A stretch of 43,457 nucleotides of DNA from NCBI GenBank assembly GCA_017617495.1, contig JAFZWD010000036.1:1-43457 (forward strand), given 5' to 3'. Below the pieces are notes generated by a model. That model made no database searches, was not told the DNA's origin, and was given only the letters and a program-made list of their open reading frames with translations. How positions within the stretch are numbered: the stretch's first letter is position 1; the number at the start of each line of letters is the position of its first letter. This DNA is from Bacteroidales bacterium (lineage in GTDB: Bacteria; Bacteroidota; Bacteroidia; Bacteroidales; UBA932). Shown piece by piece: positions 1 to 43,457 of the stretch. The position numbers and the translations under genes were made by a program.

Positions 1-770
1 AGCTGCTGCAGGGCTACGACTTCCTCTATCTCTACGAGCACAGGGACGTGCAGCTCCAGCTCGGCGGGGCCGACCAGTGGGGCAATATCACCACCGGTAC
101 CGAACTCATCCGCCGCGTGCTCGGCAAGGAGGCCCACGGCCTTACCTGCCCGCTCATCACCAAGGCCGACGGAGGCAAGTTCGGCAAGACCGAGAAGGGC
201 AACGTGTGGCTCGACCCGCAGCGCACCTCCCCTTACCAGTTCTACCAGTTCTGGCTCAATGTGAGCGACGAAGACGCACAACGCTATATCAAGATTTTCA
301 CGATGCTCGACCGCGAGGTCATCGAAGCCGCCATCGCAGAGCATCTCCAGGATCCCGGCCGCCGGGGCCTGCAAAAGCTTCTGGCAAAGGAAGTTACGGT
401 GATGGTGCACGGCGAGGCCGAATACGAGAAAGCCGTGGCCGCCAGCCAGATGCTCTTCGGCAAGAGCACGGGAGAGGACCTTCGCAAGCTCGACGAACGC
501 ACCTTCCTCGACGTCTTCGACGGAGTGCCCACCTTCGAAATCAGCCGCGCCGACCTTCCCTGCGGCGCGCTCGACCTCCTCGCGGTGAAAACCGCCGTCT
601 TCCCTTCCAAGGGAGAGGCCCGCAAGATGATTCAGGGCAACGGCTTCAGCATCAACAAGGACAAGTTCACCGACTGGGCCGGCGAGATTGGCGAGAAGGA
701 CATTATCGACGGCAAATACATCCTCGCCCAGAAGGGTAAGAAAGACTATTATATCATCATCGTAAAGTAA
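1..770 (+). CDS. tyrS: Tyrosyl-tRNA synthetase, C-terminal part (5' end outside window)
   Basis: Charges tRNA-Tyr with tyrosine in the cytoplasm. The reading frame is open from base 3, so the gene begins upstream and the HIGH motif is not in the window. Visible landmarks are the tyrosine-site region [12 protein letters not shown], followed by the class I signature loop in the form KFGKT (KMSKS equivalent). A C-terminal S4-like RNA-binding segment follows ([14 protein letters not shown] and the following residues). The stop TAA overlaps the rbfA start codon by one base (TAATG), so the two are probably translationally coupled. Identity follows from the conserved class Ic synthetase motifs. Confidence 0.96.
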
Positions 771-1117
771 TGGAAACCGCTTTCAGCACACGCCAGCTCA
801 AGGTTGGACGCGAGATTCAGAAGGACCTCGCCGAGATTATCCGCAGCAAGGGGATGGCCGCTTTCGGCGGCGCGATGGTGACGGTTAGCGAAGTGCGCGT
901 GAGTCCCGACCTCTCGCTTGCGAAGGTATATGTGAGCATCTTCCCGTCGGAGAAACAACACGACGTGATGGAACTGCTCGGCAAAAACGTACGCCTCTAC
1001 CGCGGAGAGCTCGGCCACAAGGTCGGCAAACAGCTGCGCATAGTGCCTGAACTGGCATTCTATCTGGACACCTCCATCGACTACGCCGAACACATCGAAG
1101 AACTTCTCAAGAAGTGA
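770..1117 (+). CDS. rbfA: Ribosome-binding factor A
   Basis: A 115-residue protein of the usual length for RbfA, a single KH-like domain protein that binds the 30S subunit and helps mature the 5' end of 16S rRNA. The N-terminal RQLKVGREIQKDLAEII and the central segment VRVSPDLSLAKVYVSIF are typical of the family. The start ATG overlaps the tyrS stop by one base. The stop overlaps the GTG start of the downstream permease (GTGA), so the three genes look like one transcription unit. In Bacteroidetes rbfA next to a LolC/E-type permease is a familiar arrangement (from memory). Confidence 0.95.
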   Translation: METAFSTRQLKVGREIQKDLAEIIRSKGMAAFGGAMVTVSEVRVSPDLSLAKVYVSIFPSEKQHDVMELLGKNVRLYRGELGHKVGKQLRIVPELAFYLDTSIDYAEHIEELLKK

Positions 1118-2349
1118 GACTGCCCCTGTACATAGCCTTCCGCTATCTTTTCGCCCGTAAATCGCACAATGTCATAAACATCATCTCGGCGATAAGCGCG
1201 GTGGGCATGATGGTAGGCACGGCAGCGCTCATCCTCATTCTTTCGGTTTACAACGGCTTCGACGGCATAATCAAGGCCAACCTCAACGACGTCGACTCCG
1301 ACCTGCGCATCGTTCCCGCGCAGGGCAAGCTCTTCGTCCCCGAAGGGCCCGCCTTCGACAAACTCTACGACGACGCCCGCATCGGCACCATCTCCAGCCT
1401 TCTGGAGGACGACGTCTTCATCAGCTACTACCAGATGCAGGGACTTGCCCGCGCCCGCGGCGTGGACGTCATCTACGAGGAAGAAAGCCGCATGCCCGCG
1501 CACGTGGCTAAGGGAGAATGGTTTCTGCATAAGGGAGACCTACGATATGCCGCCGTCGGTGTGGCGCTTGCCCAGAAGATGACCATCGACCCCCGCTGGA
1601 GCAAGCCCATCGAGCTCTGGTATCCCGAACGCGAAGGGCGCATCTCCCCGTCCAACCCCGGCGCTTCGCTGCGTAACGAGAGTGTACTGCCCTCCTGCCT
1701 GGTGGCGCTCAACGCGGAGATTGACGCTTCGCTGATGATTGTCCCGCTCGAGACCATGCGCTCGCTGCTGGGATGCACCGACGAAGTGTCGGCAGTCGAC
1801 CTCTGGTTCGCCCCCGGCCTGTCCGCCCGCGCGCAGAAGCGCTTCACGCGCGAGCTCGGCCGCAACCTCGGGAAGGATTTCATCGTCCAGGACAAGTATC
1901 AGCAGCATATCGGCCTCTACAAGATGATGCGCTACGAGAAGGCCGCCATCTTCTTTATCCTGCTCTTCGTGGTGATAATTATCGCGCTCAACATCTTCGG
2001 CTCGCTGTCGATGCTGATTATAGAGAAGCAGGAAGATATCGCCACGCTGCAGGCCCTGGGCGCACCTGACACGCTGGTGCGCCGCATTTTCGTGCTCGAG
2101 GGATGGCTGATTTCGCTCCTCGGAATGGCGCTCGGGCTCGCCCTGGGCGTCGCCCTCACCCTGGCGCAGCAGCACTGGGGCATCGTCAAAATGCCCGGCA
2201 ACTTCCTCGCCAACGCCTACCCCGTCGCGCTTCACGGCATCGACGTCGCCCTTACGGCCATAGGCGTCGCAATAATAGGATTAATCATCGCCGCCTTGCC
2301 CTCCGCGTCGGGCAAAGGGCGGCCCAGAGTCCCGCAAGGGGAGCTCTAG
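1114..2349 (+). CDS. FtsX/LolC-E type ABC transporter permease
   Basis: A 411-residue inner-membrane permease of the LolC/LolE-MacB/FtsX class, expected to work with a LolD-like ATPase in releasing or moving lipoproteins; no ATPase gene is in the window. One membrane segment lies at about residues 20-45. A large periplasmic MacB_PCD-like domain follows, then three membrane segments at about 275-302, 325-350 and 375-395. The start is GTG, overlapping the rbfA stop. The last 18 residues (from ALPSASGKG onward) do not look like the usual permease tail. They are encoded by a GC-rich palindromic repeat that recurs at 4812-4835, so the natural C-terminus may have been altered. Confidence 0.88.
   Translation: MRLPLYIAFRYLFARKSHNVINIISAISAVGMMVGTAALILILSVYNGFDGIIKANLNDVDSDLRIVPAQGKLFVPEGPAFDKLYDDARIGTISSLLEDDVFISYYQMQGLARARGVDVIYEEESRMPAHVAKGEWFLHKGDLRYAAVGVALAQKMTIDPRWSKPIELWYPEREGRISPSNPGASLRNESVLPSCLVALNAEIDASLMIVPLETMRSLLGCTDEVSAVDLWFAPGLSARAQKRFTRELGRNLGKDFIVQDKYQQHIGLYKMMRYEKAAIFFILLFVVIIIALNIFGSLSMLIIEKQEDIATLQALGAPDTLVRRIFVLEGWLISLLGMALGLALGVALTLAQQHWGIVKMPGNFLANAYPVALHGIDVALTAIGVAIIGLIIAALPSASGKGRPRVPQGEL
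2289..2311 (+). repeat. Direct repeat copy 1 (forms the 3' end of the permease gene)
   Basis: A 23-bp sequence, CGCCGCCTTG followed by CCCTCCGCGTCGG. It recurs with one small difference at 4812-4835, so the two copies bracket the prolyl oligopeptidase gene. It contains TTGCCC, paired with GGGCAA 8 bp later, and so can form a hairpin. Confidence 0.7.
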
Positions 2350-2400
2350 TCCGCATTGCACCGTCCCGAAAGGCTCGCGCACGGCGGCGATTGAATAACG

Positions 2401-2408
2401 TAAATTTG
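2401..2408 (+). promoter_or_regulatory. -7 promoter element before the prolyl oligopeptidase
   Basis: TAAATTTG fits the Bacteroidetes -7 consensus TAnnTTTG. It ends 4 nt before the ATG at 2413, so the predicted transcript has almost no leader. No good TTTG -33 box is visible at the proper distance. Confidence 0.5.
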
Positions 2409-2412
2409 TATT

Positions 2413-4614
2413 ATGAAACGTATAGCCATATTCCTTTTTGCAACAATTATGATTGCATCCTGCAAACAACAGCCAATCCAGTACCCCGAAACCCGCACGG
2501 ACGGAACCGTGGACGAGTACTTCGGAGTCAAAGTCGAAGACCCTTACCGCTGGCTCGAAGATGACGCCAGCGAGGAGACCGCAGCCTGGGTGGAAGCCCA
2601 GAACAAAGTTACGGACGCATATTTCGAGAAGATTCCCTTCCGCGGCAAGCTTCTGAAGCGGCTTCAGCAGGTGAGCGACTACGAGAAGGTGGGTGTGCCC
2701 GTACGCAAGAAGAACGGCAAATGGTATTTCTACCGCAACAGCGGCCTGCAGAACCAGGCCGTGCTGTACGAGAGCGACTCCCCCGAGGGCGAGCCCCGCG
2801 TCTTCCTCGACCCCAACACCCTCAGCGAGGACGGCACGGTTGCGCTCAAGGGCGCCTATTTCTCCAGGGACTGCCGCTATCTGGCATATACCATCTCCCG
2901 GAGCGGAAGCGACTGGGAAGAAATCTACGTGATGGACGTGGAGAGCCGGCAGTTGCTTGAGGACCATATCGTCTGGGCCAAGTTCACCGGCGCCACCTGG
3001 CATGGCAATGGCTTCTATTATGCCGCCTACGACGCTCCCGACGAGTCGCACGCCTACAGCAATGTAAACGAGTTCCACAAAATCTATTATCACAGGATCG
3101 GCACGCCTCAGGACGAGGACAAGCTTTTCTATGTGAACAAGGACTGCCCCAAGCGTTTCTACGGAGTGGACACCGATGAAGACGAGGCGCTGATGTTTCT
3201 CTATGAGGATGGCGCAGGCGCAGGTAACAACCTCTATATTAAAGACTTGCGCAAATGCGCCGAGCCGGGTACAGGCGGTGGCGTCAAGGGATTCACCGCG
3301 ATGACCTCCGACATGGACTATCAGTACAGGGTCCTCGACACCGACGGCTCGCTCATCTACATCTACACAAACTGGCAGGCTCCCAAATACCGCGTGATGG
3401 TGGCTGACGCAGCACGGCCGCAGATCGCCAACTGGAAGGAACTCATCCCCGAAGGGGAATTCGTGCTCGAGGGCGCGCAGCTCGCCGGCGACAGGATGAT
3501 TCTCAGCTATAACCAGGATGCCAGCACCCACGCATATCTCTGCGGCAGGGACGGCTCCGGCCGCTGCGAAATCGCTCTCCCGTCCGTCGGCTCCGCGGGA
3601 TTCGCCTCCAAGAAGGACGAGCCCTGGTGCTACTACAGCTTCAGCTCCTACACCGTGCCCGGCACCATCTACTCCCTCGACCTCCAGAGCGGCGCCTCCG
3701 AACTCTTCCGCGCCCCCTCGGTCGGCTTCGAGCTGAACGACTTCATCAGCGAGCAGGTCTTCTTCCCCAGCAAGGACGGCACCCGCATCCCCATGTTCCT
3801 CACCTATCGCAAGGGCCTCAAGCCCGACGGCAAGAATCCCGTCCTGCTCTATGGCTACGGCGGATTCAACGTCAGCATGGGCCCCTATTTCAGCGCTATC
3901 CGCATCCCCTTCCTCGAGAAGGGAGGCATCTATGCAGAAGTTATCCTGCGCGGTGGCGGCGAGTATGGCGAGGAGTGGCATCAGGCCGGCACCAAGCTCA
4001 ACAAGCAGAACGTCTTCGACGACTTCATAGCAGCGGCCGAGTGGCTTGTCGCCCAGGGATGGACCTGCCCGGAGAAGCTCGCCATCAACGGCGGTTCCAA
4101 CGGCGGCCTGCTGGTGGGCGCCTGCATGGCCCAGAGGCCCGACCTCTTCGCAGTTGCAGTGCCCCAGGTGGGTGTGATGGACATGCTGCGCTACCACAAG
4201 TTCACCATCGGCTGGAACTGGGCATCCGACTACGGCACCAGCGAGGATAGCCCCGAAATGTTCGAGTATCTGCGCGCCTACTCCCCTCTCCATAATCTGC
4301 ATCCGGGTGTGCGCTACCCCGCCACCCTGGTGACCACCGCCGACCACGACGACCGTGTGGTTCCTGCCCACTCCTTCAAGTTCGCGGCCCGGCTCCAGGC
4401 CTGTGTGTCCGCCCCGGCTGCCTCTGACGGTGCTTCCGGTACTTCTGACGGCGCTTCCGCTGCTTCTGACGGCGCTGCGCGCGATTTCCGCCCGGCCCTG
4501 ATCCGCATCGACACCAAGGCTGGCCACGGCGGCGGCAAGCCCCTCTCCAAAGTCCTCGAGGAGCGCTCCGAAATCTACTCTTTCATCATGTACAACCTCG
4601 GAATGAAGTGGTAG
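2413..4614 (+). CDS. Prolyl oligopeptidase family serine peptidase (S9A), lipoprotein
   Basis: A 733-residue peptidase that should cleave short peptides after proline. A short lipoprotein signal ends in IASC (lipobox Cys17), which puts it in the periplasm or outer membrane. An N-terminal POP segment is followed by the seven-bladed propeller and a C-terminal alpha/beta-hydrolase. The catalytic triad is readable: Ser562 in GGSNGG, Asp646 in ADHDDRVVP and His705 in KAGHG. Between Asp and His, residues 670-690 form three copies of a seven-residue Ala-Ser-Asp-Gly repeat that is not part of the family fold. The gene has its own -7 element and is followed by a long palindrome-rich intergenic region. 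Family assignment is firm; the substrate is unknown. Confidence 0.95.
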   Translation: MKRIAIFLFATIMIASCKQQPIQYPETRTDGTVDEYFGVKVEDPYRWLEDDASEETAAWVEAQNKVTDAYFEKIPFRGKLLKRLQQVSDYEKVGVPVRKKNGKWYFYRNSGLQNQAVLYESDSPEGEPRVFLDPNTLSEDGTVALKGAYFSRDCRYLAYTISRSGSDWEEIYVMDVESRQLLEDHIVWAKFTGATWHGNGFYYAAYDAPDESHAYSNVNEFHKIYYHRIGTPQDEDKLFYVNKDCPKRFYGVDTDEDEALMFLYEDGAGAGNNLYIKDLRKCAEPGTGGGVKGFTAMTSDMDYQYRVLDTDGSLIYIYTNWQAPKYRVMVADAARPQIANWKELIPEGEFVLEGAQLAGDRMILSYNQDASTHAYLCGRDGSGRCEIALPSVGSAGFASKKDEPWCYYSFSSYTVPGTIYSLDLQSGASELFRAPSVGFELNDFISEQVFFPSKDGTRIPMFLTYRKGLKPDGKNPVLLYGYGGFNVSMGPYFSAIRIPFLEKGGIYAEVILRGGGEYGEEWHQAGTKLNKQNVFDDFIAAAEWLVAQGWTCPEKLAINGGSNGGLLVGACMAQRPDLFAVAVPQVGVMDMLRYHKFTIGWNWASDYGTSEDSPEMFEYLRAYSPLHNLHPGVRYPATLVTTADHDDRVVPAHSFKFAARLQACVSAPAASDGASGTSDGASAASDGAARDFRPALIRIDTKAGHGGGKPLSKVLEERSEIYSFIMYNLGMKW
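4420..4482 (+). repeat. Three 21-bp tandem repeats inside the oligopeptidase gene
   Basis: Units at 4420-4440, 4441-4461 and 4462-4482 share the core TCTGACGGCGCTTCC. Each encodes (A/T)SDGA(S/A)x, so the reading frame is kept. The repeat lies on the surface segment between the catalytic Asp and His of the peptidase. Confidence 0.85.
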
Positions 4615-4625
4615 AGGCCTCGCCG

Positions 4626-4656
4626 TCATTGCCGACCTGATCGGCAATCTCCTGTC
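4626..4656. repeat. Short palindromic repeat (GTCATTGCC family)
   Basis: ATTGCCGA (4628-4635) and TCGGCAAT (4641-4648) form a perfect 8-bp stem with a 5-nt loop, flanked by GTC and CTC. The same layout (GTCATTGCCGG and CCGGCAATCTC) occurs inside the rRNA methylase gene at 33084-33111, so this is a repeat family. Confidence 0.65.
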
Positions 4657-4671
4657 AGGATAGTCCTTTTG

Positions 4672-4782
4672 GGGCGAGGTCTGCTTTTGGGGCTGGTACC
4701 TCGCCCACTCATTATGCCCCTGAGCACCCTGTAGCGCCATTTGCCTGGGCGAGGTCCCCTGCATTCTAGCAGACCTCGCCCA
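4672..4782. repeat. Two neighbouring inverted repeats sharing the motif GGGCGAGGT
   Basis: Hairpin A pairs GGGCGAGGT (4672-4680) with ACCTCGCCC (4698-4706). Hairpin B pairs TGGGCGAGGTC (4746-4756) with GACCTCGCCCA (4772-4782), an 11-bp perfect stem. The arms of A and B can also pair with each other. There is no T-run after either stem, so they are not typical terminators. The rest of 4615-4860 shows no gene. Confidence 0.65.
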
Positions 4783-4811
4783 CCGCCAGTCCATTAGCAT
4801 CATCCTGCTGG

Positions 4812-4835
4812 CGCCGCCTTTCCCCTCCGCGTCGG
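4812..4835 (+). repeat. Direct repeat copy 2
   Basis: CGCCGCCTTT followed by CCCCTCCGCGTCGG is nearly identical to 2289-2311. It lies at the edge between GC-rich core DNA and the AT-richer island that starts at about 4860. Confidence 0.65.
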
Positions 4836-4883
4836 CACCCGTTTTTGCGTGGCACCCAAACTATTGACTACCAACCATTTACA

Positions 4884-4919
4884 AAAACCTTCTACCCCGA
4901 AATCAAGGTAGAAGGTTTT
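4884..4919. terminator. Bidirectional rho-independent terminator
   Basis: AAAACCTTCTACC (4884-4896) and GGTAGAAGGTTTT (4907-4919) form a perfect 13-bp stem with a 10-nt loop. A-run and T-run ends let it act on both strands. It separates the plus-strand oligopeptidase from the converging minus-strand gene ending at 4956. Confidence 0.85.
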
Positions 4920-4955
4920 CATTATCGGATGATACTCAGCGAGTTAGCTGCCACG

Positions 4956-5489
4956 CTAACTGTGTTTAGATAATTCTTTTATTTCTTCAATCAACCCCTT
5001 TGTGCCACCATGTTTATCTATGAAGCAAAGGAGGCCAACAGAATCACTATTTGTTAATACGGCGGTTTGTGGATACTTTATATTCAAATACATGCAGGTA
5101 TCGTTCAAGTTAATGTGAATACTATCCATATTCTTTCTCATTCGACTAGTAATCAGCGATTCACAGTTAGCACCTAAATCAATACCATATTCATTGCATT
5201 TATGATTTGTCCAGTTTCTAATTGTTTCTTCCCCTATTCCGCGTATTTTGAAGTATTTGAACGCTAAATCTTCAACATCTTGCCAACTAGAGCATCTATT
5301 AAGAAGCGGAAGTATCTTCTTTTCCACATCTAGAAATTCTTCAATGGCTTGTATGCTTCTATTTGTAATCCGTAACAACTTTTCCGTTGTAATCTCCTTT
5401 TGGCGCAACAGTCGCATACGCTGCTCAAATAGTTGTTTCCCTTGTCGAAGATAGTAATCAATCAGTTCTTCTGTCTTTTTCTTAATCAT
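4956..5489 (-). CDS. Uncharacterised protein, 177 residues
   Basis: I do not recognise this protein. It is AT-rich compared with the core genes, has no signal peptide or membrane segment, and its N-terminal third (to about residue 60) is rich in Lys, Glu, Arg and Leu and probably helical. The segment IRGIGEETIRNW at about residues 82-93 resembles a helix-hairpin-helix turn, which could mean nucleic-acid contact, but this is weak. The ATG is preceded by a purine-rich AAGAGGT stretch that could serve as a ribosome-binding site. It stands alone between a terminator and the lipoprotein gene, in the accessory island. Confidence 0.75.
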   Translation of the reverse strand: MIKKKTEELIDYYLRQGKQLFEQRMRLLRQKEITTEKLLRITNRSIQAIEEFLDVEKKILPLLNRCSSWQDVEDLAFKYFKIRGIGEETIRNWTNHKCNEYGIDLGANCESLITSRMRKNMDSIHINLNDTCMYLNIKYPQTAVLTNSDSVGLLCFIDKHGGTKGLIEEIKELSKHS

Positions 5490-5556
5490 TCTGACCTCTT
5501 TTTGGTGTTAATTATCAATTAGTCTTAATCTTATTGTCACAAAATGATATCATGAA

Positions 5557-7083
5557 TTACTCGGAAACAGGCCGAACGTTTCCACCTACGTAACGATCGT
5601 AGTTGCCCCGGTATACACCATCTATATTGAAGTATAAGTCCAATGCTTTTCTGGGGTCATCCGTACGGACGGATGAAGACCAATAATAGCCATAGGTCCC
5701 CTTATTCCTGACTGTACCAATTTTACAAAAGCCTGCCGCTGGCAGAAATATGCAATTGCCATTTGTTGCCCTGACAAATCTACCGTTGATCCCTGTGCCA
5801 ATGTAGTTCGTCACCCATTCCCATGTGCAGTTGGTCCTCAATTCTGTCCATTCGTCATCTGTAGGAATACGCCATTTACCCTTGAGAATCTTCCTGGCAG
5901 CATCATCCTCATAATCGTAATCCTTGAACTCTGTTTTGTTGTCCACAATACCCCAAGAACTATCGTTATTATACCTGATCAATGTTGATTCCGAACCCTC
6001 ACATAATTCATAAGATGGCCAATAATAAAGGGATTGAGATTGTATTTCTCCCCAAGCGTAAAAATCGCCACTCTGTTCGGAAGAACTCACTAGCCCCGTT
6101 TCACTGAGATTGCAAGTTGCCCAAAAAACACTCAACCCTAAATCAACCGATCCAATGGGGCAAGGTCGTGTGACAAAAACAGAACAAGAAGCGTATGTGC
6201 CACTTCCATCATTTGCAATAGCTATAATTGTAGTTTGCCCTATTGCCTTTGCAGTAACCACACCTCTCTGATCTACGGAAGCAATATTGTCATCCAACGA
6301 GGACCATGTGCACGATTTATCATTAGCATTTTCCGGCAAAATCGAAGTTACGGTTAATGCAGCGTTGTTTCCACATGCAAGCGGGAGTATAACCCTATCA
6401 AGAGAAATACTTGTGACATACTGTGCAACCGTAATTGCACATGTAGCCGTTTCACTCTGATCTTTTGCAGTTACTGAAATCGTTGCCTTTCCATTGCCGA
6501 CTGCCGTAACTACTCCATGCTCATCTACTGTAGCGACACTGATTTTGTTGGAAGACCATTCCACACTCTTGTCTGTTGCGTTAATGGGGAGGACGGTGGC
6601 ATTCAAAATCAATGTGTTACCAATGGTATGGAAGGTATGTTCACTCTTGTCTAAAGACACGCTATTTACATGATAAAAAATCGTGGAGAAAGTTTTTATA
6701 GCGCCACACTTTACTGCCATTCCCTTTTGGACATAGGCCCTGTAATAATATGTAGTATTTGGTAATAAGCCCGAAGCAGTAACCGTAAGCCTATTATTGC
6801 CGTCCAATTCAGTTGCAACCACCTTCACAGCATCTTCAAAAGTTTGTCCTTTGTCATACATAATACCCACTTCGGCATCTCCCAGTTCAAACGGAAGATT
6901 TACGTAGCCAGTAAGCCTAGCTGAAGAATCAGTTATATCAAAAGCATCGCCTGTGATTATAACTTCATCCTTATTATTCTGTTTCTCTCCGTTGTCGTTC
7001 TTGGCTTCTTGTTTCTCACAGGAAGCTAATAGAGGTACTATTAAAACAAAGAATATGGATGCAAACCTCTTGACTTGATTCAT
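5557..7083 (-). CDS. Lipoprotein with two Big_2 Ig-like domains and a C-terminal FSMPD-like domain
   Basis: A 508-residue surface or periplasmic lipoprotein. The signal peptide ends in LASC (Cys22) and is followed by a charged, low-complexity linker. The order is then an FN3-like domain (about 40-130), two Big_2 domains (about 135-215 and 220-300, each with the SVSLD/SISLD start and the VDxxGVVTA strand), and a C-terminal domain. That domain begins VDLGLSVFWATCN and contains WRIPTDDEW, FLPAAGF and YWSSS, as in the Fibrobacter-type major paralogous domain common in Bacteroidales surface proteins. The role is probably binding or adhesion; no enzyme motif is seen. Only one base separates it from the 110-residue gene upstream. 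Confidence 0.9.
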   Translation of the reverse strand: MNQVKRFASIFFVLIVPLLASCEKQEAKNDNGEKQNNKDEVIITGDAFDITDSSARLTGYVNLPFELGDAEVGIMYDKGQTFEDAVKVVATELDGNNRLTVTASGLLPNTTYYYRAYVQKGMAVKCGAIKTFSTIFYHVNSVSLDKSEHTFHTIGNTLILNATVLPINATDKSVEWSSNKISVATVDEHGVVTAVGNGKATISVTAKDQSETATCAITVAQYVTSISLDRVILPLACGNNAALTVTSILPENANDKSCTWSSLDDNIASVDQRGVVTAKAIGQTTIIAIANDGSGTYASCSVFVTRPCPIGSVDLGLSVFWATCNLSETGLVSSSEQSGDFYAWGEIQSQSLYYWPSYELCEGSESTLIRYNNDSSWGIVDNKTEFKDYDYEDDAARKILKGKWRIPTDDEWTELRTNCTWEWVTNYIGTGINGRFVRATNGNCIFLPAAGFCKIGTVRNKGTYGYYWSSSVRTDDPRKALDLYFNIDGVYRGNYDRYVGGNVRPVSE

Positions 7084-7084
7084 A

Positions 7085-7417
7085 CTATTGATTTTCTTGG
7101 TTAGTGTAAGACTCGATTAGCGTCCAATTGTCGTTATTTGTATTATTGTAAACTCCCATTTCCCCTTCGACTTCACTCACGGCGTCCAGTATTCTTTTTC
7201 TTAATGACTTTTCAGCGCCATCGGACCGACAATAACCTTCTTTCGCCATATTAACGCCTATCCACTCGTCATAACACTTCGCTGCGCCCCGAAGGATTGC
7301 TTGATACAGTTCGTTGTCTGAGTGTTCGATATTGTTAGGTTCTGTGGGGATGTACCCTTGCTCTTTTAGGTACTGTGTTATTTCCTCCTTCAAATCAATA
7401 ACCATTGGCATAACCAT
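7085..7417 (-). CDS. Uncharacterised small protein, about 110 residues
   Basis: I do not recognise this protein. It is hydrophilic, without signal peptide or membrane segment. The N-terminus offers three in-frame ATG codons (residues 1, 3 and 5), and an in-frame TGA lies directly upstream, so the start must be one of these. It is followed after one base by the lipoprotein gene, suggesting co-transcription. The insertion sequence begins only 18 bp upstream of the first ATG, so the original promoter has probably been displaced; expression may depend on the element's end. The cytoplasmic location is inferred only from the lack of a signal. Confidence 0.7.
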   Translation of the reverse strand: MVMPMVIDLKEEITQYLKEQGYIPTEPNNIEHSDNELYQAILRGAAKCYDEWIGVNMAKEGYCRSDGAEKSLRKRILDAVSEVEGEMGVYNNTNNDNWTLIESYTNQENQ

Positions 7418-7435
7418 TCAAATAATGGGTAATGT

Positions 7436-7477
7436 GGACAAAAACAGTTGGTGACTCGGACAAAAGTAGTTGGTGAC
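7436..7477 (+). repeat. Doubled left terminal repeat of the insertion sequence
   Basis: GGACAAAAACAGTTGGTGAC (7436-7455) and GGACAAAAGTAGTTGGTGAC (7458-7477) are direct repeats with a 22-bp period. The outer copy matches the right end of the element better. Confidence 0.8.
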
Positions 7478-7562
7478 GACCGCAGCGAGGAGAGCCCCCC
7501 GGGGAGAGTTGCTCCCCGCAGCGGCGAGTCGTAGCCGCCGACTTCGACAATGGGAGGCGGCG
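7478..7562. repeat. GC-rich palindromic stretch between transposase stop and left end
   Basis: Contains GGGGAG-AGTTG-CTCCCC (7501-7517) and other short self-complementary pieces. Its base composition is unlike the rest of the element. It may act as a transcription barrier or be a separate small palindromic repeat. Confidence 0.5.
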
Positions 7563-8597
7563 TCACCTTGCAGCCTTCTTCTTTTCGTTGGCGAAGTACA
7601 AATACCACTTCACAAAGTTGTCTCGATGCTCGACAGAAAGCCCACGGTGCACGCGTAGGTTGTCTTTGAGGTGTCCGAAGAATGACTCGAGTCCATTTGT
7701 ATTGTGCGGGACAAGAGGATTGTCAAGGAACTTGAACATGTCCGGCAATGCCCTGTGGATATGAATGTATGCCCTTCTGATATTATCGTGAGTATATGTC
7801 AACTCCCCGGTTTCCTTGTTGACGGACTTCTCCTTAATGAACTCTTCATATTCATCATACCACTTTGCCAGTTCTTTCATCCAGTATAACTTATCGTTCT
7901 TGGTCTCAATCTTACATATCATACACACTAGACGCCTCAGAGTGATGCCGGCAGCCGTACGAGGATGCTGAGTGAGCCACGCCAGGCACTCTCGTTCAAT
8001 ATGTACGACACATCGCTGCCTGGTGGTATGTGGATAAGCGTACTTTATAGCCCTGACAATAGGTTCTGCGCCGTCTGTGGTAAAGCTGGAAATGCTGAGT
8101 CGCAGCCTCTTGAATACCTGGAGATCCTTGATGATCTCATACTCATCCTCGCCTGCCGCAAAGCGATAATACAGCGTCGACTTGCTATCGTTGTCCCGAT
8201 ATACAATCAGGCAATGATCTCTGTCGAACCACGTCCCATCAATCAGCAGATGGACGCCCTTCCTGCGTTGCACTACCCACTCTGGCGCCTTGTCCAGGTA
8301 CTCATCGTACCATCGCCTGAGCTGCCTCTCGCTGTAACCGCTCTCGCGCGATATGTCTGTTATTGTCTGCTTGCCTAGAACCCACTTGCGGAACCATACG
8401 AAGCGGTTTGTGGTGCTGACATCCCTTCTGCGTGGCGTATAGCTTGTTTTACAGTTGGTGCATATATAACGCTGATGGCCGCATTGTACACCCCACCTTA
8501 TGACACTGATAGAGCCGCATTTGGGACAACGTTTTCGCTGTTTATTCTTACCCATATCACTACTTTTATGAAACGCTTTCCATAAAAGTAGCTGCAA
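7563..8597 (-). CDS. IS256-superfamily (IS1249-like) transposase
   Basis: A 344-residue transposase. An N-terminal zinc ribbon (Cys24, Cys27, Cys46, Cys49) precedes a helix-turn-helix-like region (SRESGYSERQLRRW). The DDE triad is readable as Asp120 (LLIDGTW), Asp175 (TTDGAEP) and Glu304 (NGLESFFGHLK). The C-x2-H motif at Cys196/His199, between the second Asp and the Glu, is typical of IS256 and Mutator-type enzymes. A shorter start at Met15 (8555) is possible and would put the zinc ribbon close to the N-terminus. The gene looks intact. Subgroup assignment is from memory; the superfamily is fairly sure. Confidence 0.88.
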   Translation of the reverse strand: MQLLLWKAFHKSSDMGKNKQRKRCPKCGSISVIRWGVQCGHQRYICTNCKTSYTPRRRDVSTTNRFVWFRKWVLGKQTITDISRESGYSERQLRRWYDEYLDKAPEWVVQRRKGVHLLIDGTWFDRDHCLIVYRDNDSKSTLYYRFAAGEDEYEIIKDLQVFKRLRLSISSFTTDGAEPIVRAIKYAYPHTTRQRCVVHIERECLAWLTQHPRTAAGITLRRLVCMICKIETKNDKLYWMKELAKWYDEYEEFIKEKSVNKETGELTYTHDNIRRAYIHIHRALPDMFKFLDNPLVPHNTNGLESFFGHLKDNLRVHRGLSVEHRDNFVKWYLYFANEKKKAAR

Positions 8598-8630
8598 TTA
8601 TCAATATATCAAGTCGTTAGATGTGGTTTT

Positions 8631-8647
8631 ACCAACTGAAAATGTCC
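8631..8647 (-). repeat. Right terminal inverted repeat of the insertion sequence
   Basis: Complement reads GGACATTTTCAGTTGGT; it mirrors the left end at 7436-7452, differing at four central bases (TTTT against AAAA). Confidence 0.75.
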
Positions 8648-8951
8648 ATTATACCAAATAATGCCTATGCTCCTGAGGCGGAAAGGTGTATAATAGAAAA
8701 GTGTGGAGCATTATAGCGTTCTATCTGGGAGAGGTTCTGGAAAACCCGTATCAAATAAAACAATACTCCACACCGTTATGGAGATGTGCCTGAGGCACAA
8801 TACACCAAGGGACGGTGATGAATGCATTGCTTTCTCCCTGATACGTTTGAAATTTTCCAGATTTCTCCCAAGGATAAAAGCTTACACTTTCATCTTTTAT
8901 GTCAACTGCCATCTTTGCAGGCAGTATCGCAAAGATAACAAATATTTTTTC
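8648..8951. other. Intergenic region with several hairpins, no supported gene
   Basis: About 300 bp between the insertion sequence and the DUF5674 promoter. GTGTGGAG (8701-8708) pairs with CTCCACAC (8766-8773) around a 57-nt interior. A second hairpin, TGTGCC-TGA-GGCACA, lies at 8785-8799. ATCTTTGC (8911-8918) pairs with GCAAAGAT (8929-8936). A 116-codon open frame here has no family features and is not called. This could be a structured RNA or decayed mobile DNA. Confidence 0.5.
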
Positions 8952-8980
8952 GTTGAAAAGAAATGGGTTTGCTATATTTG
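8952..8980 (+). promoter_or_regulatory. Bacteroidetes-type promoter for the DUF5674 cassette
   Basis: TATATTTG (8973-8980) fits the -7 consensus. A TTG at about 8952 sits near the right place for the -33 box. It leaves about 20 nt to the ATG at 9001 and so supports that start. Confidence 0.65.
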
Positions 8981-9000
8981 CATTATTAAACGAACTGTAT

Positions 9001-9342
9001 ATGACTATACTTCAGGAGCCCATAAGCAGAAACGAGTTGAAGACTATATCTAAGGCCATATTTGGAGATATGGTCAAGTGCGTCGCAGATATAGAATTGG
9101 GGATTATTGCTTTAAATGCAGAGTTGCACGCCGATCTCGAAAAGGCCCTTTTGGATAGTGGATCAAATGGCGAAAACCTGTGGGGGTTCAACTTGTATCC
9201 GGACGAATCCGGTGATGACTTCATAGAATTCGATTCCCTCATCAACATACGTTCTTGGCAAGGAAATCCAACTCGCGACATATGCGACCCTGAAGTTAGG
9301 GAAGCAATCAAAGCTTTGGTTGAAAGATATTTCTTTGATTGA
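9001..9342 (+). CDS. DUF5674 family protein
   Basis: A 113-residue soluble protein of unknown function. The segment ENLWGFNLYPDESGDDFIEF and the ending RDICDPEVREAIKALV match what I recall of DUF5674. The longer frame upstream is ruled out because a good promoter (TATATTTG at 8973) lies inside it; the ATG at 9001 follows at a normal distance. It is followed after two bases by the 108-residue HASLENGRW gene, so the two form a cassette. No catalytic motif is recognised; the acidic DESGDD stretch might bind metal, but that is a guess. Confidence 0.85.
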   Translation: MTILQEPISRNELKTISKAIFGDMVKCVADIELGIIALNAELHADLEKALLDSGSNGENLWGFNLYPDESGDDFIEFDSLINIRSWQGNPTRDICDPEVREAIKALVERYFFD

Positions 9343-9344
9343 TT

Positions 9345-9671
9345 ATGATGCACGCATCGTTGGAAAACGGCAGGTGGGCGGAGATGAGTTTTCCGCAGCA
9401 GATGGCCAATATTGGGAGTGAGACATCCCGCGTCCTGAAGGCTTTGCAGAGCGGCAAGGACAGCAGGGCGGAGAGTGCGTTTGCAAGGGCCCAGGAGCTG
9501 ATTGACCTAACCATCAAATATGGTAGGAGAGACAATAAAGAGATGCGGAGCGCAATGTTTTTGGAACTGTGCCGATTCCGGGAATTGTTCTGTTCGGCGG
9601 TGCTATTGAGGGATTTCTCTGCATTGATTTCGCTCAATAAATATCTGGACCAGTTCGCGATGGTCAAATAA
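9345..9671 (+). CDS. Small conserved protein with HASLENGRW motif, partner of DUF5674
   Basis: About 108 residues, mostly helical in appearance, with no signal or membrane segment. It starts (M)MHASLENGRW, with the ATG at 9345 or 9348; a TTG at 9339 would also be in frame but is unlikely. Conserved-looking blocks are FPQQMANIGSE, FARAQELIDLTI and CRFRELFC. From memory, similar small proteins occur beside DUF5674 or in accessory regions of gut bacteria and have no assigned function. The start lies two bases after the DUF5674 stop, so the pair is probably co-translated. A toxin-antitoxin or other two-component role is only speculation. Confidence 0.8.
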   Translation: MMHASLENGRWAEMSFPQQMANIGSETSRVLKALQSGKDSRAESAFARAQELIDLTIKYGRRDNKEMRSAMFLELCRFRELFCSAVLLRDFSALISLNKYLDQFAMVK

Positions 9672-9714
9672 TCCGGGCATGTATCGCAGTGTCTGCGAAT
9701 ATTTTGCAGAAAAA

Positions 9715-9746
9715 TTTGGAAAGAAAAAAGGAAAAAACTACCTTTG
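9715..9746 (+). promoter_or_regulatory. Promoter of rpmH
   Basis: TTTG (9715-9718), a 20-bp spacer, and TACCTTTG (9739-9746) are a textbook match to the Bacteroidetes housekeeping promoter. The ATG follows 33 nt later. Confidence 0.85.
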
Positions 9747-9779
9747 CACTCCCAAAACGGAAATTAAAAAAATCAAGAT

Positions 9780-9932
9780 ATGAAAAGGACATTTCAACCC
9801 TCGAACCGCAAGCGCGTGAACAAGCACGGATTCCGCGAGCGCATGAGCACTCCCAACGGACGCCGCGTTCTGGCAGCGCGTCGCGCACACGGACGTAAGA
9901 AACTTACCGTTTCGTCCGAAGACAGGTATTAG
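9780..9932 (+). CDS. rpmH: 50S ribosomal protein L34
   Basis: A 50-residue, very basic ribosomal protein. It begins [19 protein letters not shown] and continues with [20 protein letters not shown], the near-universal L34 pattern. It lies in the large subunit. The gene has a strong promoter of its own. The usual neighbour rnpA is absent here; instead a PAP2 gene converges on it with only 6 bp between the two stop codons. There is an extra C-terminal SSEDRY tail of the type seen in Bacteroidetes L34. Confidence 0.97.
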
Positions 9933-9938
9933 TCCGGG

Positions 9939-10580
9939 TTAAAAGACCAGGGCAAGGGAGCAACCGAAAGATCCCATACCATCATACCACGGGGTTGCAG
10001 CAAGGCTTTTACCGGCACGCTGCAACCCCAAGGTTTTTTTCTCCAGGGGAAGCAGCCACCAAGCAATCTCGGCAGACAGAACGCCGATACCGGCTCCAAC
10101 CAGTACGTCGGTGCCCCAGTGGCGGTTGTGGCAGACTCTCAATGCGGCAGTGCCCGTGGCAACGGTGTAGGCGCCCAGACCCCACCATGGGCCGTATTCC
10201 AGGCGAATCAATTCGGCACCCATAAAGGACCTTGAGGCGTGGCCCGACGGCATCGACTTAAAGTTGCTGCCGTCCGGGCGCTCGCGGTGGACCACATATT
10301 TGGTTCCGGCCACCACCGCAGCCATTCCAACCCAGGATATACCCAGCACCATTGCGCGCTCGAGAGTGGAATGCTCGCCCATAGAGTTCACGAAGCCCAG
10401 CCCGAAATAGGTCGCCGCCGGCAGATACTGAATCCAGTCCTCTATCTCGTAATCCCCCGCCATACCCAGCTTGAGCGCGGACTTCTGCAGCCCCCGGTCG
10501 AAAGCGTTGCCGGGGTCCTGCGCCCGGGCGCTCAGCGTCAGGGCAGTCAGGCTGATGATTATGAGAAGGACGCGGCGCAT
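9939..10580 (-). CDS. PAP2-superfamily phosphatase, exported
   Basis: A 213-residue membrane-associated or periplasmic phosphatase of the type-2 phosphatidic acid phosphatase family. It probably acts on lipid phosphates or undecaprenyl pyrophosphate. A signal peptide covers about residues 1-20 (ending ARAQ). The three PAP2 motifs are present: KYVVHRERP, PSGHAS and RVCHNRHWGTD, in which the nucleophile-side His and Asp are kept but the usual Ser before Arg is Leu. The start ATG overlaps the rsmG stop (ATGA). It is the last gene of the polA operon and converges on rpmH. Confidence 0.92.
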   Translation of the reverse strand: MRRVLLIIISLTALTLSARAQDPGNAFDRGLQKSALKLGMAGDYEIEDWIQYLPAATYFGLGFVNSMGEHSTLERAMVLGISWVGMAAVVAGTKYVVHRERPDGSNFKSMPSGHASRSFMGAELIRLEYGPWWGLGAYTVATGTAALRVCHNRHWGTDVLVGAGIGVLSAEIAWWLLPLEKKTLGLQRAGKSLAATPWYDGMGSFGCSLALVF

Positions 10581-11200
10581 CAGAGGGCTTGGGCGGAGAT
10601 TTCTACGACGAACTTTTCGGCATAATAAGGGTCGTCCGGGAGCCATTCGGAGATGGGCCAGACGCGAATGTTTTCGGCCGGGACCTTGAAGCGCTTCTGC
10701 AGCGCGGCGATTTCGCTCGCCACGTCGCCGCCCTTGAGGCAGATGATGCTGCGGCGGAAACGGCCCTTCACCCATGGGTAGAGGTTTTCCAGCGATGTGA
10801 CCGCGCGGCTGACCACCCAGTCCCACTGGCCGGGGAGTTCTTCGGCCCGCGCCTGCACGCATTTCACGTTCTTCAGCCCCAGGCCTTCCGCCACCGCCTG
10901 CGCCACGCGTACTTTTTTGCCGATGGAGTCGCAGAGGGTGAACTGCGCCTCCGGCATCACCATAGCCAGCGGTATTCCCGGGAAGCCGCCCCCGGTGCCC
11001 AAATCCAGAATCGCAGGGTGTTCCAAGTGTCCCGGTTTTTGGGACACCTGGAACGCTGTGTATCTTTGAAGGTATTCGTATATCGCCAGCGAGTGGAGGA
11101 TATGGTGGGCGTAGATGTTGTCTTCGTCCTTGCGGGAGATGACGTTGATGCGGGCGTTCCACTCGCGCCAGAGGGCGATGGCCGGGTCGAAATCTGTCAT
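10580..11200 (-). CDS. rsmG: 16S rRNA (guanine-527-N7)-methyltransferase
   Basis: A 206-residue cytoplasmic SAM-dependent methylase that modifies G527 of 16S rRNA; loss is known to give low-level streptomycin resistance. The SAM-binding motif LDLGTGGGFPGIPLA is intact, followed by LCDSIGKKVRVA and the SRAV segment. The ATG at 11200 overlaps the stop of the HAD gene (ATGA). The open frame continues upstream into that gene, but without family sequence, so this start is chosen. The length is usual for the family. Confidence 0.95.
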   Translation of the reverse strand: MTDFDPAIALWREWNARINVISRKDEDNIYAHHILHSLAIYEYLQRYTAFQVSQKPGHLEHPAILDLGTGGGFPGIPLAMVMPEAQFTLCDSIGKKVRVAQAVAEGLGLKNVKCVQARAEELPGQWDWVVSRAVTSLENLYPWVKGRFRRSIICLKGGDVASEIAALQKRFKVPAENIRVWPISEWLPDDPYYAEKFVVEISAQAL

Positions 11201-12027
11201 CTCTTGGCCTCCTCCAGGAGGCAGCCGAGCTCTTCGATGTCCCGGCAGATGAGCGAGGGGGCGTGGGGCCAGGCTTTGGCCATCTCCAGGGTGGTCTCGC
11301 CGCTGAGCACCAGCACGCCGAAGGCGCCGGCGTTGTACGCCATCTCGATATCGGTATAGATGCGGTCGCCGACCATCGCTATCTGCGAGGGCTTCAGCCC
11401 GTAGCGGCTCTCGATGCCCGCCAGCATTGCAGGGTCGGGCTTGCCGATGGTTACGTCCGGCTGGCGGCCGGTGGCATACTCCAGGCACTTGCAGATGGAT
11501 CCGCAGTCCACGAGGATTGTCGGCTGGTCGGTCGGGCAGACCTTGTCGGGATTGGTGGCGATGTAAGGCAGACCCTTGGACACCCACCAGGCCGCCCTGC
11601 AGAGGCGGGAATACTCCAGAGTCATGTCGAAGGCGGCCACTATGATGTCCGGCACGTCGTCCGGCGAATCGGCTGTGGAAATGAATCCCGCATCCTCGAA
11701 CTGGCTAATCATCGACGGAGTCCCCAGAAGGAACAGCTTGCGCGCCGCAGAATAATGCCCGCGTATATAATCTATGGTGGCGGGCACTGTGCTGTACATC
11801 TGCTCGCGGGTGCAAGGGATGCCCATCTTCGCCAGCTTGCCCATATAATCCTCGAGCGAACGCGTCGGATTGTTGGTGAGGAAGGAATAGCTTATCCCCA
11901 GGCGGTCGAGCTTGCCGAGGAAGTCGATGGTGAAGGGGAAGATGGTGTTGCTCAGGTAGATGGTGCCGTCCATGTCGAGGGCGACATGGCGGATTGCCTG
12001 AAGTTTATCGCGTAGGTCCTTATTCAT
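11197..12027 (-). CDS. HAD-IIA family (NagD-like) phosphatase
   Basis: A 276-residue soluble hydrolase of the haloacid dehalogenase superfamily, subfamily IIA. Motif I is ALDMDGTIYL, motif II the FLTNNPT segment, and motifs III and IV appear as GKPDPAM and MVGDRIYTDI. The C2-type cap lies between motifs II and III, as in NagD and p-nitrophenyl phosphatases, which act on sugar or nucleotide phosphates. The substrate here is unknown. Start and stop overlap the sigma factor and rsmG genes by 4 bp each, so it is embedded in the polA operon. Confidence 0.92.
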   Translation of the reverse strand: MNKDLRDKLQAIRHVALDMDGTIYLSNTIFPFTIDFLGKLDRLGISYSFLTNNPTRSLEDYMGKLAKMGIPCTREQMYSTVPATIDYIRGHYSAARKLFLLGTPSMISQFEDAGFISTADSPDDVPDIIVAAFDMTLEYSRLCRAAWWVSKGLPYIATNPDKVCPTDQPTILVDCGSICKCLEYATGRQPDVTIGKPDPAMLAGIESRYGLKPSQIAMVGDRIYTDIEMAYNAGAFGVLVLSGETTLEMAKAWPHAPSLICRDIEELGCLLEEAKR

Positions 12028-12629
12028 TGCACGTCGTCTTTCTTATATTGTTCGATGAGGCTCTTGGCCCTGCGGATGCGGGTGCGCACCGTATTGAGCT
12101 CCATGCCGAGTTCGTCCGAGATTTCCTTGTACTGAAGGCCCTCTATCAGGCGCAGATGCGCGACCTGCTTATAGATTTCCGGCAGCGACTCGATATAGCG
12201 CAGGGTGTTTGCCTGGTCCTCGTCCTTGATGATGGATTCGAGCGGGGTATCGGAATCGTCCCCGATGGCGTCGGCCTCTGCCGCCGCTGCGATGTCTTCG
12301 TTAAGGGAGACGAAGGCGGCACGCTGGGTCTTGTCGCGTTCCAGGGTATCCAGGGCGGTGTTCAGAGCTATCTTGTGCAGCCAGGTGGCGAACTGGCTGC
12401 GGGCGGGGTCGTAGCTGCTTATCTGGCGGAAGGCCTTCTCGAAGCTGCGCGAGCAGATGTCTTCGACATAGAAGTCGTCCAACTGCTTGATGCGCCCCTT
12501 GATGAAGGTGCGCAGGGCCACTATGTGCGTGTCCCAGAGGCGGGTGAATGCGTAGGCGTCGCCGATTATCGCGCGGCGAACGAGCTCGCTAGTGGGCGTC
12601 AATCCATGTTCTTCCATAATTGCATTCAA
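12024..12629 (-). CDS. ECF-type RNA polymerase sigma factor
   Basis: A 201-residue sigma-70 family protein of the extracytoplasmic-function class. Region 2 is at about residues 20-95 (AFTRLWDTHIVALRTF through FATWLHKIALNTALD). After an acidic linker rich in Ala, Glu and Asp, region 4 follows at about 135-195 (YIESLPEIYKQVAHLRLIEG, YKEISDELGM, VRTRIRRAK). The start overlaps the end of polA by 41 bp, or by 29 bp if Met5 is used. No anti-sigma gene lies beside it, which is unusual. Regulated targets are unknown. Confidence 0.93.
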   Translation of the reverse strand: MNAIMEEHGLTPTSELVRRAIIGDAYAFTRLWDTHIVALRTFIKGRIKQLDDFYVEDICSRSFEKAFRQISSYDPARSQFATWLHKIALNTALDTLERDKTQRAAFVSLNEDIAAAAEADAIGDDSDTPLESIIKDEDQANTLRYIESLPEIYKQVAHLRLIEGLQYKEISDELGMELNTVRTRIRRAKSLIEQYKKDDVQ

Positions 12630-15270
12630 CCGTTAAAGGAACCGACAGTTTAACCACTCCCTGCATGTCCCGCTCCACTATTGCCTTAACCTTATCTATT
12701 TCATCCTCAGGCACTTCCAGCAGAATTTCGTCGTGAATCTGGAGCACCATCTTCGCGCGGAGGCCCTCCTTCCGAAGGCTCTCGTCCACCTTTATCATCG
12801 CAAGTTTGATGATGTCGGCGGCCGTGCCCTGGATGGGGGCGTTCACCGCATTGCGTTCGGCCACCGAGCGCACGTTTCCGTTATTGGAATTGATGTCCGG
12901 GATATAGCGCCTGCGGCCGAAAAGCGTCTCGGTATAAAGGGTTTCGCGGGCCGCGGCCAGGGTGCTGTCGATGAACAGCCGGATGGCCGGGAAGCTCTCG
13001 AAATAGTCTTCTATCAACTGTTTAGCCTCGCTTCGGGAGCACTTCAGGCGCTGCGCCAGGCCGAAGGACGACATGCCGTACATTATGCCGAAGTTCACAG
13101 TCTTGGCCATCTTGCGCTCATCCCCGGTTACCTCCTCCACAGGCTTGCGGAATATCTTCGCCGCAGTGGCGGCATGCACGTCAACCCCCTGGCGGAAAGC
13201 CTCCAGCAGATGGGTATCGCAGCTCATATGCGCCATCACGCGGAGCTCGATCTGGGAGTAGTCGGAGGACATCATCACCCAGCCTTCGTTCTGCGGCACA
13301 AAGGCCTTGCGGATTTCGCGCCCCTCCTCGCTCCGAACGGGGATATTCTGCAGGTTGGGGTTGGAGGAAGAAAGCCGGCCGGTAGAGGTAAGTGCCTGAT
13401 TGAAAGTAGTATGCACGCGCCCGTCTTTCGGGGAGATGTAGCCGGCGAGCGGCTCGATGTAGGTCGAAAGAAGCTTGCGCAGGCCGCGGTAGTCCAGCAG
13501 AAGGTTGATGACCGGATGCCTGTCGGCGAGGAAGCTGAGCGTCTCTTCGTCGGTAGGCCAGGCGCCGCGGGCGGATTTCTTCGCCTTGGGGTCGAGGGCC
13601 AGCTGCTCGAAGATGAGCTCTCCCATCTGCTTGGGCGACGCCACGTTGAGCTCGGGGTTGCCCGCTATCTCGCGGACGCGCGCTTCGCACGCAAGCATCT
13701 TCTCGCGCAGCGATTCTGCAAAATCCCGCAGCGAGCCCACGTCGATGCGAACTCCGGTGAGCTCCATCCGCGCCAGCACCTTCTGCAGAGGCTCCTCTAT
13801 CTCGTCGTAGAGCTTCAGAAGCCCGGCTGCCGAGAGCTCCGCGTGAAGCGCATCGGAAAGCGGGAGCATCGCCTCCACCCTCGGGCCAAGGTCCACCGGG
13901 GCCGCCGCCTGCCCGTCGTCGCCGAAAAGGCTTCCGGTAGCAGCGGGCTCGTCCACCGCCAGATCCACTCCCAGATAGCTCTGGGTCAGGAATTCCAGCT
14001 TGTGGCTGCGCTCGGGGTTGAGCAGGTAGTGCATCAGCTCGATGTCCAACAGCCGCCCGTTCAGCGCGATGCCTTCGGCGTCCAGCGCCTTGATCTGCGC
14101 CTTCAGCGCGAAGCCCGCCTTGACGGTTTTCGCATCCTCCAGGATGGCTTTCGCCTCAGCGAAACTGTACTTTCGTACGCTCTTCCTGTCGGCAACCCAC
14201 ACTCCGTCGTCGACAACCTCAATTGCGATTGATGAAACCTTAGGAGATTCCCGGTCGGGGTCGGCAATGACGGCATTTACATTGCCGTCCGTGGGGACCT
14301 GCCCCTGAGGGACGTAACACCCGCGGTTCGATAGCGGGGGGACCGTCCCGAAGGGATGGTGGGGTGAGTCCGCAGGACGAACTCCCGAAGGGGCAGGTGC
14401 CCCCGGACGCCCTACGGACAAATACCGCTTCAGCGACGTAAACTCGTAATAATTAAACAGCTCCGCCAGCGAGGGGTCCGGAGCGCGGAGTGCCATGTCG
14501 TCGGCAGTGATGTCGAGGGGAATGTCGGTCTTGATGGTAACCAGCTGCTTGCTGAGTGCAATATGGTCGCGGGCCGCTTCGAAGAGTTCCTTCTGATGCG
14601 GCGTCAACTCATCGATGTGGGCATAGATGTTCTCCACGCTGCCGTATTTTCCGAGCAACTTGCCGGCCCCGACCTCTCCAACGCCCTTGACTCCGGGCAC
14701 ATTGTCGGAAGCGTCGCCGCAGATGGTCAGGATGTCGATAACCTGCTCCGGGCGCTCGATGCCGTACTTGGCGCAGACGCCGGCAACGTCGATTACCTCG
14801 CTGTCTCCCCCGCCCTTGCCGGGCTTGTACTGGAAGATATGCTCGCCGATGAGCTGGCCGTAGTCCTTGTCGGGCGTGACCATATACACGTCGAAACCCT
14901 CTCCGGCGAAGCGCTTGGCCGCAGAGCCGATTACGTCGTCCGCCTCGAATCCGCGGATCATCAGAACGGGGATATTGAGCGCCTTCACGATGCCGGTAAG
15001 GGGCTCCAGCGCATCCCTCACGAGCTGCGGAGTTTCCGCGCGGTTGGCCTTGTAGGCGGGATACATCTCGTTTCGGAAAGTGCCGCCAGGAGGGTCGAAA
15101 CTCACCGCGATATGGGTGGGCTGCTCCTTCGCCATCAGCTCCAGAAGATACTTCGTGAAGCCGAACAGAATGGAGGTATCAACCCCCTTGGTATTGATCA
15201 TCGGCCTGCCCAGAAAGGCATAGTACATCTTGAAGATGAGCGCGTGGCCGTCGATTAGAAAGAGTTTCAT
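12589..15270 (-). CDS. polA: DNA polymerase I
   Basis: An 893-residue repair and Okazaki-fragment polymerase. The N-terminal 5' nuclease domain spans about residues 1-285 (LIDGHALIF, GFEADDVIG, CGDASDNVPGVKGVG). A degenerate 3'-5' exonuclease-like domain (about 340-490) follows, then the polymerase domain with motif A (SSDYSQIELR), motif B (RKMAKTVNFGIMYG) and motif C (LQIHDEILLEV). The exonuclease acidic residues are not recognisable: IAIEVVDD stands where DTE is expected and ALKAQIKAL where the NLKYD Asp is expected. Proofreading is therefore probably lost. Residues about 290-326 are encoded by a palindromic repeat inserted in frame in the domain linker. It heads the operon down to PAP2. 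Confidence 0.97.
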   Translation of the reverse strand: MKLFLIDGHALIFKMYYAFLGRPMINTKGVDTSILFGFTKYLLELMAKEQPTHIAVSFDPPGGTFRNEMYPAYKANRAETPQLVRDALEPLTGIVKALNIPVLMIRGFEADDVIGSAAKRFAGEGFDVYMVTPDKDYGQLIGEHIFQYKPGKGGGDSEVIDVAGVCAKYGIERPEQVIDILTICGDASDNVPGVKGVGEVGAGKLLGKYGSVENIYAHIDELTPHQKELFEAARDHIALSKQLVTIKTDIPLDITADDMALRAPDPSLAELFNYYEFTSLKRYLSVGRPGAPAPSGVRPADSPHHPFGTVPPLSNRGCYVPQGQVPTDGNVNAVIADPDRESPKVSSIAIEVVDDGVWVADRKSVRKYSFAEAKAILEDAKTVKAGFALKAQIKALDAEGIALNGRLLDIELMHYLLNPERSHKLEFLTQSYLGVDLAVDEPAATGSLFGDDGQAAAPVDLGPRVEAMLPLSDALHAELSAAGLLKLYDEIEEPLQKVLARMELTGVRIDVGSLRDFAESLREKMLACEARVREIAGNPELNVASPKQMGELIFEQLALDPKAKKSARGAWPTDEETLSFLADRHPVINLLLDYRGLRKLLSTYIEPLAGYISPKDGRVHTTFNQALTSTGRLSSSNPNLQNIPVRSEEGREIRKAFVPQNEGWVMMSSDYSQIELRVMAHMSCDTHLLEAFRQGVDVHAATAAKIFRKPVEEVTGDERKMAKTVNFGIMYGMSSFGLAQRLKCSRSEAKQLIEDYFESFPAIRLFIDSTLAAARETLYTETLFGRRRYIPDINSNNGNVRSVAERNAVNAPIQGTAADIIKLAMIKVDESLRKEGLRAKMVLQIHDEILLEVPEDEIDKVKAIVERDMQGVVKLSVPLTVECNYGRTWIDAH
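14293..14404. repeat. Palindromic element inserted in frame in polA
   Basis: Outer arms GGGGACCTGCCCCT (14293-14306) and AGGGGCAGGTGCCCC (14389-14403) are inverted repeats with one extra base. Three inner hairpins follow one another: CCCGC/GCGGG (14320-14338), ACCGTCCC/GGGATGGT (14342-14360, one mismatch) and GTCC/GGAC (14368-14378). Together they could fold like a cloverleaf. On the coding strand it adds a Pro/Gly-rich stretch with VPQGQVP. Confidence 0.8.
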
Positions 15271-15287
15271 AATAAGATTACAAAAAT

Positions 15288-15308
15288 GAAACTTTTTTCG
15301 GAAGTTTC
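15288..15308. promoter_or_regulatory. Inverted repeat in the polA/tadA divergent promoter region
   Basis: GAAACTT (15288-15294), a 7-nt loop, AAGTTTC (15302-15308). On the minus strand a TTTG directly precedes it and CATTTTTG follows after 19 bp, a reasonable polA promoter with the repeat as its spacer. The same repeat recurs at 35076-35095 before queA. It is a candidate operator. Confidence 0.6.
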
Positions 15309-15321
15309 AAAGGATTATGCT

Positions 15322-15329
15322 TACTTTTG
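15322..15329 (+). promoter_or_regulatory. -7 element of tadA
   Basis: TACTTTTG fits TAnnTTTG and ends 5 nt before the chosen ATG at 15335, predicting a leaderless or nearly leaderless mRNA. Confidence 0.6.
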
Positions 15330-15334
15330 CCAAT

Positions 15335-15769
15335 ATGGAGCTAGACGAAAAATATATGCGCGAGGCGCTGCGTGAGGCGCAGGCGGCCGGGGCCGAGGAA
15401 GAGATTCCCATCGGCGCGGTGATTGTGAGCGGAGGCCGCATCATCGGCAAAGGGCACAATATGGTGGAGCGCCTGGGCGACCCCACGGCCCATGCCGAGA
15501 TGATTGCGATAACCGCAGCTACCGAAGCCGTCGGCGGCAAGTACCTCACCGGCTGCACTCTCTATGTGACCGTGGAACCCTGCCCGATGTGCGCCGCCGC
15601 CCTCGGCTGGAGCCAGATCAGCCGCATCGTCTACGGTGCCCCCGACCCCAAGCGCGGCTACAGCCTCTTCTCCCCTTCCCTCCTCCATCCCAAAACCGAA
15701 GTCACCGCCGGCGTCCTCGCCGACGAATGCTCCACCCTTGTCTCGGACTACTTTAAAAAACTGCGGTGA
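15335..15769 (+). CDS. tadA: tRNA-specific adenosine deaminase
   Basis: A 144-residue zinc deaminase that converts A34 to inosine in the wobble position of tRNA-Arg. The zinc and catalytic motif HAEM and the second motif PCPMCAAAL are intact, and PIGAVIV and the GAPDPKRG region fit TadA. An in-frame ATG at 15317 lies upstream of the promoter element TACTTTTG, so the MELDEKYMREAL start at 15335 is preferred; it also matches the usual TadA N-terminus. It is divergent from polA and shares the 15288-15308 inverted repeat with it. Confidence 0.95.
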   Translation: MELDEKYMREALREAQAAGAEEEIPIGAVIVSGGRIIGKGHNMVERLGDPTAHAEMIAITAATEAVGGKYLTGCTLYVTVEPCPMCAAALGWSQISRIVYGAPDPKRGYSLFSPSLLHPKTEVTAGVLADECSTLVSDYFKKLR

Positions 15770-15781
15770 AGCTATTTTTGC

Positions 15782-15789
15782 TATCTTTG
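15782..15789 (+). promoter_or_regulatory. -7 element of tmk
   Basis: TATCTTTG is a perfect TAnnTTTG match, ending 6 nt before the ATG at 15796. No clear -33 box is seen. It argues against the longer frame starting at 15766. Confidence 0.65.
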
Positions 15790-15795
15790 CACATT

Positions 15796-16473
15796 ATGTT
15801 GATTGTTTTGGAAGGCCTTGACGGCGCAGGAAAATCCACGCAGGTGCGCAAACTCCGCAAGTATCTTGAGGAGAAGTGCCCCAGGTTCGATTATATTCAT
15901 TTTCCGAGGTACGAAGCCCCCGTGTACGGCGGGCTGATCTCGCGCTTTCTGCGCGGAGAATTCGGCGACATAGAGGCGGTGCACCCCCAGCTGGTGGCGT
16001 TGCTGTTTGCCGAGGACCGTCACGGCGCGGCGCCGGAGATCCGCAAAACGCTCGATGAGGGCGGGACTGTTCTTCTGGACCGCTATGTCTATTCCAATAT
16101 CGCCTACCAATGCGCCAAGCTTCCCGATGCACAGCAGGCCGAGGCGCTCCGCCGGTGGATAATTGACACCGAGTTCGGCGATTTCGGCGAGCCGCGCCCG
16201 GACATCAACATCTTCCTGGACGTGCCAATAGGGTTTGTGCAGAAGAGCCTCACAAGCAATCGTCAGGGCGACGACCGCAGCTATCTGCAGGAGAACAAGG
16301 ACATCCACGAGGCGGATATCGAGTTCCAGAAGAAGGTGCGTGCTATGTACCGTGCCCAGGCGGCCGAGGATCCTTCTCTGATAGTGCTGGATTGTTCAGA
16401 TGAATTCGGGGAGATGCTACCTCCCGACGATATATTCGCAAAAGTCAAAGCCGTAGTAGATGAACGCCTTTAA
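15796..16473 (+). CDS. tmk: Thymidylate kinase
   Basis: A 225-residue dTMP kinase, making dTDP for DNA synthesis in the cytoplasm. The P-loop is EGLDGAGKST at residues 6-15, followed by FPRYEAPVYG, the LFAEDRH segment and the DRYVYSNIAYQ motif that binds dTMP. The lid region lies around SLTSNRQGDDRSY. A start at 15766 would place extra residues before the P-loop and within the promoter, so 15796 is chosen. The last 14 bases overlap the start of the next gene, suggesting an operon. Confidence 0.94.
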   Translation: MLIVLEGLDGAGKSTQVRKLRKYLEEKCPRFDYIHFPRYEAPVYGGLISRFLRGEFGDIEAVHPQLVALLFAEDRHGAAPEIRKTLDEGGTVLLDRYVYSNIAYQCAKLPDAQQAEALRRWIIDTEFGDFGEPRPDINIFLDVPIGFVQKSLTSNRQGDDRSYLQENKDIHEADIEFQKKVRAMYRAQAAEDPSLIVLDCSDEFGEMLPPDDIFAKVKAVVDERL

Positions 16474-17494
16474 CAGGATATGCGCCAGCATAGTAGGGCT
16501 GGTGCTGTTCGTTGCAGGAGTGCTCAAACTTGCCGACCCTGTAGGGGCCGGCCTGATGGTTCAGGACTATCTGAGCTTCCTGCATCTGGGCTTCCTGCGC
16601 TTCGCCGCCGGCTTCCTTGCAGTGGTCTTCGCCCTGGCGGAATGCGGCATCGGCGCAGCCCTCATCACCGGGCTCTGGCGCAGGATCGTGGCACTCGCCG
16701 CGGCCGGGCTCATCGGCTTCTTCACACTTCTGACGCTGATAATCCTTATCGCCAACCCCGCGATGGACTGCGGCTGCTTCGGGCAGGTCATCAAGCTCTC
16801 GCACTGGGCGAGTTTCCTTAAGAACGTGGTGATGCTCGGGCTGCTGGCGCTGGCCTACTGGCCTCTGCGCGACTACGGCGAGCCCCAGCGGGTGAAGTAT
16901 GCCAGTTTCGGCATTGTGTCGGTTTCGGTACTGCTCTTCACGTTGTACAACTGCCTGTCGATTCCGACGGTGGACTTTGCCTCCTACAAGCCGGGCACCG
17001 AGCTGGACGTCTGCGAGCCGGAGGTTTTCAGCTTCTTCGACGCCGGCGGCAATTATGTCGAGGAAGATGCCTTCAGGGGTCCTGTAATGCTGATTTCGGT
17101 GTACGACCCCGGCAAGATATCGCGCCGCGGCGTCGAGAAGATTTCGGCCTTCGCCCGCAAGGCTTCGGCCCTCGGCTTCAAACCTTTCCTGCTGGTGGCA
17201 TCGGCCCCCGGTGAGATCGAGGGCGCGCTGAGTGCCCCCGGTCTTTTCGGCATCACCTACTTCGCCGACAGGCGTATGCTCCTTACGCTTAACCGTTCCA
17301 ACGGAGGCGTCACCTTCGTTTCCAACGCGCAGGTCGTGCGCAAATGGTCCGCCGGCACGCGCCCGGACGACGACACCCTTCAGTCGCTTCTTGCCGAAGA
17401 CCCCCTCGAGGCCGTGGTGCATTCCCGCAATCGCGGCAACCTCAGCCTTCAGGCATTCCTGCTCTACACCTCGGCGGTGTTGCTGCTGCTGTAA
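16460..17494 (+). CDS. MauE/DoxX-like membrane protein (BT_3928 type)
   Basis: A 344-residue inner-membrane protein. Four membrane segments in the first 135 residues form the MauE/DoxX-like unit, with the CGCFGQ motif typical of MauE-related redox proteins. A further membrane segment sits at about 150-170, and the rest is a soluble thioredoxin-like region without a CxxC pair, ending in a hydrophobic tail. This layout fits the Bacteroidetes family named after BT_3928, whose function is not established; a role in thiol redox is inferred. It overlaps tmk by 14 bp and ends 28 bp from the converging porin gene. Confidence 0.82.
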   Translation: MNAFNRICASIVGLVLFVAGVLKLADPVGAGLMVQDYLSFLHLGFLRFAAGFLAVVFALAECGIGAALITGLWRRIVALAAAGLIGFFTLLTLIILIANPAMDCGCFGQVIKLSHWASFLKNVVMLGLLALAYWPLRDYGEPQRVKYASFGIVSVSVLLFTLYNCLSIPTVDFASYKPGTELDVCEPEVFSFFDAGGNYVEEDAFRGPVMLISVYDPGKISRRGVEKISAFARKASALGFKPFLLVASAPGEIEGALSAPGLFGITYFADRRMLLTLNRSNGGVTFVSNAQVVRKWSAGTRPDDDTLQSLLAEDPLEAVVHSRNRGNLSLQAFLLYTSAVLLLL

Positions 17495-17522
17495 TTCAGC
17501 ACTTTAAGGTGCGGTCTGTGTC

Positions 17523-20252
17523 CTAAAAACGTGCCCTTTGGAAGTTCGGTGAACCGGAGGAGGTGTCGCGGGAAGAGCCGCGGCCGGAGGCGGAGGCATC
17601 GGCGGCCGATGAGCCGGAGGTGCTGTCGGAGGTGGATTTGGCGCGGCCGGGCTGTGCGTAGAACGGCCAGAACAGACCGAGCTTGAAGCTGCGCTGGGTG
17701 CTGATGTAGCGGTGCGCCGAGAAGTAGTCCGGACGCTCCTGAGGCCAGCCGAGGCCGACATTCTCGAACTTCACGAAGATGCATGCGCGTTTCCACTGCA
17801 CGTTGATGAAGGCATCGATGACGGGGCCGTTCTCGTAGCGGTACTCCCGCTGGTTATGGAACACGCCGACTGCCGGATTCCAGGCCGGAGCGTACCAAGG
17901 CGTATTGTAGAAGGCGTTGGCGCCCAGCTGCATCTTCATCACATTGTAGACCTTGTCCTCGTCGCGCTGCACCACGAACTCGAGGTACCAGCGCAGATTG
18001 AGGGCGACCTGCGGCACCGGCACCACCTCGTCGTTGGAGGTTGCCTGAAAGAGCACCCGGTTGTCGAAATGCAGGAAATCCCACAGGGCGATGTCCTTGC
18101 GCAGCGACGCGCTGAGGATGCTCACCGGCGAGGCGCTCTGGCGGCACACGCCGAGGGTGTCGTAATAGATGCCGTTCTTGAGCAGGGTGTAATTCACGTC
18201 GGCATAGAGCTTCCAGCGAGGGATGCTCAGCCAGCCCTGCAGGCGGTTGTCCGATATCTTGCCGAAATTGTTGTTCCACTGGAAGTGGTTGGTGCGCAGC
18301 GCCTGCTGGTAGCGCGTTGGCTCCGTGAGGTTGGCCTCGAAGTGGGCCCCGAGAGTTACCGGGCTGGTGCGTGCGCGGCGGAAGGGGAAGATGTTGAAGT
18401 TGATATTTCCCTCGATATTGAAATCGCCGAAATTATAGCCCTGCAGATAATACCGGGCCTTGGCGTTCCAGCCTATATACTGCTTGAGCTTACCCTCCGC
18501 TCCGGCATAGGTATAGAAGGAATTCTGCCGGTACTTACCGCTGGATACGGTGCTGTCGACATAATTCTTTACGATGTCGCCCAGGCCAACGTCGAGCTTG
18601 CTCACTACACCCTCGCTGGACCACGGCTGCAGCCGGATGAAGACCTTGTTGTCCCACTGCCGCGAGCGCAGCATGTCGTTGCTCTTGCCCGGGTCGTAGT
18701 TGTAGTCGCGGAAGAACGCCTTGGACAGGGCGTCGTTGTCGTCTATTTCGTCCACGTAGCCCCTCTCGAACATCGAGAACTCGCTGCTGTGGCCGATAAA
18801 TGCGCTGGTGATATCCTTCTGCAGCAGGGAATCGCTCACCGCAAAGGTGCTGTCGCGCTTCGCCCTCCATTTATTAATAAAGGTAAAGGGAATGCGGTAC
18901 TGCTGATTCAGGAAGTAGGTATTGCGCCTGACGCGGGACTTGGCCTTGGCCCTTTCCAGAACCACGGGGAATTCGCGCGCGTCAAGCGTGGTATCGCGGA
19001 TCCACTTGTTGTCCACCACGCCGCCGTTCTCTTCGCGGATAACCTTGTTGTGGATATATCCGGCGTGCATCAGGTAGCGCTTGCCCAAATAGTTGGTGTT
19101 GGCGACGAAGTTCTTGTTGCGGGTATCCTCGCGGGCCATCATGCCGCCGCCACCCCAGCGCTCGTACATGAGCGTGAAGTTAAGTTCGGGGGTGATGTTC
19201 TGGGTGGTGAGGATATGCAGGTTGTCGGAAGCCTTCTCGTCGGTTGCGAGCAGCGTGCCCCAGTAGGCCAGCTCGGTATACGGCACCTTGGTGTTGAACA
19301 TCGGCACCGTGGACGAGGAATAGGTCCAGGGCTCGACCGAGCCGTAAAAATCCTCGCCGCTCCAGCTCTTGCGCTGGGTGTAATTGTAAAGCTGGATCGG
19401 GGAACCCGGCACGCCCAGCCAGGTGGCGTTCACGTCCTTGCGCCTCCAGGCGAAGTCGTAGTACCACTTGTTGTACGAAGTATCCGGCACCTCCGGCGCT
19501 ATGCGGTGGAAATCCTGGTCGACCGTCCACGAAATTATGCGCTTGTACTGCATCTCCTCAGGGATTGCAAAGGTGCTCAGCACTCGCGGAGTATGCTCTC
19601 TGACGCTGTCGCGGTATGCCACCCGTTCGTCGCGCGCCTTCTGCAGGGAGTCCATCTCGTGCAGCTTGCGGGCGAGCTTCTGCTCGAAGTCGTATTTCTT
19701 GCGTTCGCTCTTGCTGAGCGAGTTGTACCAGGCCTCGAAGGCCGCCTTTGCCCTGGCGACGGAGTCCTTGGTCCAGATGGAGTCGAGCTTGTGGCGGTCG
19801 GCCGAGTCTATCTGCCAGCCGAGGGTATCGCCCTTGCGGCGGAAATCCATCTCTTCCTGGCGCAGCGAGTCGCTCACCCAGCGGTGGATGAGGGAGTCGA
19901 TGAGCGCGACGTAGTACTTGTATCGGAAGGGGTCGATTTCGCGCAGCGAATCGGGAGGGAAGATGGTGTCGCGGGCGGTGATGAGCGGCAGGGTGTCCAG
20001 TTCGCCGAACTTGACATCTATGCCGAGGGCGCGCAGAACGCTGTCCGGAATGGTTTCGGCCGAGAAATTCCCGCGCCTGCCTATCTTGTAGCCGTCCTTG
20101 GGGTAAAGAACCGTATCGGGTGCCGCCTCAGCGATGAAGACGGGCGCCTCGGAATTGAATTCCGCCCGGTGCGGAGCTTCCACACCGAGGCTGGCGGCGA
20201 CGGCAACGGCCGCCACTGCAGCAGGGAATCCTATTCCGGAAAACAGCTTCAT
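17523..20252 (-). CDS. Putative outer-membrane porin (Porin_10 type)
   Basis: A 909-residue exported protein, with a signal peptide at about residues 1-24. The first 250 residues are hydrophilic and helical in places (many Lys, Asp and Arg). The rest has the alternating aromatic and polar pattern of a beta-barrel, as in the Bacteroidetes putative porin family. After the last barrel-like strand (LGLFWPFYAQ) comes a tail of about 40 residues rich in Ser, Ala, Gly and Asp, ending in Phe. This tail is unusual and resembles in composition the repeat inserted in the oligopeptidase. The start lies 3 bp after the esterase stop, so the two are co-transcribed. Confidence 0.85.
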   Translation of the reverse strand: MKLFSGIGFPAAVAAVAVAASLGVEAPHRAEFNSEAPVFIAEAAPDTVLYPKDGYKIGRRGNFSAETIPDSVLRALGIDVKFGELDTLPLITARDTIFPPDSLREIDPFRYKYYVALIDSLIHRWVSDSLRQEEMDFRRKGDTLGWQIDSADRHKLDSIWTKDSVARAKAAFEAWYNSLSKSERKKYDFEQKLARKLHEMDSLQKARDERVAYRDSVREHTPRVLSTFAIPEEMQYKRIISWTVDQDFHRIAPEVPDTSYNKWYYDFAWRRKDVNATWLGVPGSPIQLYNYTQRKSWSGEDFYGSVEPWTYSSSTVPMFNTKVPYTELAYWGTLLATDEKASDNLHILTTQNITPELNFTLMYERWGGGGMMAREDTRNKNFVANTNYLGKRYLMHAGYIHNKVIREENGGVVDNKWIRDTTLDAREFPVVLERAKAKSRVRRNTYFLNQQYRIPFTFINKWRAKRDSTFAVSDSLLQKDITSAFIGHSSEFSMFERGYVDEIDDNDALSKAFFRDYNYDPGKSNDMLRSRQWDNKVFIRLQPWSSEGVVSKLDVGLGDIVKNYVDSTVSSGKYRQNSFYTYAGAEGKLKQYIGWNAKARYYLQGYNFGDFNIEGNINFNIFPFRRARTSPVTLGAHFEANLTEPTRYQQALRTNHFQWNNNFGKISDNRLQGWLSIPRWKLYADVNYTLLKNGIYYDTLGVCRQSASPVSILSASLRKDIALWDFLHFDNRVLFQATSNDEVVPVPQVALNLRWYLEFVVQRDEDKVYNVMKMQLGANAFYNTPWYAPAWNPAVGVFHNQREYRYENGPVIDAFINVQWKRACIFVKFENVGLGWPQERPDYFSAHRYISTQRSFKLGLFWPFYAQPGRAKSTSDSTSGSSAADASASGRGSSRDTSSGSPNFQRARF

Positions 20253-20255
20253 TCC

Positions 20256-21728
20256 TTATTTATCCCAGTTGTCCGTGCGGAAAGGTCCCACGGGAATGCC
20301 CATACCGTTGAACACGGAAGCCTCCGCCACATTGTGGAAGGCATAGCGCACCGCCACGGGAGCGGGCACCTCGTCGCAGACCACTTCGATGGCCCTGTTG
20401 GGGCGCACCACCCTGGCGGAAGTCGCCTTGTGGAACACCTTGTCCTCGCCTGCCACCTCGAAGCCGTCAAGCTCCACTGTGTTGGGGGTAAGAGGGCTGC
20501 CGAAAACATGGAAATTGAGGGTGACCTTGTTGCTGTCGATCTTCATGTCCTTGAACTCGGGAGCGCGCGAGCAGATGCCCTTGAAGCCGTAGTCGTTCTC
20601 CAGTGCGAGCGCCGCGAGACGCTGCGCCACGGGGAGTTTCTTCGCGGGATGGATGCAGTCGGGGTCGCCCACGTCCAGCGTGGTTGCGAGGCCGGAGTGC
20701 TTTATCTGCTGGGCAGCCTTGAGCTGGGCCTCTTCAAGCAGCGGGCTCTGGACGCCCTCGGGATTGCCCTTGACGCCCTTGCCGTACTTGTAAGAAGCGA
20801 TCTGCACTGCGTAGAAAGGCAGCTCGGGGTTGTCCCAGAGCGAGCGCATCATCTCCACATAGAGCTTGCTGAGGCGCACGTACTGGTCGGGGCGGGCGCG
20901 GTTGCTTTCGCCCTGATACCAGATTATCCCCTTGAAGGTGAAGGGGATGAGGGGGGCTACCATGGCGTTGTACGCGAGTGCCCCTGCGTGATTCTGGTTC
21001 TTGGCGGGAAGCTCACCCTTCTCGAGGTGGCCGAGCTTGATGGGGTCGTTGTAGCCCTTCTCCTGCCACTCTTTATTACCCTTCTCCAGCCATTCGCGGG
21101 AGATCCAGGTCTCGATGGTGCTGCCTCCCCAGTTGCAGGAGATCACTCCTACGGGCACGCCCAGGATCTTCTGCAGCTGCACGGCGAAGAAATAGCTCAC
21201 CGCGCTGTGCGACGCGACCGCGTCGGGGGTATTCTCCTTCCACTGGAGGGGATTCTCTTCCTCTTCCCTGAGGGATGCCCTTATCTTGCTGGTGCAGAGG
21301 CGGATGGGAGTGGCAGGGCTGGCGTTCATAATCGCGTCGAACGCGCCTTCCACCCTCTGGCCGCCGAAGCCCTTGACAGGCATCTGCATATTGCTCTGGC
21401 CGCCGCAGAACCACACCTCGCCGATGAGGACGTTCCTGACGGTAAGCTTCTCGCCGTCGTTGAACACTATCTCGTAGGGACCGCCGGCCGCCGGAGTGGC
21501 GACTTTTGCGGACCATTTGCCGTCCTGGCCGACCGTGAGGGTGGTCTTGGACTTGGTCCACGAAGGGGCGATAGTGAGCTTTGCGCCCGCCTTCGCCTTG
21601 CCCCAGAGGGCTACGGAGGTTTCCCGCTGAAGCACCATATTGTCCCCGATGATGTTGGGGAGTTCTACTTTGGCGAAAGCGCTGGCCGCAATCAGGGCCG
21701 CTGCCGCGCAGAGGAAGAATCTTTTCAT
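20256..21728 (-). CDS. Sialate O-acetylesterase (SGNH/GDSL type)
   Basis: A 490-residue exported esterase. The signal peptide is cleaved near SAFA (about residue 19). The SGNH hydrolase block I is FCGGQSNMQMPV (nucleophile Ser in GQSNM), the oxyanion-side segment is NWGGSTIETW, and the C-terminal pair DVGDPDCIHP supplies the catalytic Asp and His. The enzyme removes O-acetyl groups from sialic acids or acetylated plant sugars in the periplasm. Its promoter (TTTG, 20 bp, TAACTTTG on the minus strand) is divergent from the ftsB-like gene. The exact acetyl substrate is not visible. Confidence 0.92.
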   Translation of the reverse strand: MKRFFLCAAAALIAASAFAKVELPNIIGDNMVLQRETSVALWGKAKAGAKLTIAPSWTKSKTTLTVGQDGKWSAKVATPAAGGPYEIVFNDGEKLTVRNVLIGEVWFCGGQSNMQMPVKGFGGQRVEGAFDAIMNASPATPIRLCTSKIRASLREEEENPLQWKENTPDAVASHSAVSYFFAVQLQKILGVPVGVISCNWGGSTIETWISREWLEKGNKEWQEKGYNDPIKLGHLEKGELPAKNQNHAGALAYNAMVAPLIPFTFKGIIWYQGESNRARPDQYVRLSKLYVEMMRSLWDNPELPFYAVQIASYKYGKGVKGNPEGVQSPLLEEAQLKAAQQIKHSGLATTLDVGDPDCIHPAKKLPVAQRLAALALENDYGFKGICSRAPEFKDMKIDSNKVTLNFHVFGSPLTPNTVELDGFEVAGEDKVFHKATSARVVRPNRAIEVVCDEVPAPVAVRYAFHNVAEASVFNGMGIPVGPFRTDNWDK

Positions 21729-21753
21729 ACCTTTTTGTAAAATATTTAACTTA

Positions 21754-21799
21754 CAAAGTTATCAACTTTTGGACATTATCGCAAAAGAAATTATCTTCG
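21754..21799. promoter_or_regulatory. Overlapping divergent promoters
   Basis: Minus strand: TTTG (complement of 21782-21785), a 20-bp spacer, TAACTTTG (complement of 21754-21761), for the esterase. Plus strand: TTTG (21768-21771), a 20-bp spacer, TATCTTCG (21792-21799), for the DivIC-like gene. The two cores interleave, so the polymerases should compete. Confidence 0.8.
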
Positions 21800-21803
21800 C
21801 ACT

Positions 21804-22121
21804 ATGAAGTGGTACAAGAATCTGTGGAACAAGGACAAGGACGGTGCCAGACAGGAACTCCGCTCCTTCGTGCGCTATGCCATCATCATAACCGCGTTCT
21901 TCGTCGCCTTCCTCTTCGTCAAGAAGGACAGCCTCCTGCGCTGGATACAGGCGGGCTTCACCATCGGGCGCCAGCACAGGCAGATGGAGTATTACCAGAA
22001 GGAAATCAAGGCCCTCGACAAGCAGATAGGCATTCTCTCCAACGACCGCGACACCCTGGAAACCCTCGCCCGCGAGCAGTATAATTTTGCGGAAGAGGGC
22101 GATGACGTATACATTTTTTAA
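21804..22121 (+). CDS. Septum formation initiator (DivIC/FtsB-like)
   Basis: A 105-residue bitopic membrane protein of the divisome. A basic cytoplasmic N-terminus leads into one membrane segment at about residues 24-42 (YAIIITAFFVAFLFV). A coiled coil of about 45 residues follows (MEYYQKEIKALDKQIGIL), then the conserved end ETLAREQYNFAEEGDDVY, where E-x-x-AR-x-x-Y-x-F is the family signature. The -7 element ends 4 nt before the ATG. It should pair with FtsL and FtsQ equivalents encoded elsewhere. Confidence 0.92.
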   Translation: MKWYKNLWNKDKDGARQELRSFVRYAIIITAFFVAFLFVKKDSLLRWIQAGFTIGRQHRQMEYYQKEIKALDKQIGILSNDRDTLETLAREQYNFAEEGDDVYIF

Positions 22122-22122
22122 C

Positions 22123-22130
22123 TAATTTTG
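22123..22130 (+). promoter_or_regulatory. -7 element of the nucleotidyltransferase gene
   Basis: TAATTTTG fits TAnnTTTG and lies 24 nt before the ATG at 22155. It supports that start over the in-frame upstream codon at 22128. Confidence 0.6.
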
Positions 22131-22154
22131 CATACACTGATTTTTAACCTAGAT

Positions 22155-23087
22155 ATGAAACCTACACTCTTAGTACTTGCTGCGGGAATGGGCAGCCGTT
22201 ACGGCGGGCTCAAGCAGATGGACGGCCTCGGGCCCTCCGGCGAAACCATTATCGACTATTCCATTTACGATGCGGTCAAGGCCGGCTTCGGCAAGGTCGT
22301 CTACATCGTGAGGGAATATTTCCTCGAAGACATGAAGGCACTCGTGGCCAAGAAATACGCCCACGTGAAATGCCTCGACGGCACTCCTCTGGAGTTCGTT
22401 TTCGTTACCCAGGAACTTAACAAGATTCCCGCCGGATTCACCCTCAACCCGGCCCGCGAGAAGCCCTGGGGCACCGCGCATGCAGTTCTTATGGCAAAGG
22501 ACGTGATTCACGAACCCTTCGCGGTAATCAACGGCGACGACTATTACGGAAAGGAATCCTTCGCCATCCTCGGCGACTGGCTCCGCGCACATGAGAACAC
22601 CAAGGGACAGTACTCCGTGGTAGGATTCGAGCTCGACCACACTCTCTCCGACAGCGGAAGCGTATCGCGCGGCATCTGCTACTACGACGAAAAGCATATC
22701 CTCTCCGGTGTCGCAGAGCACCTCAACATCGCGAAGGAAGCCGACGGCAAGGTTTACGGCGACAATTCGGTCAACGGCGACAAGCACATCGTGCTCGACG
22801 GCGCAGCCCTCTGCTCCATGAATATGTGGGGCTTCACCCCCGACTACTTCGAGAAGAGCGAGAAGATCTTCGCCGACTTCCTCAAGGTCAACATCGACGA
22901 GCCCAAGAAGGAATTCTACATTCCTTTCGCCATCGACTGCATGATCAAGGATCACAGCGCCACCACCGAGGTGCTTTCCACTCCTTCGCACTGGTTCGGC
23001 GTAACCTACAAGGAAGACCGTCCTGGCGTGGTTGAGAAGTTCGCAAACCTCGTAAAGCAGGGCGTTTATCCTTCGCCTCTCTACTAG
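22155..23087 (+). CDS. Sugar-phosphate nucleotidyltransferase family protein
   Basis: A 310-residue cytoplasmic protein of the NTP_transferase fold. The N-terminal signature LAAGMGSRYGGLKQ binds the nucleotide phosphates, the VINGDDYYG motif supplies metal-binding Asp residues, and KPWGTAHAVL is the typical central motif. It probably activates a sugar 1-phosphate for cell-envelope or storage polysaccharides; the sugar and base cannot be read. It is followed after one base by the CPBP gene and then folP, which suggests a three-gene unit. Confidence 0.9.
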   Translation: MKPTLLVLAAGMGSRYGGLKQMDGLGPSGETIIDYSIYDAVKAGFGKVVYIVREYFLEDMKALVAKKYAHVKCLDGTPLEFVFVTQELNKIPAGFTLNPAREKPWGTAHAVLMAKDVIHEPFAVINGDDYYGKESFAILGDWLRAHENTKGQYSVVGFELDHTLSDSGSVSRGICYYDEKHILSGVAEHLNIAKEADGKVYGDNSVNGDKHIVLDGAALCSMNMWGFTPDYFEKSEKIFADFLKVNIDEPKKEFYIPFAIDCMIKDHSATTEVLSTPSHWFGVTYKEDRPGVVEKFANLVKQGVYPSPLY

Positions 23088-23088
23088 T

Positions 23089-23976
23089 ATGGCACGCGCA
23101 AAACGCGGTAATTTCAATGTGTTCGGCCACCATACCCGCTGTGTTCCGGGGGTGGCCGACCTCTTTATACTGGTGGCCCTGTTCCTGCTGGGCGCACTGG
23201 CAGGCAACGTCGTTTCGCTGGTGTTCGTTGCCATCCTCGGCCAGTCGGCCGGAATGGAATACGGCATGATAGTGTCCTACCCGCTGATGTTCATCTTCCC
23301 GATGATGTGGGCGGCCGGACGCAGCCGCCGCAACGCCATGACGGGCTACGGCACGCAGCTGGACAACGACCACTTCGCTCCGCTCGGCGGGCTCAAGGCA
23401 GCGCTTGTGGTGATGCTCGGCACCCTTGCGGCAGGTTTCTGCTGCGACGCGGTGAATTCGCTTCTGCCCGCAATGCCCAAATGGCTGGAAGACATCCTCA
23501 AGGGGATGACCTCCGGCAAATTCTGGATCAACTTCATCTGCGTAAGCCTTTTCGCCCCGTTCTTCGAGGAGTGGCTGTGCAGGGGAATGGTGCTCCGCGG
23601 GCTGCTCGGGCACGGGGTTCGTCCCTGGCTTGCAATAGTGGTGTCGGCCCTCTTCTTCGCCGTCATCCACATGAACCCCTGGCAGGCCATTCCGGCGTTT
23701 GTGCTGGGACTGCTCTTCGGCTACGTCTACTACAGGACCGGCTCGCTCAAGCTTACGATGCTGATGCACTTCACCAACAACACCATCGCGCTGGTGCTAG
23801 GGCACATCGATTCGCTTAAGGACGCGCAGTCCTGGATGGACGTGATGGGACAGTGGTACTGGCCCGGATTCGCCGCCAGCGCCCTGATTCTGATACTGGC
23901 GGTGCGCGCCTTCCTGCGTGTGGAAACCCCCGCCAAGGGCAATTTCGACGTCGTTCCTCCGATGTTCGCCGAATAA
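23089..23976 (+). CDS. CPBP-family intramembrane glutamic endopeptidase
   Basis: A 295-residue polytopic inner-membrane protein with about seven or eight hydrophobic segments. The CPBP (CAAX protease and bacteriocin-processing, Abi) motifs are present: FFEEWLCRG (EExxxR type), FFAVIHM with its His, and LMHFTNN with the last His. Members process prenylated or small peptides, or give bacteriocin self-immunity; the substrate here is unknown. Its stop overlaps the folP start by one base (TAATG). Confidence 0.92.
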   Translation: MARAKRGNFNVFGHHTRCVPGVADLFILVALFLLGALAGNVVSLVFVAILGQSAGMEYGMIVSYPLMFIFPMMWAAGRSRRNAMTGYGTQLDNDHFAPLGGLKAALVVMLGTLAAGFCCDAVNSLLPAMPKWLEDILKGMTSGKFWINFICVSLFAPFFEEWLCRGMVLRGLLGHGVRPWLAIVVSALFFAVIHMNPWQAIPAFVLGLLFGYVYYRTGSLKLTMLMHFTNNTIALVLGHIDSLKDAQSWMDVMGQWYWPGFAASALILILAVRAFLRVETPAKGNFDVVPPMFAE

Positions 23977-24689
23977 TGCAGGGACCTTACGGAGAAGTCA
24001 GGATTCTGGGGATAGTAAATCTGTCCCCAAATTCTTTTTATGCGGACAGCATAGCGCATGGCGCGGATGATGCGCTTGCGCGAATAGCCGACTGGTTTGC
24101 CCGCGGTGCCTGGATGGTAGACCTCGGGCCGGCGTCTACCAGGCCCGGAGCGCCGGATGTGCCGCCGCAGGAACAGTGGCGGCGGCTGGAGCCCGTGCTG
24201 AAGCACCTTCCTTCCGGCCTGTATTCGATCGATACCACCAGTTCAGAGGTGGTCCGGCGGGCCTATGACCTGATCGGCCCGTTTACGGTGAATGATATCT
24301 CCGCCGGCGAAGACGACCCGGCCATGCTGCCCCTGGTGGCGGAGCTGGGGTTACCTTTCATAGCGATGCACAAGCGAGGCAATCCGCGCAGCATGGATTC
24401 GCTCTGCGACTACCCTCAGGGCGTAGTTGCAGCGGTGGAAGAGTACTTCGAGGATTTTGCCGCCCGTGCTGCCGCTCTGGGCATCCGCGACTGGATTCTG
24501 GACCCGGGCTTCGGCTTTGCAAAGACCGGGGAGCAGAACTGGGAGCTCCTGCGCTCGCTCGCCCGCTTCCGCCGCTTCGGCCGCCCGGTGCTTGCCGGCG
24601 TCGCCGACAAACGCTTCACCCACGGCGACACCCCCGCCGCCGAAGCCCTGGCCGTCGCTAACGGCGCCGATATTTTACGTTGTCATTAA
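23976..24689 (+). CDS. folP: Dihydropteroate synthase (compact, divergent)
   Basis: Joins the pterin pyrophosphate with p-aminobenzoate in folate synthesis. The TIM-barrel motifs are recognisable: NLSPNSFY, DLGPASTRPG, SIDTTSSEV, VNDISAGE, IAMHKRGNP and LDPGFGFAKTGEQN. At 237 residues it is shorter than usual (about 270-280). The normally strict SRK motif after the DPGFGFGKT strand reads GVADKRF, keeping only the Lys. The protein ends at ILRCH, keeping the phosphate-binding Arg and His but losing the last helix. The start ATG overlaps the CPBP stop. It abuts the converging PPC gene with no gap. Activity is likely but not certain. Confidence 0.88.
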   Translation: MQGPYGEVRILGIVNLSPNSFYADSIAHGADDALARIADWFARGAWMVDLGPASTRPGAPDVPPQEQWRRLEPVLKHLPSGLYSIDTTSSEVVRRAYDLIGPFTVNDISAGEDDPAMLPLVAELGLPFIAMHKRGNPRSMDSLCDYPQGVVAAVEEYFEDFAARAAALGIRDWILDPGFGFAKTGEQNWELLRSLARFRRFGRPVLAGVADKRFTHGDTPAAEALAVANGADILRCH

Positions 24690-26786
24690 TTACCTCAATC
24701 CGTCGAGCTCGGCGATAAAGACGGGAGCGTAGGCGGAGACGGAGGCGACGAAGGCATTGCGACCCTTGCCGGCGATTCTCTTGGACGAAGCTTTTACGAC
24801 TCCGTAGACCGAGATGCGCGGATAGACGGTGCGCTTGGTCTTGACGACATCGCGCACCTTGAGTTCCAGAATGCCCTCGTTCTCACCTTCGGGAATCACC
24901 ACCGCCTCGGCCTTGACGAAGCCCTCGCTGCACTTCATCATCAGCGTGACGGGCGAATTGAAGCCCGGATCACGCTCAAGGACGACCTTGACAGGGAAGG
25001 TGCCGCCGCGCTCGAGATGCAGCGGACCGCGGCCCTCGCGCACCACCTTTATGCGGAACGGGGTCTTCTCCCCTACCTCGACGCGGAATTCCTCCATCGG
25101 CATAAGGTGGGTATAGTAGAAGGCCTGCATCATGGATTCGGCAGGCACGGCGTCGCGGGTGACGGAAGTGCCGTTCATCTCGGCAGAGCCGGAAACGCGC
25201 GGCATCAGGGTGCCCTTGGCCGCCCCTTCGGGTGCGGTAATCGAAACGAGTGTCTTTTTCTTGTACTGTTCGATGCGGTTGCCGGCGACCTTGAAGCCGT
25301 GCGGCAGGCCCGCTATGTCGATGTCGATCGCCCCGCGGAAGTTCTGCTTGGGGTGCATCTGCACGGTAAACACCGCCGAGCCCTGTTCCGGCAGCGAAAT
25401 GGTGGCGGGTTCGATGAACAGCGAAAAGTCGGGTTGCGCCGGAGCCCAGCTGAAGCGGTAGGCGTAGTCCTGCCCGCCGTGGGCCTGGGCCTCAACGAGG
25501 CGCACGTAATACCGGCCCGGCTGCAGTTTCATGGTGAGCTCGGGGTCGGCGAAATGAGTCATCATGCACTCGTCGGGATCCTCGGTATCGTCCACGTCCT
25601 TAACCTTGTTCATGTAGCTGTCGAACAGGCTCATCTGCACGTCGGTGGGCGCGCCCAGGCGACGGGCCATCACCTCCAGGTGAACGGGCTTTTTATTCGG
25701 GACGTCGATCACGTACCAGTGCTGTTCCAGAGGCTTGGAGAAGACGGTCTCGCACACCTCGCCCGAAGCGAGCTCCCAGGCGGAGCCCATATCGGTATTG
25801 GGCGCGAGCTTTTTGGTGCTGAGCTGGTCGCGCGGGTCGGAATAGAACCACATCCGGTTGGAATGCAGGCCTCCCGGACCCTGGGCCACAACGGCAAGGC
25901 GTCCTTCTTTGGAGCACTTGAGCTTGAGTTTTTCGGATTTCAGATTATAGCCCGTAAGCTTGAGCTCATTCTTTTTGCCCGCAGGGCCTCCGAGGGGCGA
26001 AACCGATGTGATGAACGGCAGCTCGCCCACATCGATGCGGTACACGAAGTCCTCGCGTCCGCGATAGAGCGCGTCGTTGATTTCCACCTCGTAGTCGCCG
26101 CTTTCCGGCACCTTGAAGAAGAGCACCGGATCCACATTCCAGCGGTAGTCGTCGTTATAGGCGATTTCCCTGCCGTCGGGGCCGTAGAGACGGATAATCG
26201 GCTGGAACCAGCCGGGAACGGCATCTGCCATATAGGGCACGAAGACGCGTCCCTTTACCTGCAGCACCAGCTGACGGCCCTTCACCGCCCGGAAGCGGAA
26301 ACGGTCCACGTCGCTGCGCATTATCTGCCCGTTGAAAGTTACGGGAAGGCTCGCCGATGCGCCCGAAAGCTTTGCTTTGGCATCTTCGAGCACGTCGGGC
26401 AGCTCGCCCACCTCGAAGTAGAGGCGGTTGCTCATGCCGTTGGGCAGCACCAGGCGCAGGTCCCTCATGCCGAGGGCGGCATCCTTGCTGACGGTGAGGC
26501 GGAATTTCACCCTGTCGGCCAGCTGGAGGTTGTCCTCCTCGCCGATATCCTTCTTTCTGCGGCCCTTGCGCTTGGGCTGTTCGGAAGCCGCCAGAATCTC
26601 CCCGCTCACGCCCTTGCCGCTGATGACCACGGCCCTGGCCTTGGAGATATTCTGCCCGCCGACTGTTATCTCGACGGTGGTGCCGCGCTGGGCGCCGGTA
26701 GGATATATATAACCTATATTGCCCTTCTGGGCCGATGCGGCGAGGCATATCGCCAGGGCCGCAAGAACTGTAAGCATCCTTTTCAT
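24690..26786 (-). CDS. Exported protein with IPT/PPC-like domains (planctomycete type)
   Basis: A 698-residue exported protein without an enzyme motif. A signal peptide (to about residue 19, ASAQ) is followed by an IPT-like beta domain (GAQRGTTVEITVGGQNIS). A basic insert, KRKGRRKKD, comes next, then PPC-like beta domains with VDRFRFRAVKGRQLVL and YNDDYRWNVDP, a second IPT-like unit (SVSPLGGPAGKKNELKLTGYNL) and a further PPC-like unit (about 440-520). Long proteins of this kind accompany DUF1501 and DUF1549/DUF1553 genes in Planctomycetes and Verrucomicrobia. Its start overlaps the DUF1501 stop (ATGA). It is probably a carbohydrate- or protein-binding partner outside the cytoplasm; that role is inferred. 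Confidence 0.82.
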   Translation of the reverse strand: MKRMLTVLAALAICLAASAQKGNIGYIYPTGAQRGTTVEITVGGQNISKARAVVISGKGVSGEILAASEQPKRKGRRKKDIGEEDNLQLADRVKFRLTVSKDAALGMRDLRLVLPNGMSNRLYFEVGELPDVLEDAKAKLSGASASLPVTFNGQIMRSDVDRFRFRAVKGRQLVLQVKGRVFVPYMADAVPGWFQPIIRLYGPDGREIAYNDDYRWNVDPVLFFKVPESGDYEVEINDALYRGREDFVYRIDVGELPFITSVSPLGGPAGKKNELKLTGYNLKSEKLKLKCSKEGRLAVVAQGPGGLHSNRMWFYSDPRDQLSTKKLAPNTDMGSAWELASGEVCETVFSKPLEQHWYVIDVPNKKPVHLEVMARRLGAPTDVQMSLFDSYMNKVKDVDDTEDPDECMMTHFADPELTMKLQPGRYYVRLVEAQAHGGQDYAYRFSWAPAQPDFSLFIEPATISLPEQGSAVFTVQMHPKQNFRGAIDIDIAGLPHGFKVAGNRIEQYKKKTLVSITAPEGAAKGTLMPRVSGSAEMNGTSVTRDAVPAESMMQAFYYTHLMPMEEFRVEVGEKTPFRIKVVREGRGPLHLERGGTFPVKVVLERDPGFNSPVTLMMKCSEGFVKAEAVVIPEGENEGILELKVRDVVKTKRTVYPRISVYGVVKASSKRIAGKGRNAFVASVSAYAPVFIAELDGLR

Positions 26787-28057
26787 CACAGGCCCTCCAT
26801 AATTTCGGTAAGCATTCCGTTGCTCTGGCCCTCCCTGCCGTAGGACGGCAGCATGGGGATTTCGCCCAGCACGGGGTGCGTCACGGTACCGAGCGGGTCG
26901 ATGCCCATCAGCTTGTATACGCTGGCCCAGAGGTCCGCGGGATAAATCTTGCGGTCGATGACCTTCTCGCCCTTGGCGTCGGTGGCTCCCACTACAACTC
27001 CCCCCTTGAAGCCGCCGCCGGCGACTATGTAGGAGAAAGCGGCCCCGTAGTGGCCCCTGCCGCCGTTCCATGGCGGGCCGAAGCCGATTACCGGCGTCCT
27101 GCCGAATTCGCCGCCGACCACAATTATAGTGCTGTCCAGAAGGCCTCTCGCCTCGAGGTCGAGGATGAGCGAAGACACGCCCGCGTCAAGCTCGTCGAGC
27201 CGCTGGTCCATACGCTTGAAATGTTCCTTGTGGGTATCCCAGCCGCGGAAGCGCACCATCGTCACCAGCACCCCCTGCTCCACCAGTTTACGCGCGGCGA
27301 GGCAGGACTGCCCGAAGTTGTTGCGCCCGTAGGCGTTGCGCACCGAGTCGGGCTCCGCGTTCAGGTCGAAGCACCCCCGGATATCGCCCAGCATCAGCTC
27401 CCATCCCTGGCTGCGGTATTTCGCAGCCTTGAGCACCTCCTCCGTCTGCTGAACGGGTTTGCCCAGGGCGGAAAGCTCCCCAAGGAGCGCACGGCGCGAC
27501 TCCATGAGCGCGTCGGACATGTTGTGGTCCACTATTCCGCTGACGTCGAAGAACTTGTCGTTGGGCTTGCCGCCAGTGTCGTAGGGCTTGAACATTACGT
27601 TCAGGAAGCCCGCCTCGTTGAAGCGGGTGGACGCCTCGGTTATGCAGATGTAGGGGAAAAGCGGATTGTCGTACTCCGCCTGCTTCTTGTAGGCAATCAT
27701 CGCCCCGTAGGACGGATAGACTATGTCCTGGCCGGTCATGTCGCCGGTGAGCATGCGGTAGTGCCCGGTCTCGTGGGCGTTGGTGCCGTCGCACATGCCG
27801 CGCAGCACCGCCAGACGGTCGGCTATGGCGGCCAGCTTCACCAGCCTTTCGCCGAAGAGCACTCCCGGTATCTTGGTTTCAATAGGATTCTTGTATTTGC
27901 CCGTTACGCTGTAACCCGCATCGGGCTTGGGATCGAAGGTGTCGGTCTGCGAGGAACCGCCGTCGAGGTAGATGTATACCACGGCCTTAGCCTTCTGCGC
28001 CTGCATTCCCACCATAGGAAGCAGAGCTGCCAACAGTATGGTTATCAAGCGTTTCAT
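26786..28057 (-). CDS. DUF1501 family exported protein (alkaline phosphatase-like fold)
   Basis: A 423-residue exported protein. The signal peptide ends near GMQAQ and is Sec-type; the twin-arginine signal usual for DUF1501 proteins in Planctomycetes is missing. DUF1501 landmarks are YIYLDGGSSQTDTFDPKP near the N-terminus, ETGHYRMLTGD, RGWDTHKEHF, VVGGEFGRTP, GRGHYGAAFS and AGGGFKGG. The family belongs to the sulfatase/alkaline phosphatase superfamily, and the Asp and His residues in these blocks are likely metal ligands, but no activity has been established. It is flanked by DUF1549/DUF1553 (1-bp gap) and the PPC protein (4-bp overlap). Confidence 0.92.
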   Translation of the reverse strand: MKRLITILLAALLPMVGMQAQKAKAVVYIYLDGGSSQTDTFDPKPDAGYSVTGKYKNPIETKIPGVLFGERLVKLAAIADRLAVLRGMCDGTNAHETGHYRMLTGDMTGQDIVYPSYGAMIAYKKQAEYDNPLFPYICITEASTRFNEAGFLNVMFKPYDTGGKPNDKFFDVSGIVDHNMSDALMESRRALLGELSALGKPVQQTEEVLKAAKYRSQGWELMLGDIRGCFDLNAEPDSVRNAYGRNNFGQSCLAARKLVEQGVLVTMVRFRGWDTHKEHFKRMDQRLDELDAGVSSLILDLEARGLLDSTIIVVGGEFGRTPVIGFGPPWNGGRGHYGAAFSYIVAGGGFKGGVVVGATDAKGEKVIDRKIYPADLWASVYKLMGIDPLGTVTHPVLGEIPMLPSYGREGQSNGMLTEIMEGL

Positions 28058-28058
28058 A

Positions 28059-29552
28059 TCAGTTCAGGAATAAGAATTCGTCCGTATTCAAAAGCGCCCA
28101 TACCAGCGATTCGGCGGCGGTGCGGAAGCCCACCCCGGCCGGTCTTGCGCCTTCGTACCAGCGCGTTACCGCCTGGATTTCTTCGGGAGAAGCGTGCCTG
28201 GCGAGCACGCGCATGTAGACGTCGTCGGTCATGTCCTTGATGCTGCCGCCCCAGAGCCGGGATTTGAGCCAGGGGCTCTTGCGCAACTTCTCCTGGATGT
28301 CGGTAGAGTTGAGCAGATAGAGTATCTGTTTGGAATTCACCGAGTTGTCGCGTCCGCTCTCGAGGGGAACGTCGCGCGACGGGCGTCCGAAAATGTCCAG
28401 CTGCGGAGTGGTAATGGTGCCGTCGCAGACCTCGACCGAACGGGTGCCGGCCGGGAAGTTGGTGAAGGGTTCCGGGGCCCGGCTGGAGTATTTGTCGGGC
28501 ACGCCCGTTATATCGCAGATGCCGTCGCAAATCTGCTCCGCGGTAAGGCGGCTCTGAATGTAATGCGCAAAGAGGCCATCGTCGCAGGGCTGGGTGTAGA
28601 GCGTGCTGCGCGCGAAAGCGTCCGAAAGGAGTATCTCCCTTGCCAGCGCCCTCACGTCGAAGCCGGAGGCTATAAACCTGTCGGTCAGATAGTTAAGAAG
28701 CTCCGGATTGGAGGGCGCCGCCCCGCTGCCGAGGTCGTCCACCGGATGAATAATGCCCCTTCCCATCAGCCAGAACCAGAGCCTGTTGGCGAACGCCAGG
28801 GCGAAGTCGCGGTTGTCCGCCGAAGCCAGCCAGTCGATGAAGGGCTTGCGGAAGTCCGTGCCCTCCTCCAGCGTTACTGATTTGCCGCCGAGCCTGAGCG
28901 GATGCTCGGGCGGGAGGATGTCCACGTCCAGGCAGAGAATCTCTTCCTTCCACTCCTTTGTGCTCTTGAATTTAACCTGGCTGAAGAACGGCAGCCAGTC
29001 GTCCGGGACCTCCCTCAGGCCGAGGAAGAGCAGCGCAGCGTCCGAGGCGAACTTGCGGGGACTGCGGTCGGAACCTGCCCTGTAGAAGTTGGTCTGCGGG
29101 CAGCGGAAATTGCTGCCCGTGCCGGACAGAAGTTCCCTCACGAACCTGTCGTAGGGCGTGTTGGCGCGGAATTCCTCGAACAGCCATTTGTTGAATGCCT
29201 GCACGGCGTTCGGCCACATGCAGCTGGGGAACTCGGACTTGATGCGCAGCAGGTCGCCCCACTTGAGCATGAGCTTGCCGGCAAAGCCGTCGCTGGCGAG
29301 CAGGCTGTCCACCAGGGCCGTTCGGTCGGGATTCTTGAGGAAAGCCCTGGTCTGCGCCTCCGTTGGAATGCGGTCGGTGACCACCAGGAAGTAGCGCCGC
29401 ACCAGCAGGGCCGCATCGGCTTCGGGGGATGCCTTGATCCCCTGACGGTCGAGCTCCGATGCAATTAGCCTGTCGATCTCGCCGGCAAAGGCCACCGGGC
29501 CCGCCAGCAGGAGCAGCACAGGCAGAAGAAAACGATTAAGTTTCAGTGTCAT
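28059..29552 (-). CDS. DUF1549/DUF1553 domain protein, exported
   Basis: A 497-residue exported protein with a signal peptide to about residue 23 (VAFAG). DUF1549 covers about residues 30-210 (LLVRRYFLVVTDRIPTEAQ, LVDSLLASDGFAGKLMLKWG). DUF1553 covers about 230-480 (FALAFANRLWFWLMGRGIIHP, NPELLNYLTDRFIASGFDV, RLTAEQICDGICDITG). The planctomycete cytochrome-c-like domain that often precedes them is absent, and both domains are shortened. The function is unknown in all lineages. First of three adjacent genes with DUF1501 and PPC; the permease and M13 peptidase lie directly upstream on the same strand. Confidence 0.9.
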   Translation of the reverse strand: MTLKLNRFLLPVLLLLAGPVAFAGEIDRLIASELDRQGIKASPEADAALLVRRYFLVVTDRIPTEAQTRAFLKNPDRTALVDSLLASDGFAGKLMLKWGDLLRIKSEFPSCMWPNAVQAFNKWLFEEFRANTPYDRFVRELLSGTGSNFRCPQTNFYRAGSDRSPRKFASDAALLFLGLREVPDDWLPFFSQVKFKSTKEWKEEILCLDVDILPPEHPLRLGGKSVTLEEGTDFRKPFIDWLASADNRDFALAFANRLWFWLMGRGIIHPVDDLGSGAAPSNPELLNYLTDRFIASGFDVRALAREILLSDAFARSTLYTQPCDDGLFAHYIQSRLTAEQICDGICDITGVPDKYSSRAPEPFTNFPAGTRSVEVCDGTITTPQLDIFGRPSRDVPLESGRDNSVNSKQILYLLNSTDIQEKLRKSPWLKSRLWGGSIKDMTDDVYMRVLARHASPEEIQAVTRWYEGARPAGVGFRTAAESLVWALLNTDEFLFLN

Positions 29553-29562
29553 TGGTTGATGT

Positions 29563-29585
29563 AATAACAGTCTGTAGACGTTATT
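29563..29585. promoter_or_regulatory. Inverted repeat before the DUF1549/DUF1553 gene
   Basis: AATAACAGTC and GACGTTATT pair around a 4-nt loop (TGTA), with one bulged base. It sits in the 50-bp gap between the permease and the DUF1549/DUF1553 gene and could be an operator or an attenuator. No clear -7 box is seen nearby. Confidence 0.35.
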
Positions 29586-29602
29586 ATCAGTGCAGGGTTT
29601 AA

Positions 29603-30766
29603 CTATTTTACGCGGACGGTTTCCGCCGGGTCCACCCTGGAGATAAAGAGCGAAGGAATCAGCAGCAGGAGCATTATGGCGGCGTATGCCGCGATGTCCA
29701 CTGCGAGAATCTGGAGCGGAGCCACGTGCACAGGCACGAAGCTCACGAAGTAGTTGGCCGGATTGAGCCGGATAAAGTGCGTGGTTCCCTGCACCAGGCA
29801 GAAGAGCAGGGCGGCTGCGTTGCCGGCGAGCAGGCCCTTAAGGACCGTGCCCGAAGCCACGCGGAGGAACACTCCCGCAATGCTGCGGTCGGTCATGCCC
29901 ACGGCCTTGAGCGTGCCGATTGTCGAAATGTTGCGGAAGAGCATTATGAGCAGGCCGGAAATCATGTTGAAACCTGCCACCAGAATCATCAGGAGCAGGA
30001 TTGCAAGGACATTGAAGTCGATGAGTTCCAGCCAGTCGAAAAGTGCGGAGTAGCTGTCGGCAGCCGATTTGGCGAGCACGTGGGGCTCGTTTTCGCCGGT
30101 GCCCATGGAGGCGATGATGCCGATTTCGGAGGCCTTACGCCTCTGGGCGTCCCGGCCCCGAAAACGGGCATCGAGCCGGATTTCAAGAGCGCTCACCTGG
30201 TTGGGTTCCCAGCCGTTGACGCGCTGGATATCGGGCAGCGAGGCGTAAACGATGAGGTTCTCGTCGGCCTCCACAAGCGGGTCGTGAATCTCGCGGACGG
30301 TGAACTTGCGCACCTTGAGGCGCTCGCCCACGAAGTAGGTTGTCATCGCGTCGCCGGGCTCCAGGCCCATGCGCTGCGAGAGCCTGCGGGGGATGGAGAC
30401 CGAGAGCGCGGCGGTATCGGCCGAAGGCATCGCCTTGATGAGTACTCCCTGGATGGAAGAGCCGTTGCGCACGATGCCCGCCCGGTAGGCTACCGGAATT
30501 ATCTCGCTCACTCCCCTCACCTTTTCCACTCCGGGGAGCCACGAAGGATCCGAAAGGATGGGGTCGTCCGGGCTGAAATAGTTGACGCGGGTGCCTGTGA
30601 TGGCAACGTCCCCGCCCAGTGCCGACAGCCCGTCGCGAATCTGCTCTCGGAAGCCCCCCGAAATGGCAAGTGAAATTATAATAACAAAGAAAGAGACGGC
30701 TATCGCTACGACAGCCATTCTCCCTCTGAATTTTATTTTAGAGGCTATGAAGCGCCCTGCGTCCAT
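29603..30766 (-). CDS. FtsX/LolE-type ABC transporter permease
   Basis: A 387-residue inner-membrane permease with the same four-segment plan as the gene at 1114-2349, but clearly a different protein. Membrane segments lie at about residues 17-38, 248-278, 305-328 and 352-376, with the periplasmic domain (about 40-240) between the first two. The segment LFRNISTIGTLKAVGMTDR is the conserved coupling region that contacts the ATPase. The likely role is lipoprotein release together with the other permease and a LolD-like ATPase encoded elsewhere. Its start directly follows the M13 peptidase stop with no gap. Confidence 0.88.
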   Translation of the reverse strand: MDAGRFIASKIKFRGRMAVVAIAVSFFVIIISLAISGGFREQIRDGLSALGGDVAITGTRVNYFSPDDPILSDPSWLPGVEKVRGVSEIIPVAYRAGIVRNGSSIQGVLIKAMPSADTAALSVSIPRRLSQRMGLEPGDAMTTYFVGERLKVRKFTVREIHDPLVEADENLIVYASLPDIQRVNGWEPNQVSALEIRLDARFRGRDAQRRKASEIGIIASMGTGENEPHVLAKSAADSYSALFDWLELIDFNVLAILLLMILVAGFNMISGLLIMLFRNISTIGTLKAVGMTDRSIAGVFLRVASGTVLKGLLAGNAAALLFCLVQGTTHFIRLNPANYFVSFVPVHVAPLQILAVDIAAYAAIMLLLLIPSLFISRVDPAETVRVK

Positions 30767-32779
30767 TTACCAGATGTGTACGCGCTCGGCCTCGGGCCTC
30801 CACATCGGGTCGCCCTCCTTGATGCCGAATGCATCGAAGAAGGATGCGAAGTTGCGAACCGACACGTTCACGCGGTTGACCGCGAGCGAGTGGGGATCGA
30901 TGTTGGTAAGGCGAGCCTTCTCCTCGTCGGTGATGTTCTGGGCCCACACCGTGGCGTAGCCGATATAGAAACGCTGAGCGGGGGTGAAGCCGTCGATGAG
31001 GCCGGGGTTCTTGCCCTTCATGGCGTTCTCCATAGCAGTCCAGGCGATGCTGAGTCCGCCGTGGTCGCCTATGTTCTCGCCGAGGGTGAAGTGGCCGTTG
31101 GCATGCACGCCGGGAAGAATCTCGACTGCGTCGAACTGCGCTGCAAGCACTTCGGCCTTCTCGCGGAACTTGGCGTCGTCCTCGTCGGTCCACCAGTTGA
31201 CCATGTTGCCGTTCTTGTCGAAGAGGCGTCCCTGGTCGTCGAAGCCGTGGCTCATTTCGTGTCCGATGACAACTCCGATTGCGCCGTAGTTCACGGGATC
31301 GTCGGCGTCAGGATTGAAGAAAGGAGGCTGCAGGATGGCTGCAGGGAAGCAAATCTCGTTGGTGGTGGGGTTGTAGTAGGCGTTTACCGTCTGCGGAGTC
31401 ATGCCCCATTCGGTCTTGTCCGTAGGCTTGCCGAGCTTTGAAAGATTGTCGGCGATATACCAGCGGCTGGCTGCACGGTGGTTCTCGTAGTAGCTCTTTT
31501 CGGGATCCACCTCGAGGGTGCTGTAGTCCTTCCACTTGTCGGGATAGCCGATCTTTACGGTAAAGTTGTCGAGCTTCTCGTGGGCCTTGACCTTGGTGCT
31601 GTCGCCCATCCAGTCGAGCTCGTCGATATGCTGTCCGAGTGCGGCCTGAAGGTTCTTCACGAGAGCGAGCATCTTCTTCTTGGAGCTGGCGGGGAAGTAC
31701 TTCTTGACGTACATCTGGCCGACGGCTTCGCCAAGCACTCCGTTAGGCACTGCCATTGCCCTCTTCCAGCGGGGCTTGTGCTCCTGGATGCCGGAAAGCT
31801 GGCGGGAGTAGAACTCGAAGTGCGCGGCATAGAAATCGTCGCTCAGGGCGCCGCATCCGCCGCTCACAAGATGTGCAAGCACATAATCCTTGAGGATGTC
31901 GAGGTCGGTCTTTGCGACATAGTCGCTGAGGGCCTGGAAGAACGAAGGCTCACAAACGATTATCTTCTCCTGCTCGGGGATGCCGCCGGTCTCGAAGAAT
32001 GCGGCGAAGTCGAATCCCGGGAAAGCCTCGAAAATCTGCGAGGAGGACATGGGGTTGTAGAGCTTGATGTAGTCGCGCTCCTGCTCCCTGGTCCAGGAAT
32101 TCAGGGCGAGGTAATCCTCAACCGCCACGGTGTTGTCCGCCACCTTTGCAGCATTCTCTACGCCCGCAAGTTCGAGCACCTTTACGAGGAATGCGCGGTA
32201 ACCCTCCTTGAGGGCCTTGTTCTCGGGCTTCACATAGTAGTCGCGGTCGCCGATTCCCAGGCCGCCCTGTCCCATATAGAGAACCTGGCTGTCGCTGTCC
32301 ATGAGGTCGGCCTCCACGAACACTCCGAAGAGGCTGCCTTCGCCCTCGAGATGCATCTTGGCGAGCTGTACGGCGAATTCCTTCTTGTCCGCAATTGCCT
32401 GCACCTCGGCGATATACTTCTGCAGAGGAGCTGCGCCTTCGGCGTTAAGACGCACGGAGTCGAGGCCCTGCTTGTACAGGTCCACTATCTTCTGGTCCAC
32501 GCTGCCCTTTTTGGTCTTCATGGTGGCCATCGAGGCGAAGAGGTCGTTCAGGCGCTCCACGTTGTTCTCGCGCAGCTGGTCGAAAGTGCCGAAACGGGCA
32601 TATTCGGCTCCGAGGGGATGGTTTTTCTGCCATCCGGAAACGGCGTATTTATAAAAATCTTCTCCCGGAGAAACCTCGGTGTCGAGATTGGCGAGGTCGA
32701 TTGCGGGAACCTTTTCCTGCTTGGGCCCGCAGGATGCGAGCATCGCGAATGAAATCATAAACAACAATACCTTTTTCAT
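30767..32779 (-). CDS. pepO: M13 family zinc metallopeptidase, lipoprotein (PepO/neprilysin type)
   Basis: A 670-residue endopeptidase that cleaves oligopeptides outside the cytoplasm. The lipoprotein signal ends LASC (Cys17). The N-terminal helical M13 domain covers about residues 35-420 and the C-terminal catalytic domain the rest. The zinc site is HEMSH (His507, Glu508, His511), with the third ligand Glu568 in ENIGDHGG, and NAYYNP supplies the substrate-binding Asn. The length is normal for the family. It is the first gene of the minus-strand run that continues through the permease and the DUF1549/DUF1501/PPC genes. Confidence 0.95.
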   Translation of the reverse strand: MKKVLLFMISFAMLASCGPKQEKVPAIDLANLDTEVSPGEDFYKYAVSGWQKNHPLGAEYARFGTFDQLRENNVERLNDLFASMATMKTKKGSVDQKIVDLYKQGLDSVRLNAEGAAPLQKYIAEVQAIADKKEFAVQLAKMHLEGEGSLFGVFVEADLMDSDSQVLYMGQGGLGIGDRDYYVKPENKALKEGYRAFLVKVLELAGVENAAKVADNTVAVEDYLALNSWTREQERDYIKLYNPMSSSQIFEAFPGFDFAAFFETGGIPEQEKIIVCEPSFFQALSDYVAKTDLDILKDYVLAHLVSGGCGALSDDFYAAHFEFYSRQLSGIQEHKPRWKRAMAVPNGVLGEAVGQMYVKKYFPASSKKKMLALVKNLQAALGQHIDELDWMGDSTKVKAHEKLDNFTVKIGYPDKWKDYSTLEVDPEKSYYENHRAASRWYIADNLSKLGKPTDKTEWGMTPQTVNAYYNPTTNEICFPAAILQPPFFNPDADDPVNYGAIGVVIGHEMSHGFDDQGRLFDKNGNMVNWWTDEDDAKFREKAEVLAAQFDAVEILPGVHANGHFTLGENIGDHGGLSIAWTAMENAMKGKNPGLIDGFTPAQRFYIGYATVWAQNITDEEKARLTNIDPHSLAVNRVNVSVRNFASFFDAFGIKEGDPMWRPEAERVHIW

Positions 32780-32848
32780 ATCTATACTTTGTTTGTATTT
32801 GTTTCTTATCAGGGCCGAATTTAAATATTATTGGCAAATAATGGCGCG

Positions 32849-33970
32849 TCAGATGTCCATTAATATGCGGCGGTTCTTAGGATAGAGGTTATTGATGCGC
32901 TTGCCGAGGTTCTTAGCCAGACCCAGCGGATGACCCCGGTAGCACACCGTTATCATTCCCAGGGGTGCCTCCGGCAGGGGGAAGCTGTCGCGATGGAGGT
33001 AGCGGAGCGCCTGCTCGAGGGTTACCTCGACGCGCGGTGCCGTCATTTCCGACTGCGGATGCGTCATTTCCGGCTGCGGATGCGTCATTGCCGGCTGCGA
33101 CCGGCAATCTCTTGCCGCGGAGATGCCCGATCGGGTCGGGCATGACGAAGGACGGGTCGGACATGACGAGTGTTTTACAAGCGCCCCGGCCCATTGGCCC
33201 TCGCCGGGGACCTCGCCCGCACGGAGCAGGCTGCCGCAGGAGGTGAGGCGCACGCCGTAAGCGCCGAACTCATCTTCCGGAGGAATAATCTTGCCGCCGA
33301 GGGTTTCCGCCGCCCAGCGCAGGTTGGCGTCGTTCTCGGCATCTTCGTAGGTACATGTCGAGTAGATAAGCAGCCCGCCATCGCGCAGGGCTGGCCAGAC
33401 ATCGGCCAGAATGCGCTTCTGGCGCGCCGCACAAAGCTCCACCAGTTCGGGGCTCCACTCCGCCTCGGCGCGCGGGTCCTTGCGGAACATTCCCTCGCCG
33501 CTGCAGGGCACGTCGGCCACTATCACATCGAAATACCCCGGCATCTCCCGCCCGAAAACGGCGGGGTCCAGGCTCGTCACCTTAACGCACGGGTCGCCCC
33601 AGGCATCCACATTGTCCGCCAGGATGCGCGCCCGCTTGACCATCACCTCATTCGCTGTCAGCTCGAAAGCATCGCCGCAGCGCTCGCGAAGGCTGGCCGC
33701 CAGATCGGTGGTCTTGCCTCCCGGCGCGGCGCAGAGGTCCAGCACCCGGGGGAACCCAAGCTCGGGCAGATACTTGCGGAAAAGATGCCCCACGAACATG
33801 GCGGAGCTGTCCTGCACATAGTAGCAGCCGGCGTGGAAGAGCGGGTCGAGGGTGAAGTTCGGGCGGTCGGGCAGAATCCGGCCCCAGGGCGACCAGGGCA
33901 CGGGAGCCCCGTCGGGACCGTCCGGCCCCTTGAACGGGTTTAGCCTTATGGATACCGGCAGGTCGTTCAT
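32849..33970 (-). CDS. RsmF/RsmB-like rRNA cytosine-C5 methyltransferase
   Basis: A 373-residue SAM-dependent methylase. Motif I is LDLCAAPGGKTTDLA; the two catalytic Cys motifs are VADVPCSGEGMFRKDP and YSTCTY. A C-terminal PUA-like domain (LHRDSFPLP to the end, with LAKNLGKRINNLYPK) fits the RsmF (YebU) group, which methylates C1407 of 16S rRNA. The protein starts directly at PVSIRLNP and lacks the helical N-terminus of about 30 residues seen in relatives. Residues 266-310, in the linker before the PUA domain, come from inserted repeats at 33042-33170. The start overlaps the SRPBCC stop by one base. Confidence 0.9.
   Translation of the reverse strand: MNDLPVSIRLNPFKGPDGPDGAPVPWSPWGRILPDRPNFTLDPLFHAGCYYVQDSSAMFVGHLFRKYLPELGFPRVLDLCAAPGGKTTDLAASLRERCGDAFELTANEVMVKRARILADNVDAWGDPCVKVTSLDPAVFGREMPGYFDVIVADVPCSGEGMFRKDPRAEAEWSPELVELCAARQKRILADVWPALRDGGLLIYSTCTYEDAENDANLRWAAETLGGKIIPPEDEFGAYGVRLTSCGSLLRAGEVPGEGQWAGALVKHSSCPTRPSSCPTRSGISAARDCRSQPAMTHPQPEMTHPQSEMTAPRVEVTLEQALRYLHRDSFPLPEAPLGMITVCYRGHPLGLAKNLGKRINNLYPKNRRILMDI
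33042..33170. repeat. Tandem and palindromic repeats inserted in frame in the rRNA methylase gene
   Basis: Three 21-bp units begin at 33042, 33063 and 33084, each starting GTCATTTCCG or GTCATTGCCG. The last runs into ATTGCCGG/CCGGCAAT (33087-33108, 8-bp stem). ATGCCCGA/TCGGGCAT (33123-33143, 8-bp stem) follows, with two GGACGGGTCGG-like tails. The frame stays open and encodes PEMTHPQ and SCPTRP-type repeats. Confidence 0.85.
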
Positions 33971-34410
33971 TACAGGTGGAAATCTTCGGGCATGCCCTCC
34001 GGGCGGCGGCCTTCGCTCATCGCGACAAGCGAGTCTACTATATTGTCGAGCGCCTCGTTGATCTTGTTACCGATCATTATCTTGAGCATCATGTTGAGCT
34101 CGGCCTCCACCGTTATGCTGAAGTCGGTTTTGCCGGCCTCGCCTGCAGGTTCGAAGTGCAGCGACATGGTAAAATGGAAGGGAGCGCCGTCGTCCTGTAT
34201 CTCTATATATTTATAAGGTTCGCGGGCGGTAATCCTAACCCCGATGTCGAAACCCGAAACATTGCCGCGCAGCGTATCGAAATCCGCCGTGACGCCCTGC
34301 TTCTTGTCTTCCGGAAGCATGTTCACGAAGTTCCGCATGTCGGTAAAGGCCATGAACAGGGCCATCTGCGGGGCGGATACGATTCCGTGTTTGCTGTTGA
34401 ATTGTGCCAT
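33970..34410 (-). CDS. SRPBCC (START/polyketide cyclase-like) family protein
   Basis: A 146-residue soluble protein. The pattern fits the small Bacteroidetes SRPBCC proteins: an N-terminal ligand-binding beta strand, TDMRNFVNMLPEDK, then beta strands, and a long C-terminal helix (MLKIMIGNKINEALDNIVDSLV). Such proteins bind hydrophobic ligands; the ligand here is unknown. The ATG at 34410 is preferred over an upstream extension that has no family sequence and crosses the promoter TATCTTTG (complement of 34448-34455). It is co-transcribed with the methylase, whose start overlaps its stop. Confidence 0.85.
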   Translation of the reverse strand: MAQFNSKHGIVSAPQMALFMAFTDMRNFVNMLPEDKKQGVTADFDTLRGNVSGFDIGVRITAREPYKYIEIQDDGAPFHFTMSLHFEPAGEAGKTDFSITVEAELNMMLKIMIGNKINEALDNIVDSLVAMSEGRRPEGMPEDFHL

Positions 34411-34424
34411 AAGCGGATTTTTCT

Positions 34425-34455
34425 TAATTTTGCAGTTGCCTATCGTACAAAGATA
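34425..34455. promoter_or_regulatory. Divergent -7 elements between SRPBCC and Nudix genes
   Basis: Plus strand TAATTTTG (34425-34432) serves the Nudix gene. Minus strand TATCTTTG (complement of 34448-34455) serves the SRPBCC gene. They point away from each other and cross. Confidence 0.65.
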
Positions 34456-34465
34456 GCAATTTTTT

Positions 34466-35077
34466 ATGCACAGGATATATTTCGAGAAACGCTGCATCAT
34501 CATCTGCGAGCCCGGGGACCAGGCCCTCGCGGACCCCAACGCCGTGGAGTTCCATCTGGGCGAAAAAATCGACATGCACACCCTGGTGATGATGTTCGAG
34601 GCGTCGCAGGAGCTTTCGCGCATCTACATCCCCGTGCCCAACACCGACAAGGTCTACCGCCGGCTCTGCGCCGAGTTCAAGGAAGTGAATGCCGCGGGCG
34701 GACTGGTGAGCAACCGGCGCGGCGACTATCTCCTGATAGAGCGAAACGGCCTCTGGGACCTACCCAAGGGGCATCAGGAGAAGGGCGAAGACATTAAGGT
34801 GACGGCGCTTCGCGAGATTCAGGAAGAAACCGGCGTGGACAAGCTGGAGCTGCGCGGACTCATCTGCATAACCGACCACTGCTACCTGCGCGACGGCATC
34901 TGGCACCTCAAGCATACCTGGTGGTACGACTGCCTCTACACGGACCCCGTCGACCTCACTCCGCAGCGCGAGGAAGACATAGCCAAGGCGGCCTGGGTGG
35001 CGAAGTCTTCGCTCCCCCGTTTCCTCACCAACACCTTCCCTTCCATCCAGGAAGTTTTCCGCGAGGCCAAGGTGTGA
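34466..35077 (+). CDS. Nudix hydrolase
   Basis: A 203-residue protein. The Nudix box GHQEKGEDIKVTALREIQEETG lies at about residues 106-127 and fits G-x5-E-x7-RE-x2-EE-x-G, so the pyrophosphohydrolase should be active on a nucleoside-diphosphate-linked substrate. The N-terminal 70 residues form an extra domain not needed for the fold. The substrate is unknown. The stop TGA lies inside the inverted repeat that precedes queA. Confidence 0.93.
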   Translation: MHRIYFEKRCIIICEPGDQALADPNAVEFHLGEKIDMHTLVMMFEASQELSRIYIPVPNTDKVYRRLCAEFKEVNAAGGLVSNRRGDYLLIERNGLWDLPKGHQEKGEDIKVTALREIQEETGVDKLELRGLICITDHCYLRDGIWHLKHTWWYDCLYTDPVDLTPQREEDIAKAAWVAKSSLPRFLTNTFPSIQEVFREAKV

Positions 35078-35095
35078 AACTTTTTGGGAAGTTTC
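35076..35095. promoter_or_regulatory. Inverted repeat upstream of queA, second copy
   Basis: GAAACTT (35076-35082), a 6-nt loop, AAGTTTC (35089-35095). Arms are identical to those at 15288-15308, and the loop is similarly T- and G-rich. It starts within the Nudix stop codon. It may be an operator; it lacks the T-run of a strong terminator. Confidence 0.6.
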
Positions 35096-35103
35096 GCCGT
35101 ATA

Positions 35104-35123
35104 TATAGAGTATCGACTCTATA
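35104..35123. promoter_or_regulatory. Perfect 8-bp palindrome just before queA
   Basis: TATAGAGT (35104-35111), ATCG loop, ACTCTATA (35116-35123), ending 6 nt before the ATG. It could be an operator or a hairpin limiting ribosome access. Confidence 0.55.
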
Positions 35124-35129
35124 CCAATT

Positions 35130-36179
35130 ATGAAACTTTCCCAGTTCAACTTCGATCTTCCGAAGGAAAAAATCGCCCTCAGGCCCACCAGGTGGAGGGA
35201 TGAATGCAAGCTTATGGTTCTGCGCCGCAAGACCGGCGAAATCGAGCACAGGCTTTTCAAGGACATTATAGAATATTTCGGCAAGGGCGACCTGTTCGTG
35301 CTTAACGACACCCGCGTGTTCCCCGCCAGGCTTTCCGGCAAGAAGGAACGTACCGGCGCCGAGATCACGGTGTTCCTGCTCCGCGAACTCAGCCGCGAGC
35401 AGAAACTCTGGGACGTGATCGTGGAGCCCGCCCGCAAGATCCGCATCGGCAACAAGCTGTACTTCGGCGAGGACGAGAGCATGGTGGCCGAGGTTATCGA
35501 CAACACCACCTCCAGGGGCAGAACCCTGCGTTTCCTCTACGACGGACCGTACGAAGAGTTCAAGAAGAGCCTCTTCGACCTTGGCAAGACTCCCCTTCCC
35601 GAGTGCATCGACCGCGAACCGGACGAGCAGGACGTGGATGACTTCCAGACCATCTTCGCCAAATACGAGGGCGCAGTTTCGGCTCCCGCAGCAGGCCTGC
35701 ACTTCAGCCGCGAACTCCTCAACAGGATGATCCTGGCGGACATCGACCGCACCTTCATAACCGTGCATATGGGCCGCGGACACTTCAATCCCGTGGACGT
35801 GGAGGACCTCTCCAAACACCGCATGGACGGCGAAAGGATGATTATCTCCGAAGAGGCTGCGCAGCGCGTGAACCTAGCCAAGCGTACCGGCGGCAAGGTG
35901 CTGGCGGTTGGCGTGACCGTGCTCCGCGCACTCGAGACCTACGTGACCACCCAGCACGAGATCAAGGCCAACGACATCTGGACCAACAAGTTCCTCTTCC
36001 CTCCGTACGACTTTGCGGTGGCGGATGCGTTCGTGTCCAATTTCCACGAGCCCTGCTCGACCATGCTGATGGCCGAGGCCGCCTTCGGCGGATTCGACAA
36101 CGTGATGCACGCCTACGAGGTCGCACTGGAGCAGGATTACCGCTTCGGGCCCTACGGCGACGCGCTTCTTATCATATAA
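35130..36179 (+). CDS. queA: S-adenosylmethionine:tRNA ribosyltransferase-isomerase
   Basis: A 349-residue enzyme that transfers the ribosyl part of SAM to 7-aminomethyl-7-deazaguanine in tRNA, forming epoxyqueuosine. QueA landmarks are FVLNDTRVFPARL, VEPARKIRIGNKL, the AAPAAGLHFS-like segment (SAPAAGLHFSRELL), VHMGRGHFNPV, HRMDGERMII and NKFLFPPYDF. The length is normal. It stands behind two inverted repeats and is closed by a terminator at 36221-36273. The rest of the queuosine pathway is not in the window. Confidence 0.97.
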   Translation: MKLSQFNFDLPKEKIALRPTRWRDECKLMVLRRKTGEIEHRLFKDIIEYFGKGDLFVLNDTRVFPARLSGKKERTGAEITVFLLRELSREQKLWDVIVEPARKIRIGNKLYFGEDESMVAEVIDNTTSRGRTLRFLYDGPYEEFKKSLFDLGKTPLPECIDREPDEQDVDDFQTIFAKYEGAVSAPAAGLHFSRELLNRMILADIDRTFITVHMGRGHFNPVDVEDLSKHRMDGERMIISEEAAQRVNLAKRTGGKVLAVGVTVLRALETYVTTQHEIKANDIWTNKFLFPPYDFAVADAFVSNFHEPCSTMLMAEAAFGGFDNVMHAYEVALEQDYRFGPYGDALLII

Positions 36180-36220
36180 AAGAAATTTTATACGATATAA
36201 AAGAAAATTTAAAACATACG

Positions 36221-36273
36221 AAAACATAAAAATCTGCGGTCTTAAACTTTAAAAGGCCGCAGATTTATGTTTT
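36221..36273 (+). terminator. Rho-independent terminator of queA
   Basis: AAATCTGCGG (36230-36239) and CCGCAGATTT (36257-36266) form a perfect 10-bp stem. It extends past a 2-nt bulge by AAAACAT/ATGTTTT, ending in a T-run. The right arm comes within 8 bp of the dprA -7 element. Confidence 0.8.
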
Positions 36274-36280
36274 ATGCGCT

Positions 36281-36288
36281 TACATTTG
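36281..36288 (+). promoter_or_regulatory. -7 element of dprA
   Basis: TACATTTG fits TAnnTTTG and ends 3 nt before the ATG at 36292. Confidence 0.55.
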
Positions 36289-36291
36289 GGC

Positions 36292-37458
36292 ATGAAAACA
36301 AGTGCAAACAGAGAAACCGTCTGCGCCTGTGCCCTGGGGCGCATTTTCGGTTATGAACCCCTTTGCGCGCTCCGGTTGGTGGAGGCGCTGGGAAGCGCAG
36401 CGGCGGTGTTCGATCTGACACCGTCCGAGGCGGACGAAGTACTGGGGCCATTTTCCAAATTCAAAGGTATGATACGCCCGCAGGCCGTGGACGAAGCGGC
36501 CGAAGAGCTGGAGCGCCTGGGCGAACTGGGCTGCAGCTATCTGCCCTATACCTCGCCGGACTTTCCGGCGCTGCTCAGGGAGTGCACCGACCCTCCGGCG
36601 GGGCTCTACGTGCGCTCGGTCTCGCCCCCGGACAAGATATTCGGGCGCAGCAACGCCGTGGGCATAGTGGGCACCAGGGACATCTCGCCGTACGGCCGCG
36701 AGTGGACCAGGCGCCTGGTAAAATCAATGTCCGAATGCCGGCATAAACCGGTGATAGTGAGCGGGTTGGCCTTCGGGGTGGATGCGACCGCGCACACCGC
36801 CGCCCTGGACTGCGGGCTGCCCACGGTTGCGGTGCTGCCCGTCGGCATCGACGACGTGTACCCCAAGCAGCACGCCCGGCTCGCCGAACGCATCGCCGGC
36901 ACGGAAGGCTGCGCCCTGGTAACCGACTATCCCCCCGGAACCGGCCCGGTGGCATTCACCTTCCTGCGGCGCAACCGCATCATCGCCGGCCTCAGCAACG
37001 CCGTGCTCATCACCGAATCCAAGATAAACGGGGGCGGGCTCATCACCTGCAGGCTGGCAGGCGAATACGGCAGGGATGTTTTCGCCCTGCCGGGAAGAAT
37101 TGACGACGTCCGTTCGGCGGGATGCAACGCGCTCATCGGGCAGAAGGAGGCCGAGGCCGTGTGGTCGACCTCCGCCCTTTGCGACGCGCTGGGCCTGGGG
37201 ATGTGGTCCAAGCGCACGAAGGAAGGCCTGCGCGAGAGCATCCTGGCACGCTTTGCCGACCGTCCGGAAGACGAAAGGGAGGCTCTGGTCTCGCTCGCCA
37301 TGCGCATAAAGGCCTGCCGCGGCGAAACCCTCGAAGAGCTCTGCCGGGAGAGCAATCAGGACTTCGGCGAAGTGTCGCGCCTCGCCACCATGCTGGAGGC
37401 CGAAGGATTCATCGGCATAGACCTCCTTCAAAGGTGCACGGTCTGTTATAAAATATAG
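36292..37458 (+). CDS. dprA: DNA-processing protein DprA
   Basis: A 388-residue protein that loads RecA on incoming single-stranded DNA during transformation; it also occurs in bacteria not known to be competent. A SAM-like N-terminal region is followed by the Rossmann-type DprA fold with IVGTRDISPYG, VSGLAFGVDATAH, VLPVGIDDVYP, FLRRNRIIAGLS and LITESKINGGGLIT. A winged-helix-like C-terminus follows (about 320-388). An in-frame ATG at 36274 lies upstream of the -7 element TACATTTG, so the ATG at 36292 is chosen. tatD follows closely on the same strand. Confidence 0.93.
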   Translation: MKTSANRETVCACALGRIFGYEPLCALRLVEALGSAAAVFDLTPSEADEVLGPFSKFKGMIRPQAVDEAAEELERLGELGCSYLPYTSPDFPALLRECTDPPAGLYVRSVSPPDKIFGRSNAVGIVGTRDISPYGREWTRRLVKSMSECRHKPVIVSGLAFGVDATAHTAALDCGLPTVAVLPVGIDDVYPKQHARLAERIAGTEGCALVTDYPPGTGPVAFTFLRRNRIIAGLSNAVLITESKINGGGLITCRLAGEYGRDVFALPGRIDDVRSAGCNALIGQKEAEAVWSTSALCDALGLGMWSKRTKEGLRESILARFADRPEDEREALVSLAMRIKACRGETLEELCRESNQDFGEVSRLATMLEAEGFIGIDLLQRCTVCYKI

Positions 37459-37466
37459 TATATTTG
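37459..37466 (+). promoter_or_regulatory. -7 element of the TatD-type gene
   Basis: TATATTTG (37459-37466) overlaps the 3' side of dprA's last codons and lies 5 nt before the GTG at 37472. Confidence 0.55.
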
Positions 37467-37471
37467 TGCCT

Positions 37472-38239
37472 GTGATATTCGTGGACACACATACCCACTG
37501 CAGCGACGAGGCCTACCGCGGCGAGGAAGACGCCGTGGTGGAGCGTGCCGTTGCGGCCGGGGTGACGCGGCTCATCCAGGCGGACATCGACTCGCGCGAA
37601 CGCCCCGCCCACTTCGCCCTCTGCGAAAGGCATCCCGGGGTGCTCTTCCCCATGCTGGGGCTTTACCCCGGCTCTGTCGACGGGAAGTGGCAGGACGAAA
37701 TAGCGGCCCTCGAACCCTGGTTCGCCAAGAAGCCCGTTGCCATCGGCGAAATCGGCCTGGATTATCACTATGGCAAGGAGTTCGCGGAGCAGCAGAAAGA
37801 GGCGCTCAGGGTGCAGCTGGAGCTTGCGGCGGAGCACGATTTGCCCGTAAACATCCATCTTCGCGAAGCGACTGAGGACTTCCTCGCGATACTCGCCGAC
37901 TGCGCTCATCTGCATCTGCGCGGAAACCTGCACGCCTACAGCGGCAGCGCCGAGACCTTCTTCGCCCTGCAGAAACTGGGCGACTGGTCGGTGGGCATAG
38001 GCGGGGTGGTCACCTTCAAGAATTCCAGGCTCCCGGAGGTGGTGCGGCAGATACCGATGGACCGCATCCTGCTGGAAACCGACGCGCCCTACCTCGCCCC
38101 CACCCCATTGCGGGGCACCCGCAACGAAAGCGCCAACATCCCGCTCATAGCGGCCAAGATAGCAGAAATAAAGAATACCGACACGGCGACCGTGGCAGGC
38201 GTCACCACCGCCAACGCCGAAAGACTTTTCGCGATATGA
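37472..38239 (+). CDS. TatD-family deoxyribonuclease
   Basis: A 255-residue metal-dependent hydrolase of the amidohydrolase superfamily. The metal sites are readable: HxH in VDTHTH, Glu in AIGEIGLDYH, His in NIHLREA, His in NLHAYSG and Asp in LLETDAPYLAP. Members have 3'-5' exonuclease or D-aminoacyl-tRNA deacylase-type activity. GTG codons at 37466 and 37472 are possible starts; the second is chosen because the first lies inside the -7 element. The stop overlaps the asparaginase ATG (ATGA). Confidence 0.92.
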   Translation: MIFVDTHTHCSDEAYRGEEDAVVERAVAAGVTRLIQADIDSRERPAHFALCERHPGVLFPMLGLYPGSVDGKWQDEIAALEPWFAKKPVAIGEIGLDYHYGKEFAEQQKEALRVQLELAAEHDLPVNIHLREATEDFLAILADCAHLHLRGNLHAYSGSAETFFALQKLGDWSVGIGGVVTFKNSRLPEVVRQIPMDRILLETDAPYLAPTPLRGTRNESANIPLIAAKIAEIKNTDTATVAGVTTANAERLFAI

Positions 38240-39273
38240 AACAGAAGAAATCCGCCGTCCTGCTCATTTATACGGGAGGCACCATAGGAATGAAGGAAAG
38301 TGCCGGAGACGGGGGCCTGGTGCCCTTCGACTTCGCGGGAATACTGGAAGAAGTGCCCGAACTGCGCCGCTTCGACCTGCGCATCGACCACCGTACCTTC
38401 GACCCGCTCATCGACTCGTCGGACATAGTGCCGGAAATCTGGTGCTCCATTGCGGAAATAATCCGCGACAGCTACGACAGGTACGACGGATTCGTGGTGT
38501 TGCACGGCACCGACACCATGGCCTATTCGGCCTCTGCCCTGAGTTTTATGCTCAAAGGACTCGCCAAGCCGGTGGTCTTTACCGGAAGCCAGCTGCCCAT
38601 CGGAAGCCTGCGTACGGACGGTCGCGAGAACCTGGTTTCGGCGGTGGAGATTGCCTCGGCCAAAGGCCCCGACGGACGCGCTCTCGTGCCGGAGGCCTGC
38701 ATCTGGTTCAACTCGCAGCTGCTGCGCGGCAACCGCTCCACCAAGATGAACGCGGTGGCCTTCGACGCCTTCCGCAGCCCCAATTACCCTGTGCTCGCCG
38801 AGGCGGGCATCAGCATCCGCTACAACACCCCGCACATCCTTCCGCTTCCTCCGGAAGGCACTGAGCTTCAGATAAATACAAGCCTCGACACCCGGGTAGC
38901 TATTCTTAAGATTCATCCCGGAATTACGCCCCAGGTGGCGCGCAACGTGCTGCTGGGCGAAGGCATCCGCGCCGTCATCCTCGAGACCTACGGTTCGGGC
39001 AACGCCATCTCCAAGCAGTGGTTCATCGACATTGTAAAAGAGGCCGCCGACAGCGGCAGGATCCTGCTCAATGTCACCCAGTGCCCGGCCGGCGAAGTGA
39101 ACATGGACCTCTATGCCACCGGCAAGGCGCTCAAGAACGCCGGAGTGATTTCCGGACGCGACCTCACCACCGAAGGTGCGCTTGCAAAACTCTTCCATCT
39201 GATGGGCTGCAACCCGTTGAACGACAAAGTGAAAGAGCTGCTGCAGCTTCCGCTTCGCGGAGAAATGTCGTAA
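38236..39273 (+). CDS. ansA: L-asparaginase, type I (cytoplasmic)
   Basis: A 345-residue enzyme that hydrolyses asparagine to aspartate and ammonia. The two active-site threonine motifs are YTGGTIGM near the N-terminus and VLHGTDTMAYSASALSF at about residue 90. No signal peptide is present, which fits the cytoplasmic type I form. RSTKMNAVAFDAFRSPNYP and the ETYGSGNA segment are also typical. It overlaps the TatD-type gene by 4 bp and is followed by the promoter of the exbB operon. Confidence 0.95.
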   Translation: MKQKKSAVLLIYTGGTIGMKESAGDGGLVPFDFAGILEEVPELRRFDLRIDHRTFDPLIDSSDIVPEIWCSIAEIIRDSYDRYDGFVVLHGTDTMAYSASALSFMLKGLAKPVVFTGSQLPIGSLRTDGRENLVSAVEIASAKGPDGRALVPEACIWFNSQLLRGNRSTKMNAVAFDAFRSPNYPVLAEAGISIRYNTPHILPLPPEGTELQINTSLDTRVAILKIHPGITPQVARNVLLGEGIRAVILETYGSGNAISKQWFIDIVKEAADSGRILLNVTQCPAGEVNMDLYATGKALKNAGVISGRDLTTEGALAKLFHLMGCNPLNDKVKELLQLPLRGEMS

Positions 39274-39291
39274 GAAGTTGCCCCCAAAGCA

Positions 39292-39320
39292 TTGACGATT
39301 AAATTTTTTTCGCTATCTTG
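39292..39320 (+). promoter_or_regulatory. Promoter of the exbB-exbD operon
   Basis: TTG (39292-39294) and TATCTTGC (39313-39320) are spaced by 18 bp, close to the Bacteroidetes pattern with one weak position. A leader of about 60 nt follows. Confidence 0.55.
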
Positions 39321-39380
39321 CGTTGATTTTGGAAATAATTATTTACTAACGATAAACTAACTAAACACAAAAAACCAGTC

Positions 39381-40172
39381 ATGAAAAAGTTTTTTATGAT
39401 TCTCGCAGCAGCCGCCTTGATGGCCTTTACTGCAAACATCGCTCTGGCACAGGACGCTCCCGCTCCTGAACAGGAAGCAACGGAAGTCGCTGCTCCCCAG
39501 TCACTTGCAGAACTTACCGCTGCCGCTCCCGAGGTTCCCCTCACCCAGGCACTCAAGACCAAATTCATCGAAGGCGGTGCAGGGTTCATGTCCCTCATCA
39601 TCATCTGCCTCATCATCGGTCTTGCCCTGTCCATCGAGAGGATTCTCTATCTGACATTCTCCAAGACCAACACCAAGGCTCTCCTCGCAAAGGTTGAAGA
39701 AGCTCTTGCAAAGGGTGGCATCGAGGCTGCAAAGGACATCTGCCGCGAAACTCCCGGCCCCGTGGCCAGCATCTACTATCAGGGACTGCTCCGCTACGAC
39801 CAGGGTATCGACGTGGTCGAGAAGACCATCGTTTCCTACGGCTCCGTACAGATGAGCGAGATGGAAAACGGACTCAGCTGGATATCCCTCTTCATCGCCA
39901 TCGCCCCGTCACTCGGATTCCTTGGAACCGTTATCGGTATGATCGCTGCATTCGACGCTATCCAGCGTGCAGGTGACATCTCCCCTAACGTTGTGGCAGG
40001 CGGTATGAAGATCGCCCTTATCACCACCGTCGGCGGTCTTATCGTGGCTATGATCCTGCAGGTGTTCTACAACTACATCCTCGCCAAGATCGAGTCCATC
40101 ACCATCGATATGGAAGACAGCTCCATCTCCCTTATCGACGTCCTCAGCAAATTCGAAGCAAAAAAGAAGTAA
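39381..40172 (+). CDS. exbB: MotA/TolQ/ExbB proton channel family protein
   Basis: A 263-residue inner-membrane protein that, with ExbD, uses the proton gradient to drive TonB-dependent transport. It starts with an apparent signal-like segment (to about residue 23, IALAQ) and a Pro/Ala/Glu-rich periplasmic stretch. Three membrane segments follow (about 68-90, 173-195 and 208-232). The channel motif region APSLGFLGTVIGM and the ALITTVGGLIVAM segment are intact. It is the first gene of a four-gene operon with a four-segment membrane protein and two ExbD genes. Confidence 0.92.
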   Translation: MKKFFMILAAAALMAFTANIALAQDAPAPEQEATEVAAPQSLAELTAAAPEVPLTQALKTKFIEGGAGFMSLIIICLIIGLALSIERILYLTFSKTNTKALLAKVEEALAKGGIEAAKDICRETPGPVASIYYQGLLRYDQGIDVVEKTIVSYGSVQMSEMENGLSWISLFIAIAPSLGFLGTVIGMIAAFDAIQRAGDISPNVVAGGMKIALITTVGGLIVAMILQVFYNYILAKIESITIDMEDSSISLIDVLSKFEAKKK

Positions 40173-40184
40173 GCATTTTACGCA

Positions 40185-40622
40185 ATGAAACTCAATAAGA
40201 TATTCACCTGGTCGATGATAGGCATTATCGTCATCAGCGCGATTATCCTTGTGTGGGGCTTCGCAGTAGGCTTCGATTACAAGGAGGATCTCCCTGTTGA
40301 CATACTGCTTGGCTGGGGATACATTATCCTCGGGCTCGCCGTCGCATCCGTAGTGGTCGTCGGCCTTGCCGTAAGCGCGAAGAACAATCCCAAGAGCCTT
40401 GTCAAGGTCGGCATCGTGCTGGCCGGCATCGTGGTGATTGCCCTCGTCGCGTGGCTTGTCGCCCCGGGTAACCCCGCCGTCGGAACGGACATCGAGTCCA
40501 CTCATGCTACACTCAAACTTACTGACACCATTCTTTATCTGACCTATTTCGCCGGAATCGTGGCAATCCTTTCCATCATTGCCGGTGAAATCCGTCTCGC
40601 CATCAGCAATAAGAAGGCATAA
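40185..40622 (+). CDS. Four-segment membrane protein within the exbB-exbD operon
   Basis: A 145-residue inner-membrane protein of unknown function. Four hydrophobic segments lie at about residues 9-29, 42-65, 75-92 and 115-136. The second and third are joined by a short basic loop (SAKNNPKS), which should be cytoplasmic. It lies 12 bp after exbB and 5 bp before exbD. I recall similar small proteins at this place in other Bacteroidales, which suggests an accessory subunit of the energy-transducing complex; this is inferred. Confidence 0.85.
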   Translation: MKLNKIFTWSMIGIIVISAIILVWGFAVGFDYKEDLPVDILLGWGYIILGLAVASVVVVGLAVSAKNNPKSLVKVGIVLAGIVVIALVAWLVAPGNPAVGTDIESTHATLKLTDTILYLTYFAGIVAILSIIAGEIRLAISNKKA

Positions 40623-40627
40623 CAATT

Positions 40628-41209
40628 ATGGGAAAGAAAACACCGGAAATAAATTCAAGTTCGACGGCCGACATCGCTTTCCTGCTGTTGTGCTACTTCC
40701 TTATGACGACCACCATGGGTTCCCACACGGGACTCAGCCGCCGTCTTCCTCCTATGCCCGACCCTAACCAGAAGGCAGAGGACCAGAAGGTCAACAGGCG
40801 CAACCTGATCGTCGTAAAGATCAACTCGCAGGACAGGCTGATGGCCGGCAACGAGGCACTTGATGTTTCCATGCTCAAAGAGAGGACCAAGATCTTCCTC
40901 AGCAATCCCACCGACGATCCCAATCTCCCGGACAAGGAGGTCAAGGATATCGAGGGCCTGGGCAAACGCCCCGTGTCCAAAGGCGTGATTTCGCTGCAGA
41001 ACGACCGCGGCACCAGTTATCAGGCGTACATCGCCGTGCAGAACGAACTGGTGAAGGCCGTCAACGAACTTCGTGACGAGGCCTCCATGCGGGAATTCGG
41101 GAAGAAATTCGCCCAGCTCGACGAAGACCGTCAGGGCATCATCAAGGAACTCGTGCCGCAGCAGATTTCCGAGGCCGAACCGAAGGATGTAGGTAAACGC
41201 AGAAGATAG
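40628..41209 (+). CDS. exbD: ExbD/TolR-type biopolymer transport protein (first copy)
   Basis: A 193-residue protein with a single N-terminal membrane segment (about residues 17-33, ADIAFLLLCYFLMTT). The Asp in STADIAFLL is the usual proton-carrying residue of ExbD. A long periplasmic domain follows, which is larger than in Escherichia coli ExbD (about 140 residues). It ends in a basic tail. It works with the ExbB upstream. Confidence 0.92.
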   Translation: MGKKTPEINSSSTADIAFLLLCYFLMTTTMGSHTGLSRRLPPMPDPNQKAEDQKVNRRNLIVVKINSQDRLMAGNEALDVSMLKERTKIFLSNPTDDPNLPDKEVKDIEGLGKRPVSKGVISLQNDRGTSYQAYIAVQNELVKAVNELRDEASMREFGKKFAQLDEDRQGIIKELVPQQISEAEPKDVGKRRR

Positions 41210-41221
41210 GAGGAACGCATT

Positions 41222-41686
41222 ATGTCAATGTTCAGAAAAGACGGAAAGAAGACGATGCCCGGCATAACCTCGGGCTCGCTCTCCGATATCGTGTTCATGC
41301 TCCTGTTCTTCTTCATGGTCACCACCCAGATGCGTGACAATGAGCAGAAGGTTATGATCCGCACTCCCTATGCTTCCGAATCCGTGAAGCTGGAGCGCAA
41401 GGACCTCTCCTCCTACATCAACATCGGTACGCCGGTCAGGAAACTGCAGGCCCAGTATGGTACCGAACCCCGTATCCAGCTCAACGACTCCTTCAAGAGC
41501 GTGGACGACATCCGCGACTTCATCGCCGCGGAGCGCGAATCCAAGAGCGAACAGGACCGTGCGTTCATGACCGTCTGCATCAAGGCGGACCGCGACGTGC
41601 GCATGGGTATCATCACCGACGTAAAACAGGAGCTGCGCCGTTGCTCGGCTCTTAAGATAATGTACTCCGCTTCCAAATCGGAATAG
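41222..41686 (+). CDS. exbD: ExbD/TolR-type biopolymer transport protein (second copy)
   Basis: A 154-residue paralogue of the preceding gene. The membrane segment is at about residues 20-40 (LSDIVFMLLFFFMVTT), with the conserved Asp in SDIVFML. The periplasmic domain is shorter. The two copies are only moderately alike, so they probably form a mixed ExbD complex rather than being a recent duplication. The gene is followed by the terminator at 41704-41761. Confidence 0.92.
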   Translation: MSMFRKDGKKTMPGITSGSLSDIVFMLLFFFMVTTQMRDNEQKVMIRTPYASESVKLERKDLSSYINIGTPVRKLQAQYGTEPRIQLNDSFKSVDDIRDFIAAERESKSEQDRAFMTVCIKADRDVRMGIITDVKQELRRCSALKIMYSASKSE

Positions 41687-41703
41687 AGTACGATTAAACC
41701 TTG

Positions 41704-41761
41704 AACCGGCTGGCACTGTCATTCCAAGCTTTGCGAAGGAATCTGATGTCAGCCGGTTTTT
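41704..41761 (+). terminator. Terminator of the exbB operon, with a repeat in its loop
   Basis: AACCGGCTG (41704-41712) and CAGCCGGTT (41750-41758) form a 9-bp stem followed by T4-5. The long loop contains GTCATTCC-AAGCTTTGCGA-AGGAATCTG, itself partly palindromic and similar in layout to the GTCATTGCC repeats at 4626 and 33084. Confidence 0.7.
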
Positions 41762-41775
41762 GAAACTGAAAGAAA

Positions 41776-43179
41776 ATGGAAGATATTCAAAGGACTAAAG
41801 TCAAGGACCTTTTGAAGATGGCGCCCGGCGCGGATGTTCTCGCCAAGGGCTGGGTGCGCACCAAGCGCGGCAACAAGGATATAGCGTTCGTCGCGCTCAA
41901 CGACGGCTCCACCATCAACAATATTCAGATAGTGGTGGACAAGGCGTCCACCGACGCTGCGCTTCTCGCACGCGTGACGACCGGCGCCTGCATCGCCGTC
42001 AGGGGCAAACTGGTGGAATCCATCGGCAGCGGACAGGCCGTCGAGATCCAGGCCTCCGGGCTCGAGGTTTACGGCGACTGCGACCCCGTGCGCTATCCTC
42101 TCCAGAAGAAGGATACTACATTTGAATTTCTGCGCACGATTGCGCACCTGCGCCCGCGCACAAATACCTTCGGCGCAATCTTCCGCCTGCGCAGCCAGAT
42201 GGCCTTTGCCATCCACGAATACTTCCATTCCAGGGGCTTCGTCTACCTCAACACTCCCCTCATCACCGCGGCGGACGCCGAGGGTGCAGGAGAGATGTTC
42301 CAGGTGACCACGCTCGACCTCGAGAACGTACCCCGCGACAAGAAGGGGCGCATCGACTACAGCCGCGACTTCTTCGGCCGCCAGACTTCCCTTACCGTGA
42401 GCGGACAGCTGGAGGGCGAGCTCGGAGCCACCGCAGTGGGCGAAATCTACACCTTCGGCCCCACCTTCCGCGCCGAGAATTCCAATACCCCGAGGCACCT
42501 TGCCGAGTTCTGGATGATAGAGCCCGAAATGGCCTTCTACGACATCCACGACAATATGCGCCTCGCCGAGGACTTCATCAAGCACCTTGTGAAGTACGCG
42601 CTGGACAACTGCTACGACGACATCAAGTTCCTCAACGACCGCTACGACAACGAACTCATCGCCCGCCTGCAGGGAGTGATCGACACCGAGTTCAAGGTGC
42701 TCACCTACACCGAGGGCATCGAGATTCTCGAGAAGGCGGTCGCCGACGGACACAAGTTCGAGTACCCCGTCAGCTGGGGCACCGACCTGCAGAGCGAGCA
42801 CGAGCGCTACCTCGTGGAGCATCACTTCGGCCGCCCGGTCATCATGACCGACTACCCCAAAGACATCAAGGCCTTCTATATGAAGCAGAACGAGGACGGG
42901 CGCACCGTGCGCGGCATGGACGTGCTCTTCCCCAAGATCGGCGAGATTATCGGCGGAAGCGAGCGTGAGGCGTCCCTCGAGAAGATAGAGGCCCGCATCG
43001 ACGAGCTCGGAATGAGCCGCCGCACCCTCGAGTGGTATCTGGACACCCGCCGCTTCGGCACCTGCCCCCACTCCGGCTTCGGCCTCGGCTTCGAGCGCCT
43101 GCTGCTCTTCATCACCGGCATGAGCAACATCCGCGACGTCATCCCCTTCCCCAGAACACCTAAAAACGCAGAATTCTAA
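41776..43179 (+). CDS. asnS: Asparaginyl-tRNA synthetase
   Basis: A 467-residue class IIb synthetase that charges tRNA-Asn. The N-terminal OB-fold anticodon-binding domain (about 15-105, [19 protein letters not shown]) is followed by the catalytic core. Motif 2 is in the segment [19 protein letters not shown] and motif 3 is [15 protein letters not shown], ending in the typical [10 protein letters not shown]. The asparagine-specific form is preferred over AspRS from the motif 2 wording and the overall length. The stop overlaps the udk start by one base. Confidence 0.96.
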
Positions 43180-43457
43180 TGTTAGTCATCGGTATCGCCG
43201 GCGGTTCCGGCTCAGGAAAAACCACGGTAGTAAAATCCATCGCCGAGCATCTGCGCGAGCGTGTGGTGGTAATTCCCCAGGACGCCTACTACAAGGACTC
43301 CAGCAACCTTTCGGACGAGGAAAAGCGCAACCAGAACTTCGACCACCCGGACGCTATCGACTGGGAACTTCTCTGCAAGCAGCTTGCAGACCTCAAGGCA
43401 GGAAAGACCGTGCAGCAGCCCATCTATTCCTATATCAGCTGCTCGCGTTCAAAGACC
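43179..43457 (+). CDS. udk: Uridine kinase, N-terminal part (3' end outside window)
   Basis: Phosphorylates uridine and cytidine in pyrimidine salvage. The first 93 residues are present: the P-loop GIAGGSGSGKTTV at residues 4-16, the VIPQDAYYKD segment with the catalytic Asp, NFDHPDAIDW, and the region before YSYIS. The start ATG overlaps the asnS stop (TAATG), so the two are likely coupled. The window ends inside the gene. Confidence 0.95.
   Translation, partial: MLVIGIAGGSGSGKTTVVKSIAEHLRERVVVIPQDAYYKDSSNLSDEEKRNQNFDHPDAIDWELLCKQLADLKAGKTVQQPIYSYISCSRSKT

Follow-up and report, generated by a model that had tools for sequence, protein, structure and literature searches.

A conserved PSD–DUF1501–PPC gene trio in a Bacteroidales genome that may encode an exported two-subunit enzyme distantly related to sulfatases

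Results

Three genes encoded back to back in a 43,457-nucleotide stretch of a Bacteroidales genome (the window) form a conserved unit, comprising a gene for a protein with DUF1549 and DUF1553 domains (hereafter PSD), a DUF1501 gene and a gene for a PPC-domain protein (Table 1). As an earlier note made from the sequence alone had described, PSD and DUF1501 are separated by a single base (28058), and DUF1501 overlaps the PPC gene by four bases (26786-26789). For the PPC protein we took the ATG supported by homologues; the longest open reading frame in the same frame begins upstream, at 27071. Taken as a whole, the trio could plausibly, if tentatively, be read from its sequences as an exported PSD–DUF1501 metalloenzyme of two subunits that works without the usual nucleophile, with the PPC protein as holder.

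Table 1 Positions of the trio, its domains and conserved codons, and the two upstream genes in the window.
Feature	Position	Strand	Basis or remark
M13 peptidase (pepO)	30767-32779	-	Pfam; upstream of the trio, same strand
FtsX/LolE-like permease	29603-30766	-	Upstream of PSD, same strand
PSD gene (DUF1549/DUF1553)	28059-29552	-	497 aa; Pfam, own-genome match, precedes DUF1501 in 31/31 loci
DUF1549 domain within PSD	29064-29480	-	Pfam PSCyt2/DUF1549, E=3e-25
DUF1553 domain within PSD	28161-28850	-	Pfam PSD1/DUF1553, E=8e-37
DUF1501 gene	26786-28057	-	423 aa; Pfam, own-genome match, alignment A1
DUF1501 domain	26894-27991	-	Pfam, E=3e-81
His95 codon	27773-27775	-	Identical in 88/88 DUF1501 proteins; nine residues ahead of the Thr-Gly turn
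Asp274-Thr275-His276 codons	27230-27238	-	Asp and His identical in 88/88
Glu317-Phe318-Gly319-Arg320 codons	27098-27109	-	GEFGR motif; lines up with GDHGR in a sulfatase
His336 codon	27050-27052	-	Identical in 88/88
PPC-domain protein gene	24690-26789	-	699 aa; Pfam; follows DUF1501 in 29/31 loci
PPC domain	26079-26312	-	Pfam, E=3e-6

Conservation of the trio

The window carries the DUF1549+DUF1553, DUF1501 and PPC genes in order on a single strand, as the trio is defined. PSD lies upstream of DUF1501 in all related loci (29/29 from the scan and two further complete trios), and the PPC gene lies downstream in nearly all (27/29 in the scan and the same two trios). Since the identical PSD–DUF1501–PPC order recurs in loci of several phyla, the arrangement is not due to chance, and the proposal that the three genes act as one unit is borne out. 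The window DUF1501 is of the trio type, scoring 664 bits against alignment A1, a value that is partly a self-match because A1 includes this very sequence, versus at most 325 bits for other Bacteroidota DUF1501 proteins.

PSD and DUF1501 are natural partners, as shown by their fixed order and by one natural in-frame fusion of the two, a 1040-aa protein with an Ala/Pro/Ser-rich linker seen once, in one MAG (L029). PSD homologues adjoin other DUF1501 types as well (28/29 loci), and the PPC-protein homologues contain weak TIG-like segments as judged by Pfam. Within the DUF1501 module, the window trio represents a compact form present in single copy.

Relationship of DUF1501 to sulfatases

Profile comparison suggests that DUF1501 and sulfatases are distantly related, in line with the superfamily assignment made earlier. 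The DUF1501 profile matched a sulfatase profile with P=2.9e-7 in a single comparison, weakly and mainly in the C-terminal part, whereas six controls gave 0.30-0.72; for the sulfatase profile 29 ORFs were taken, with one more locus left out, and the 17 carrying the motif were used. The PDB sulfatase 9bb9 also matched DUF1501, at E=0.0098. The C-terminal half can be aligned with sulfatases (PF00884), GEFGR falling over GDHGR, yet at E up to 0.01 the window protein matches the DUF1501 model alone and not PF00884. Unlike sulfatases, it has no C/S-x-P/A-S/T-R formylglycine motif ahead of the T-G turn, the sequence there being HETGHYRMLTG, and a partner gene stands nearly always beside DUF1501.

Eight positions are identical in 88/88 distant DUF1501 proteins, including two Gly, three His, one Asp and one Arg. 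His95, Asp274, His276, Arg320 and His336 are invariant, and Glu317 varies once. Among the 88 proteins, not one Ser, Thr or Cys is fully conserved; at position 104, however, 87 of them carry Thr (71) or Ser (16), so that hydroxyl residues are not wholly missing. The profile alignments disagree on the place of the nucleophile, one pointing to Thr97 and another to near Asn93, and His95 takes this place by gap-free spacing only.

A DUF1501 without the sulfatase nucleophile motif could also be a dead sulfatase-like fold, forming with PSD and the PPC protein a non-catalytic binding or scaffold complex of the envelope or surface. PPC is a beta-sandwich accessory domain, which would suit such a role. 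In addition, the relevant passages of PMC4452313 and PMC4960237 cite a proposal by Kamneva et al. (2012) that links DUF1501 clusters to the intracellular membranes of PVC bacteria. Nevertheless, we consider the scaffold unlikely: the eight identical positions resemble a catalytic or metal-binding site, and the trio also occurs outside PVC bacteria, in Bacteroidales, Spirochaetota, Armatimonadota and others. The PVC clusters, as those passages present them, resemble the window trio in combining DUF1501 with a PSD1-type partner in an exported, operon-like arrangement, and the planctomycete trio loci are orthologous to it; the window copy differs in lying in Bacteroidales, in being single and in lacking an RR signal. 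A further difference is that intracellular membranes are not known in Bacteroidales.

PSD and DUF1800

PSD is predicted to be an exported helical partner subunit, and it probably shares remote ancestry with DUF1800, which likewise partners DUF1501. Compared once with the DUF1800 profile, PSD gave P=5.2e-6 against 0.26-0.57 for six controls, although with a narrow PSD profile the value was 0.62 in one hhalign mode and 0.0004 in another. From the PSD profile, 4 of 85 names (those beginning L183, L189, L172_pp and L029) were dropped as fused rows. A sequence search of the PDB for PSD relatives returned nothing significant (best E=0.33).

DUF1501 adjoins DUF1800 in 28/30 Bacteroidota loci, and the DUF1800–DUF1501 pairs resemble the trio in placing a gene for a helical-type partner just before DUF1501, besides the probable distant PSD/DUF1800 homology. 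They differ in that DUF1800 is a separate Pfam family and that their DUF1501 lacks Asp42, Glu96 and His279 of the trio type. Such pairs occur, for example, next to bacterial chitin synthase genes, according to the part of PMC5122149 that treats them.

Heme motifs and export signals

The window PSD shares the PSCyt2 (DUF1549) and PSD1 (DUF1553) domains with the PSCyt1/PSCyt2-PSD1 proteins of Planctomycetes and Verrucomicrobia; unlike these, which carry N-terminal cytochrome domains, it contains no CxxCH. The cytochrome-type proteins score 287-360 bits for PSD1, versus 105-177 for most compact PSDs. The earlier note had singled out the missing cytochrome-c domain as a special feature, but CxxCH is absent from 29/30 PSDs of the subfamily, the remaining one (L015) having CAECH inside DUF1549.

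We also weighed whether the pair might be a redox enzyme that oxidises an extracytoplasmic substrate. In that case the heme-motif (PSCyt) relatives would come with a built-in electron carrier, while the compact form would depend on a separate one or on a metal. The name PSCyt2 denotes a cytochrome-type domain, the CAECH of L015 lies within the subfamily, the His-rich conserved set of DUF1501 could bind Cu or Fe, and a redox role has been suggested for R. baltica RB10051 (PSD1+PSC2) in the pertinent part of PMC2754498. Against this stand the near-complete lack of CxxCH in the subfamily, the position of sulfatases, which are hydrolases, as the nearest family of DUF1501, and Sec-type export in 7/31 assessable members, which speaks against insertion of a cofactor inside the cytoplasm. 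A redox enzyme is accordingly judged improbable.

Judged by eye, PSD, DUF1501 and the PPC protein all have Sec-like N-termini, and the window DUF1501 has no RR motif. An RR-type DUF1501 signal is present in 24/31 assessable trio members and absent from the window and six others; it is common, not defining. The Sec-type signal had been taken as a mark of the compact Bacteroidales form: the signal itself is real, but L006 and L105, from the same order as the window, have an RR-type DUF1501. A missing Tat system is ruled out as its explanation, TatC being present in the window's own genome and 7/8 other carriers searched. RR-type and Sec-type signals coexist within one DUF1501 orthologous group, which, with TatC in 8/9 carrier genomes, fits a metal site that can be formed outside the cytoplasm.

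Proposed function

In the metalloenzyme reading, the PSD subunit would bind DUF1501 after export and complete or gate a putative metal site built of His95, Asp274, His276, Glu317, Arg320 and His336. The pair might then act, by cleavage or transfer, on an ester of phosphate- or sulfate-like type in an extracytoplasmic substrate, probably a glycan on circumstantial grounds, by a chemistry that would dispense with the usual Ser/Thr/formylglycine nucleophile, while the PPC protein would hold the pair at the substrate or envelope. Somewhat more doubtful is a broader proposal, in which PSD1/DUF1549 and DUF1800 would be one partner-subunit family that forms with DUF1501 a widespread class of exported two-subunit sulfatase-related enzymes, an invariant His replacing the Ser/Thr/formylglycine nucleophile and the Bacteroidales trio being the smallest natural version.

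We found no literature naming DUF1501 and DUF1553 together, and the excerpts consulted on PSD1 and DUF1501 give no function for either. Some planctomycetes encode PSD1 proteins by the dozen, and one Pirellulaceae genome gave 27 PSD1 matches. With small Bacteroidales genomes that hold a single copy, a fusion that sets both the partner and the stoichiometry, a small set of conserved residues and the link to DUF1800–DUF1501 pairs, one purified complex could reveal what both protein families do.

Distribution and origin

The trio is rare, occurring in 1/299 genomes of the family and 4/393 of the order, and its Bacteroidota copies lie in differing genomic surroundings. Relatives outside Bacteroidota are mostly from Planctomycetota, Verrucomicrobiota and other phyla, the closest being PVC and allied bacteria. 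This rarity and these nearest outside relatives would suit a recent horizontal transfer from a planctomycete into the window's Bacteroidales lineage, as was suggested earlier, but the tree with homologues speaks against it: the Bacteroidota copies form one deep clade together with one Verrucomicrobiales MAG (L008; 100/100), apart from 21 rows of other phyla, and the window is placed inside it at a depth of five nested supported forks. Moreover, the base composition of the trio matches that of neighbouring genes, and between the window and L003 the divergence of TatC (89% identity) equals that of DUF1501 (86%) in extent. Such a recent transfer is therefore extremely improbable.

Wide and vertical inheritance in Bacteroidales, which the earlier note held would undo its claims if pepO and the permease were also unlinked, is not what we found either; the trio is patchy, and only the unlinking holds. 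Simple vertical inheritance in Bacteroidota was rejected for two clades, both chosen after inspection of the tree: a Bacteroidota-only clade (AU p=0.0002), since L008 falls inside it, and L005+L006, sisters by RpoB (100/100), as a clade (p=0.011). Both L005 and, in the DUF1501 tree, L008 sit on long branches, and the L008 contig might have been misbinned. Because the copies are rare, their surroundings differ and they conflict with the RpoB tree, transfer of the trio within Bacteroidales is likely. Among 72,556 plasmid records no trio-type DUF1501 was found; five records match at 27-30% identity.

The M13 peptidase and the LolE-type permease are placed directly upstream on the trio's strand, as had been described, and with gaps of 0-50 bases in the window genome the run from pepO to PPC could suggest a single functional unit of five genes. 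This is very improbable given the gene order elsewhere: pepO or the permease stands beside the trio in 0/31 other loci (flanks up to about 8 kb, many shorter), and the two occur together without the trio in the window's genus, pepO adjoining the permease in 13/19 same-genus regions of about 4 kb with trio genes in none. Nine same-genus regions of 14-15 kb all have the permease, and none has the trio. The peptidase and the permease are mere neighbours of the trio.

A conserved trio beside unrelated neighbours

The three genes lie back to back on the minus strand where the earlier note had placed them, and their Pfam domains agree with it. The PSD gene (DUF1549/DUF1553) is separated from the DUF1501 gene by a 1-base gap, and DUF1501 overlaps the gene for the PPC-domain protein by 4 bases. 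Sec-like signals, judged by eye, are present on the N-termini of all three proteins. The GC content of the trio (0.61-0.62) and its third-position GC (0.80-0.82) fall within the ranges of the neighbouring genes (0.55-0.65 and 0.68-0.83).

Features of the window and of homologous loci (L-numbers)
Feature	Location	Strand	Basis
PSD gene, DUF1549 + DUF1553 domains	window 28059-29552	minus	Pfam
DUF1501 gene, DUF1501 domain	window 26786-28057	minus	Pfam
PPC protein gene, PPC domain	window 24690-26789	minus	Pfam
Hairpin-forming sequence, permease stop to PSD start	window 29553-29602		
Low-GC stretch	window 5001-10000		
Transposase-like ORF	window 7563-8597		by eye
Ig-like lipoprotein ORF	window 5557-7083		by eye
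Chorismatase-like gene beside trio, FkbO/Hyg5 N-terminal + L-PSP domains	L005:5903-6991		Pfam
Chorismatase-like gene beside trio, FkbO/Hyg5 N-terminal + L-PSP domains	L106:10168-11328		Pfam
Chorismatase-like gene beside trio	L007:4913-6073		BLAST
WD40-repeat gene between DUF1501 and PPC (Bacteroidales)	L105:8884-10125		
WD40-repeat gene between DUF1501 and PPC (planctomycete)	L015:3733-5157		
Three genes immediately 5' of trio	L006:3990-5336		

Scanning public genomes with the window's DUF1501 as query returned 29 loci, all of which carry a same-strand PSD gene upstream of DUF1501 and 27 of which carry a PPC protein downstream. No PPC protein was found in L012, profile search included, and the sequence of L028 stops within DUF1501. 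Two additional Bacteroidales loci, L105 and L106, hold the complete trio (L104 is a duplicate of the L007 contig), giving combined counts of 31/31 for PSD and 29/31 for PPC. Direct evidence that PSD and DUF1501 work together comes from a single case, L029, where the two are fused into one protein of 1040 aa with an Ala/Pro/Ser-rich linker between them. The trio is thus a conserved unit, as had been proposed.

The suggested extension to a five-gene unit with the upstream M13 peptidase (pepO) and FtsX/LolE-like permease fails. Neither gene was found beside the trio at any of the 31 loci (flanks up to about 8 kb, many shorter). Within the window's genus, the permease is near full-length at no less than 41% identity in 29 of 31 genomes, own counted, the exceptions being a fragment at a contig end (G325) and a weak paralogue only (G310). 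It adjoins pepO in 13 of 19 fetched same-genus regions of about 4 kb, none of which contains trio genes. Nine longer regions (L095-L103, 14-15 kb) have the permease in 9/9 and the trio in 0/9; the surroundings include ugp and cpbp in three, divIC in two and folP in one. Absent near the trio elsewhere and paired without it in the genus, pepO and the permease are therefore bystanders, and the trio is the added part of the neighbourhood.

Several local features were also seen. The short hairpin-forming interval before PSD has a raw fold energy of -8.0 kcal/mol over 70 bases; by eye, no comparable hairpin is evident 5' of PSD in L003, L004 or L029. Elsewhere in the window, GC drops from about 0.60 to 0.39-0.47 over a stretch holding a transposase-like ORF and an apparent Ig-like lipoprotein. 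Two loci have a WD40-repeat gene inserted in the trio, and L006 is preceded by genes for an ECF-type sigma factor, a small family-less protein and a weakly LTXXQ-like protein.

Patchy distribution and origin

PSD1 occurs in 1 of 299 family genomes, namely the MAG carrying the window (1.51 Mb, 74% complete), which has one PSD1 and one DUF1501 match. At order level, the DUF1501 profile matches 5 of 393 genomes; four are trio-type (596-696 bits, own counted) and belong to four different families; only weak matches were seen in the fifth. The phylum sample of 395 genomes gave 61 with a match. Besides the own genome, 48 of these have strong matches to DUF1501 of other types, none above 325 bits and none with E above 4.2e-38; in the remaining 12 every match is weak. 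By these counts, other Bacteroidota often carry DUF1501, but the trio type is scattered and, in the phylum sample, confined to Bacteroidales. The surroundings of the window and six Bacteroidota loci differ, except for one neighbour common to L005 and L007.

A DUF1501 + PSD tree of 31 rows splits in two (100/100): the former part holds nine Bacteroidota rows plus a Verrucomicrobiales MAG (L008), and the latter 21 rows that represent Planctomycetota, Armatimonadota and further phyla. The window lies deep in the former, branching with UBA2861 (L003) first, then L029, then L004. This separation disfavours a recent planctomycete donor for the transfer that the earlier note had envisaged. The L005 and L006 genomes are sisters in the RpoB tree (100/100), in which a same-genus genome substitutes for the own one (RpoB was not found in the 74% complete MAG). 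The trio data reject both an L005+L006 clade (AU p=0.011) and a Bacteroidota-only clade (AU p=0.0002), each named after tree inspection. This departure from the species tree, together with the patchy distribution, suggests an old entry with subsequent transfers or numerous losses. The window and L003 share 89% identity in TatC and 86% in DUF1501, similar values that indicate nothing unusual between these two. The L008 trio, whose DUF1501 has a twin-arginine-type (RR) signal, comes from a genome in which TatC was not found; its placement may reflect transfer or misbinning.

Compactness and export

The trio had been called compact for its missing cytochrome domain. The heme motif CxxCH is indeed missing in the window, but this is no special feature: it occurs in just 1 of 30 PSD rows of the trio subfamily (some N-terminally trimmed), and stop-to-stop frames of 29 loci again gave it in L015 alone, once within DUF1549 at a gap of the other rows. 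Absence of the motif is the rule for this subfamily. Eight other Bacteroidota carriers have a single PSD apiece (for G305, in two listed pieces). PSD1 matches number 27 in one Pirellulaceae genome, and many of these are large and high-scoring.

By motif count, 24 of 32 trio-type DUF1501 N-termini are RR, seven are non-RR (window, L003, L004, L005, L007, L011, L106) and one is fused, in agreement with the Sec-type assignment for the window. A search for TatC was positive in 8 of the 9 genomes that carry the trio, the own one among them. Since some DUF1501 proteins switched to Sec, folding around a cytoplasmic cofactor is suggested not to be required.

Distant relationships of DUF1501 and PSD

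Profile comparisons point to the distant sulfatase kinship previously proposed for DUF1501. A 29-row profile matched sulfatase 9bb9 in the PDB (E=0.0098), with GEFGR opposite GDHGR. A broader profile against 17 sulfatases gave P=2.9e-7 over 113 columns, versus 0.30-0.72 for the controls TatC, RpoB, permease, pepO, DUF1800 and PSD; in other runs, P with the narrow profile was 8.9e-7, 1.4e-4 and 2.5e-5.

We aligned 88 DUF1501 proteins (31 trio-type, 29 of other types, 28 of these PSD-linked, and 28 DUF1800-linked). Gly33, His95, Asp274, His276, Phe318, Arg320, His336 and Gly347 (window numbering) are identical in all; at position 317 a single protein has Asp and the other 87 have Glu. No Ser, Thr or Cys is invariant at any single position; position 104 is Thr/Ser in 87/88. 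The trio type always has Asp42, which no DUF1800-linked protein shares; His279 occurs in the trio type alone. His95 stands nine residues ahead of a Thr-Gly turn, which is the formylglycine place in the sulfatase rows; this spacing suggests, without proving, that His95 occupies the nucleophile place. The profile alignments conflict on this register, placing Thr97, which is not conserved, there in one and a position near Asn93 in another.

Of 29 loci returned, roughly one per genome, from 60 further genomes with a match, 28 have a PSD homologue next to DUF1501 of another type; DUF1501 adjoins DUF1800 in 28 of 30 loci, drawn from 36 matches listed. A broad PSD profile (81 rows) aligned collinearly with DUF1800 (P=5.2e-6, 184 columns; six controls, 0.26-0.57), and one PSD matched the DUF1800 HMM at 1.1e-5 in the small set searched; the narrow profile gave 0.62 or 0.0004, depending on mode. 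PSD and DUF1800 are thus probably one partner family. Sequence search of the PDB returned no significant PSD relatives.

Proposed function

Beyond the observed unit, pairing, fusion, conserved residues and distant similarities, we propose that the invariant DUF1501 residues may bind metal, that PSD would complete or gate this site, that the pair would act on an ester in a substrate outside the cytoplasm, probably a glycan, and that the PPC protein would anchor the pair. Glycan involvement is suggested indirectly by carbohydrate-binding modules described in PSCyt proteins (PMC5615132) and by DUF1800-DUF1501 pairs occurring with chitin synthase genes (PMC5122149). The main rival is a redox role for the pair, redox reactions having been proposed for a PSD1-type protein (PMC2754498).

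The window trio belongs to an already described DUF1501 module, cited in PMC4452313 and PMC4960237. The cited passages of these five papers give no experimentally tested function. Neither the link between PSD and DUF1800 nor the set of invariant residues appears in them, and the wider literature may contain both. In the literature searched, no paper naming DUF1501 and DUF1553 together was found.

A further lead is the chorismatase-like gene beside three Bacteroidota trios. Its family was not found in the own, L003, L004, L029 or L008 genomes; it occurs in 5 of 10 carriers versus 2 of 30 non-carriers (Fisher p=0.006, genomes hand-chosen and kinship ignored). In addition, the L106 genome (G528) has 104 sulfatase-family matches, one near the trio on its contig; other carriers searched have 1-13 per genome.
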